The notes beneath the pieces were generated by a model. It was not told the origin of the DNA and did not search any database. It worked only from the letters and a program-made list of their open reading frames with translations. From contig QHRJ01000038.1 of the NCBI GenBank assembly GCA_003220075.1, forward strand, positions 1 through 37,073: a DNA stretch of 37,073 bases. The letters are read 5' to 3'. Both the position numbers and the translations under genes were made by a program. This document shows positions 1 through 37,073 of the stretch, piece after piece. Positions within the stretch are counted from its first letter, which is position 1. Every line of letters starts with the position of its first letter. Source of the stretch: Verrucomicrobiota bacterium (GTDB lineage: Bacteria > Verrucomicrobiota > Verrucomicrobiia > Chthoniobacterales > UBA10450).

Positions 1-139
1 AGCGCAATTTTGCCTGCTCCTCTATCGACAGTCTAGCAAACCGTCCACGCCTTACGTAAACCGTTCGTTGTCCTTGCGCAAACCCGTCTGCTGGCAGAAA
101 AACGGCGAGCAAAGCAATGACCAAGATCTGACGTTTCAT
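1..139 (-). CDS. Secreted protein of unknown function, N-terminal part only
   Basis: Seen: reading leftward from an ATG at 139, the frame stays open for 46 codons to the window edge. It begins MKRQILVIALLAVFLPADGF and continues AQGQRTVYVRRG, a classic Sec signal peptide with a basic start, a hydrophobic core and an AXA-like cleavage region around residues 20-22. The remaining visible part is basic and ends in a segment containing SIEEQAKLR. There is no Shine-Dalgarno sequence. Instead a TATACT hexamer (148-153, minus strand) lies 8 nt upstream of the ATG, so the mRNA may have almost no leader. The gene is divergent from proS. The mature domain is outside the window, so no function can be given. 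An overlapping frame at 33-260 has no signal-like features and was not used. Confidence 0.6.
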   Translation of the reverse strand, partial: MKRQILVIALLAVFLPADGFAQGQRTVYVRRGRFARLSIEEQAKLR

Positions 140-268
140 AACTGAGAAGTATAACCCAAAAGCCCTGGCAAAGTTGCGGGCCAGATGAAATTTGCTCTCC
201 TCTATTTCTGGCGCAGATCGAAGAATCATTTTTCGCCCCTTCGATCTTAGTTAATAGCATCCGAAATT

Positions 269-1789
269 ATGACAAAAGCTGAAAAAACCGCCATCTCGCC
301 CACTCGGGAACAGGATTTCCCGGAGTGGTATCAACAGGTCATTCGAGCGGCGGAACTGGCTGAGCCTTCCGATGTACGCGGGTGCATGGTCATTCGCCCA
401 TGGGGCTTCGGCATTTGGGAAAACATGCAGCGGCAACTAGACGCCATGTTTCGCGCGACCGGACATCGTAATGCTTATTTTCCGCTTTTTATTCCTCTAA
501 GTTATTTCGCGAAGGAAGCTGAGCACGTCGAGGGCTTCGCCAAGGAATGTGCGATCGTGACCCATTCTCGGCTTGAGGTCGATGCCGAGGGAAAAATGAA
601 ACCGTCGAGTCCGCTCACCGAGCCCCTCGTGGTCAGGCCAACGAGCGAGACGATCATCGGGGCGAGTTACGCCAAGTGGGTGCAGTCGTATCGCGATCTG
701 CCGATCCTGCTCAACCAATGGTGCAATGTAGTGCGTTGGGAAATGCGGCCGCGCCTGTTTTTGCGTACGACCGAGTTTCTCTGGCAGGAGGGCCACACCG
801 TTCACGAGACCGAGGCCGAAGCCCGCGAGGAAACGCAGCGCATGCTCGGCGTTTACGAAACATTCGCACGCGATCATTGCGCCATGCCGGTGTTTGCCGG
901 CGAAAAATCGGAAAGCGAAAAATTTCCCGGCGCGGTGCAGACAATGACGATCGAAGCAATGGTGCAGGACCGGAAAGCGATCCAAGCCGGCACTTCGCAT
1001 TTTCTCGGACAAAACTTCGCGCGCGCGAGCGGTATTCAGTTTCAGAACCGCGAAGGCAAACAGGAATTTGGCTGGACGACAAGCTGGGGCATGACCACGC
1101 GAATGGTCGGCACAGTGGTGATGGCGCATGGCGACGATGATGGAATCATTTTGCCGCCGCGAATCGCACCGACCCAGATTGCGATCTTACCGATCACGCC
1201 GAAGGAAGAAACTCGGGGCCAGGTATTGGAAGCTTGCGACAAACTTGCCCTTCAGCTTCGCGCAAACAGATACGCCGATCTCGCGCTCGAGGTGGAAATC
1301 GATCGACGCCAATTCGGTGGCGGGGTGAGAAATTGGGAATGGATTAAGAAAGGTGTCCCGATTCGAATTGAGCTTGGCCCGCGCGATTTGGAAAAAAATT
1401 CGGTAGCGTTGATCCGGCGTGATCAGCCAGTGAAAGAGAAACAGTTCATGGCAACAGGGGAATTCGTTTCCCGCGCCCCAGAAATTCTCGGATCGATGCA
1501 ACAAAATCTTTACCAGCGAGCGCTGAAATTTCGCGATGCCAATACCCGCACCATCGACAACAAGGAAGAATTTTACGATTTCTTCACGCCAAAGAATCCA
1601 GCGAAGCCGGAAATTCACGGTGGCTTTGCCTTGGCGCATTGGAACGGCTCGCGCGAAATCGAAGAGAAAATAAAAAACGACCTCAAAGTCACAATCCGCT
1701 GCATTCCAGTATCCGATTCCGAACCTGGGCGCTGCATTTTCACAGGCCAAGCGAGTAACAAACGAGTAGTTTGGGCCAAAGCTTATTAG
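269..1789 (+). CDS. proS: Prolyl-tRNA synthetase, short (type 3, archaeal/eukaryotic-like) form
   Basis: Charges tRNA-Pro with proline in the cytoplasm. The 506-aa protein has the class II aaRS motifs of the short ProRS form: VRPTSET near residue 120, motif 2 with LFLRTTEFLWQEGHT near residue 160, and motif 3 with SWGMTTRMVG followed by MAHGDDDGIILPPRIAP near residues 270-300. An anticodon-binding region follows, and the protein ends GQASNKRVVWAKAY, as expected for the zinc/C-terminal domain of this type. The long insertion (editing) domain of the E. coli-type enzyme is absent; length fits the usual 480-510 aa. The start is the first in-frame ATG and leaves a normal N-terminus. A TAGCAT hexamer lies 8 nt upstream and no clear Shine-Dalgarno is present. 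Glutaredoxin and a membrane protein follow on the same strand. Confidence 0.97.
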   Translation: MTKAEKTAISPTREQDFPEWYQQVIRAAELAEPSDVRGCMVIRPWGFGIWENMQRQLDAMFRATGHRNAYFPLFIPLSYFAKEAEHVEGFAKECAIVTHSRLEVDAEGKMKPSSPLTEPLVVRPTSETIIGASYAKWVQSYRDLPILLNQWCNVVRWEMRPRLFLRTTEFLWQEGHTVHETEAEAREETQRMLGVYETFARDHCAMPVFAGEKSESEKFPGAVQTMTIEAMVQDRKAIQAGTSHFLGQNFARASGIQFQNREGKQEFGWTTSWGMTTRMVGTVVMAHGDDDGIILPPRIAPTQIAILPITPKEETRGQVLEACDKLALQLRANRYADLALEVEIDRRQFGGGVRNWEWIKKGVPIRIELGPRDLEKNSVALIRRDQPVKEKQFMATGEFVSRAPEILGSMQQNLYQRALKFRDANTRTIDNKEEFYDFFTPKNPAKPEIHGGFALAHWNGSREIEEKIKNDLKVTIRCIPVSDSEPGRCIFTGQASNKRVVWAKAY

Positions 1790-1836
1790 CGGGTCGGTTG
1801 ACGCCGGTACAGGCGTTGTTTTACCATTGTTTGTTT

Positions 1837-2088
1837 ATGAACAGTGACCTCACACTCTATAGCCGCGCGATGTGCTCATGGTGCATCGATGCGAAGGATT
1901 TTCTGCAAGCTCGCGGCTATACGTTCACGGAGGTCGATGTCGGCCGGAATCGGGCCGCCTACGAAGAGATGAAGGACCTTTCCGATCAAAGTTATGTCCC
2001 GACGCTGGTAGCCGGCGAAGAAGTGCTGGCAAATTTCGATGTCGATCAGCTCGAGAAATTCTTAGACGAGCATCAGATCGAACCGTAA
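1837..2088 (+). CDS. Glutaredoxin family protein
   Basis: Small cytoplasmic thiol-disulfide oxidoreductase, 83 aa from the chosen start. The N-terminus reads MNSDLTLYSRAMCSWCIDAK, with the redox motif CSWC at the usual position after the first beta strand. The cis-proline motif YVPTLV lies in the middle and a final helix (VDQLEKFLDEH) closes the fold. Length is typical of a single glutaredoxin domain. The frame is open further upstream to 1771, but that would overlap proS and add residues without homology, so ATG 1837 is preferred. The stop codon TAA directly abuts the ATG of the next gene at 2089, so the two are probably co-translated. CSWC is not the CPYC of classical GrxA; whether it uses glutathione is unknown. 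Confidence 0.88.
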   Translation: MNSDLTLYSRAMCSWCIDAKDFLQARGYTFTEVDVGRNRAAYEEMKDLSDQSYVPTLVAGEEVLANFDVDQLEKFLDEHQIEP

Positions 2089-2904
2089 ATGCTGTTTGGG
2101 CTTTTTCTCACCCTCGGCGTTGCTGTTCTCAGTGTCGCTCTGCGCAGTTATCAAACTTCGCTTGCGCAAAAACTCGGGGCCTTCGGAATTCTAATCGCGT
2201 CATTTCTGGCAGTTTATTTCATCACCGGAAACGCCGGCTGGGGGGCGGCGGGGGCGGCCACCTGGCTTTTCCTGCCGTGGCTGGAGATCCTCACGCGCAT
2301 TCGCACCTTGCGGCTGCCCAAAGAAAAACGGTTGCGGCCCAAAAGTCCGCCCTCCACCAGCCTGTTTCCTGCACTCGACGAGATCAGTCGTGAGATTGAA
2401 AATGAAGGCTTCGCTCACGTGAACGACGCGGGCTGGGATTGGGAAGACTACCGGCAATTTTTCAGGTTGTTCTATAAGACCGACGATCGCGCCCAGGCCA
2501 CAATTTGCCTGAACGAACAGCACGATCTTTCCTTTTATTACCTGCGCATTTCCTCGCGTGCGAAAGATGGTCTGATCTGGACGACCTGGAATTATCCGTT
2601 GTCTTACGGATTAAAACTAACTCCACAGTTTCGGATCAATCGCCAGCGGCCGGATCAGACATTTTGGCAGCTTTATCAAAGCCATCGCGAATTTCTGCGG
2701 AATCATTCCATTGAGACAAGCGCGCTCGACGCTCTCGATGACGAACGGATGCAAACCGACATTGAAAATGATTTGCGCGAGCAGATCGCGCACAATGTCC
2801 GGGCAGGAGTGCTCAAACCGGCGGCGAAAGACGTGGTAAAATATTCCTGGCGCGGGATGCTCTATCTCTGGTGCCAGTTCTTAATCGATTTGGTGCGCTT
2901 ATAA
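2089..2904 (+). CDS. Membrane protein of unknown function
   Basis: Not recognised as a named family. The 271-aa protein begins with two or three hydrophobic stretches: residues 1-18, about 30-50 around ILIASFLAVYFITG, and about 52-65 around AGAATWLFLPWL. A basic, proline-rich loop (LRLPKEKRLRPKSPP) follows, then a large soluble region rich in aromatic residues (DWEDYRQFF, DLSFYYLRISS, IWTTWNYPLSYG), an acidic/basic helix, and a last hydrophobic patch at the C-terminus (MLYLWCQFLIDLVRL). This suggests a membrane-anchored protein with a cytoplasmic or periplasmic domain. The ATG directly follows the glutaredoxin stop codon, so the pair probably forms a translationally coupled unit. Its end faces frr across a palindromic intergenic spacer. 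Confidence 0.75.
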   Translation: MLFGLFLTLGVAVLSVALRSYQTSLAQKLGAFGILIASFLAVYFITGNAGWGAAGAATWLFLPWLEILTRIRTLRLPKEKRLRPKSPPSTSLFPALDEISREIENEGFAHVNDAGWDWEDYRQFFRLFYKTDDRAQATICLNEQHDLSFYYLRISSRAKDGLIWTTWNYPLSYGLKLTPQFRINRQRPDQTFWQLYQSHREFLRNHSIETSALDALDDERMQTDIENDLREQIAHNVRAGVLKPAAKDVVKYSWRGMLYLWCQFLIDLVRL

Positions 2905-2905
2905 T

Positions 2906-2956
2906 CTCTTCCTCTTCCGCTACCGATCTTCGGCTCTACAGCGAGAAGAGGAAGAG
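2906..2956. terminator. Long inverted repeat between convergent genes, probable bidirectional terminator
   Basis: The arm CTCTTCCTCTTC at 2906-2917 is exactly complementary to GAAGAGGAAGAG at 2945-2956, giving a 12-bp perfect stem with a 27-nt loop; an inner CGC/GCG pair extends it further. It fills the 54-nt gap between the plus-strand membrane protein (ends 2904) and minus-strand frr (ends 2959). There is no clear T-run on either side, so a Rho-independent mechanism is only a guess; it may instead protect 3' ends. Confidence 0.6.
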
Positions 2957-2958
2957 GC

Positions 2959-3519
2959 TTACACTTTCATGATCTCGGCTTCTTTGCGCGCGAGATGATC
3001 GTCGATCGATTTTACGAATCGATCCGTCAATTTTTGCACCTCGCTTTCCGTGTCGCGTATCCCATCTTCGGTCAGGCCGCCCGCTGCTTTCAGCTTTTTC
3101 GCTTCATCCAGGGCCGCGCGCCGATTCGCGCGTACTCGCACGCGCGCTTCCTCCGACATCTTGCCAAGCGAACGGACCAGATCTTTGCGGCGTTCCTCCG
3201 ACAATTCGGGAATGGGCAGGCGAATAATCTTACCATCCACGGACGGCGTTATGCCGATGCGCGATTCATTAAGCGCCTTTTCGATGTCGCGCACGGTTCC
3301 GGCATCGAATGGTTGCACCACGAGTAAGCGTGGTTCCGGCGTGGTGATGAGGGCAAGCTGTTTGAGTTTCATGGCCGAGCCGTAGGCTTGCACATCCACA
3401 TTCTCTACCAAGGCGGGCGATGCTTTCCCGGTCCGCACCGCCGCGAATTCGTGCACCATGAAATCGACGCTTTTTTCCATTGCCATTTCGGCTTCGAGAA
3501 GAATGTCGTCGCTACTCAT
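2959..3519 (-). CDS. frr: Ribosome recycling factor
   Basis: Splits post-termination ribosomes together with EF-G. The 186-aa length is typical. Family landmarks are the N-terminal helix with MEKSVDFMVHEFAAVRTGKA, the conserved ASPALVENVDVQAYGS, the beta domain with LLVVQPFD, and the IRLPIPELSEERRKDLVR segment leading to the long C-terminal helices with ARVRVRANRRAA. The ATG is 24 nt after the pyrH stop, so it should be translated from the pyrH transcript; the pair is a common bacterial arrangement. The gene is the last of the minus-strand housekeeping run and is followed by a strong palindrome. Confidence 0.97.
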   Translation of the reverse strand: MSSDDILLEAEMAMEKSVDFMVHEFAAVRTGKASPALVENVDVQAYGSAMKLKQLALITTPEPRLLVVQPFDAGTVRDIEKALNESRIGITPSVDGKIIRLPIPELSEERRKDLVRSLGKMSEEARVRVRANRRAALDEAKKLKAAGGLTEDGIRDTESEVQKLTDRFVKSIDDHLARKEAEIMKV

Positions 3520-3543
3520 AAAAGATTTTGCCGTGGCCGAATC

Positions 3544-4269
3544 TTAATCGCAAACCACGGTGCCGATTTTCCGCCCCAGCACCGCATCGCGAATATTCTC
3601 TGGCTCGTTCATCTTAAAAATGACGATGGGGATCTTGTTGTCCATGCACAAACTGAAAGCGGTCGAATCCATTACCTGCAAACGTTTGCTCAGCGCCTCG
3701 GTGTAGCTGACCTGTTCATAGCGCTTTGCATTTGGATTTTTGTTCGGATCGGAATCATAAACGCCATCGACCTTGGTTGCTTTCAGAAGCACTTCCGCGC
3801 CGATCTCGCTCGCACGCAACGCCGCGGTGGTGTCGGTGGAAAAATAAGGATTGCCGGTGCCAGCGACGAAAATAACAACGCGTCCGAGCTCGAGGTGGCG
3901 GATGGCGCGTCCGCGAATGAAAGGCTCCGCTACGTTTTTCATTTCAATCGCGGTTTGCACTCGTGTTTCTACTCCAATTTGGGCGCAGGCACTTTGCAAG
4001 GCCAGGCCATTGATCACGGTCGCGAGCATTCCCATGTAATCAGCGGTGGTGCGGTCCATTCCGCGATGGGCCGCGGAAGTTCCGCGCCAGATATTTCCTC
4101 CGCCGATGACGACACCAATTTGCACATCCAGGTCGCGAACTTCTTTAATTCGTTCGGCAATGGCGAGCACGACCTGTGGCGAAATATTTTCCCGCGCACC
4201 GGCGGCCTGAAGCGCCTCGCCGCTTAATTTAAGAACAATGCGTTTGTAAGCGGCGGCTTCCGTCTGCAT
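3544..4269 (-). CDS. pyrH: UMP kinase
   Basis: Phosphorylates UMP to UDP in pyrimidine nucleotide synthesis; bacterial hexameric form of the amino-acid-kinase fold. Seen in the 241-aa product: KLSGEAL near residue 14, [11 protein letters not shown] near residues 53-63, [20 protein letters not shown], and the C-terminal part with [20 protein letters not shown] few residues (MQTEAAAY) precede the first strand. Upstream, 117 nt separate it from fmt and hold a palindromic repeat (4323-4391), so it may have a promoter of its own, though no good hexamers were found. Downstream frr follows closely. The long plus-strand frame across this gene (3388-4227) is its antisense shadow. Confidence 0.97.
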
Positions 4270-4322
4270 GGACCGTCAAGATGCCGCAAAGGTACGGGTA
4301 ATGAAAACAAAAATGCTGCTGT

Positions 4323-4391
4323 TGTAGCCGCGGCCGCTGGCTGCGGCTTGGCGGAAGCCGTAGGGGGAGCGGGCCGCGGCCAGCGACTACA
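4323..4391. repeat. Family B palindromic repeat (TGTAGC ends), copy 1
   Basis: An imperfect palindrome of about 69 nt begins TGTAGCCGCGGCCGCTGG and ends in the near-complement CCGCGGCCAGCGACTACA. It lies between pyrH and fmt. Its right end, read on the minus strand as TGTAGTCGC, contains the TAG stop codon of fmt (4387-4389). Related copies are at 7035-7098, 20078-20101 and 28615-28638. It resembles REP-type elements: very G+C-rich, able to fold, with TGTAGC termini. Confidence 0.7.
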
Positions 4392-5334
4392 GCTGAGCGA
4401 TCCGGAAATGCCCACGTAAAAATTCTGCTGCGCTCATTCGCCGTTTTCCTTCAAGCTGAACTTCGCCTAATGACAAAGAGTCTTCCCCGGCAGCGACGAT
4501 CAATTCATTTTCGTTTCGCGACATATCGCCAGGCTTGCCGCTACGATCGACAATTGTCGCACCAAAGATTTTCAACTTGCGATGGTCGATCTCCATGAAT
4601 GCGCCGGGCCAGGGATCGAACGCGCGGATTTTTCTTTCGATGACAGCGGCTGACTCAGTCCAGTCGATCCGGCCGTATTCGCGCTCGAGTTTCGGCGCAT
4701 AAGTTGCAAGTTCATTTTCTTGCGGAAGGCGAGGCGCTTTTCCCTTCTCCAGCAACAAGATTGCCTCGGCCAACACTTCCGGTGCAATTTGGGCCAGCTT
4801 GTCATGCAAGGAAGCGCTGGTCTCATCGGGTGCAATCGCAATTTTTTTCTGGAGCAGGATGTCACCTGTATCGAGACCTTCATCCATATACATGACCGTG
4901 ATTCCGGTTTCGCGATCGCCCGTCGCAATGGCGGCCTGGATCGGCGCGGCGCCGCGCCAGCGCGGCAGTAACGAGGCATGCAAATTCAGGCAAGCAGCTT
5001 TCGGAATTTCGAGCACCTCGCGTGGAAGAATTTGTCCGTAAGCCATCACCACAATCACATCCGGCGTCAGTGCGCGAATGGCATCAATTGACTCGGGACT
5101 TTTGATTTTTTCCGGCTGTAAAAGCGGCAGCCCGAATTTACTTTCAGGTGTTGCACCTGCAATACTAAATTGTTGACTCGCTTTCTTGATCGATGATGGC
5201 GTGAGTTTTTGATCGCGTCCGGCTGGTTTATCGGGTTGGGTGACTACGCCGACCAACTCATGATCACGGCCGTCGCGCAGCATCCGCAATGTCGACAGGC
5301 CGATTTCGCCGGTGCCGATAAAGAGAATCCGCAT
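4387..5334 (-). CDS. fmt: Methionyl-tRNA formyltransferase
   Basis: Formylates initiator Met-tRNA with 10-formyl-THF. The 315-aa protein has the N-terminal Rossmann start MRILFIGTGEIGLSTLRML, the formyl-transfer signature with LNLHASLLPRWRGAAPIQ (Asn-His of the active site) followed by ITVMYMDEGLDTGDIL, and a C-terminal OB-like domain with AFDPWPGAF. Length is normal. The ATG comes 5 nt after the stop of the zinc-ribbon gene, so the two are coupled. The final residues RIAQL are followed by a TAG that is part of a palindromic repeat, so the native C-terminus may have been trimmed or reset by that insertion. fmt is often next to def in other bacteria; no def is seen here. Confidence 0.97.
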   Translation of the reverse strand: MRILFIGTGEIGLSTLRMLRDGRDHELVGVVTQPDKPAGRDQKLTPSSIKKASQQFSIAGATPESKFGLPLLQPEKIKSPESIDAIRALTPDVIVVMAYGQILPREVLEIPKAACLNLHASLLPRWRGAAPIQAAIATGDRETGITVMYMDEGLDTGDILLQKKIAIAPDETSASLHDKLAQIAPEVLAEAILLLEKGKAPRLPQENELATYAPKLEREYGRIDWTESAAVIERKIRAFDPWPGAFMEIDHRKLKIFGATIVDRSGKPGDMSRNENELIVAAGEDSLSLGEVQLEGKRRMSAAEFLRGHFRIAQL

Positions 5335-5339
5335 TCTCG

Positions 5340-5585
5340 TTAGGAATGCAGGGAAATTGGAACCCGTCTTCCTCGGCGCGCCTCTTGCGCCGTGATCGCT
5401 TGCGCCATCATTTTTTCACCGGCCGTGACTTCGCGCGATCCGACCGAGGAAGCGCATCCGGTGCAGAGATAATCGTACAGTTCTTTGTCAGGCAAAACTA
5501 GCAGCAGCCGTTCGCGCACCGGCATGGCCGCTTTGCATTTGTCGCAATAAAGGCTGGAAGCAGTGAAGTTCTCAAATTGACTCAT
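5340..5585 (-). CDS. Small zinc-ribbon-like protein with two CxxC pairs
   Basis: Unnamed 81-aa protein. From ATG 5585 it reads MSQFENFTASSLYCDKCKAA, with Cys14-xx-Cys17 and a second pair Cys41-xx-Cys44 (LCTGCASS). The 24-residue spacing suits a single structural zinc site. The rest is charged, with a basic C-terminus (ARRGRRVPI). Another ATG exists four codons upstream (5597); both overlap the end of the adk-like gene, so translation is probably coupled to it. It sits between adk and fmt in a run of translation and nucleotide genes, which hints at a housekeeping role, but nothing specific can be claimed. Confidence 0.75.
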   Translation of the reverse strand: MSQFENFTASSLYCDKCKAAMPVRERLLLVLPDKELYDYLCTGCASSVGSREVTAGEKMMAQAITAQEARRGRRVPISLHS

Positions 5586-6177
5586 TTCGATGCCCATCGA
5601 CGCCGTTCATGCTGGCGAGGATGTCGAACAAAACCTTCGCGGGTGGCTGCATCGCGTCAACCACCGTGATGCGATCTTTTGGATAGTAGGTGAGCACCGG
5701 ACGGGATTCGTTTTCGTAAATGTCGAGCCGTTTTTGGATTACCTGCTCATTGGCGTCGTCAAGCCGGTTGTCTTTCAAGGCGCGCTTTTTCAGCCGGACG
5801 AATAGTGTCTCCCGATTCGGGCAGGCAAGATGGAAGACTTTTTCCACGTCGATCATTTGCTCCATGATTTTCGCCTGGTTCACATTTCGTGGAATCCCAT
5901 CGAGCACGAGCGTATCGATATCGGGTTTGAATTTGTGGGCCTCGACGGCGGCGTCGATCGCTTCTTTCCAAAGCTCGACCGTGATTTCGTCGGGGACAAG
6001 CTGGCCCTTGCTCGAGTATTCGAGAAAAGCTTTGCCGACCTCTGTTCGCGTGTCGATTGAGCGGAAAACATCGCCGCAGGGACAATGGAAAAAACGCGGG
6101 ATACTGCCGAGCGTTTTGCCCTGGGTGCCCTTGCCGCTGCCCGGCGCGCCAAAGAGAATGATCGTCTTGTATTTCAT
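5572..6177 (-). CDS. Adenylate kinase-like nucleoside monophosphate kinase, short LID
   Basis: Probably catalyses ATP + AMP = 2 ADP. In the 201-aa protein the P-loop GAPGSGKGTQ is at residues 10-19, the NMP-binding part has CGDVFRS, LVPDE and LDGIPRN (family usual: GDMLR, LVPDE, LDGFPRT), and the C-terminal core has NRLDDANEQVIQKRL followed by ENESRPVLTYY. The long LID domain with its zinc or HxxxD motifs is missing: RLKKRALKDN runs straight into RLDD, so this is the short-LID type. Ile for Phe in LDGFPR and Asn for Thr are unusual. It lies downstream of rpmA, separated by a truncated family A repeat, and overlaps the zinc-ribbon gene by 14 nt. Substrate could be another NMP; adk is the most likely call. 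Confidence 0.85.
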   Translation of the reverse strand: MKYKTIILFGAPGSGKGTQGKTLGSIPRFFHCPCGDVFRSIDTRTEVGKAFLEYSSKGQLVPDEITVELWKEAIDAAVEAHKFKPDIDTLVLDGIPRNVNQAKIMEQMIDVEKVFHLACPNRETLFVRLKKRALKDNRLDDANEQVIQKRLDIYENESRPVLTYYPKDRITVVDAMQPPAKVLFDILASMNGVDGHRNESI

Positions 6178-6241
6178 GAGAGGAACTTCTTTTATAAAAC
6201 AAACAGCACAATTTGGGCAACAGTTGTCCCGTACTCTTTGG

Positions 6242-6284
6242 TATCCCGAGCTACGTCGAGGGATCCCGTTGCGCTACCTTAAAG
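6242..6284. repeat. Family A palindromic repeat, copy A1 (half element)
   Basis: TATCCCGAGCTACGTCGAGG, then GATCCCGTTGCGCTACCTTA and AAG: one arm and the central CTACCTTAAAG of the family A element, without the second arm. It lies in the 3' region of rpmA, 7 nt from its stop codon. The same arm and centre are seen complete at 30061-30141. Confidence 0.75.
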
Positions 6285-6291
6285 GTTATTC

Positions 6292-6546
6292 TTACTTCGC
6301 CGCCACCGGATCGACATTCACTCGTCGTCCCGCCCGATCGAAGCGCACGTTCCCATCGACCAGCGCAAAAACGGTGTAGTCGCGACCGAGCCCGACATTC
6401 TTACCCGGCAAAAATTTCGTCCCCCGCTGCCGCACAATAATGTTGCCCGCGACGACCAGCTCGCTTCCGAATTTTTTCACGCCCAGTCTCTTGCTGACGC
6501 TATCGCGCCCGTTCTTTACGCTGCCTTGTCCTTTTTTGTGAGCCAT
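6292..6546 (-). CDS. rpmA: 50S ribosomal protein L27
   Basis: Large-subunit protein near the peptidyl-transferase centre. The 84-aa product starts [20 protein letters not shown], with the usual N-terminal extension that reaches the P site, followed by the conserved core ([33 protein letters not shown]). There is no cleavable N-terminal prosequence of the Firmicute type, as MAHKK directly starts the mature form. It follows rplU by 72 nt, the near-universal rplU-rpmA pair. Confidence 0.98.
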
Positions 6547-6618
6547 GAGGAATGGTTAATGGTTGATCGATGATAGTTGATTGGGTTCTTCCTCGTAATC
6601 TTACTCTGAATCCTATTC

Positions 6619-6960
6619 CTACGCTTCCTTTTTCGCGCTTTTCTTTCCGACACCGCTGATCGATTTAATTTTCAGCCGGGTCAGCTTGCGCCGATGACCC
6701 ACAGTGCGGTGGTAACCTTTTCGTCGTCGAAATTTGTAGGCGACGACTTTTTTATCTTTGCGCTGCTCGACCACTTCCGCTGTCACTTTCGCGTCCTCGA
6801 TCGGCGCGCCATGCGTGACCTTGTCGCCATCGGCGTGCATGAGCACGTCCGAAAGCACAACCTGCTTGCCTACTTCGGTCTCGAGCAAATCGACATCGAT
6901 TGTGTCGCCCTCCGCGACGCGATACTGCCGGCCGCCGGTCTTGATAATTGCAAAAGCCAT
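6619..6960 (-). CDS. rplU: 50S ribosomal protein L21
   Basis: Large-subunit protein binding 23S rRNA. ATG 6960 gives 113 aa starting MAFAIIKTGGRQYRVAEGD, the canonical L21 N-terminus; 14 more upstream codons are open but do not match the family. Other marks are VLMHADGDKVTHGAP, KKVVAYKFRRRKGYHRTVGH and the basic LTRLKIKSISG. The C-terminus is slightly extended with Lys/Ala (GKKSAKKEA). It begins the rplU-rpmA transcript. The 150-nt stretch upstream holds a family B palindrome (7035-7098), so its leader may carry two hairpins. Confidence 0.97.
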   Translation of the reverse strand: MAFAIIKTGGRQYRVAEGDTIDVDLLETEVGKQVVLSDVLMHADGDKVTHGAPIEDAKVTAEVVEQRKDKKVVAYKFRRRKGYHRTVGHRRKLTRLKIKSISGVGKKSAKKEA

Positions 6961-7034
6961 ACGAGTAATGCTCTCTGGGGAAAAAGCCGCGCAACGTGGC
7001 ACAGAAGCGGTAAGGTCGCAAGTCCAAGCCGATA

Positions 7035-7098
7035 TGGCTGCCGCCGTCTCTGGCGGTAGAGTTTTTCAGGTCTGTCGCTGAGGACAGCGGCAGCTACA
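7035..7098. repeat. Family B palindromic repeat, copy 2, upstream of rplU
   Basis: On the minus strand the element reads TGTAGCTGCCGCTGTCCTCA and ends GACGGCGGCAGCCA, so the ends TGTAGCTGCCGC/GCGGCAGCCA are complementary. Two local hairpins are visible: CTGTC-CTCAGC-GACAG and CCGCC-AGAGAC-GGCGG. It ends 12 nt beyond the rsmI stop codon (7111) and lies about 75 nt upstream of the rplU start, so it would be in the rplU leader or the rsmI-rplU spacer. Confidence 0.65.
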
Positions 7099-7110
7099 AG
7101 GGACAGATAA

Positions 7111-7782
7111 TCAAGAAGCCGCCGCTCCTTGGATCAGCAGCACGATCTCGCCTTTTGGCGGATGCGCTTGGTAATGTGCGAGTAGCTCGGCCGCGCTGCC
7201 CCGTCGGAATTCTTCAAACTTTTTGGTCAACTCGCGAGCGACACAGAGTTGCCGCTCCTGCAAGATGTCGATGGCGGCACTGAGCGCTTTCGTTAATCGA
7301 TATGGCGATTCGAAAAAGATCGTTGTCTCCTCGCGCTCATTCGCGGCGCGCAATTCGCGTTCGCGTTGCCCGCTTTTCACCGGCAAAAATCCACGAAAGC
7401 AAAACTTCTCCATTTTAAATCCTGAACCTACCAAAGCGGTCAGGATCGAAGACGAGCCGGGAACAATGGTGAAGGGGAAATCGCGCCGAATGCATTCACG
7501 AATCAAGCGTGCTCCCGGATCGGACAGGCCCGGCACCCCGGCATCGGTAACCAGCGCGATGTTTTCTCCAGTAGCGAGGCGCTCGATTAATTGGGCAGTG
7601 CGCATTGCTTCATTGTGCTCATGGAAACTGACGAGCGGTTTTCTGATTTCAAAGTGCTTGAGCAACATTCCAGAGTGTCGAGTGTCCTCCGCCGCAATTA
7701 CGTCAGCTAATTTCAGTACCTCCAGCGCGCGCAGGGTGATGTCACCGAGATTTCCAATTGGCGTCGCGACGACGTAAAGCAT
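7111..7782 (-). CDS. rsmI: 16S rRNA (cytidine-1402-2'-O)-methyltransferase
   Basis: SAM-dependent 2'-O-methylation of C1402 in 16S rRNA; tetrapyrrole-methylase fold. The 223-aa product starts MLYVVATPIGNLGDITLRAL, the family hallmark, and has AAEDTRHSGMLLKHF, VSFHEHNE, LVTDAGVPGLSDPGARLI and VPGSSSILTALVGSGF in the right order. IFFESPYRL and VARELTKKFEE follow. It ends at KGEIVLLIQG, so it is shorter than the usual 270-290 aa and lacks the C-terminal helical domain. It is the first gene of the minus-strand housekeeping run. Confidence 0.95.
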   Translation of the reverse strand: MLYVVATPIGNLGDITLRALEVLKLADVIAAEDTRHSGMLLKHFEIRKPLVSFHEHNEAMRTAQLIERLATGENIALVTDAGVPGLSDPGARLIRECIRRDFPFTIVPGSSSILTALVGSGFKMEKFCFRGFLPVKSGQRERELRAANEREETTIFFESPYRLTKALSAAIDILQERQLCVARELTKKFEEFRRGSAAELLAHYQAHPPKGEIVLLIQGAAAS

Positions 7783-7900
7783 GCGCGATCATCGGATGAG
7801 ATTTGGTTTTGTGCCATCGGATGTAGCGGGAGTGGAGGAGCTGGGGGTTCGGACAAAGCCGAATTGTTCGGCCAAAACGAACTGAAAGAGGAGGAATGAT

Positions 7901-8263
7901 ATGAGAATGCCTTTTTGTTTCCTGGCGCTGTTGGGATTAGCTGGCTGTGTCGCAGAGACCCCTGTCACGACCACGACTGAAATCACGCGCGAAACTGTGA
8001 CTACCGGTCCCGCTGTGACTCGACCGGTTACGCGAGAGGTCTTGGTTACTCAAGCCCCGCCGCCAGTTCGGGTAGAGACGAGAACCGTTGCACCAGGGCC
8101 GAGCTATGTTTGGACAAACGGCTATTGGCAATGGACTGGCACGGGCTATGCGTGGGTGCCGGGCCATTGGGTCGCGCGTCCGCGACCCGCGGCGGTCTGG
8201 GTCGAGGGCCGCTGGGTGCGCCACCCCGGCGGGTGGGCTTGGGTCGCCGGTCACTGGCAGTAA
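7901..8263 (+). CDS. Lipoprotein with YxWxxGxW-type repeats
   Basis: Small exported protein of 120 aa. Residues 1-16 (MRMPFCFLALLGLAGC) form a lipoprotein signal with lipobox LAGC. A Thr/Val/Pro-rich stretch follows (TTTTEITRETVTTG). The C-terminal half has tandem W/G/H motifs: YVWTNGYWQWTG, YAWVPGHWVARP, VWVEGRWVRHPGG and WAWVAGHWQ, as in the YXWGXW repeat family found in many Gram-negative envelope proteins. A good Shine-Dalgarno (GAGGAGG) stands about 5 nt before the ATG, one of the few clear ones in the window. A perfect 6-bp hairpin (GCCGAA/TTCGGC, 7858-7872) lies in the leader. Function unknown; localisation is probably the outer membrane. Confidence 0.85.
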   Translation: MRMPFCFLALLGLAGCVAETPVTTTTEITRETVTTGPAVTRPVTREVLVTQAPPPVRVETRTVAPGPSYVWTNGYWQWTGTGYAWVPGHWVARPRPAAVWVEGRWVRHPGGWAWVAGHWQ

Positions 8264-8351
8264 AAAGAATTCCAGCCGATCGATAAAATCGATTGTACCG
8301 GAAAAGGAATCGATTTGCTCGACGTTGGCGTGAACGCATTCTTGCCTTCAC

Positions 8352-9212
8352 GTGCATCGATCCTATGCGCCACAGAACCAGCTAAAGCGACCTGTCGTTA
8401 GCGGGTTGGTCGCGCTTTGTCTGAGCTTTTTCCTATTGATCGGGCTGATCTACTTCAGGCAGCACTCGATGGTTTATCATCCGCGGCCCTACGGCCCGGA
8501 ATACGCACAGGCCTTGCCACCAAACGGTGAGGAAATTTCGTACACCCTGTCGTTCGGGAAGCAGACGGCGTTTTACATTTCGCCGCGGAATAGTGGGCAA
8601 TCGCCGGTGCGACTTTGGGTTGCATTTTGCGGCAACGGTTCTCTTGCGCTCGACTGGACGACAATCCTCGCGGGCTATCCAAATTCTCACGATGCGTTCC
8701 TGCTGGTGGATTATCCCGGCTACGGAAAATGCCAGGGCTACGCCACCATCGCCAATATGCGGGTGTCGAGCGATGCCGCGTTAAAGACGCTGACCAAACG
8801 TCTCGCTCTTTCCGAGGAAGAAATGGAATCGCGACTCTGCACCATCGGTCATTCGCTCGGCTCCGCGGTTGCGATCGATTTCGGAGCGCGTCATCGCGTG
8901 CAGCGAGTTCTCGCGATCGCGCCGTTCACGACTCTGCGAGAAGAGGCTGCCCGCATTATCACTGGTCCGCTGTCGCATCTGCTGATCGAGAGCTATGACA
9001 ACGGCGCTGGCATTGCTGAAATTCGCAAACGCAATCGGGAAGCAAAAATCGCGATTTTCCACGGCACGAACGATGAGGTTATCCCGGTGCGGATGGGCCG
9101 TGAACTGGCTCAAAGATTTCCTTTCATCGATTTCTTCGCGGTGGAGGGCGCGAACCATGTGAGCGTATTATCCGAGGCGCATGACAAAATCATTCGTTGG
9201 ATGAACAACTGA
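8352..9212 (+). CDS. Membrane-anchored alpha/beta hydrolase
   Basis: Probable serine hydrolase anchored by one N-terminal helix (about residues 16-35). The 286-aa protein then has YHPRPYGPEY, typical of membrane-linked hydrolases near the ABHD13/YfhR type. Catalytic residues are visible: nucleophile Ser168 in GHSLGS, Asp241 in HGTNDEVIP and His269 in ANHVSV. An oxyanion-type AFCGNG lies near residues 91-96. The start used is GTG 8352; no ATG fits upstream of the transmembrane segment. The substrate (ester or peptide) cannot be told. Neighbours are envelope lipoproteins, which fits a role at the cell surface or periplasmic face. Confidence 0.85.
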   Translation: MHRSYAPQNQLKRPVVSGLVALCLSFFLLIGLIYFRQHSMVYHPRPYGPEYAQALPPNGEEISYTLSFGKQTAFYISPRNSGQSPVRLWVAFCGNGSLALDWTTILAGYPNSHDAFLLVDYPGYGKCQGYATIANMRVSSDAALKTLTKRLALSEEEMESRLCTIGHSLGSAVAIDFGARHRVQRVLAIAPFTTLREEAARIITGPLSHLLIESYDNGAGIAEIRKRNREAKIAIFHGTNDEVIPVRMGRELAQRFPFIDFFAVEGANHVSVLSEAHDKIIRWMNN

Positions 9213-9326
9213 ACGGTGGCGCGACGCTGCGCTTGGAATCTTTCGCAATCTCGCTCCTCTTCATGCAACTTTAAAGCTGCGTGTGATGTGATACTTTGGA
9301 ACAATTCAAGCTGAGGATCGCAGGCG

Positions 9327-9620
9327 ATGAAACCGAAAAGTCCGTGCGAAATCAGAAAGCGCTGGTTTCCGCAAACGGACTATTTCTTTCGCTCGGACAT
9401 GGGGGAGTGGCGTGGCTACTGGCCAACTCCGGGCGATGAGGGGGAATCCGATCGGCGCAAATTTTACGATTTCACGCGCGAGTTCCTGCGCGAATCCGCG
9501 CGTGAACGAGCCAAAGAGATGTATGTCTTCGCGCTCGTCGTTCTCACCGCCGCCTGGCCGGTCGGCTACATGGTGGTGACTGTCGTGAAACTGCTGCTCA
9601 AAGGTCACCCGCTGGATTAA
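9327..9620 (+). CDS. Small single-span membrane protein, unknown
   Basis: A 97-aa protein of unknown family. Residues 1-65 are charged and aromatic (RKRWFPQTDYFFRSDMGEW, FYDFTREFLRESARER), and one helix at about 66-88 (MYVFALVVLTAAWPVGYMVV) would span the membrane, leaving a short basic tail. GAGG stands 13 nt before the ATG, and an extended -10-like TGTGATACT lies further upstream. The frame on the opposite strand (9306-9608) has no membrane or family pattern. Moderately supported as a real gene by composition and the upstream signals. Confidence 0.6.
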   Translation: MKPKSPCEIRKRWFPQTDYFFRSDMGEWRGYWPTPGDEGESDRRKFYDFTREFLRESARERAKEMYVFALVVLTAAWPVGYMVVTVVKLLLKGHPLD

Positions 9621-9680
9621 ACAACGGTTACCGCGGACCGGAGTCGCGTGAGCCGCAAATCGCCAGACGCTTTTGCGTGC

Positions 9681-12600
9681 CTATTGCGGCGGCCAGAGAA
9701 ATTCGGCCCGATATTCGGGCGTGGCTTCCGGGGCGAAGCCGTGACGCATGATGTTTTCGGTGACAACGCGTGGGACGAGGAAGTTGAGCAGGTAATCGCT
9801 GCCGCCGGCTTTGGTTCCGCCGCCGCTCATTTTGAATCCGCCAAAAGGATGGCGGCCGACCACCGCGCCAGTGCAGGAGCGATTGACATAAACATTCCCG
9901 GCTACGAGCTCGGCTTTGATCCGCTCGATGTTAGCGGGACTGCGCGAGAAGAATCCGGCGGTGAGCGCGTAATCGGTATCGTTGGCAATTCTGATCGCGT
10001 CGTCCAGATCGCGCGCTTTCAACACACTCAACACCGGTCCGAAAATTTCACACTGGCTTAAGGTCATTTCCGGTCTTACGCCGGTAAAAATGGTGGGCGG
10101 AATGAAATAGCCTTTTTCCGGTATGTTGGTCGCCTGGAAAGCGAGACTCGCTTCGGTTTTGCCGCGCTCGATAATTTCCTGGATGCGGCGATAGGCGGTC
10201 TTGTCGATGACGGGACCAACAGTAATTCCCGGTTCCTCTGGATTGCCAACGCGCAAACTGGCAGCGGCGGCAAGCAACCGCTGCATCACGCGCTCGTAAT
10301 TTTCTTCGAGCACAATCAGACGCGAACAGGCGGAACATTTTTGTCCCTGATAACCAAAAGCGGAATAGATCGTGTCCACGATCGTTTCGTCGAGATCGGC
10401 ATCGGAATCGACGATGACTGCGTTCTTGCCGCCCATCTCACAGACGACGCGCTTAAGTTCGCGCTGGCCCGGCCGCGTTTTTCCCGCCGACTCCCATATT
10501 CGGAGGCCTACTTCACGCGAGCCGGTGAACGCGATCATTTCCACATCGGGATGATCGACCAGGTAGGCGCCAATGACGGAACCGCGGCCGTGCAGGCAAT
10601 TCAGGACGCCCGGTGGAACTCCGGCTTCCTCGAAAATTTCCATGAGGAGCGCGCCAAGGATCGCTGAAGGCTCGGCCGGTTTCATGATCACGGTATTGCC
10701 GGTGACGAGCGCGGCGGTAACCATTCCGCAGAGAATCGCGACCGGAAAATTCCATGGCGCGATGACGAGGGCTACGCCACGCGGCCAATAGTGCTGGTAA
10801 CTTTCCTCGCCGGGGACATGTTGGGTCAGACGCGGATTTCCGCGCAGCCGCATTTGGTGCGCGTAGAACAGACAAAAATCCATCGCTTCTCGGATGTCCC
10901 CGTCGGCTTCGGCCCAGGCTTTGCCGACCTCGAACACTTCGACCGCGGAAAGCTCAAACCGGCGACGATCGAGGATCGCCGCCACGCGCTCGAGTAACTG
11001 GCAGCGTCCTTCGAAGGGCGTGCGGCTCCACGATTCAAACGCACGCCGCGCCGCTTTCGCCGCGCTCTCGGCTTCGGGAATCCCAGCCTCGGCAATCAAA
11101 CCAACGATTTGATCTGGCGCGCTCGGATTGAGCGACGGCAGCAATTTGTCGGTCCAAACTTCTTTGCCATCGATGACGAGCGGGTGCTTCTGTCCGAAGC
11201 GCGCACGCACTTTGCGCAAAGCTGTCCGCATTTTTTCCTGGGATTCGGGATAAACAAAATTTGTCAGCGACGCATTTTTGTACGTGCCGCCCGGCGGCAC
11301 GTCTGCGGTGGCGCCGTTACGGCCCGCTCCGTCATCCCGAGCGAAGTCGAGGGATCTCGCGGCGGAAGCTTTAAGATAAGTTCCTCGGAATCCCTCGACT
11401 TCGCTCGGGATCGCGGTCGAAGGCGGATTCTCGCCGTTCACCAGATCGCGTGGATCGCGTAGCAATTGCGCTGCTGAAACATGCTCGGAGAACTTCGCGC
11501 GCAAGAATCCTTCATTAGAGGTATTTTCAAGGAGACGACGCACCAGATACGACATCCCGGGCAACAGTTCGCCGACTGGCGAATATTCGCGTACCCGATA
11601 GCCCATCTCGACCAGTGCGCGCTTGATCGGCCCGGCCATTCCGTAGAGCAACTGAAATTCGAAACGACTGCGATCGATCCCGAGCTCTTCCGCCAACGCC
11701 TGCGCATGCGCGATGCTACGGACATTGTGGGAACCGAACGCGGAAGTCACGATCGATTCGTTCTCGAGTAAAATACGGCTGAGCCGTTCGAAATTGGCAT
11801 CGCTCTCGGGCTTTTGCAGCCATACCGGAATGATCCAGCCGTTTTGGGTGGACTTAATTTTTTCGTAATCCCAATAGGCGCCTTTGACCAGACGAACAGT
11901 GAAACGTGTCCCGCGCGCTCGTCCCCATGCAATCAGATCATTCAAATCCTCTTCCGCATCGCGCAAGTAAGCTTGAATGACGATGCCGGCATGCGGCCAG
12001 TCGCGAAACTCTGGCTCGGTAAAGAGCGTTCGAAAAAGTTCGAGGGTCGCATTTTTGTGCGCGTAGCTTTCCATGTCGAAATTGATGAAAGCGCCGAGCT
12101 CTTTCGCGCGGCGTAAAATCGAGCGGAGCTTCGGCGCAAGATGCGCAATCGCGTCGGTCGGATCGGCCGGGTTCATCTGCGAATAGAGCGCAGAAATTTT
12201 TACCGACACATTTACGACTGGAAAGAGCTCGGAGTTTTTGCCGAGCGGATCGGTCCAGCCGCGCGTTTCCCGGCCGAGATGTTCGAGTAATTCCTGACAG
12301 CGCGCTGCATACTCGTTAGCTTCCTCTTCGCTGACGACTGCTTCGCCCAGCAGATCGACGGTGAATCCGATCTTTTGACGCCGCTTTTTGCGCAGCGTTT
12401 TCATTACGTCATCGGGGTTACGCCCGGCGATGAATTGCCGCGCCATCCCCGAGACGTTCCAGCGCAGGAATTTCCCGCTGATGATTGGGACGATGCGCGC
12501 AAGCGACACCCCGGTGCGGATGAGCGGGGCGAAACCATTGCGCATGTCGGCAAAATATTCGTCGAGATGTTGCACGATGTCGGAGCCGCGCCGGAGGGAA

Positions 12601-12773
12601 GCGAGCACGTCTACAAAACGAAACATTTGCACTTTGAAATGTTCGTCGCGCATCGAGAACTCCATCATCCGCTGATAAAATCCGGCCTTGCTGAAAATCG
12701 ATTCGGGATGGCGATCGACCAGATTAAAGATTTGGGCGCCGCGTCGTTCGACCTCAGCCTGCAAGGGACCCAT
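9681..12773 (-). CDS. putA: Bifunctional proline dehydrogenase / delta-1-pyrroline-5-carboxylate dehydrogenase
   Basis: Oxidises proline to glutamate in two steps. From ATG 12773 the protein has 1030 aa. The FAD-dependent PRODH domain covers about 1-450, with VNVSVKISALYSQ, INFDMESYAHK, VRLVKGAYWDYE and FEFQLLYGMAGP. The NAD-dependent aldehyde dehydrogenase domain covers about 500-1010, with VIAPWNFPVAILCGM, IAFTGSREVG, the general base in VCEMGGKNA and the catalytic Cys in GQKCSACSR. No DNA-binding domain of the enteric type is present. The linker (residues about 455-498) is translated palindromic repeats: IPSEVEG, then LDFARDD, then DVPPGGT. A TTG start at 12806 is possible but lies in the promoter-like element, so ATG 12773 is preferred. 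Divergent from the aldolase gene. Confidence 0.95.
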   Translation of the reverse strand: MGPLQAEVERRGAQIFNLVDRHPESIFSKAGFYQRMMEFSMRDEHFKVQMFRFVDVLASLRRGSDIVQHLDEYFADMRNGFAPLIRTGVSLARIVPIISGKFLRWNVSGMARQFIAGRNPDDVMKTLRKKRRQKIGFTVDLLGEAVVSEEEANEYAARCQELLEHLGRETRGWTDPLGKNSELFPVVNVSVKISALYSQMNPADPTDAIAHLAPKLRSILRRAKELGAFINFDMESYAHKNATLELFRTLFTEPEFRDWPHAGIVIQAYLRDAEEDLNDLIAWGRARGTRFTVRLVKGAYWDYEKIKSTQNGWIIPVWLQKPESDANFERLSRILLENESIVTSAFGSHNVRSIAHAQALAEELGIDRSRFEFQLLYGMAGPIKRALVEMGYRVREYSPVGELLPGMSYLVRRLLENTSNEGFLRAKFSEHVSAAQLLRDPRDLVNGENPPSTAIPSEVEGFRGTYLKASAARSLDFARDDGAGRNGATADVPPGGTYKNASLTNFVYPESQEKMRTALRKVRARFGQKHPLVIDGKEVWTDKLLPSLNPSAPDQIVGLIAEAGIPEAESAAKAARRAFESWSRTPFEGRCQLLERVAAILDRRRFELSAVEVFEVGKAWAEADGDIREAMDFCLFYAHQMRLRGNPRLTQHVPGEESYQHYWPRGVALVIAPWNFPVAILCGMVTAALVTGNTVIMKPAEPSAILGALLMEIFEEAGVPPGVLNCLHGRGSVIGAYLVDHPDVEMIAFTGSREVGLRIWESAGKTRPGQRELKRVVCEMGGKNAVIVDSDADLDETIVDTIYSAFGYQGQKCSACSRLIVLEENYERVMQRLLAAAASLRVGNPEEPGITVGPVIDKTAYRRIQEIIERGKTEASLAFQATNIPEKGYFIPPTIFTGVRPEMTLSQCEIFGPVLSVLKARDLDDAIRIANDTDYALTAGFFSRSPANIERIKAELVAGNVYVNRSCTGAVVGRHPFGGFKMSGGGTKAGGSDYLLNFLVPRVVTENIMRHGFAPEATPEYRAEFLWPPQ
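11282..11302. repeat. Short perfect palindrome inside putA linker (family C)
   Basis: ACGTGCCGCC and GGCGGCACGT, separated by a single C, form a 10-bp perfect inverted repeat. It is read in frame in PutA as DVPPGGTY. It sits about 30 nt from a full family A element, so the linker seems to have received two repeats in tandem. Only one copy was recognised in this window. Confidence 0.65.
11334..11411. repeat. Family A palindromic repeat, copy A2 (complete), in frame in putA
   Basis: A 22-nt arm at 11334-11355 (ATCCCGAGCGAAGTCGAGGG plus AT) is an exact inverted copy of 11390-11411, with a 34-nt centre containing AGCTTTAAGATAAG. Read on the minus strand it keeps the putA frame open and encodes IPSEVEGFRGTYLK followed by ASAARSLDFARDD. 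The insertion falls between the two enzymatic domains. Confidence 0.9.
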
Positions 12774-12778
12774 GCCGG

Positions 12779-12806
12779 ATTGTAAACCGCGCCTCGCCGT
12801 TGGCAA
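12779..12806 (-). promoter_or_regulatory. Sigma70-like promoter of putA, leaderless spacing
   Basis: Minus strand: TTGCCA (12806-12801), a 16-nt spacer, then TACAAT (12784-12779), close to both consensus hexamers. The ATG at 12773 begins 5 nt after the -10 box, so transcription would start at or next to the A of the ATG. This argues for ATG 12773 over the TTG at 12806, and for a leaderless mRNA. Confidence 0.5.
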
Positions 12807-12936
12807 AGTCGTAGCTGATTGTCACACTGGGTGATTGGCGACATGAGGAAGGCTCTCTCATTCACTCCCAGGCAATCGTGGCCGGCGGCATCATTCGATT
12901 GCTCGAAGCGAGAAACTCGGGTAGCGACTGGCAACT

Positions 12937-13989
12937 ATGACTGAGCGGCGCCAGGAATTCGCGAGCGACAATACCGCCGGCCTTTGCCCGGAAGCAGCCA
13001 CCGCGCTCGCCGACGCGAATGCCGGCGCAGCCGCATCTTACGGCGACGATGAATGGACCCGGCGTCTGTGTGATCGGGTCCGTGAGCTTTTCGAAATCGA
13101 GTGCGACGTCTTTCTCGTCTTCAACGGGACAGCAGCCAATGCGCTAGCGCTGGCACAGCTTTGCCAGCCGTTTCACAGCGTTATCTGCCATGAGCACGCG
13201 CACCTCGACAATGACGAATGCGGCGCGTGCGAATTTTACACTGGCGGATCCAAGCTGATTCCCACGCGCGGCGCGAAGGGCAAGATTGATTTGCTCGAAG
13301 TAGAAGCGGCCCTGACACGGCAACACGAATTACATTCGCATAAGCCGCGCGTGATCAGCCTCACGCAGACAACGGAACTGGGAACCGTCTATGCCCCCGA
13401 TGAGATTCGCGAGATCTCAGCATTTGCAAAAAAGCGCGCGATGTTTTTGCACATGGACGGTGCGCGTTTCGCGAATGCGATTGCGGCACTTCGATGCGCA
13501 CCGAAGGAAATCACCTGGCGAGTCGGCGTGGAAGTCCTTTGCTTCGGCGGAACGAAGAACGGTCTGGCCGCAGGTGAGTTGGTCGTTTTCTTCAGTAAAG
13601 AGCGCAGCGCTGATTTCGATTACCGTGCAAAGCAGGGTGGACAGCTTGCGTCCAAAATGCGTTTTCTGGCGGCGCCCTGGCTCGGCTTGTTAGAGAATGA
13701 AGTCTGGCTGAAAAACGCGCGGCAGGCGAATGAGGCAGCGCTCAAACTAGCCAGCGGGCTGCAGGACTGCGGAGCTGAGATCGTGTTTCCAGTCGAATCT
13801 AACGCGGTGTTATCTCGCCTCGATTTGATGGTTGCGCAGAAGCTGCGCGAGCGTGGATGGGATTTTTACAAATTCATCGAGCCGGACATTTATCGTTTGA
13901 TGTGCGCGTGGTCGACAACTGAGGAAGCGATCTCAGCATTGCTATCCGACTTCAAGGTCGCGAGAAGTTGCGCGTCCGCGGCGCGCTGA
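12937..13989 (+). CDS. Low-specificity threonine aldolase-like PLP enzyme
   Basis: PLP-dependent fold-type I enzyme that most likely cleaves L-threonine/allo-threonine to glycine and acetaldehyde. The 350-aa protein starts MTERRQEFASDNTAGLCPEA, with the ASDNTAG substrate-binding start of this family. Further marks are SYGDDEWT, VFNGTAANALAL, the HAHLDNDECG segment, HMDGARFANA (Asp174 contacts the PLP nitrogen) and the PLP lysine in CFGGTKNG (Lys207). In beta-eliminating lyases such as tryptophanase the lengths and motifs differ, so aldolase is favoured; the exact stereospecificity is not visible. It is divergent from putA with a 163-nt spacer, pairing two amino-acid degradation genes. Confidence 0.88.
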   Translation: MTERRQEFASDNTAGLCPEAATALADANAGAAASYGDDEWTRRLCDRVRELFEIECDVFLVFNGTAANALALAQLCQPFHSVICHEHAHLDNDECGACEFYTGGSKLIPTRGAKGKIDLLEVEAALTRQHELHSHKPRVISLTQTTELGTVYAPDEIREISAFAKKRAMFLHMDGARFANAIAALRCAPKEITWRVGVEVLCFGGTKNGLAAGELVVFFSKERSADFDYRAKQGGQLASKMRFLAAPWLGLLENEVWLKNARQANEAALKLASGLQDCGAEIVFPVESNAVLSRLDLMVAQKLRERGWDFYKFIEPDIYRLMCAWSTTEEAISALLSDFKVARSCASAAR

Positions 13990-13995
13990 TAACAT
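13968..13995 (+). promoter_or_regulatory. Candidate promoter of the 14002 lipoprotein gene
   Basis: TTGCGC at 13968-13973, a 16-nt spacer, and TAACAT at 13990-13995, inside and just after the 3' end of the aldolase gene. The ATG at 14002 follows the -10-like box by 6 nt, again a leaderless spacing. The hexamers are only moderately good. Confidence 0.35.
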
Positions 13996-14001
13996 CGTAC
14001 A

Positions 14002-14511
14002 ATGATTCGGCTCGCGGCACTCACTTTCGTGCTGGCGCTAGTCGCGGCTGGGTGCCGCACTGCGGAAAACGTCGCGTCGACTTCCGCGGCGGTCGTAACC
14101 GCGCCAGCGCATTTCGTAAGAAACAAGCTTAGGGGCGACGAGCAAACGACAACGGAGACAACGGGGACGACAGTTTACGAAGGGCAACCGGTGGAGACGA
14201 TGCCTCCGCAGGCGACGGCGACGCCTTTCCGATCGCCGCGGACGCTTACCACATCGACAGGCACTTCGCCGCCATCCCAGCAAGAAGAGACCAGACCGTC
14301 AACTGCAGTTACGCCGCGACCGAGTGGGACGCCGCGGAGTTCCTCCTCAAATAGCGCAGCGCAATTCCCAGTGGCGAAGCCTGTACCTGGCAAACCTGGG
14401 TACGTTTTCAGTCCTTACGATCCCAACGGCGGTTACGTCGACGTGACGGGCTACCAATCTGGTAGCAAGGTCAAGGATCCCTACTCGCAGAAGATTTTCC
14501 TCGTTCCATGA
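14002..14511 (+). CDS. Low-complexity lipoprotein, unknown function
   Basis: A 169-aa protein with lipoprotein signal MIRLAALTFVLALVAAGC (lipobox VAAGC). The middle (residues about 50-120) is Thr/Pro/Ser-rich, with many TTTE, TPFRSPRTLTTST and TPRPSGTPRSSSS-like stretches: a disordered spacer. The C-terminal 45 residues look folded and conserved-like: GKPGYVFSPYDPNGGYVDVT followed by SKVKDPYSQKIFLVP. This type of tail (GYV.SPY....YVDV.G...G..V.DPY..K.F.VP) is one I recall from Verrucomicrobiota lipoproteins, without known function. Its start lies 12 nt after the aldolase stop, but it has promoter-like hexamers of its own. Confidence 0.75.
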   Translation: MIRLAALTFVLALVAAGCRTAENVASTSAAVVTAPAHFVRNKLRGDEQTTTETTGTTVYEGQPVETMPPQATATPFRSPRTLTTSTGTSPPSQQEETRPSTAVTPRPSGTPRSSSSNSAAQFPVAKPVPGKPGYVFSPYDPNGGYVDVTGYQSGSKVKDPYSQKIFLVP

Positions 14512-14747
14512 CCTTGGCGGCGGGCTGATGGTTAGCCGATTTCTCTAGCCTGGTTCGCTGTGCCAGTCGACGCCGGGCTGGCGCCTAGTTCTCGATATAG
14601 CCTCACCGCCCCCGGCAGGTTGTAAGGCGTCGATCAGGTAAACTGCCTCAGCAGCCAGTTAGGTATATCGCATATTAAGTGCGCGCATGTTTCGCGTTTT
14701 TGCGATCGTAAAATTGCCGGCGCTTTCCTCGCTCCTTATCTGTTCGC

Positions 14748-16286
14748 ATGCTTCGTGCTTTTATGGTGATTATGGGATTTACCCTGTTTCGCGTTCCGCG
14801 ACGATACTCCACGCCGAACCCAGCTTTTGCACCCTTGCGATTGTTCTCAATTCTGATTGTTTTGGCCATTTTCGCGGCGGTTTCGCGACGCGCAAGTGGC
14901 TACGCACTCGAGGGTCAACACTGGCCGGCCGGAACCGTCGTGACATTCCAGATGGGCCTCGGCTCGGCTGGACGCCCGCTCATTGATGGCAATACTTCAT
15001 GGGATGCTGCGGCAGCGCCCGCGCTCAGCGCGTGGAACAACGCCATGGCTCGATTGCGCTATAATGACACTGTCGCCAGTCCTCCTGTTTCCTCCGGCGA
15101 CGGCGTCAACGCCATCGTCTTTTCCAGCACCGTATTCGGTCAAAAGTTTGGATCAGGCACGCTGGCAGTGACGTACTGGCGTATTTCGGGCAGCATTATG
15201 ACCGAGGCTGACATTCTCTTTAACAGAAATCAACAGTTCGACTCGTACCGGGGGCCGCTGCGTTTCGGCTCGAACGGGTGGTGCATCGGCGATATTCGGC
15301 GAGTCCTTATCCACGAACTCGGTCATGCCCTCGGCTTGGATCATCCGGATCAGCACGGACAACATGTGGACGCGATCATGAACTCAGTGATAAGCAATCG
15401 CGAGACATTGTCTCCCGACGATATTTCTGGCGCTCAATCAATGTATGCGGCGCCTACGCCGACGCCAACCCCGATACCTACGCCCACGCCGAGCGCGTCT
15501 GGGAGTCATTTTGCCAATATTTCGACGCGAATGGACGTCGGCACTGGAAACAATGTGATGATCGCCGGTTTTATCGTTTCCGGCTCGCAATCAAAAACAG
15601 TAGTTGTCCGTGCGCTTGGGCCGACTCTTGGCAGTTACGGGGTCGCTAACGCATTGAACGATCCAATGCTTGAGTTGCACGGTTCTTCAGGTGCCACGAT
15701 CGGGACGAACGACGACTGGCAGACCGGATCGCAAGCTTCGCAGATCACCAGCAGCGGCTACGCCCCCAACAACAGCAACGAACCAGCCCTGATTGCAACT
15801 CTGGCAGCCGGCGCCTACACCGCGATCGTGCGAGGCTACAACAATTCGACCGGGGTCGCATTGGTCGAAGTGTATGAATTGGACACGTTAGCGACGCGCT
15901 TATCCAACATTTCCGCGCGCGGACAGGTTGGCACAAGCCAAAATGTCCTTATCGGCGGTCTAATCATAAGCGGTTCGACATCAAAGAAACTGATCGTACG
16001 TGCTATCGGTCCGTCGCTGGCCTCCCCGCCATTTTCCCTATCCGGCACGCTCCCCAATCCAACCCTGGAGTTGCATGACAGTTCCGGCAACCTGCTCGCG
16101 AGCAACGACGACTGGGGCAGTGGCACGCAGGCCGCGGCAATCTCGGCTAGTGGGTACCAGCCATCAAATGCAAAGGAGTCCGCGATTATCGCGACGCTGG
16201 CGAGTGGCAACTATACTGCCATTGTTCGCGGCGTTAATGACAGTACCGGTATCGCGCTGGTGGACGCATATGATCTCGATCCATAA
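14748..16286 (+). CDS. Secreted matrixin-like zinc metalloprotease with C-terminal repeat domain
   Basis: Probable exported metzincin. The 512-aa protein has an N-terminal signal/anchor (hydrophobic about residues 32-46), then a catalytic domain to about 234. The zinc site HELGHALGLDH has His189, Glu190, His193 and His199, and the Met-turn AIMNS has Met211. A Pro/Thr linker (PTPTPTPIPTPTPS, 236-249) leads to two tandem repeats of about 125 residues (254-378 and 379-512). Each has NISTR/NISAR, VRALGP/VRAIGP, an NDDW block and YTAIVRGYNNSTGVALVEVY-like ends. I recall this repeat as a frequent C-terminal module in soil Verrucomicrobiota, possibly for export or surface binding. A companion gene follows at 16366. 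The substrate is unknown. Confidence 0.88.
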   Translation: MLRAFMVIMGFTLFRVPRRYSTPNPAFAPLRLFSILIVLAIFAAVSRRASGYALEGQHWPAGTVVTFQMGLGSAGRPLIDGNTSWDAAAAPALSAWNNAMARLRYNDTVASPPVSSGDGVNAIVFSSTVFGQKFGSGTLAVTYWRISGSIMTEADILFNRNQQFDSYRGPLRFGSNGWCIGDIRRVLIHELGHALGLDHPDQHGQHVDAIMNSVISNRETLSPDDISGAQSMYAAPTPTPTPIPTPTPSASGSHFANISTRMDVGTGNNVMIAGFIVSGSQSKTVVVRALGPTLGSYGVANALNDPMLELHGSSGATIGTNDDWQTGSQASQITSSGYAPNNSNEPALIATLAAGAYTAIVRGYNNSTGVALVEVYELDTLATRLSNISARGQVGTSQNVLIGGLIISGSTSKKLIVRAIGPSLASPPFSLSGTLPNPTLELHDSSGNLLASNDDWGSGTQAAAISASGYQPSNAKESAIIATLASGNYTAIVRGVNDSTGIALVDAYDLDP

Positions 16287-16327
16287 AATGAACGAAAGCT
16301 GCGCGCTTAGGTTCAAATGCTCGCCGA

Positions 16328-16356
16328 TTGAATCCCGTACCGAACCGGATTAAAAT
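16328..16356 (+). promoter_or_regulatory. Sigma70-like promoter of the 16366 gene
   Basis: TTGAAT (16328-16333), exactly 17 nt, then TAAAAT (16351-16356): the best promoter match in the window. The start codon at 16366 is 9 nt after the -10 box, which leaves room for a leader of only two or three nucleotides. No Shine-Dalgarno sequence fits. Confidence 0.55.
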
Positions 16357-16365
16357 TACTCTTTC

Positions 16366-16944
16366 ATGAAAAAGTTCTCCCGTTTATCAGTATCTGGCAG
16401 TTTTTTGGTTATCGCCTGCGCGGCTCTGGCCACCACTGTTATTCCGCCTTCGTTTGATGATTTGGTTGGTCGGGCCGAAATGATTTTTCAAGGCACTGTA
16501 GTTGATGTCCACTCTGAATGGACCGGTGAGGGCGCGCAACGTCACATCATGAGCTACGTGACGGTTAAAGTAGAGGAAGCCATCAAGGGCAATCCTGGTG
16601 CGAGCGTGACTCTCCGAATGCTGGGCGGCACGGTCGGTGCCGAGACGATGGAGGTAGCTGATGCGCCGAAATTCAAGGTCGGTGATCGCGACATCTTGTT
16701 TGTGGAAAACAACGGCACCCAGTTCATTCCGCTCGTCGGCATCATGCATGGACGTTTTCGAGTTAAGAAAGATGAGGTTGGGCGCGACGCGGTTTTTACG
16801 AACGAGGGATCGCCTTTGAGCGATGTTACCCAGCTTGGCAAAAATGAGGCCGCAGCGTCCGCCGGGCGCGCCATCTCAGCACAGGAACTTAAGCAGGCAA
16901 TCCATACCAAGGCTCAAGCGCAGAGCGAGCACTCCGGCCATTAA
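16366..16944 (+). CDS. Exported protein, probable partner of the matrixin-like protease
   Basis: Not a named family to me. The 192-aa protein has a signal peptide (MKKFSRLSVSGSFLVIACAA, cleavage near ALA-T). The mature part begins VIPPSFDDLVGRAEMIFQGT and has VDVHSEW, SYVTVKVEEAIKG, VTLRMLGGTVG and FKVGDRDILFVE, a beta-rich domain of about 120 residues. Proteins of this pattern (LV..A..IF.G.V, GG..G, GD..ILFV) often stand beside matrixin-type proteases in Gram-negative genomes, which is the case here (80 nt after the protease). A role as inhibitor, chaperone or sensor is possible but not shown. The C-terminus is charged and His-containing. It has its own promoter. Confidence 0.78.
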   Translation: MKKFSRLSVSGSFLVIACAALATTVIPPSFDDLVGRAEMIFQGTVVDVHSEWTGEGAQRHIMSYVTVKVEEAIKGNPGASVTLRMLGGTVGAETMEVADAPKFKVGDRDILFVENNGTQFIPLVGIMHGRFRVKKDEVGRDAVFTNEGSPLSDVTQLGKNEAAASAGRAISAQELKQAIHTKAQAQSEHSGH

Positions 16945-16964
16945 GGCGGCTCTTTCAACCCGGG

Positions 16965-17059
16965 CTGGCGTCGCAACCCGGTTACATCGGTATTCTCAAA
17001 CGTCCGATCGCTGCCACGGGCTTGGCTTGATCGAGGTTTACGACGTTATCCCTGATTAG
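16965..17059 (+). pseudogene. Frameshifted remnant of the protease-type C-terminal repeat domain
   Basis: In one frame from 16965 the translation is LASQPGYIGILKRPIAATG. After a single frameshift it continues LGLIEVYDVIPD and a stop. Compare the intact domain end at 16196-16286: LASGNYTAIVRGVNDSTG, then IALVDAYDLDP. The order and spacing match (LAS..G.Y..I.......TG, then .L.EVYD). It looks like the last 30 or so residues of a lost second copy of the repeat domain, just downstream of the intact protease and companion genes. It overlaps the end of the 74-aa gene on the other strand. Confidence 0.5.
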
Positions 17060-17280
17060 GGCACTTCGTTCGACGCACGTTCACGTTTCACTTGTCGCTT
17101 CACTTCGTTCGTCCGATCAATTGCGGCCTTTGCCCAATCGTGCTCGCTGGCCGGGCGCGGCGTCAATGTTGCCTGAGCCACCGCTTCAGCCGCTTTTTGA
17201 GGCGCAGAATTTTCCGTCTGTTTCTGTCGCAAGAAAATCACTCCTAGCACGATCAGCGCAACGACGACGAAGTAACGCAT
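17056..17280 (-). CDS. Small membrane-anchored protein, unknown
   Basis: A 74-aa protein of unknown family. From ATG 17280 it reads MRYFVVVALIVLGVIFLRQK, one transmembrane segment or uncleaved signal anchor. An Ala/Gln-rich stretch follows, then a charged C-terminal part (HDWAKAAIDRTNEVKRQVKR) likely to be helical. AAAGGAAG is correctly placed upstream of the ATG, which decides this start; the open frame continues to 17424, but that extension lacks membrane character and overlaps dsbD. It is divergent from the DsbD-like gene with a 72-nt spacer. Confidence 0.65.
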   Translation of the reverse strand: MRYFVVVALIVLGVIFLRQKQTENSAPQKAAEAVAQATLTPRPASEHDWAKAAIDRTNEVKRQVKRERASNEVP

Positions 17281-17352
17281 TCTTCCTTTATCAGCACGAT
17301 ATGAGCCACCTCCAGCCATTGCCCGAACCCATGCGGAGTGATAAATAACGAC

Positions 17353-19470
17353 ATGAACGCAATGCGGCGTTTGGTATTTTTCCTGTGGCTGCCGGCATTG
17401 ATCGCAATGACGGCACAGGGGCAAATTTACCAGGGAAGACAGCTCGTCGAGGCTGACGCCCTGGCAAATGTTAGCGCCATCGTTCCGGGCGAGCCGTTTC
17501 TTGTTGGTGTACGGTTAAAAATGCAGCCGAACTGGCATACCTATTGGAAATATCCGGGCGACGCTGGCATTCCAACCGACATCAAATGGAAATTACCCGA
17601 AGGCTGGAGCGCCGGCAGCATTCAATGGCCGATCCCCCTGAAGCTCCAGGAACCGGGCGATATTCTAATTTACGGCTATCACGATGAAGTGCTTCTGATT
17701 CAACAGATCACGCCAGCAAAAAACTTCACCAGCCCGTCGGTGAAATTGTCGGCGAAAGTAAACTGGCTTGTTTGTGAGAAGATCTGCATTCCGGGCGATG
17801 CCGTCGTGACATTGTCGCTCCCAAGCGCGGCGACTAATTCGCCGGCAAATACAGACCTTTTCGCGCGCTTTCAAAAGCAGTTGCCGGGGTCGCCCGCAGC
17901 CAACTTTTCCGCCTCCTGGAAAAGTGACGCGGCCGGACTGGTTTTGAACGTCATCCAGCCTGAACTGGCGAAATTCGCTTCCGTCGACTTCTTTCCATCA
18001 CCCCCGGAGAGCGTGGCGGTTGGGCACCCGCGTTTGGAATCGCACGAGGGCGCTAACTACACCTTTCGTATTCCGCTCGATAACGCGAAACCAAACTTCA
18101 AATCGCTACCCGGTCTGATCGTTTTCGGAAATTCCACCGATGCACCGGATCGCAGGGCCTGGGACATTTCGGTTGGCGCCGAAATGGCAGCGGCTAACGA
18201 GAATTCGACATCGGGTGAAGTGATTCGTTTCCTCATTTTCGGTTTCCTCGGAGGTTTCATTCTCAACCTGATGCCGTGCGTTCTACCGGTGATTTCCCTG
18301 AAGATTTTCGGTTTTGTTCAGCAAGCTGGTCAGAGCCGAGCGCGCATTTTTCGCAGTGGCCTCGCCTTCATCGCCGGAATTTTCGTCTGGTTTCTCGGTC
18401 TGGCACTGGTGCTGGTGATCATTAAATCCGCGGGAGGCCAGCCTGTCTGGGCGGCGCAATTCACCAATCCCTATTTCGTGCTTTTCATGAGCGCGGTTGT
18501 CCTGGTCTTCGCGCTCAACCTCTTTGGCGTTTTCGAAATTAATTTGCCGCAGTGGTTAAGCCGGCGTGCCGTCGCCGCTGAAGAGTCAATGCACGGCGAT
18601 GCCGGTTCATTTTTCCAGGGCGTGTTCGCAACCGTGCTGGCCACGCCCTGCACCGCCCCATTTCTCGGCACCGCCCTTGGCTTCGCCTTCACGCAATCTG
18701 CCACCGTCATTTTGCTCATGTTCGGCTCAATCGCTCTGGGAATGAGCGCGCCTTATTTTCTGCTTAGCGCACAACCGGCCTGGCTCAAATTCTTGCCCAA
18801 GCCCGGCCCGTGGATGGTGCGAGTGAAACAGCTCATGGGTTTTTTGCTAATCGCCACCCTGCTTTTTTTACTTTCCGTGCTCGGCGCCCAGCGCGGTGTC
18901 GGGGCTCTGATCTGGACCGCTTCCTTCCTGCTCGTTCTAAGCGTCGCCTGCTGGTTAAAGGGCGCATTCATCACCCCTGTGGCTTCCGCGAAGACCCGTG
19001 GTCTCGTGCTCGTGCTCATGCTCGTGCTCATAATCGGAAGCAGCTACTATTTCATTGGCGACAAATTCCAGAGCGCAGCCGCGGCCGCCAACCCAACGGC
19101 TTCCAGTGGCGGCTGGGAAAAATTTACACCCGAACGGCTCGCTTCCGAACTTCAACAGGGTCACTCCGTTTTCATCGACTTCACCGCCGAATGGTGCATC
19201 ACCTGCAAATTCAACGAATCGACCGTGCTCGAAACTGCAGCGGTGCAAGCTGCATTTTCCGAACGGCAAATTGTGAAACTGAAAGCGGATTGGACCAATG
19301 GCGATCCCGCGATCACGAAATTATTGAAACAATTCGGCCGGCCGGGTGTCCCATTATATGTGCTTTATCCGGGAGGCACGGCGCGGCCGTATGTCTTTCC
19401 GGAACTGCTCACCAAAAACATCGTTTTGGAAAAACTGGAAACCGTTAACCGAACAATCGCGTCACAATAA
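17353..19470 (+). CDS. DsbD-like thiol:disulfide interchange protein
   Basis: Carries reducing equivalents from cytoplasmic thioredoxin across the inner membrane to exported proteins. The product is 705 aa from ATG 17353; GTG 17338 and ATG 17362 are alternatives. After a signal peptide (FFLWLPALIAMTAQG) there is a periplasmic DsbD-alpha/ScsB-like domain, residues about 25-290, with NWHTYWKYPGDAGIPT and the redox pair in WLVCEKICIPG. Eight or so membrane helices follow (about 295-575), with the paired-Cys motifs NLMPCVLPV and ATPCTAPFLG. A C-terminal thioredoxin domain has the active site AEWCITCKF, with the cis-Pro in GVPLYVLYP. All three redox centres are present. The next gene, an exported redoxin, starts 2 nt downstream and is a likely client. 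Confidence 0.94.
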   Translation: MNAMRRLVFFLWLPALIAMTAQGQIYQGRQLVEADALANVSAIVPGEPFLVGVRLKMQPNWHTYWKYPGDAGIPTDIKWKLPEGWSAGSIQWPIPLKLQEPGDILIYGYHDEVLLIQQITPAKNFTSPSVKLSAKVNWLVCEKICIPGDAVVTLSLPSAATNSPANTDLFARFQKQLPGSPAANFSASWKSDAAGLVLNVIQPELAKFASVDFFPSPPESVAVGHPRLESHEGANYTFRIPLDNAKPNFKSLPGLIVFGNSTDAPDRRAWDISVGAEMAAANENSTSGEVIRFLIFGFLGGFILNLMPCVLPVISLKIFGFVQQAGQSRARIFRSGLAFIAGIFVWFLGLALVLVIIKSAGGQPVWAAQFTNPYFVLFMSAVVLVFALNLFGVFEINLPQWLSRRAVAAEESMHGDAGSFFQGVFATVLATPCTAPFLGTALGFAFTQSATVILLMFGSIALGMSAPYFLLSAQPAWLKFLPKPGPWMVRVKQLMGFLLIATLLFLLSVLGAQRGVGALIWTASFLLVLSVACWLKGAFITPVASAKTRGLVLVLMLVLIIGSSYYFIGDKFQSAAAAANPTASSGGWEKFTPERLASELQQGHSVFIDFTAEWCITCKFNESTVLETAAVQAAFSERQIVKLKADWTNGDPAITKLLKQFGRPGVPLYVLYPGGTARPYVFPELLTKNIVLEKLETVNRTIASQ

Positions 19471-19472
19471 AT

Positions 19473-20075
19473 ATGAAAACACTTCTTCTCGCATTGAGTT
19501 CACTCGTCGCCACTACTCTTTTCGGTGCCGATTCGCCGCCCGTCGGCGCGGCTGCGCCGGATTTCAGCTTGCCTGATGCTTCCGGAAAAACGCGCAGCCT
19601 GTCCGAATACAAGGGGAAGTACGTCGTGCTGGAATGGTTCAATCCCGAATGCCCGTTTGTGAAAAAGCATTACGGCAGCGGCAACATGCAGAAGTTGCAG
19701 GGCGAATATACCGGCAAGGGCGTAGTCTGGCTGACGATCGATTCCAACGCGCCCGGGTACGAGGGAAATCTGTCGCCGGAACAAGCGCAAAAAGTGATGA
19801 AGGATTGGAACACGAAGCAAACCGCACTTTTGCTCGACCCCGAAGGTAAAGCCGGGCGCATATACAACGCCCGCAACACCCCGCACATGTTCGTCATCAA
19901 TCCCGAGGGCAAAATCATTTACGAAGGCGCGATCGACAGCAAAGCTTCGCCGAATCCAGCCGACATTTCGAGTTCGACCAACTACGTGAAAGTTGCGCTC
20001 GATGAATCGATGAGCGGCAAGCCCGTTTCGAACGCCAACACCCGTCCCTACGGCTGCTCGGTCAAATATAAGTGA
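19473..20075 (+). CDS. Exported redoxin (AhpC/TSA-TlpA fold)
   Basis: A 200-aa protein with signal peptide (MKTLLLALSSLVATTLFGA). The mature part starts PPVGAAAPDFSLPDASGKTR, the normal redoxin entry. The active-site region is LEWFNPECPFVKKHYGSGNM: one Cys followed by Pro, not CxxC, so it resembles peroxiredoxin-type redoxins. A second Cys is at the C-terminus (TRPYGCSVKYK) and could act as resolving residue. Other marks are WLTIDSNAPGYEG and NTPHMFVINPEGKIIYEGAID. It begins 2 nt after dsbD, so the pair is one operon and DsbD probably keeps it reduced in the periplasm. Peroxidase versus disulfide-reductase activity cannot be told. Confidence 0.88.
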   Translation: MKTLLLALSSLVATTLFGADSPPVGAAAPDFSLPDASGKTRSLSEYKGKYVVLEWFNPECPFVKKHYGSGNMQKLQGEYTGKGVVWLTIDSNAPGYEGNLSPEQAQKVMKDWNTKQTALLLDPEGKAGRIYNARNTPHMFVINPEGKIIYEGAIDSKASPNPADISSSTNYVKVALDESMSGKPVSNANTRPYGCSVKYK

Positions 20076-20077
20076 CC

Positions 20078-20101
20078 TGTAGCCGCGGTCGCCGACCGCG
20101 G
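20078..20101. repeat. Family B palindromic repeat, copy 3
   Basis: TGTAGCCGCGGTCG, C, CGACCGCGG: a 9-bp perfect inverted repeat (20083-20091 with 20093-20101) preceded by the TGTAG terminus. It begins 2 nt after the redoxin stop codon and could act as a 3' hairpin for the dsbD-redoxin mRNA. It looks like a half element compared with 4323-4391. Confidence 0.65.
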
Positions 20102-20253
20102 AGCTTGTCTGCGCCCTCGGGGAGCACGGGTTGCCAGCCTGCCGTTGCCGGCCTTGCCGGCGACCCCTGTTTAAGCGTATTTTCGTGTGTTTTGGTGGGT
20201 CGACATTGGCATCGCGCCGTTGTCTAGTGGGTCGCCGCGATCACTCGACAAAG

Positions 20254-20706
20254 ATGAACATTCTGTTGCAGACAAAAGAAGAGGTCGAAACTCACTTTGG
20301 AAAATCGGCCACGATGGCGCCGAATCTTCTGGGCATGGTAGGCCAGGGTGAAGAGGCGTTTGGGTTCCTGACCGGCGATATGAGCGAAGGCTTCGAGATC
20401 ACTGTCGGTTTCTTCAACGGCAAAGCGCGTTACGTCGCCTTCAAAAAACGGACGGGTACGCCATGGGGCGAGGGCGATTTGCGAGCGGCGCTGATGCAAA
20501 TCGGAAAATACTCAAACTGGTCGGTCAAGTTCGGCTCGGAGTTCTTCGATTATGCCGAGAAACGGAAAAAAGGAGTAATCAGCGAGGCCACGGGCTGGCA
20601 AGCGCCGAGGCGGCGCTATGCCTTTGTCTATGTCCCGGACGTGGGGGGAGAGATTGGGATCATGCCAGATAAAACCGCCATCGATCAGAAATTTCCGTTT
20701 TCGTGA
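20254..20706 (+). CDS. Conserved-looking cytosolic protein of unknown function
   Basis: Not recognised. A 150-aa product from ATG 20254, beginning MNILLQTKEEVETHFGKSAT. It has no signal peptide or membrane helix. Visible segments are EAFGFLTGDMSEGFEITVGF, FNGKARYVAFKKRTGTPWGE, GDLRAALMQIGKYSNW and RYAFVYVPDVGGEIGIM: alternating strands and a helix, consistent with a small alpha/beta domain. The frame is open back to 20131, but that part is Arg/Cys-rich, lies in repeat-like DNA and has no protein character. Its end converges with the SDR gene with 27 nt between stops. Confidence 0.7.
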   Translation: MNILLQTKEEVETHFGKSATMAPNLLGMVGQGEEAFGFLTGDMSEGFEITVGFFNGKARYVAFKKRTGTPWGEGDLRAALMQIGKYSNWSVKFGSEFFDYAEKRKKGVISEATGWQAPRRRYAFVYVPDVGGEIGIMPDKTAIDQKFPFS

Positions 20707-20733
20707 TTTGCCAATAGGCGCCCCCGCCAGGGC

Positions 20734-21528
20734 TTAGTTATAATTGGTAAATCGCAGCGCCACGCGTACGGCGGATAGCGGCAACGCGCGCGTAATCGCC
20801 ATGACGATTTTCATGGCAAGGCCCGGAATGATTAAAGCCTTGTCCTGCTCGACAGCGCTTAACCCTGCCTGTGCCACTTTTTCTACCGCCACGTGCATGA
20901 GACGGGAGCGAGGTTTTTCCGCGCGGGATTCCCGATTGGCCACTTCTGCAAATTCAGTATCGACCGGCCCCGGGCAGAGCGTGGTCACAGTAAGTCCGCA
21001 ACCCCGTGTTTCGGCGCGGATCGCTTCGGAAAAACTGGTAACGTAGGCTTTTGTGGCCGCGTAAGCCGCAATGCCCGGCAGCGGGAGAAATCCAGCGGAG
21101 GAACTCACGTTCAAAATTGCCCCCCGTTTTTGCGCGATCATCCGCGGCAGTAACGCGCGGGTCAGCGCGGTTAACGCCAGCACGTTCACCAGCACCTGCT
21201 CATTGACATGAATCGGATCGGCTGTGGCAAAGGAACCGTGATCGCCGACGCCGGCATTGTTGATCAGGAAATCGATTAGCTCGTTCCTAAGCACGGCAGC
21301 GAGTTGCATCGTCTGTTCGAGATTTGAAAGATCGGCCTCGCGGATGTCGACAAGCAACGCCGGATTCCTGGCGACTAATTCGGTACGCAACTGTTCGAGT
21401 CGATCGCGCCTTCTGGCGACAAGAACGAGAAGTTTCGCACGCGCAGCCAGTTGCCGCGCCAATTCGCGACCGATCCCAGCCGAAGCGCCGGTGATCACGG
21501 CAGAGCAATTATCGAGATTCATCGTCAT
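20734..21528 (-). CDS. Short-chain dehydrogenase/reductase (SDR)
   Basis: NAD(P)H-dependent oxidoreductase, classical SDR. The N-terminus has the Rossmann motif TGASAGIGREL, then the NNAGVGDHG strand and the catalytic set: Ser in LNVSSSAGF, Tyr and Lys in YAATK. The downstream CPGPVDTEF is also typical. From ATG 21528 it has 264 aa; ATG 21522 (MNLDNCSAV) is an alternative two codons in. An RxxR basic patch after the second strand (VARRRDRLEQL) suggests NADP preference. The ATG at 21528 belongs to the end of a family A repeat. The gene follows the pseudouridine synthase on the same strand, and the repeat forms the whole junction. Substrate unknown. Confidence 0.9.
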   Translation of the reverse strand: MTMNLDNCSAVITGASAGIGRELARQLAARAKLLVLVARRRDRLEQLRTELVARNPALLVDIREADLSNLEQTMQLAAVLRNELIDFLINNAGVGDHGSFATADPIHVNEQVLVNVLALTALTRALLPRMIAQKRGAILNVSSSAGFLPLPGIAAYAATKAYVTSFSEAIRAETRGCGLTVTTLCPGPVDTEFAEVANRESRAEKPRSRLMHVAVEKVAQAGLSAVEQDKALIIPGLAMKIVMAITRALPLSAVRVALRFTNYN

Positions 21529-21622
21529 TCCGAGCGAAAGTCGAGGAATCCCGTCGCGCAACCTTTAAGTTACTGCGGCGGGATCCCTCGATCTGAGCCG
21601 GACTGGGGTTTTGCTCGGGATA
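21525..21622. repeat. Family A palindromic repeat, copy A3 (complete, variant centre)
   Basis: Left arm TCATTCCGAGCGAAAGTCGA then GGAATCCCG; right part CGGGATCCCTCGATC and then GCTCGGGAT at the end, with a centre containing CAACCTTTAAGTTACTG. On the minus strand its beginning encodes the last residues of the pseudouridine synthase (VIPSKTPVRL, then RSRDPAAVT and TAA at 21565-21567), and its end gives the in-frame ATGA of the SDR gene. The right half (GAGCCGGACTGG..TTTTGCTCGGGAT) is the same subtype as copy A4. Confidence 0.85.
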
Positions 21623-22296
21623 ACGCGAACTTCTTGGGTGCTCAAGTGTCGCCATTTCCCGCGCGGAAGATCATGCAGTCTTAAATTGCCCATTCGGACT
21701 CGCGTCAATTTTTTCGCGTGAAATCCGAAGCACGCAAGCATGCGCCGGATCTGCCGATTGATTCCCTGTTCGAGCATAATGCAGAGTCGCGTGGGCGAAA
21801 TTTGCTGCACGCGTTTAGCACGGGCGCGTTTCCCATCGAGAACAACGCCGCGCAAAAGTTTCTGCGCTAAATCCGGCGTAGCGGCGCGGTCGAGCACTAC
21901 TTGATATTCCTTTTTGATCTTGAACCGCGGATGTGTCAGGCGCTGCGCAAAGTTGCCGTCGTTCGTGAGTAACAGCAAACCTTCACTCTGAGCGTCGAGC
22001 CGACCGACGTAGGCGAGCGAAGAAAATTTCGGCGGCAGCAAATCGTAAATCGTATCGGTCGTGTTTGAATCTCGCCGGGTGCAGACGAAGCCAGCCGGTT
22101 TGTTGAGCAAAATGTAAACAGGCGTTCGTTGATGAACGAACTTGCCATCAACTTTGACGTAATCGGTTGGTGCGGGCTGGAAATGAAAATCCCGACACGG
22201 TTTTCCATTCACAGTCACACGACCGGACTTAATCAATTCGTCCGCGCCCCGACGTGAGGTGACGCCGGCAGCAGCGAGAAAGCGGTTTAAGCGCAA
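21565..22296 (-). CDS. RsuA/RluB-family rRNA pseudouridine synthase
   Basis: Converts a specific rRNA uridine to pseudouridine. The 243-aa protein has an N-terminal S4 RNA-binding domain (MRLNRFLAAAGVTSRRGADE, then SGRVTVNG), then ILLNKPAGFVCTRRD, and the catalytic Asp in VGRLDAQSEGLLLLTNDG. GINRQIRRMLACFGFHAKKL near the C-terminus is also diagnostic. The start is TTG 22296; no in-frame ATG exists before the S4 domain. The last 19 or so residues (VIPSKTPVRLR, then SRDPAAVT) are translated from a family A repeat, so the natural C-terminus was replaced or extended. The target could be 23S or 16S rRNA; the exact member (RluB, RluE, RluF, RsuA) is not decidable. Confidence 0.9.
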   Translation of the reverse strand: MRLNRFLAAAGVTSRRGADELIKSGRVTVNGKPCRDFHFQPAPTDYVKVDGKFVHQRTPVYILLNKPAGFVCTRRDSNTTDTIYDLLPPKFSSLAYVGRLDAQSEGLLLLTNDGNFAQRLTHPRFKIKKEYQVVLDRAATPDLAQKLLRGVVLDGKRARAKRVQQISPTRLCIMLEQGINRQIRRMLACFGFHAKKLTRVRMGNLRLHDLPRGKWRHLSTQEVRVIPSKTPVRLRSRDPAAVT

Positions 22297-22320
22297 GGAA
22301 ACGTGAACCGTGAATCGAGA

Positions 22321-22355
22321 ATCGTGAATCGAGATTTGTAACGCCGATTCACGAT
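22321..22355. repeat. GTGAATCG-rich repeats with an 11-bp hairpin
   Basis: ATCGTGAATCG at 22321-22331 is exactly complementary to CGATTCACGAT at 22345-22355, with a 13-nt loop. The same octamer GTGAATCG recurs in tandem just before (22308-22331), once more as CGATTCACG near 22368-22376, and again at 22570-22577 on the other side of the small basic protein gene. The hairpin lies between that gene's stop and the pseudouridine synthase start; it may end transcription, but there is no clear T-run. Confidence 0.55.
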
Positions 22356-22383
22356 GTAACGTTTTAACGATTCACGGCGCCGA

Positions 22384-22539
22384 TCACACATCCGGCTTCG
22401 TTTTCGCCAGCCCGATCACCTTACTCGTTTCCTTCCATTGCCCGCGTTTTCTGAGCAGATCGACGCGCTCGAAACGTTTCAAGACATTGCGCTTGGCTGC
22501 GATGGTGCTGGCTCCCTTGAGACTGCGATGTTGTGACAT
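22384..22539 (-). CDS. Small basic protein typical of Verrucomicrobiota/Chlamydiae
   Basis: A 51-aa reading frame that is too short for usual gene-length cut-offs. It starts MSQHRSLKGASTIAAKRNVL and continues KRFERVDLLRKRGQWK, ending ETSKVIGLAKTKPDV. This matches my memory of a very conserved small basic protein of the PVC group (SLKG...AAKRNVLKRFERV..L...G.W....V.GLPKTK), whose job is unknown; ribosome or RNA binding is often guessed from its charge. The ATG at 22539 is preceded by TACCTT 5 nt upstream and no Shine-Dalgarno. It is flanked on both sides by GTGAATCG repeats. A longer frame over it (22421-22768) is a shadow. This is the strongest taxonomic marker in the window. Confidence 0.85.
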   Translation of the reverse strand: MSQHRSLKGASTIAAKRNVLKRFERVDLLRKRGQWKETSKVIGLAKTKPDV

Positions 22540-22626
22540 GGGTGAAGGTAAACGCTAAATAGTTAAATCGTGAATCGTGAAAACAGGTTCGCACGGTAGC
22601 CTGTTCCGCCTCTTTTTCAAACAACC

Positions 22627-24420
22627 CTAAAGTTGATTCGAGAGAATGATGTAGGTGCCGAAACTCGCGACCTGATGATAAACATGGAAGTGTTGCACCA
22701 GTAGCCCACGCCAGTAAACCACCCGGTTTTCTTCGATGATGAGAAATACCGGGCGCGGCGTCCGCCATTGCTCGAGCGCAGCCTTTTCCTCGAGAAAGAG
22801 ACTGCGCTGTTCGGGAGTAAGCGGTATTCGCGGATCGGGCTCTTGGTTGACCATGGCGAACTTGCGTTCGAGATAAAACCCGAGGCTGCTGGCGATGTCA
22901 GGCGGCCCTTCAAAAAGCACCTGACCATTCGTGCCCAAGCGGCTGTTTAAGAAGCGGGCCGCTTCCGCCAGGGAAAAAAATGGGGCAATTCGCGCGATGC
23001 CGCTGATCATGCAAAGACCGACCACGGTCATTCCGAAGGCGAGGCCAACCGCTGCGATTTTTTCGCGTCGGCGGCAAAGCAGGTAAATGGTGATGATTGC
23101 GCCGATCAGGAGGCCGATTGCGGAGATGGCGAGAAGTGGGCGAAAATGCAGCCAGGCGCTCGCCGGCATGTCGGCAAGTGCCTTCCACGCCGTCCACCGA
23201 AGGTCTGTTTCACCCCACTCGCTCTCGTTTTTGGGAAGAAACCGCGGAAGCGTTATGGCAATGAAACCGATCGCGATTCCAACGAGCCCAACCGTAGTGG
23301 CGCCGAGATTACGCAGAGAATTTGGCGCGCGCTCGAAAATCATCGCAGCCCAGAGTGCAAACGCGCTGAACATGCTCAGCGCGTAATAATCCTGTCGCTG
23401 CCCGATGGCCAAAACCGGTGCCAACACCACAATGGCCCAGGCCATCGGAAGAGCTTCCTGGAAACTAATCTCGCGCGGTCGGATCACGCGCCGCCAGGAA
23501 AAGGTTAGCGCCGGCAGAATCGCCAGCGACCAGGGAAACGACCAGGCGAGATGGCTGGCGAGAAATTGCCAGCGTGGAACGTCGTCGTACCAATTCCCGT
23601 TAGGATAGCGGCCCAGCAAATGTTTGGTCCACTCCTCAGCGACCAGACGATGGAAAGGCCCGTCAAAATGGACTTCGATCCAGAGATACCAGGGTCCAAT
23701 GATGGCGAGAAAAAGTAACAGATAAGGCCACCAAAGAAGCGGGCGAAACCGTATCCGCGCCTCACGATAAAAGATCGCCAGCGCGGCAAAGGTCGCCGCC
23801 GGAAAAAGCAATCCATGGGGACCCTTCGTCAGACATGCGAGGGCGGCGCAAATCCAAAATCCGGCAAACCAAGCGCGGCGCTGATGACGCTGCTGGAACC
23901 CGGCCAACCCGCAATAGATCGCCCCGGCAAAGAGCGCGGCAAAGAGTGGCTCCGGCATGACAATGCGACCGAAAATGAACGTACCGCTTAGCGTGAGATA
24001 AATCAGTCCGGCAGCGAATCCGCGCCAGTAATCGGCCAGCCGTTCACCGATCAGAAACGTGAATGCTACCGTTACCACAGCCGAAAACGCGATCGGAACG
24101 CGCGTGGCCGCGGTGTGGATCCCGAAGAGCTTGTAGCTGGCAACGATCAGCCAGTAGAGCAGCGGCGGTTTTTGCAGACGCGGAATACTGTCATTCGTCG
24201 GCAACAAATACTGACCGCTCTGAATCATTTCGCGCGCAGCGGCGGCGTATTGCCCCTCGGTCTCGCTGTAAAGATCGCCGATTCCGATCGTCCCGAAATG
24301 CACCAGCGTCGCCAGGGCGATTAGAATGGCAAAGAGCGCGTGCCGGGTCGGCGGCGGCGGCAATGCCCGCGGTCCGAGAAACGTTTCCTCAATGCTAAGC
24401 GCGCCGGTGCCCGTGACCAT
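22627..24420 (-). CDS. GT39/ArnT-like membrane glycosyltransferase
   Basis: Polytopic inner-membrane transferase, probably moving a sugar from a polyprenyl-phosphate carrier to lipid A or another envelope acceptor. The 597-aa protein from ATG 24420 has the first periplasmic loop signature of this fold: GDLYSETEGQYAAAAREM, then PTNDSIPRLQKPPLLYWL (family: E/D pair and the KPPL motif). Ten or more hydrophobic segments follow, and a soluble C-terminal region has LFEGPPDIASSLGFYLERKF. The ATG lies 1 nt after the thioesterase TAA (TAAAATG), which decides the start over GTG 24447. It is the last gene of a three-gene envelope operon. Donor and acceptor are unknown. Confidence 0.87.
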   Translation of the reverse strand: MVTGTGALSIEETFLGPRALPPPPTRHALFAILIALATLVHFGTIGIGDLYSETEGQYAAAAREMIQSGQYLLPTNDSIPRLQKPPLLYWLIVASYKLFGIHTAATRVPIAFSAVVTVAFTFLIGERLADYWRGFAAGLIYLTLSGTFIFGRIVMPEPLFAALFAGAIYCGLAGFQQRHQRRAWFAGFWICAALACLTKGPHGLLFPAATFAALAIFYREARIRFRPLLWWPYLLLFLAIIGPWYLWIEVHFDGPFHRLVAEEWTKHLLGRYPNGNWYDDVPRWQFLASHLAWSFPWSLAILPALTFSWRRVIRPREISFQEALPMAWAIVVLAPVLAIGQRQDYYALSMFSAFALWAAMIFERAPNSLRNLGATTVGLVGIAIGFIAITLPRFLPKNESEWGETDLRWTAWKALADMPASAWLHFRPLLAISAIGLLIGAIITIYLLCRRREKIAAVGLAFGMTVVGLCMISGIARIAPFFSLAEAARFLNSRLGTNGQVLFEGPPDIASSLGFYLERKFAMVNQEPDPRIPLTPEQRSLFLEEKAALEQWRTPRPVFLIIEENRVVYWRGLLVQHFHVYHQVASFGTYIILSNQL

Positions 24421-24421
24421 T

Positions 24422-24853
24422 TTAGTGAGCGTCCACCGCCGCTGCACGATATCGATCCCAACTGTCGGGCAAGCGCAGCAATTTTGCCGACGGCATTTGA
24501 ATCAACGCCAGCGTCTGGCAGCACTCGGCGATTAGGGCATCGTCTGCGTTCCGCACGATCCGAAAAGCGCACCAAAATCGCACGCGTTCGAGTTGATCGA
24601 GCCAACCTTCAATCGTGAGACGGTCGCCCAGTTTGGCGGCGCGGCGGTAGTCGATCTCCGTCCGGACGACGACGGGATACTTTTGGGTCGCCGCCATTTC
24701 CGACAAGGTGAGTCCGAGTTGCTCGGCCAGGAGAGTGCGGGCGATCTCGATGAAGCGCAGATAAGCGATGTTATGGACGACACCACCGCAGTCGGTATCG
24801 AAAAACATCACCTGCACTTCAGTGCGGATGCGGGGCGCGCCGGGTACCGTCAT
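24422..24853 (-). CDS. YbgC-like acyl-CoA thioesterase (hot-dog fold)
   Basis: Cytoplasmic or membrane-associated acyl thioesterase of the 4HBT family, 143 aa. The active-site motif is VMFFDTDCGGVVHNIAYLRF, matching the YbgC pattern DTD.GGVVY...Y. The rest follows the fold: TEIDYRRAAKLGDRLTIEGW and FRIVRNADDALIAECCQTLA. The ATG overlaps the TGA of the LpxL-WaaF gene in an ATGA (24850-24853), and its own stop is 1 nt before the GT39 start, so all three are one tightly coupled operon. YbgC usually sits with tolQRAB; here it stands with lipid A genes, so a role in acyl supply or membrane lipid turnover is plausible. Confidence 0.88.
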   Translation of the reverse strand: MTVPGAPRIRTEVQVMFFDTDCGGVVHNIAYLRFIEIARTLLAEQLGLTLSEMAATQKYPVVVRTEIDYRRAAKLGDRLTIEGWLDQLERVRFWCAFRIVRNADDALIAECCQTLALIQMPSAKLLRLPDSWDRYRAAAVDAH

Positions 24854-26796
24854 ACCGACGTATGATTTCCAAATGCGGCCGCGAAAGCAACGTTACCCGA
24901 TTTCGTCCCTTCAACCTGTCCCGAAATCATTTGTTGAATGGCGGCAACGACTTCCGCGCTCGTGACCGCGTGCATGCAGCGGAAATCGAGAGGGCATTCA
25001 CGGAGAAAACAGGGGCTGCACTCGACATGATGCCGAAAAATGCGATGGCCCCGGCCGAGCGGGCCGGTCCGCAACGGTTCGGTCGATCCGAAAATCGAGA
25101 TCGTAGGCACCTGCAACAGGGCCGCGAGATGCATTGTTCCGGTATCGTTAGTAAGCAACAGATCACAATAGCGTAGCTCATCGATCAATTCTTCGAGCGT
25201 CGTCTGGCCGATGCGATTCAAACACTTCTCACCCAGCGCTGCTGCAATTTCGAAGCCGACTGCGGCATCGCCAGCAGTACCGAAGAGAACCCATTGCACC
25301 GGAAAGCGCGACGCGATTTCCTGCGCCACTTCCGTGAAACGTGGCCATCGCTTCGCCGGGCCATACTCCGCCCCGGGACAAAGGCCGAGTTTGAGTTGAT
25401 CGTGACGACCTTTAATCGAATTAGCCGCAGGAAATTGCGGCTTCACTATCGCCCCGATCATGCTCGCCAATTCGAGATACTTGTAGGTTTGATGAACGAT
25501 GCCACGGGAGAAGGTCTCCCGGGGTCGTTGGTTTAGCAGCCAGCGGCGCCAATGCCCAGTTAAACCAACGCGCCGCGGGATGCGCGCCAGAAAGATTTCG
25601 AGGGCGCTGCGCAGCGAATTCGGAAACAGGATCGCGGCATCGAACGGCCGTTTTTGACGAAACAATCGCGCCGCCGCCAAAACCGATTTTGACGGCAGAA
25701 CGATAATATCATCGGCCTCTGGAACAATTCTCCAGAGGGCCGCAAGTTTTCCCGGGGCGGCCACGGTCACGTGTAGGTCTGGGCGCCCACCTTTGATGGC
25801 GCGCACGGCCGGCACGCTCATAACGGCGTCGCCCAGCCAACTGCTGCCCCGAATCAAAATGCGAAATGGCTTTAGCCTGGTGTTCTCCGGCAAAAAGATA
25901 CCGCGCTTGTATTTCGCGAGCAGAAAATTTGGCCGCGGCGTTTTCCAGCGATTATGTACCCAAAACCAATCTTCCGGCGCACGTCGGACTTGTTCTTCCA
26001 AGATTTCGTTCCCGCGCGCGGTTAGCTTTTCGATTGATTCGCTGGTGCCGTCGATTGGCGTTTCCGCCACCGCGCGCCAGCGCGCGAAGCCTTCGGTGTG
26101 AACGGCAAATCCGATCAGCTTGGCGTGCGTTCGCCGCGCCAGCAGCGCCGGTAATGGTGTGGTGGAAGCGAGCCTGCCAAAGCACGGCGTCCAGAGGCCG
26201 CCGTCGCCGGCGTGTTGATCGATGAGAATACCGATGGCGCCGCCGCTTCGCAGCAGCTCAATCACTTTGCCGAAACCTTCGCTCCGCTCAAAGACCTCGA
26301 GGCCAAATCGGCTGCGTGCCTCCCGAACGTGTCGATCGATATGCGGATTGCGGATGCGTTGGTAAACAGTCGCGGTCCGTTGTCCGTGCGCGAAATGCGG
26401 GAACAGTTGGCTGCAAAACTCCCAGGAACCGATGTGACTCAGGCACAGGACGAACGGCTGCTTTTGCAGGAAACAATTTTCGACATCCTCGAAGTTTTCC
26501 AGGCGCACGCGCTCCAGGATCTTTTCCATCGGCATGCGGGTGAACTTCACGCTGCAGAGCAGGTTCGCTCCTAGCCATTGAAAATGCCGGCGCACGACCC
26601 GGCGCATCTGTTTTTCGGAAAGCTCCTCGCCGAAAGCGATGCGTACATTGCGCAGAGCCAGCTTGCGGTAGTGCGGCAGCGCTAGCCACCCAATGGCGCC
26701 GCCGATTTGCCCAATCGCGAATATCAAGGGCAGTGGCAACAAGGTGAGCAAGTCCGTTCCGGTCCGGTAAAAAAGATAAACAACGTAATCGAACAT
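24850..26796 (-). CDS. Fusion of LpxL-like lipid A acyltransferase and WaaF-like heptosyltransferase
   Basis: A single 648-aa chain with two lipopolysaccharide enzymes. Residues 1-300 are an LpxL/HtrB-type late acyltransferase: an N-terminal membrane helix, then the HX4E catalytic motif in LSHIGSWEF (His121, Glu126), GILIDQHAGDGG and the closing WFWVHNRWKTPRP (His281). Residues 311-630 are a GT9 transferase like heptosyltransferase II: FRILIRGSSWLGDAVMSVPA at the start, LGLCPGAEYGPAKRWP, then TNDTGTMHLAALLQVPT and FGSTEPLRTGP, with the Cys cluster ECSPCFLRECPLDFRCM. No stop or frame change separates them. The first gene of the envelope operon; divergent from the GT2 gene with a 59-nt spacer. 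Whether heptose is the real donor sugar is unproven. Confidence 0.92.
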   Translation of the reverse strand: MFDYVVYLFYRTGTDLLTLLPLPLIFAIGQIGGAIGWLALPHYRKLALRNVRIAFGEELSEKQMRRVVRRHFQWLGANLLCSVKFTRMPMEKILERVRLENFEDVENCFLQKQPFVLCLSHIGSWEFCSQLFPHFAHGQRTATVYQRIRNPHIDRHVREARSRFGLEVFERSEGFGKVIELLRSGGAIGILIDQHAGDGGLWTPCFGRLASTTPLPALLARRTHAKLIGFAVHTEGFARWRAVAETPIDGTSESIEKLTARGNEILEEQVRRAPEDWFWVHNRWKTPRPNFLLAKYKRGIFLPENTRLKPFRILIRGSSWLGDAVMSVPAVRAIKGGRPDLHVTVAAPGKLAALWRIVPEADDIIVLPSKSVLAAARLFRQKRPFDAAILFPNSLRSALEIFLARIPRRVGLTGHWRRWLLNQRPRETFSRGIVHQTYKYLELASMIGAIVKPQFPAANSIKGRHDQLKLGLCPGAEYGPAKRWPRFTEVAQEIASRFPVQWVLFGTAGDAAVGFEIAAALGEKCLNRIGQTTLEELIDELRYCDLLLTNDTGTMHLAALLQVPTISIFGSTEPLRTGPLGRGHRIFRHHVECSPCFLRECPLDFRCMHAVTSAEVVAAIQQMISGQVEGTKSGNVAFAAAFGNHTSV

Positions 26797-26819
26797 GAGT
26801 TCGGGCGGGCACGGTACGT

Positions 26820-26849
26820 TTGCCCGCCTGTGGCATCAATCAATATACT
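26820..26849 (+). promoter_or_regulatory. Candidate promoter of the GT2 gene, leaderless spacing
   Basis: TTGCCC at 26820-26825, 18 nt, then TATACT at 26844-26849. The preferred GTG start at 26856 is 6 nt after the -10-like box, so transcription would begin about at the start codon. Confidence 0.4.
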
Positions 26850-26855
26850 GTGCCG

Positions 26856-28598
26856 GTGAAGGACGACGAACTGCGAGCAGCTGAAGCGCACATCGCACGG
26901 CTGGAGGAAGAGCTGTTGCGTCTGAAAGATGTGAAGCGCGACCTCCAAAGATTGCGCGAGGAACATCGTCGATTACGCCACAGCACCGAAGGGCGCATCG
27001 CAAAAATTCTTTCCGCGCCGTTCCGGTTATTCCGGCGGCGGCAATTAACTGAGGCCGTCGAGCAAGATGAATACGGCCGCTGGTTTGCACGGCATCGCGT
27101 TTCCGCGGAAGAAGCGGCGAAACTGCGCGAGCAATCGCGAACGTTCTCTTATCGGCCACTCATTTCGATTTTGACACCAACGTTTAATCCGGATGACCAA
27201 TTCTTGACGGCGGCGGTCGAATCGGTCATTGCGCAGGCCTACGAGAATTGGGAGCTAGTTTTAATTGATGATGGCTCGAGTGACCCCCGCGTGCGCGGCC
27301 TGCTAGAAAAGCTGGGACAACGTGATGCCCGCATTCAAACCGGCTTTCAGGAGCACGGTGGGATTTCCTCAGCCTTAAACGCGGCGCTCTCCCGCGCGCG
27401 CGGAGAATGGGTGGTGCTGCTCGACCACGACGATTTACTCGAACCGGACGCGTTGTTTCGCGCAATCGAGCTTTTGCAAAACGACCGGGAAGCCGATGTG
27501 ATTTATTCCGACGAAGACAAAATTGTGGACGGGAAATTAGCGGCGCCGATGCTAAAACCGGATTGGTCGCCGGAATTTTTTTGCACACACGATTACCTGG
27601 GACATTTCGTGGTCATACGGCGCGATCTGGCGCAGGCCGGATTTCGCAGCGAGTTCGACGGGGCGCAGGATTACGATTTGCTCCTGCGCATATCGGAAAA
27701 AACGGACCGGATCCGGCATCTCCCGCGAGTGCTTTATCATTGGCGGCGAACGGCCGAATCGACCGCGCACAACATCCGGCGTAAACCGGGCGCGCTGGAA
27801 GCGGGACGGCGCGGCATTGAAGAGCACTTGGCGCGGCGGCAGGAAAATGCGCGGGTGACAATTGATTGGGAGACGCATCTCTACCGCGTTCGGCGGCAAA
27901 TCGCCGCCGAGAAGATTTCGATCATTATCAATGGGTCTGCTGGCGATGCCGATCGAATTCGCGCGAACACGGATTTTCCGAATTTCGAAATCGTTGCAAA
28001 TCTCAAGGAAGCGACCGGCGAATACGTGCTATTTCTCGATTCCGACCTTGAGCCGCTTAACGAGAATTGGTTGAGCGTGATGGCTGAGCAACTGTCGAAT
28101 CCGAAGATTGGTGCCGTCGGCGCGCGCGTCGTTTCGACGGAGGGCACAGTTGAAAGCGCTGGATTGATTTTATCTCCGGATGGCAAGGTGAATTCAGCCT
28201 TCGCCGGACTCGCGCGGAATTTTCGTGGCGCAAATCGACAATTGCAGACGGCGCGGAATTACAGCGCGGTGAGCGCGTCGTGCTTGCTAACGCGGCGGGA
28301 ATTGTTGCATCGAACGCTGCCAGGTAACGCGGCGGGATCCCTCGCTCCGAGCCGGAGTGGTATTTTCGCTCGGGATGACCGGATTTGGGTTGGGACCGAG
28401 TATTGTTTGAGACTACGCGAACAAGGATTGCGAACAGTTTCGATTCCATATGCGGAATTGCGTCGCACTTCGAAAAAGGAAAATGCGAGCGTATTGTGTG
28501 TGGATTTGCAGAAACGCTGGCCCGAAATGTTTCGACGCGATCCTTATTATAATCCAAATCTTTCTAGCGAGCGGATCGATTTCTCGCTAAGGACGTAG
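26856..28598 (+). CDS. Two-domain GT2 glycosyltransferase with degraded second domain
   Basis: Probable O-antigen/capsule-type transferase, 580 aa from GTG 26856; the frame is open to TTG 26820. Residues 1-80 form a coiled coil (DDELRAAEAHIARLEEELLR). The first GT-A domain (about 95-330) is intact: LISILTPTFNPDDQFL, LVLIDDGSSD, the metal motif LLDHDDLLEPD, VIYSDEDK, then GAQDYDLLLR and LPRVLYHWR. The second domain (about 350-560) is damaged: after TDFPNFEIV about 30 residues expected in the family are missing, and where the usual GGFDE..FNDVD should be there is a translated palindromic repeat (LPGNAAGSLAPSRSGIFARD). EYCLRLREQGLRTVSIPYAE then resumes the family pattern. Only the first domain is likely to be catalytic. 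Confidence 0.87.
   Translation: MKDDELRAAEAHIARLEEELLRLKDVKRDLQRLREEHRRLRHSTEGRIAKILSAPFRLFRRRQLTEAVEQDEYGRWFARHRVSAEEAAKLREQSRTFSYRPLISILTPTFNPDDQFLTAAVESVIAQAYENWELVLIDDGSSDPRVRGLLEKLGQRDARIQTGFQEHGGISSALNAALSRARGEWVVLLDHDDLLEPDALFRAIELLQNDREADVIYSDEDKIVDGKLAAPMLKPDWSPEFFCTHDYLGHFVVIRRDLAQAGFRSEFDGAQDYDLLLRISEKTDRIRHLPRVLYHWRRTAESTAHNIRRKPGALEAGRRGIEEHLARRQENARVTIDWETHLYRVRRQIAAEKISIIINGSAGDADRIRANTDFPNFEIVANLKEATGEYVLFLDSDLEPLNENWLSVMAEQLSNPKIGAVGARVVSTEGTVESAGLILSPDGKVNSAFAGLARNFRGANRQLQTARNYSAVSASCLLTRRELLHRTLPGNAAGSLAPSRSGIFARDDRIWVGTEYCLRLREQGLRTVSIPYAELRRTSKKENASVLCVDLQKRWPEMFRRDPYYNPNLSSERIDFSLRT
28324..28378. repeat. Family A palindromic repeat, copy A4 (partial), in frame in GT2
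   Basis: GTAACGCGGCGGGATCCCTC, GCTCCGAGCCGGAGTGGTAT and TTTCGCTCGGGATGA: the right half of the element, same subtype as the right half of copy A3. It does not break the GT2 frame and encodes about residues 490-508 of the protein. Confidence 0.8.
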
Positions 28599-28614
28599 TT
28601 GGCCAACGTGAGAT

Positions 28615-28638
28615 CGGCGGTCATAAGCCGCCGCTACA
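28615..28638. repeat. Family B-like palindromic repeat, copy 4
   Basis: CGGCGG, a 7-nt loop TCATAAG, CCGCCG, then CTACA: a short hairpin with the family's TGTAGC terminus when read on the minus strand. It lies between the GT2 stop and the cupin start, 3 nt before its ATG, so it would sit in the leader of the cupin gene. Confidence 0.5.
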
Positions 28639-28641
28639 AAA

Positions 28642-29370
28642 ATGAAAAAATCCGGGAAAAATATTTGGCGCGGTTTACAGCCTGCCGCGGTGGCCGCGTT
28701 AAGCACGCGCGACTATCGAGCTCCGGCGCTGGCAAAACGGCTTGGCGGCGTCGGCGTGGAAGCTGGGCAGATCGTATCGGCGAATCGCCGTTCCCTCGCG
28801 GCAGTCTGGATTCCTGGCGTCGAAATGTTCGCGCGCACCATCCATGTGCAGCGGCACCGTGGATTTTTCGGAGAACTCGCCCGGCGGGACGAAGGGGTGC
28901 TGGCGAATCTAAAATTTTGGCCGCGGCAATGGGCCACGGCCCGCATGTTCGCCAACACCGCCAAAGGCTTCCATGTTCATCCCCCATTTATTCCCGAAGG
29001 CGAAGACCCTGCGAGATCGTTACGGCGCAGGTTTACCAGGACAGGGAATGTCGACTACGAGGCGGAACAGTGGGATGTAATGTTTTTCGTCCAGGGCCGG
29101 GTCGAGATGATTTTGCGCGACGTGCGCGAAGGTTTTCGCAGCCGCATCATGCATTTTTTTATTGATGGCGACAATCATCGCGGCCCGAACAATGTCGCGG
29201 TCGTGATTCCGCCAGGGGTGGCGCATGCCGTGCGGGTGGAGGGAAGCGAGGATGCAATCATGGTTTACGGCACCAGCACGAATTTTGAACCGGCGTTCGA
29301 AGGCCGGATTGCGAGCGACGTGGAATCGGCCCTGTTGCCGGAGAGCTGGCGGAGTTTTCTGGCGGAATAA
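28642..29370 (+). CDS. RmlC-like cupin (dTDP-sugar epimerase family)
   Basis: A 242-aa protein resembling dTDP-4-dehydrorhamnose 3,5-epimerase. After a basic N-terminus there is VEMFARTIHVQRHRGFFGEL (RmlC entry: R....RG.F.E), then ANTAKGFHVHPPFIPEG, where RmlC has its GLH.Q motif. The second half has DVMFFVQGRVEMILRDVREG and VVIPPGVAHAVRV (family: IP.GFAHGF). Length is above the usual 180-190 aa because of the extra N-terminus. It may act in nucleotide-sugar synthesis, which suits the GT2 gene upstream. The next gene starts right after its TAA with GTG, so they are coupled. The substrate is not certain; it may be a non-catalytic cupin. Confidence 0.72.
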   Translation: MKKSGKNIWRGLQPAAVAALSTRDYRAPALAKRLGGVGVEAGQIVSANRRSLAAVWIPGVEMFARTIHVQRHRGFFGELARRDEGVLANLKFWPRQWATARMFANTAKGFHVHPPFIPEGEDPARSLRRRFTRTGNVDYEAEQWDVMFFVQGRVEMILRDVREGFRSRIMHFFIDGDNHRGPNNVAVVIPPGVAHAVRVEGSEDAIMVYGTSTNFEPAFEGRIASDVESALLPESWRSFLAE

Positions 29371-30075
29371 GTGAAGCGGCAGTTCGATCCGGCGCTGCCG
29401 GAATTGATGGACCGGCCCCAGCCGGTCACGCCAGAGCTGGAACGCGACCTGGCCAATCTGCGCTCGCTCAATCGCTGGTTCGGCAGCCACCGAATAATGC
29501 GACATTTTTTGCGACGCTGGCTCAGACCAAATGGGAAAGCGCGCATCCTGGACGTTGCGACAGCCTCAGGCGACATCCCACGCCTGATCGTCGATCATGC
29601 GCGAGGGCAAAATGTTTCCGTTCACATCGACGCGATCGATCAGCAGGAATCGACCATCGAAATTGCGCGACGACTGAGCGCTGCTTATCCGGAGATCGAT
29701 TTCATTTGCGCGGATCTGTTCGAATGGAATCCGTCTGAGCTTTACGACATCGTGCTTTGTTCGCTCACCCTTCACCATTTCAGCAACAATGACGCTGTGC
29801 GCGTCCTGCAAAAAATTCGCGAGCTCTCGACGACGCGAATTTTAGTTGCCGATTTGCGAAGGGCACGCTGGGTGAGGTTCGCGGTTTATTTTGTGACGGC
29901 GACAATCTATCGCGCTGCGATGACGAAAACTGATGCACGACTATCAGCAGCGCGTGCGTTCAGTTTCGTTGAATTGCGCGAGTTGGCTAAGCGCGCCGGC
30001 TGGAAAAATTTCGGCCACCAAAAATTTGCCGTTGGTCGCCAAGCGATTTGGATCGAATTGTCATCCCGAGCATAG
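29371..30075 (+). CDS. Class I SAM-dependent methyltransferase
   Basis: A 234-aa methyltransferase with GTG start directly after the cupin TAA. The SAM-binding motif I is ARILDVATASGDIPRLI, the acidic strand 2 end is IDAIDQQEST, motif II is YDIVLCSLTLHHFSNND, and motif III is RILVADLRRARW. A helical C-terminal part (AVYFVTATIYRAAMTKTDAR) follows. Pattern and spacing recall UbiE-like small-molecule methyltransferases. Its last residues SSRA and the TAG stop are encoded by the beginning of a family A repeat, so the original C-terminus was probably a little different. The substrate is unknown; neighbours are a sugar-epimerase-like gene and panC. Confidence 0.87.
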   Translation: MKRQFDPALPELMDRPQPVTPELERDLANLRSLNRWFGSHRIMRHFLRRWLRPNGKARILDVATASGDIPRLIVDHARGQNVSVHIDAIDQQESTIEIARRLSAAYPEIDFICADLFEWNPSELYDIVLCSLTLHHFSNNDAVRVLQKIRELSTTRILVADLRRARWVRFAVYFVTATIYRAAMTKTDARLSAARAFSFVELRELAKRAGWKNFGHQKFAVGRQAIWIELSSRA

Positions 30076-30141
30076 TCGAGGGATCCCGCTGCGTTACCTT
30101 AAAGATTCCATCACGGGATCCCTTGACTGCGCTCGGGATGA
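30061..30141. repeat. Family A palindromic repeat, copy A5 (complete), at an operon junction
   Basis: Left arm TCATCCCGAGCATAGTCGAG then GGATCCCG; right arm CGGGATCCCTTGACTGCGCT then CGGGATGA. The two arms are inverted copies with few mismatches, around a centre CTGCGTTACCTTAAAGATTC. The left end gives the SSRA tail and TAG stop of the methyltransferase; the right end gives the ATGA at 30138 used as the panC start. Confidence 0.9.
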
Positions 30142-30989
30142 TCGACTCTCCAGTGAAAATCATCGAGACAGCGGATGCGGCCCAGGCACATGTGCGCGAA
30201 CGAGCGGCCAAATCCGTGCTCGTGCCGACGATGGGTGCGTTGCATCGTGGACATCTGGAGTTGATTCGTGTCGCGCGTGAGCACGCTGGAAAAGATGGGG
30301 AAGTTGCGGTCAGTATTTTCGTTAATCCGTTGCAGTTCGAGCCGGGCTCGGATTTTGGGAAATACCCGCGGCCGGAACCTATGGACGAAAAATTTTGCGC
30401 TGACGCAGGAGTCAATCTGCTCTTTCGCCCGCGCGAACTGTATTTCGACGATCGCTCGGTTTATGTCGAAGAGACGCGTTTGTCGGCGGGGCTTTGCGGC
30501 GCAGCGCGGCCGGGACATTTCCGCGGCGTCTGTACGGTGGTAGCAAAGCTTTTTAATTTGCTCGCGCCCGACGCCGCGGTGTTCGGTGAAAAGGATTATC
30601 AGCAACTGGCGATCATCCGGCGCATGGTGCGCGACCTGAATTTTCTGATCGAAATCATCGGCGTTTTGACGGTGCGTGAGGAGGACGGGCTGGCGCTGAG
30701 CTCACGCAATCAATACCTGGACGCGGAGGAGCGCGCCGCGGCGCCGATGCTGTATCAGGCCATGCTGCGGGCGAAAGAAATGGCCGCCGGCGGAGAAAAT
30801 TCTGTAAGCAAGTTGATCGACGCCGCCAAAAACGTAATCGCGTTAGCCAAGGGCGCGCGTATCGATTACATCAGCATCGTCGATGCTGAAAACTTGCAGC
30901 CACTGGAAAAACTGCGGCCGAACGCGCTCATTGCGCTCGCAGTTTTCATCGGCAAAACGCGATTGATCGATAACTTGCGATTGACGTGA
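30138..30989 (+). CDS. panC: Pantothenate synthetase
   Basis: Condenses pantoate and beta-alanine with ATP to pantothenate (vitamin B5/CoA pathway). The 283-aa protein has VLVPTMGALHRGHLELIRVA (HxGH motif), VSIFVNPLQFEPGSDFGKYP, FGEKDYQQLAIIRRMVRDL and EEDGLALSSRNQYL, all standard. Two starts compete: ATG 30138, which is the end of a family A repeat, and GTG 30153 (VKIIETADAA), which matches the usual N-terminus MKII better; neither has a Shine-Dalgarno. The 3' end overlaps nadB by 4 nt (GTGA), so both cofactor genes are co-translated. Confidence 0.96.
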   Translation: MIDSPVKIIETADAAQAHVRERAAKSVLVPTMGALHRGHLELIRVAREHAGKDGEVAVSIFVNPLQFEPGSDFGKYPRPEPMDEKFCADAGVNLLFRPRELYFDDRSVYVEETRLSAGLCGAARPGHFRGVCTVVAKLFNLLAPDAAVFGEKDYQQLAIIRRMVRDLNFLIEIIGVLTVREEDGLALSSRNQYLDAEERAAAPMLYQAMLRAKEMAAGGENSVSKLIDAAKNVIALAKGARIDYISIVDAENLQPLEKLRPNALIALAVFIGKTRLIDNLRLT

Positions 30990-32581
30990 AGGAATTCGAT
31001 TTCGTTGTGGTCGGGAGCGGGATCGCCGGCTTGAGTTTTGCCTTGAAGGCGGCGCAGCACGGTTCCGTCGCCGTGATCACGAAACGCAAAGGGGCCGACA
31101 GCAACACCGCGTGGGCCCAAGGCGGGATTGCCTGCGTCACGAGTGACGAAGATTCTTTCGAGTTGCACGTGCGCGACACCCTCGAAGCCGGCGCCGGGCT
31201 TTGCGACGAACAAGTTGTGCGCACGATTGTGACGGAAGGTCCGGAGGCGATCCGGGAGCTAATGGAAGTCGGCGTGCATTTTGATGAACGCGAGGTTTCC
31301 GGTCATCGCGAGCTCGATCTTGGTCGCGAGGGCGGGCATTCGAAGCGGCGCGTGTTGCACGTGCAGGACGTGACCGGGCGCGAGATCGAAAACAAGCTAT
31401 TGGCGGCGCTCGGTCGATCGCCGCATGTCCAATTGCTGGAGAACCATACCGCGATTGATTTGATCACCGCGGCCAAACTTGGATTTGCAACGGAAGATCG
31501 GTGTCTCGGACTTTATTCGCTCGATGAGAAAACGGGCGACGTTGAGACGATTCGAAGCGATCGGGTGGTGCTGGCCACCGGCGGATGCGGGAAAGTCTAT
31601 CTCTACACCACCAATCCGGCGGTTGCGACGGGCGATGGCGTGGCCATGGCATGGCGCGCCGGGGTCGCCATCGCGAACATGGAATTCGTCCAATTCCATC
31701 CCACCTGTTTGTATCACGCCGAACAACGTTCCTTTCTGATTTCGGAAGCAGTCCGCGGTGAAGGCGGAATCTTGCGTGATGCCCACGGCGAAGATTTCAT
31801 GCCGCGATATCATCCGCGTGGCTCGCTCGCTCCGCGTGATGTGGTGGCGCGGGCGATCGATGCCGAGATCAAGCGCAGCGGTGCCCAATGCGTTTATCTG
31901 GATATCACGCATAAGCCCGAGGCGTTTTTGCGCGAGCGTTTTCCGCACATTTTCGAAACATGTTTGCAACTTGGGATCGACATGAGCCGGCAGCCGATTC
32001 CGGTCGTGCCGGCGGCGCATTATCAATGCGGTGGGATCAAGACCGATGTCAATGGCGCGAGCAGCCTGCGCGGTTTGTATGCGATTGGGGAAGTGGGATG
32101 CACCGGTCTGCACGGGGCAAATCGACTGGCGAGCAACTCGCTGCTCGAGGGCGTTGTGGTGGCACAGCGGGCCTCTGCGGCGCTGGCGCGCGAGTTTCCG
32201 AAGGAGCAAGATGATAAAATTGCATTACCCGAATGGGTTTCCGGCAACGTCCAAAATGTGGACGAACTGGTGGTAATTTATCACAACTGGGATGAGATCC
32301 GGCGCCTGATGTGGGACTACGTCGGGGTTGTTCGAAGCGACAAACGCCTGCAACGGGCAGCGTCGCGTTTACGGAATCTCCAGCGGGAGATCCGCGAATT
32401 TTTCTGGAATTTCAAGGTCTCAGTCGACCTCCTGGAACTGCGGAACCTTGCCACGGTCGCGGCGCTGATTGTGGACAGCGCCCTCCTCCGCAAAGAGAGC
32501 CGGGGACTGCATTTCACCCTGGATTATCCGCAGACGGACGAAGGCCACTTTCGGCACGATACCGTGCTCTCACGTGGCTAA
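30986..32581 (+). CDS. nadB: L-aspartate oxidase
   Basis: FAD enzyme that oxidises L-aspartate to iminoaspartate, the first step of de novo NAD synthesis. The 531-aa protein starts VKEFDFVVVGSGIAGLSFAL (GTG) and has the FAD dinucleotide motif, then GADSNTAWAQGGIACV, ELDLGREGGHSKRRVLH, NMEFVQFHPTCLY, HPRGSLAPRDVVARAID and GLHGANRLASNSLLEGVV. Length and C-terminal helical domain are normal. The start overlaps panC in GTGA. nadA and nadC are not in the window. A short hairpin with a small T-run follows about 70 nt downstream. Confidence 0.97.
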   Translation: MKEFDFVVVGSGIAGLSFALKAAQHGSVAVITKRKGADSNTAWAQGGIACVTSDEDSFELHVRDTLEAGAGLCDEQVVRTIVTEGPEAIRELMEVGVHFDEREVSGHRELDLGREGGHSKRRVLHVQDVTGREIENKLLAALGRSPHVQLLENHTAIDLITAAKLGFATEDRCLGLYSLDEKTGDVETIRSDRVVLATGGCGKVYLYTTNPAVATGDGVAMAWRAGVAIANMEFVQFHPTCLYHAEQRSFLISEAVRGEGGILRDAHGEDFMPRYHPRGSLAPRDVVARAIDAEIKRSGAQCVYLDITHKPEAFLRERFPHIFETCLQLGIDMSRQPIPVVPAAHYQCGGIKTDVNGASSLRGLYAIGEVGCTGLHGANRLASNSLLEGVVVAQRASAALAREFPKEQDDKIALPEWVSGNVQNVDELVVIYHNWDEIRRLMWDYVGVVRSDKRLQRAASRLRNLQREIREFFWNFKVSVDLLELRNLATVAALIVDSALLRKESRGLHFTLDYPQTDEGHFRHDTVLSRG

Positions 32582-32653
32582 ATGCTTGGAATGGATACTG
32601 CTGCAAATGACAGTAGCCAGCCAGGCGAGGATTCCTCGAAAAGAGGAAAAGCC

Positions 32654-32673
32654 CTTGCCTGCCGGCAAGTTTT
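32654..32673 (+). terminator. Probable Rho-independent terminator after nadB
   Basis: CTTGCC (32654-32659), loop TGCC, GGCAAG (32664-32669), then TTTT. The stem is 6 bp and the T-tail is short, so termination strength is uncertain, but place and polarity fit the end of the panC-nadB transcript. Confidence 0.5.
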
Positions 32674-32694
32674 CGGATAAACAAAGCCACGCTA

Positions 32695-33519
32695 ATGAGA
32701 AAAGGTTTTCCCGCCGTCGCTCTAGTGCTCCTTGGGACGGGGGTAGCCATGGCACAATCGCCTTATGAGAGCGCGGCCGATTTCGCCAAATATGCCCGCA
32801 AATTGCGCGAACAGGCCTTGCTGAAAGTCGAGCCCCAGGTTTTCGTCCCAACCGCTTCCCGGTCCAACACGGCGACGCGTTACCCATGGAAGGCGAGTAT
32901 CGTGACAACAGTGTTTTGGGTTGGCGAGCAGGCTGGCGGGAATAACCCGGTCCCGAATTACAAGAGCTGCTGGGACGCGAACTGGACCTCGAATTACGGC
33001 GGCTTTGATACTCCGGAGGCGTCCTCCCGCCGGAATTACATCCCGGCTTCATTTACCCCCCGGCAGAACCCTTTTTATTGCGCTCTCCCTTATAACGACG
33101 TCACGCACGGACAGTTTAAGCCGGAAGCGCCGTTGGTGATTCCATGGTTTAGGACTGCTTACACCGAACCGGGCCGTTCGGTTTGCAAAGACCGCTGGCT
33201 GGCTATCCGCAAAGGCAGTCGCGTTTGCTATGCCCAGTGGGAAGATTGCGGACCGTTTCGCACCGACCATTTCCAGTACGTTTTTCAGAATGAGCGACCG
33301 AAGCCGAACCTGAATCACGGTGCCGGTCTCGATGTCTCTCCGGCAGTGCGAGATTATCTTGGGCTCGGCCCGACTGATGTGACCGACTGGCAATTTGTGG
33401 AAGTGCGCGATATCCCGCCCGGACCATGGCGCAGTTATGGCGACAACAACCACTTCGTGATCGCCAAGCGCCAGGCTGAGGGACGCCTTGTTCAGCAGAT
33501 CGGCGCCGCCTCGCGCTAG
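32695..33519 (+). CDS. Secreted Cys- and Trp-rich protein, possible double-psi beta-barrel fold
   Basis: A 274-aa exported protein with signal peptide MRKGFPAVALVLLGTGVAMA. The mature domain is rich in aromatic residues and has several Cys. Key segments are TVFWVGEQAGGNNPVPNYKS, PRQNPFYCALPYNDVTHGQF, the Cys-containing SVCKDRWLAIRKGSRVCYAQ, WEDCGPFRTDHFQYVF, and HGAGLDVSPAVRDYLGL. The order G..YCALPYND, then C...W..I..G..C.AQW.DCGPF, then GLDVSP.....LG resembles RlpA/expansin-like barrels (GxxDLSPxAxxxLG), so a cell-wall or glycan-binding role is possible. I do not know a named family. The gene ends in a CTAG shared with the stop codon of the converging GTPase gene. Confidence 0.72.
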   Translation: MRKGFPAVALVLLGTGVAMAQSPYESAADFAKYARKLREQALLKVEPQVFVPTASRSNTATRYPWKASIVTTVFWVGEQAGGNNPVPNYKSCWDANWTSNYGGFDTPEASSRRNYIPASFTPRQNPFYCALPYNDVTHGQFKPEAPLVIPWFRTAYTEPGRSVCKDRWLAIRKGSRVCYAQWEDCGPFRTDHFQYVFQNERPKPNLNHGAGLDVSPAVRDYLGLGPTDVTDWQFVEVRDIPPGPWRSYGDNNHFVIAKRQAEGRLVQQIGAASR

Positions 33520-35249
33520 CTGGCGCCGCTTCCCATCACGCGCGGACGCAGTTTTTCAAAAGTCGCGTCGAGTTCTCCGATCCGATCGACCAGCAATTGA
33601 AAATGCGCACGTTGCGTCGTGCAGAAGGCAGTGAGCGGTTGTATTGCTGCGTTGATCTCGCCATAGAACAAATCGATCGTGTGCGAGATCTGATTCTCGA
33701 TCGCAAGCACGAGCTCACTGCGTTTTGCTTCCATTTGTTCGGCGTAAACACGAAGAATTTTTCCGCGCTGCCATTTTGCCAGCAAAGTTCCAATAATCGC
33801 GGCTGAAGCCGCCAGCACCCCCGTGACATCGGCAACAGCGGCGCTACTCATGGCCGCGACCAGTGCCACCAGTCCACCCGCCGCCGCCACGCCCGCTGGA
33901 ATTCGCAAGCGGTCGGACGTTTCCCGAAATATCTCTCCCATTTGTTCTTCAATGGCGTTTCCGCCGCTTCGCTCCGCCAGCGTCAGTTGAATGGATTGCA
34001 ATAACTCACGGCGTTGGCGCGCGAAATCCGGTGGCGTCCGTGGCGCCTGAGATTTCACTTCGCCCCCAAAATGCGTCTCGATCATGTCCTGTAGTTGCGG
34101 CCAGATTCCACGCAGATCGGTTTCAAGTAATTGCACTGCGTTTTCGATTTGTGGCTGCACGATCTGGCGAAGCTTCGTTTCCATTTCATCTTGAAAATCG
34201 CGCTGCCAATAATCGCGTCGCCAAATCATGTTCACCGTTGTCCAGAAAGTCAGTTTGCTCTCGAGAAATCGGGTTCCTTGGGCGGCGCAATCGCGGCAGG
34301 CTTGCTCGATTCCCCGGACAAAACCGTGCACTTGCCACAACGTTTGTTCCTTGCGCGCCCGGAGGAAGTGCATCAGGCGATCGAACCGCTCTTCGTCCTG
34401 TCTAATGGTGCGAAATGCCTCGCGCACTTCCGAGGCGATCTCTTGCAGAACAACCTGCGCGGTTTGCCAGGCCGATCGCAACTTCAGCGCGTGGGCACTC
34501 GCATCCGACATGATCAAATCGATGTGCTCTTGCAACGGAACAATCTGGCTTTTTTCTTCGAGGCTGGCCGCTCCGGGCGCCCCCGTGCGCGCGAGTAAAG
34601 CCTGACGCGCGGAGACAGCAAAAATAGGGGGGGCGGTTCCGAGTTTCTGAAGGGCGGTATCCTGAAGATGACGGTGGATGACAGCAATCTCGGCAGGGTC
34701 ACGCAAGTCAGCCTGTTGCAAAACGAAAACGATATTTTTTAGCCAACGCTTTTGCACGAAAGCGAGAAGGTCCCACGCCGATTGCGTCCAGGGATTAACC
34801 ACGGAAAAAACGAACAGGACGAGATCGGCCCGGGGCACGAATTCTTCGGTGATGCGTTGATGCTCTGCCACCATCGTGTTCGTCCCGGGGGTATCGACGA
34901 CATTGAAGTCACGCAGGAAATCGATCGGAAGGAAGCGCTCGATCAGTTGAGGGGAGACATCGACCGTTTTTTCCACCTCGCCATAGCGAAAAATGCACAC
35001 TCGGTCGGTCGCTGGTAGCACGCCGGTCTTGGCGAATTCGCGGCCGAAAAGCGCATTTAGAAGCGAGGATTTTCCCGCTTTCACTTCGCCGACGACGACG
35101 AAGAGAAGCGGTTGGCGAATGTCGATGAGAAGAGCATGCAGCGTCTCCAATGAACCTGGGCTGCGCTGCAGATCCGCGCCGAGTCGCAGCAATCGGATCA
35201 GCGCAGTTTCGAGATCGGTTCGAAGCTGCAAATAATGATCGGCGATCAT
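33516..35249 (-). CDS. Dynamin-like GTPase with membrane hairpin
   Basis: A 577-aa bacterial dynamin-family GTPase, from ATG 35249. G1 is GEVKAGKSS (54-62), switch I is LPATDRV (Thr81), G3 is DTPG (119-122) and G4 is QQAD (178-181, where many members have NKAD). Long helical stalk regions follow, and a hydrophobic hairpin near 460-500 (AAAGGLVALVAAMSSAAVAD, then GVLAASAAIIG) could insert in the membrane. Probable role: membrane remodelling or stress protection at the inner membrane. ATG 35249 avoids the upstream deacetylase stop at 35260; the frame is open back to 35285. Its stop overlaps that of the converging gene within CTAG. It follows the deacetylase by 10 nt, so they may be one operon. 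Confidence 0.88.
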   Translation of the reverse strand: MIADHYLQLRTDLETALIRLLRLGADLQRSPGSLETLHALLIDIRQPLLFVVVGEVKAGKSSLLNALFGREFAKTGVLPATDRVCIFRYGEVEKTVDVSPQLIERFLPIDFLRDFNVVDTPGTNTMVAEHQRITEEFVPRADLVLFVFSVVNPWTQSAWDLLAFVQKRWLKNIVFVLQQADLRDPAEIAVIHRHLQDTALQKLGTAPPIFAVSARQALLARTGAPGAASLEEKSQIVPLQEHIDLIMSDASAHALKLRSAWQTAQVVLQEIASEVREAFRTIRQDEERFDRLMHFLRARKEQTLWQVHGFVRGIEQACRDCAAQGTRFLESKLTFWTTVNMIWRRDYWQRDFQDEMETKLRQIVQPQIENAVQLLETDLRGIWPQLQDMIETHFGGEVKSQAPRTPPDFARQRRELLQSIQLTLAERSGGNAIEEQMGEIFRETSDRLRIPAGVAAAGGLVALVAAMSSAAVADVTGVLAASAAIIGTLLAKWQRGKILRVYAEQMEAKRSELVLAIENQISHTIDLFYGEINAAIQPLTAFCTTQRAHFQLLVDRIGELDATFEKLRPRVMGSGAS

Positions 35250-35259
35250 GCCGCGAGAG

Positions 35260-36054
35260 TTAACCGTTCGGTGAAGCCGCGACAACTGGAGACGGAGTGG
35301 CAGTTGGCGCGTTGACTGGCTTCGGCGTCGGCGGTGGGACCGGCGTCCGTAGCTTCAATAATTCGGAGACGGTGACGAATTTGAATCCTTTGGCTTCGAG
35401 CTCGGTCAAAGTTGCCGGCATCGCCTGGATCGTCTGCGCATGAATATCATGCGATAGCACGATCGATCCCGGGCGTGTCTCCTTCAGGATACGACTACTA
35501 ACGATATTTGGACCGGGTTCCTTCCAGTCGAGCGGATCCACGTCCCACAGAATAATTTCATAGCCGAGGTCGTCGTGAATAAAATGTTTTTGACGTGTCG
35601 TGAGCGAACCGTAGGGCGGGCGAAGTAAAACCGGCCGCGAACCAATCGCGCCGGTTATCGCCTCTTCGGTGCGCTTGATCTGGCTGCGAACGGCATCGTC
35701 GGAGATTTTCGCGAGATTAGGATGCGACCAGGAGTGGTTGCCAATCTCGTGGCCTTCTCGCGCTGCGCGTTGCAAGATTTCGGGATGCTGCGCCACGTTT
35801 TCGCCGATGACAAAAAAAGTGGCATGAATATGATGCTGCGCGAGTAAATCGAGCAGCCGCGGCGTGAGTTTTTCGCTTGGACCGTCGTCAAAAGTGAGGG
35901 CGATGTAGGGGCCATCGACGTGCACCGAGCTGACCGTTATTTTTTGTTCCGCGACCGGCGGCGGTTTTGGCTTTTCGGGCGCGGGCGAGGGTTGCTGGGC
36001 AAATGCAACCGTGGCCGGAACGAGAAAAAAAAGGGCGCGGAATTTTCGCAGCAT
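35260..36054 (-). CDS. Polysaccharide deacetylase (NodB-type, CE4)
   Basis: Secreted or periplasmic deacetylase of N-acetylated glycans, probably peptidoglycan or a surface polymer. The 264-aa protein has a signal peptide (MLRKFRALFFLVPATVAFAQ), a Pro-rich linker (PAPEKPKPPP) and a complete CE4 catalytic domain: TFDDGPSEKLTP (Asp base and metal Asp), the metal His pair in HSWSHPN, RPPYGSLT, the VDPLDW strand and VLSHDIH with the catalytic His. A disordered Pro/Ala/Thr tail ends the chain (TPVPPPTPKPVNAPTATPSP). All five CE4 motifs are in place, so it should be active. The dynamin-like gene starts 10 nt downstream of its stop. Confidence 0.93.
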   Translation of the reverse strand: MLRKFRALFFLVPATVAFAQQPSPAPEKPKPPPVAEQKITVSSVHVDGPYIALTFDDGPSEKLTPRLLDLLAQHHIHATFFVIGENVAQHPEILQRAAREGHEIGNHSWSHPNLAKISDDAVRSQIKRTEEAITGAIGSRPVLLRPPYGSLTTRQKHFIHDDLGYEIILWDVDPLDWKEPGPNIVSSRILKETRPGSIVLSHDIHAQTIQAMPATLTELEAKGFKFVTVSELLKLRTPVPPPTPKPVNAPTATPSPVVAASPNG

Positions 36055-36264
36055 GAGACTCAGAAGCGCGACAGATTGCCTTATTAACGCGGCGGCACTG
36101 GCGGCGCAACTGCGTCACCGAAAATTGGAAAAGAGAAAGCCGGGCTACAGCCGCCGGGAAGCCGAATTTGGCAACTAATCTGCTGCTTTGGGATGGATGA
36201 TGTTAGGGCGCTTATCGAACTTCGGCGCGAGGCCGAGAGACCGCACTGACGCCGATATCGCGTG

Positions 36265-37073
36265 ATGAATATTCTTCTTGTCGAAGACCAGGACGACAGC
36301 CGGAAAACGCTCTCCAGGCTGATCGGAATGCGCGGCCATAAAGTGACGCAAGTCGCAACCGCCGAAGAGGCCGAGCGCGCTCTGGCAACGGACAGTTTCC
36401 CCTTCCTTATTCTTGATTGGATGCTGCCGGGAAAAAGTGGCATCGACTTGTGTCGCGAATTGCGGGCGCGCCAAGACGGCGACGAAATGTTCATCCTGCT
36501 CGTGACCGGTAAAACCGATCGCGCAGACCTGGAGATGGCGCTGGAAGTGGGGGCGAATGATTACCTTACAAAACCAATCGACCTGTCGTTGCTGAATGTG
36601 CGCCTGGCGGTGGCGGAGCGGCAAATTCGCGACCTCACGGAACGTAACCAGGCCCGGATTGCACTCCAACAGTCAGCCCGGACGCTGACGGATATTCTCG
36701 AGAATACGACCGATGGTTTCTTCGCCCTCGATTACGCGTGGCGATTTACCTATGTGAATCCGGAGGCGGAGGCTTTATTCGGACGCTCGCGCAAAGAGCT
36801 TCTGGGAGGCGAGCTGTGGCAGACGTTTTCCGAACTTCGCGGCACGGCTTTCGAACAGAATTATCGGCAGGTTATGGCCGAGCAGGCACCAGTCGAATTT
36901 GAAGCGTGCGATCCGCGCGGAACGAAGTGGTTTGAAGTTCATGCCTATCCCAGCGGCGGAGGCGTTTCGGCTTTCTTTCGTGACGTCACTGAACGTAAGC
37001 GCGCGGAAGATGATCGGCTCACCAAAGGCAAGATCGAATCATTGGGAACGCTGGCCGGCGGAATCGCCCACGA
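36265..37073 (+). CDS. Response-regulator/PAS/histidine-kinase hybrid, N-terminal part
   Basis: The frame is open from ATG 36265 to the window end (269 codons seen). Residues 1-115 are a receiver domain: MNILLVEDQDDSRKTLSRLI, phosphoacceptor Asp51 in LILDWMLPGKSG, Thr81 in LLVTGK, Lys103 in YLTKP. A helical link (NVRLAVAERQIRDLTE) leads to a PAS domain (about 135-240) with LENTTDGFFALDYAWRFTYV and SAFFRDVTERKRAED. The last visible residues, KIESLGTLAGGIAH, are the start of a HisKA H-box, so the window ends on the phosphorylatable His itself. The rest (ATPase and possibly a further receiver) is outside. A sensor with its receiver at the N-terminus often sits downstream of another kinase. Not in any operon here; 210 nt separate it from the divergent deacetylase. 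Confidence 0.92.
   Translation, partial: MNILLVEDQDDSRKTLSRLIGMRGHKVTQVATAEEAERALATDSFPFLILDWMLPGKSGIDLCRELRARQDGDEMFILLVTGKTDRADLEMALEVGANDYLTKPIDLSLLNVRLAVAERQIRDLTERNQARIALQQSARTLTDILENTTDGFFALDYAWRFTYVNPEAEALFGRSRKELLGGELWQTFSELRGTAFEQNYRQVMAEQAPVEFEACDPRGTKWFEVHAYPSGGGVSAFFRDVTERKRAEDDRLTKGKIESLGTLAGGIAH

Follow-up and report, generated by a model that had tools for sequence, protein, structure and literature searches.

An arm of a genome-wide palindromic repeat lies in frame within the truncated second domain of a glycosyltransferase from soil Chthoniobacterales

A two-domain glycosyltransferase gene with an intact first domain

The window, by which we mean the whole stretch of 37,073 nucleotides analyzed here, carries on its forward strand a gene for a two-domain GT2-type glycosyltransferase (26856–28598; GTG start, stop codon included, 580 amino acids). 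Pfam matches and the predicted model place a coiled helix of about 67 residues at the N-terminus, ahead of two GT-A-type domains. The first domain (27153–27875, plus strand) matches PF00535 with an E-value of 4.4e-35 and carries DHDD (residues 190–193) and QDYD; with both the DXD-type and the catalytic aspartate motifs present, it belongs to the GT2/GT-A group, and the initial annotation was right to describe it as intact. LDHDD is found in 41 of 49 aligned rows, the window included, and Q-D-[YFH]-D in all of them. These rows are the window plus loci drawn from a set of 79, with L112, L113 and L115 left out as their second domain is incomplete.

The nearest relatives of the enzyme in GTDB come from Verrucomicrobia metagenome-assembled genomes (MAGs) of the AV series, among them L068 (QHPP01000094) with 93% protein identity, and farther relatives belong to Chthoniobacterales and Ca. 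Udaeobacter records. All genomes compared in this study are MAGs. A search of NCBIfam with the gene returned only matches below the cut-off. Within the first domain, at 27625–27660, two residues of the VGG that precedes FRSEFDGAQDYD are missing in all orthologs of the genus; relatives from other genera mostly retain VGGFR. Upstream, on the minus strand (24850–26796), a single open reading frame (ORF) seems to join a part resembling lipid A acyltransferases to one resembling heptosyltransferases, both named from reading the sequence.

The second domain is shortened and lacks both motifs throughout the genus

For the second domain (27894–28595, plus strand) a truncated GT-A-like fold is predicted, in which the nucleotide-binding half is missing. 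The loss begins after TDFPNFEIV, where some 33–36 residues, the stretch from VDNxS to NNxAV, are absent in comparison with full-domain relatives, close to the roughly 30 residues estimated initially; the junction lies at 27993–27998, around position 27995. PF00535 aligns with the window domain only from profile position 74 of 168, against positions 1–167 in L082, L083, L088 and L129. The columns of the VDNxS motif are empty, which leaves the domain without an N-terminal nucleotide-binding half, and the aspartate of NDVD, the catalytic one, has been replaced (WVGTE). Both motifs are gone in all eight genus rows, while 40 of the 41 rows from outside the genus retain the NDVD aspartate. Changed motifs in the second domain also occur in several rows of the family's other genera, such as L081, L084 and L102. 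The same part of the domain is shortened, with different borders and without any repeat, in L078 (G022) and L103 (G018), also from other genera, a sign that the family may have lost the nucleotide-binding half more than once. Judging from these motifs, the second domain has probably lost catalysis, and the sequence speaks against a second transferase activity of the kind found in K4CP-type bifunctional polymerases.

Structure prediction of both domains and dN/dS of the second had been proposed initially as checks. The model of the first domain, a GT-A fold, fits chondroitin synthase K4CP (2z86_B; Z 25.9, rmsd 2.7, 253 aligned). Since no row of the whole-model structure comparison fitted the second domain alone, this domain was folded and searched separately, giving a mean pLDDT of 87.0, a pTM of 0.88 and a match to GalNAc-T2 (4d11_C; Z 13.8, rmsd 3.6, 197 aligned), as for a predicted GT-A-like fold. 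Among five close orthologs (L001, L009–L012), dN/dS is 0.09–0.16 in the first domain compared with 0.12–0.24 in the core of the second, 0.18–0.68 in its last part and 0.10–0.62 in the short stretch before its core, where one pair is saturated. The second domain is under purifying selection, and a pseudogene was ruled out, as the frame is open in all eight readable genus rows and selection on the domain is purifying. The view that the domain is eroded holds for its nucleotide-binding half and its NDVD aspartate, but not for the remainder, which keeps a predicted fold and is under selection. It has probably been retained as a non-catalytic module, to judge by sequence and model, with a role that we infer to be acceptor binding, packing or oligomer contact.

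One arm of a repeat occupies the GGFD loop in frame

Where relatives carry the GGFDE..FNDVD block, the window reads LPGNAAGSLAPSRSGIFARDDRIWVGTEYC. This stretch contains one arm and part of the loop of a palindromic repeat in its long form (28322–28379, plus strand), translated in frame as GNAAGSLAPSRSGIFARDD (residues 490–508). The suggestion that a translated repeat had taken the place of GGFD was therefore correct as to position and frame; what is present is not the whole element. Positions 28334–28379 agree with the long-form arm with three mismatches. The long-form pattern matches the genome 24 times and its reversed control not once, and 28322–28366 is 82% identical to the window's own 21568–21612, so that the match is not due to chance.

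Ordinary variation in loop length with a fortuitous likeness to the repeat would fit the fact that loops in this region vary across the family, and the window arm by itself folds no better than shuffled sequences (z -0.7). Besides the control counts, however, 30, 32 and 31 of 36 short-arm bases recur in L010, L011 and L012 at the same site and in the same frame, and we regard this explanation as almost certainly wrong.

The insert is found in six of the eight genus genomes readable at the site; L013/L070 were left out of all site counts because the contig ends before the insert, and in the count of tree labels L070 was entered as ‘no insert’ even though it ends before the site. The six insert-bearing genomes hold 49–92 arm copies at up to two mismatches, compared with 0 and 1 in the two genomes without the insert, and G008, whose contig ends before the glycosyltransferase site, has 52. 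The arm is of the long form in L001 and L009 and of the short form in L010–L012. L016 has a diverged short arm in the same site and frame, matching at 23 of 36 bases (fraction about 6e-6 for the fixed site, 0.003 for the best match anywhere), which fits an old diverged copy. Between the window and L009 the arm differs as CTCCG/CGGAG versus GTCCG/CGGAC, with both sides changed together, and the window's variant is present in another genomic copy (C155:7076).

The shortening of the second domain does not depend on the repeat

The position of the repeat, in frame at the place of the relatives' GGFD, could suggest that its insertion destroyed an acceptor loop and left a formerly bifunctional enzyme with one domain, as the initial annotation proposed; relatives sharing the shortened domain without any repeat were to count against this. 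L072 and L073, which belong to the genus, are such relatives. They keep GGFD (read GGFDQ) and have no repeat, yet their second domain is shortened and has lost the NDVD aspartate. Because these two are equally decayed, the decay is independent of the repeat. The repeat as cause was rejected; it would require that L072 and L073 once carried the repeat and then lost it with GGFD restored, and the repeat-free shortening in L078 and L103 of other genera argues against it as well. We consider it very improbable. A change from a bifunctional enzyme to one with a single active domain may hold for the genus as judged by its motifs, but it would not be due to the repeat.

By parsimony, the decay of the second domain is probably older than the insert, on a branching order with weak support: the grouping of L016/L074 as sister to the core group has values of 74/57, and on the tree either L074 or L072/L073 may be the closer neighbor of that group. 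It could also be that a single old insertion was later lost in L072/L073, or that insertion took place twice.

The arm belongs to an abundant palindrome of about 85 nucleotides

In full, the element is a palindrome some 85 nt long that contains two 28-nt arms, with starts 47–57 nt apart. The genome holds 121 arm matches at up to three mismatches and the controls none; among the 85 elements merged from 100 listed arm matches of the 121, 15 have two arms. The long arm form measures 46 nt and differs from the short form by 18 nt.

Two complete two-arm palindromes are present in the window. One lies at 30058–30142 between a methyltransferase ORF and panC (-54.7 kcal/mol, z -9.8), and the other, the second copy folded, at 11329–11416 (-62.8 kcal/mol, z -8.4). 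A further copy at 21523–21630 combines one degenerate short arm with one long-form arm, and a one-arm copy with part of the loop is located at 6238–6287. The palindrome at 30058–30142 seems to provide the upstream ORF with its TAG stop (30073–30075), and also an ATG (30138–30140, MIDSPVKIIETADAAQ) that is a possible start of panC; a later GTG could equally serve.

The single-arm hairpin was considered as the functional unit and rejected, as the consensus arm has five contiguous pairs and a z of -0.10 and the window copy in the glycosyltransferase a z of -0.7. A CGTC terminus is present at 11329 and 21523 but not at 28379 or 30058 among four window copies. No arm was found in the fetched flanks of any of the eight Y1_Tnp loci examined (of 11 matches), and a pairing of REP and RAYT was rejected on this ground.

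The element is tolerated in frame in other conserved enzymes

The flanks of the repeat were read at 70 loci (two partly overlapping sets of 30 and 40), and 20 arm-holding ORFs were searched against Pfam. In seven of the 20 the element falls within the span of a single family (Aminotran_5, TsaD, LpxB, TGT, IPPT, AMP-binding and SQS_PSY), corresponding to seven in-frame host enzymes: cysteine desulfurase, TsaD, LpxB, MiaA, Tgt, an AMP-ligase and a squalene/phytoene synthase. It falls between two domain matches in three ORFs (UvrA-like, glyoxalase and Fe-S protein) and beside a domain in five, while the remaining five have no Pfam family. A long ORF (L052, G000:C104) has two UvrA-like parts with the palindrome in their linker.

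Five of these host genes were compared over 11 genomes of the genus, the in-frame copies being L049/L180 (G000:C77) in TsaD, L158 (C79) in LpxB, L179 (C64) in MiaA, L177 (C16) in Tgt and L038 (C3) in cysteine desulfurase. Cysteine desulfurase carries the element in five genomes (G000, G002, G004, G007 and G009) and has clean short sites in the other six. LpxB has an element-like insert in six of nine gene-bearing genomes, with none in G001, G005 and G006. The element has thus inserted in frame into unrelated conserved genes whose sites are empty in relatives. TsaD shows the element or a degenerate form in all eight genomes readable across the site, and hence no empty site; in G001 and G009 its sequence could not be followed beyond the site, and the gene was not found in G005. 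MiaA contains a clear element in G000, G007 and G006 with variable rows elsewhere, and Tgt in G000 only, with variable loops in the others. These two are less convincing than cysteine desulfurase, LpxB and TsaD, because the length of the site varies even where a species has no clear element.

Arm forms and frames change at fixed sites

Arm forms also differ between genomes at these orthologous sites. The left arm in TsaD is short in G000 and long in its sister genome G007, and the same is true of LpxB; in cysteine desulfurase the arms are long in G004 and G009 and short in G000, G002 and G007. The desulfurases of G000 and G007 (L249 versus L252) have the right half of the element in different frames, with the frame of the gene restored afterwards, so the peptide itself can hardly be constrained. 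Such changes of arm form would be explained by exchange between copies through recombination.

These frames bear on the alternative that the glycosyltransferase insert is a domesticated repeat, that is, a new peptide selected because it gives the second domain a new function. The insert has been kept in six genomes, including the distant L016 (62% protein identity), and in the stretch aligned with L016 five codons have changed by synonymous steps only. Against this, dN/dS of the insert is 0.42–2.13 among the same five close orthologs, a range that rests on just 19–25 codons and lies far above that of the first domain; the pLDDT of the insert blocks is low, at 62–64 in the whole-protein model; and sister species read the element of another gene in different frames. 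We consider domestication unlikely. The insert is evolving almost freely and is probably a tolerated loop, as sequence and model suggest.

At about even odds, the palindrome of these free-living soil Chthoniobacterales serves as an exchangeable in-frame peptide cassette at fixed sites of core enzymes (cysteine desulfurase, TsaD, LpxB and a glycosyltransferase), where the arm form, by 18 nt, or the frame is switched between species with the gene unbroken. If this holds, the genus would offer a natural series on what selects for frame-keeping of selfish DNA inside proteins.

A proposed history

Taken together, we favor with good confidence a history in which the second domain decayed in the ancestor of the genus to a non-catalytic module and later received, in frame, a tolerated arm of a genome-wide mobile palindrome. 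In that ancestor, the second domain of a two-domain GT2 enzyme would have shed both the nucleotide-binding half and the catalytic aspartate, to survive from then on as a partly relaxed module without catalysis. Later, the mobile palindrome, some 85 nt long and with over 100 arm matches genome-wide, would have placed one arm in frame in the GGFD loop, where it may have been tolerated since that loop was no longer part of an active site. Other conserved enzymes of the genome would tolerate the element in frame too, in loops of surface type, and at a fixed site recombination would presumably exchange its short arm form for the long one or the reverse, a difference of 18 nt.

The glycosyltransferase insert is one case of a genome-wide pattern and did not bring about the decay of the enzyme. 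In the enzyme itself, the second domain may have ceased to be catalytic before the repeat arrived, an order read from sequence comparison. Palindromes that insert in frame into conserved proteins are best known from Rickettsia, and they raise the questions of how such elements arrive, how the frame is preserved and how proteins tolerate them. With filled and empty sites in close species, and with arm forms that change, frame-keeping and tolerance become testable by comparison, and what makes the finding worth following is this range of sites across the genus, some filled, some empty and some exchanged. For annotation, strings like VIPSEVEGSR, GSLDFARDD or RDPST in Verrucomicrobiota proteins should be taken as read-through repeats and not as domains.

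Comparison with known systems

The kind of element described here is already known, from Rickettsia palindromic elements and from intragenic REPs. The family itself, in uncultivated soil Chthoniobacterales, did not turn up in searches with the letters of the arm and with words in literature other than subscription papers. Rickettsia palindromic elements (Ogata et al. 2000) are, in the parts of PMC2229807 and PMC10969869 drawn on here, in-frame palindromes in conserved protein genes. The present element resembles them as described there in lying in frame in unrelated conserved genes, where it is read as peptide and tolerated, and in forming one long stem-loop as a whole. It differs in its host, a soil Verrucomicrobiota lineage and not Rickettsiales, in its length of about 85 nt compared with the 105–146 bp given in the same part of PMC2229807, and in the short or long arm form at orthologous sites; the likeness stated here is one of description.

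CGTC- and GTAG-tagged REPs are many-copy palindromes that also occur within ORFs (Di Nocera et al. 2013, PMC3733652). In the sections of that survey considered here, intragenic GTAG repeats are most numerous in the Verrucomicrobium Opitutus terrae, where uvrA is a repeat target, and CGTC repeats are reported from five phyla that do not include Verrucomicrobia. Like the CGTC repeats of these sections, the window copies at 11329 and 21523 begin with CGTC and AT, but unlike them the arm does not form a stem of 8–9 bp with a loop of 4–5 nt. In contrast to REPs mobilized by RAYT, no tyrosine transposase adjoins the repeat at the eight fetched loci. The glycosyltransferase, for its part, shares with the GT2 polymerases chondroitin synthase K4CP and heparosan synthase PmHS2 an arrangement of two GT-A domains per chain, and differs from both in a second domain without the nucleotide-binding half and the catalytic aspartate.
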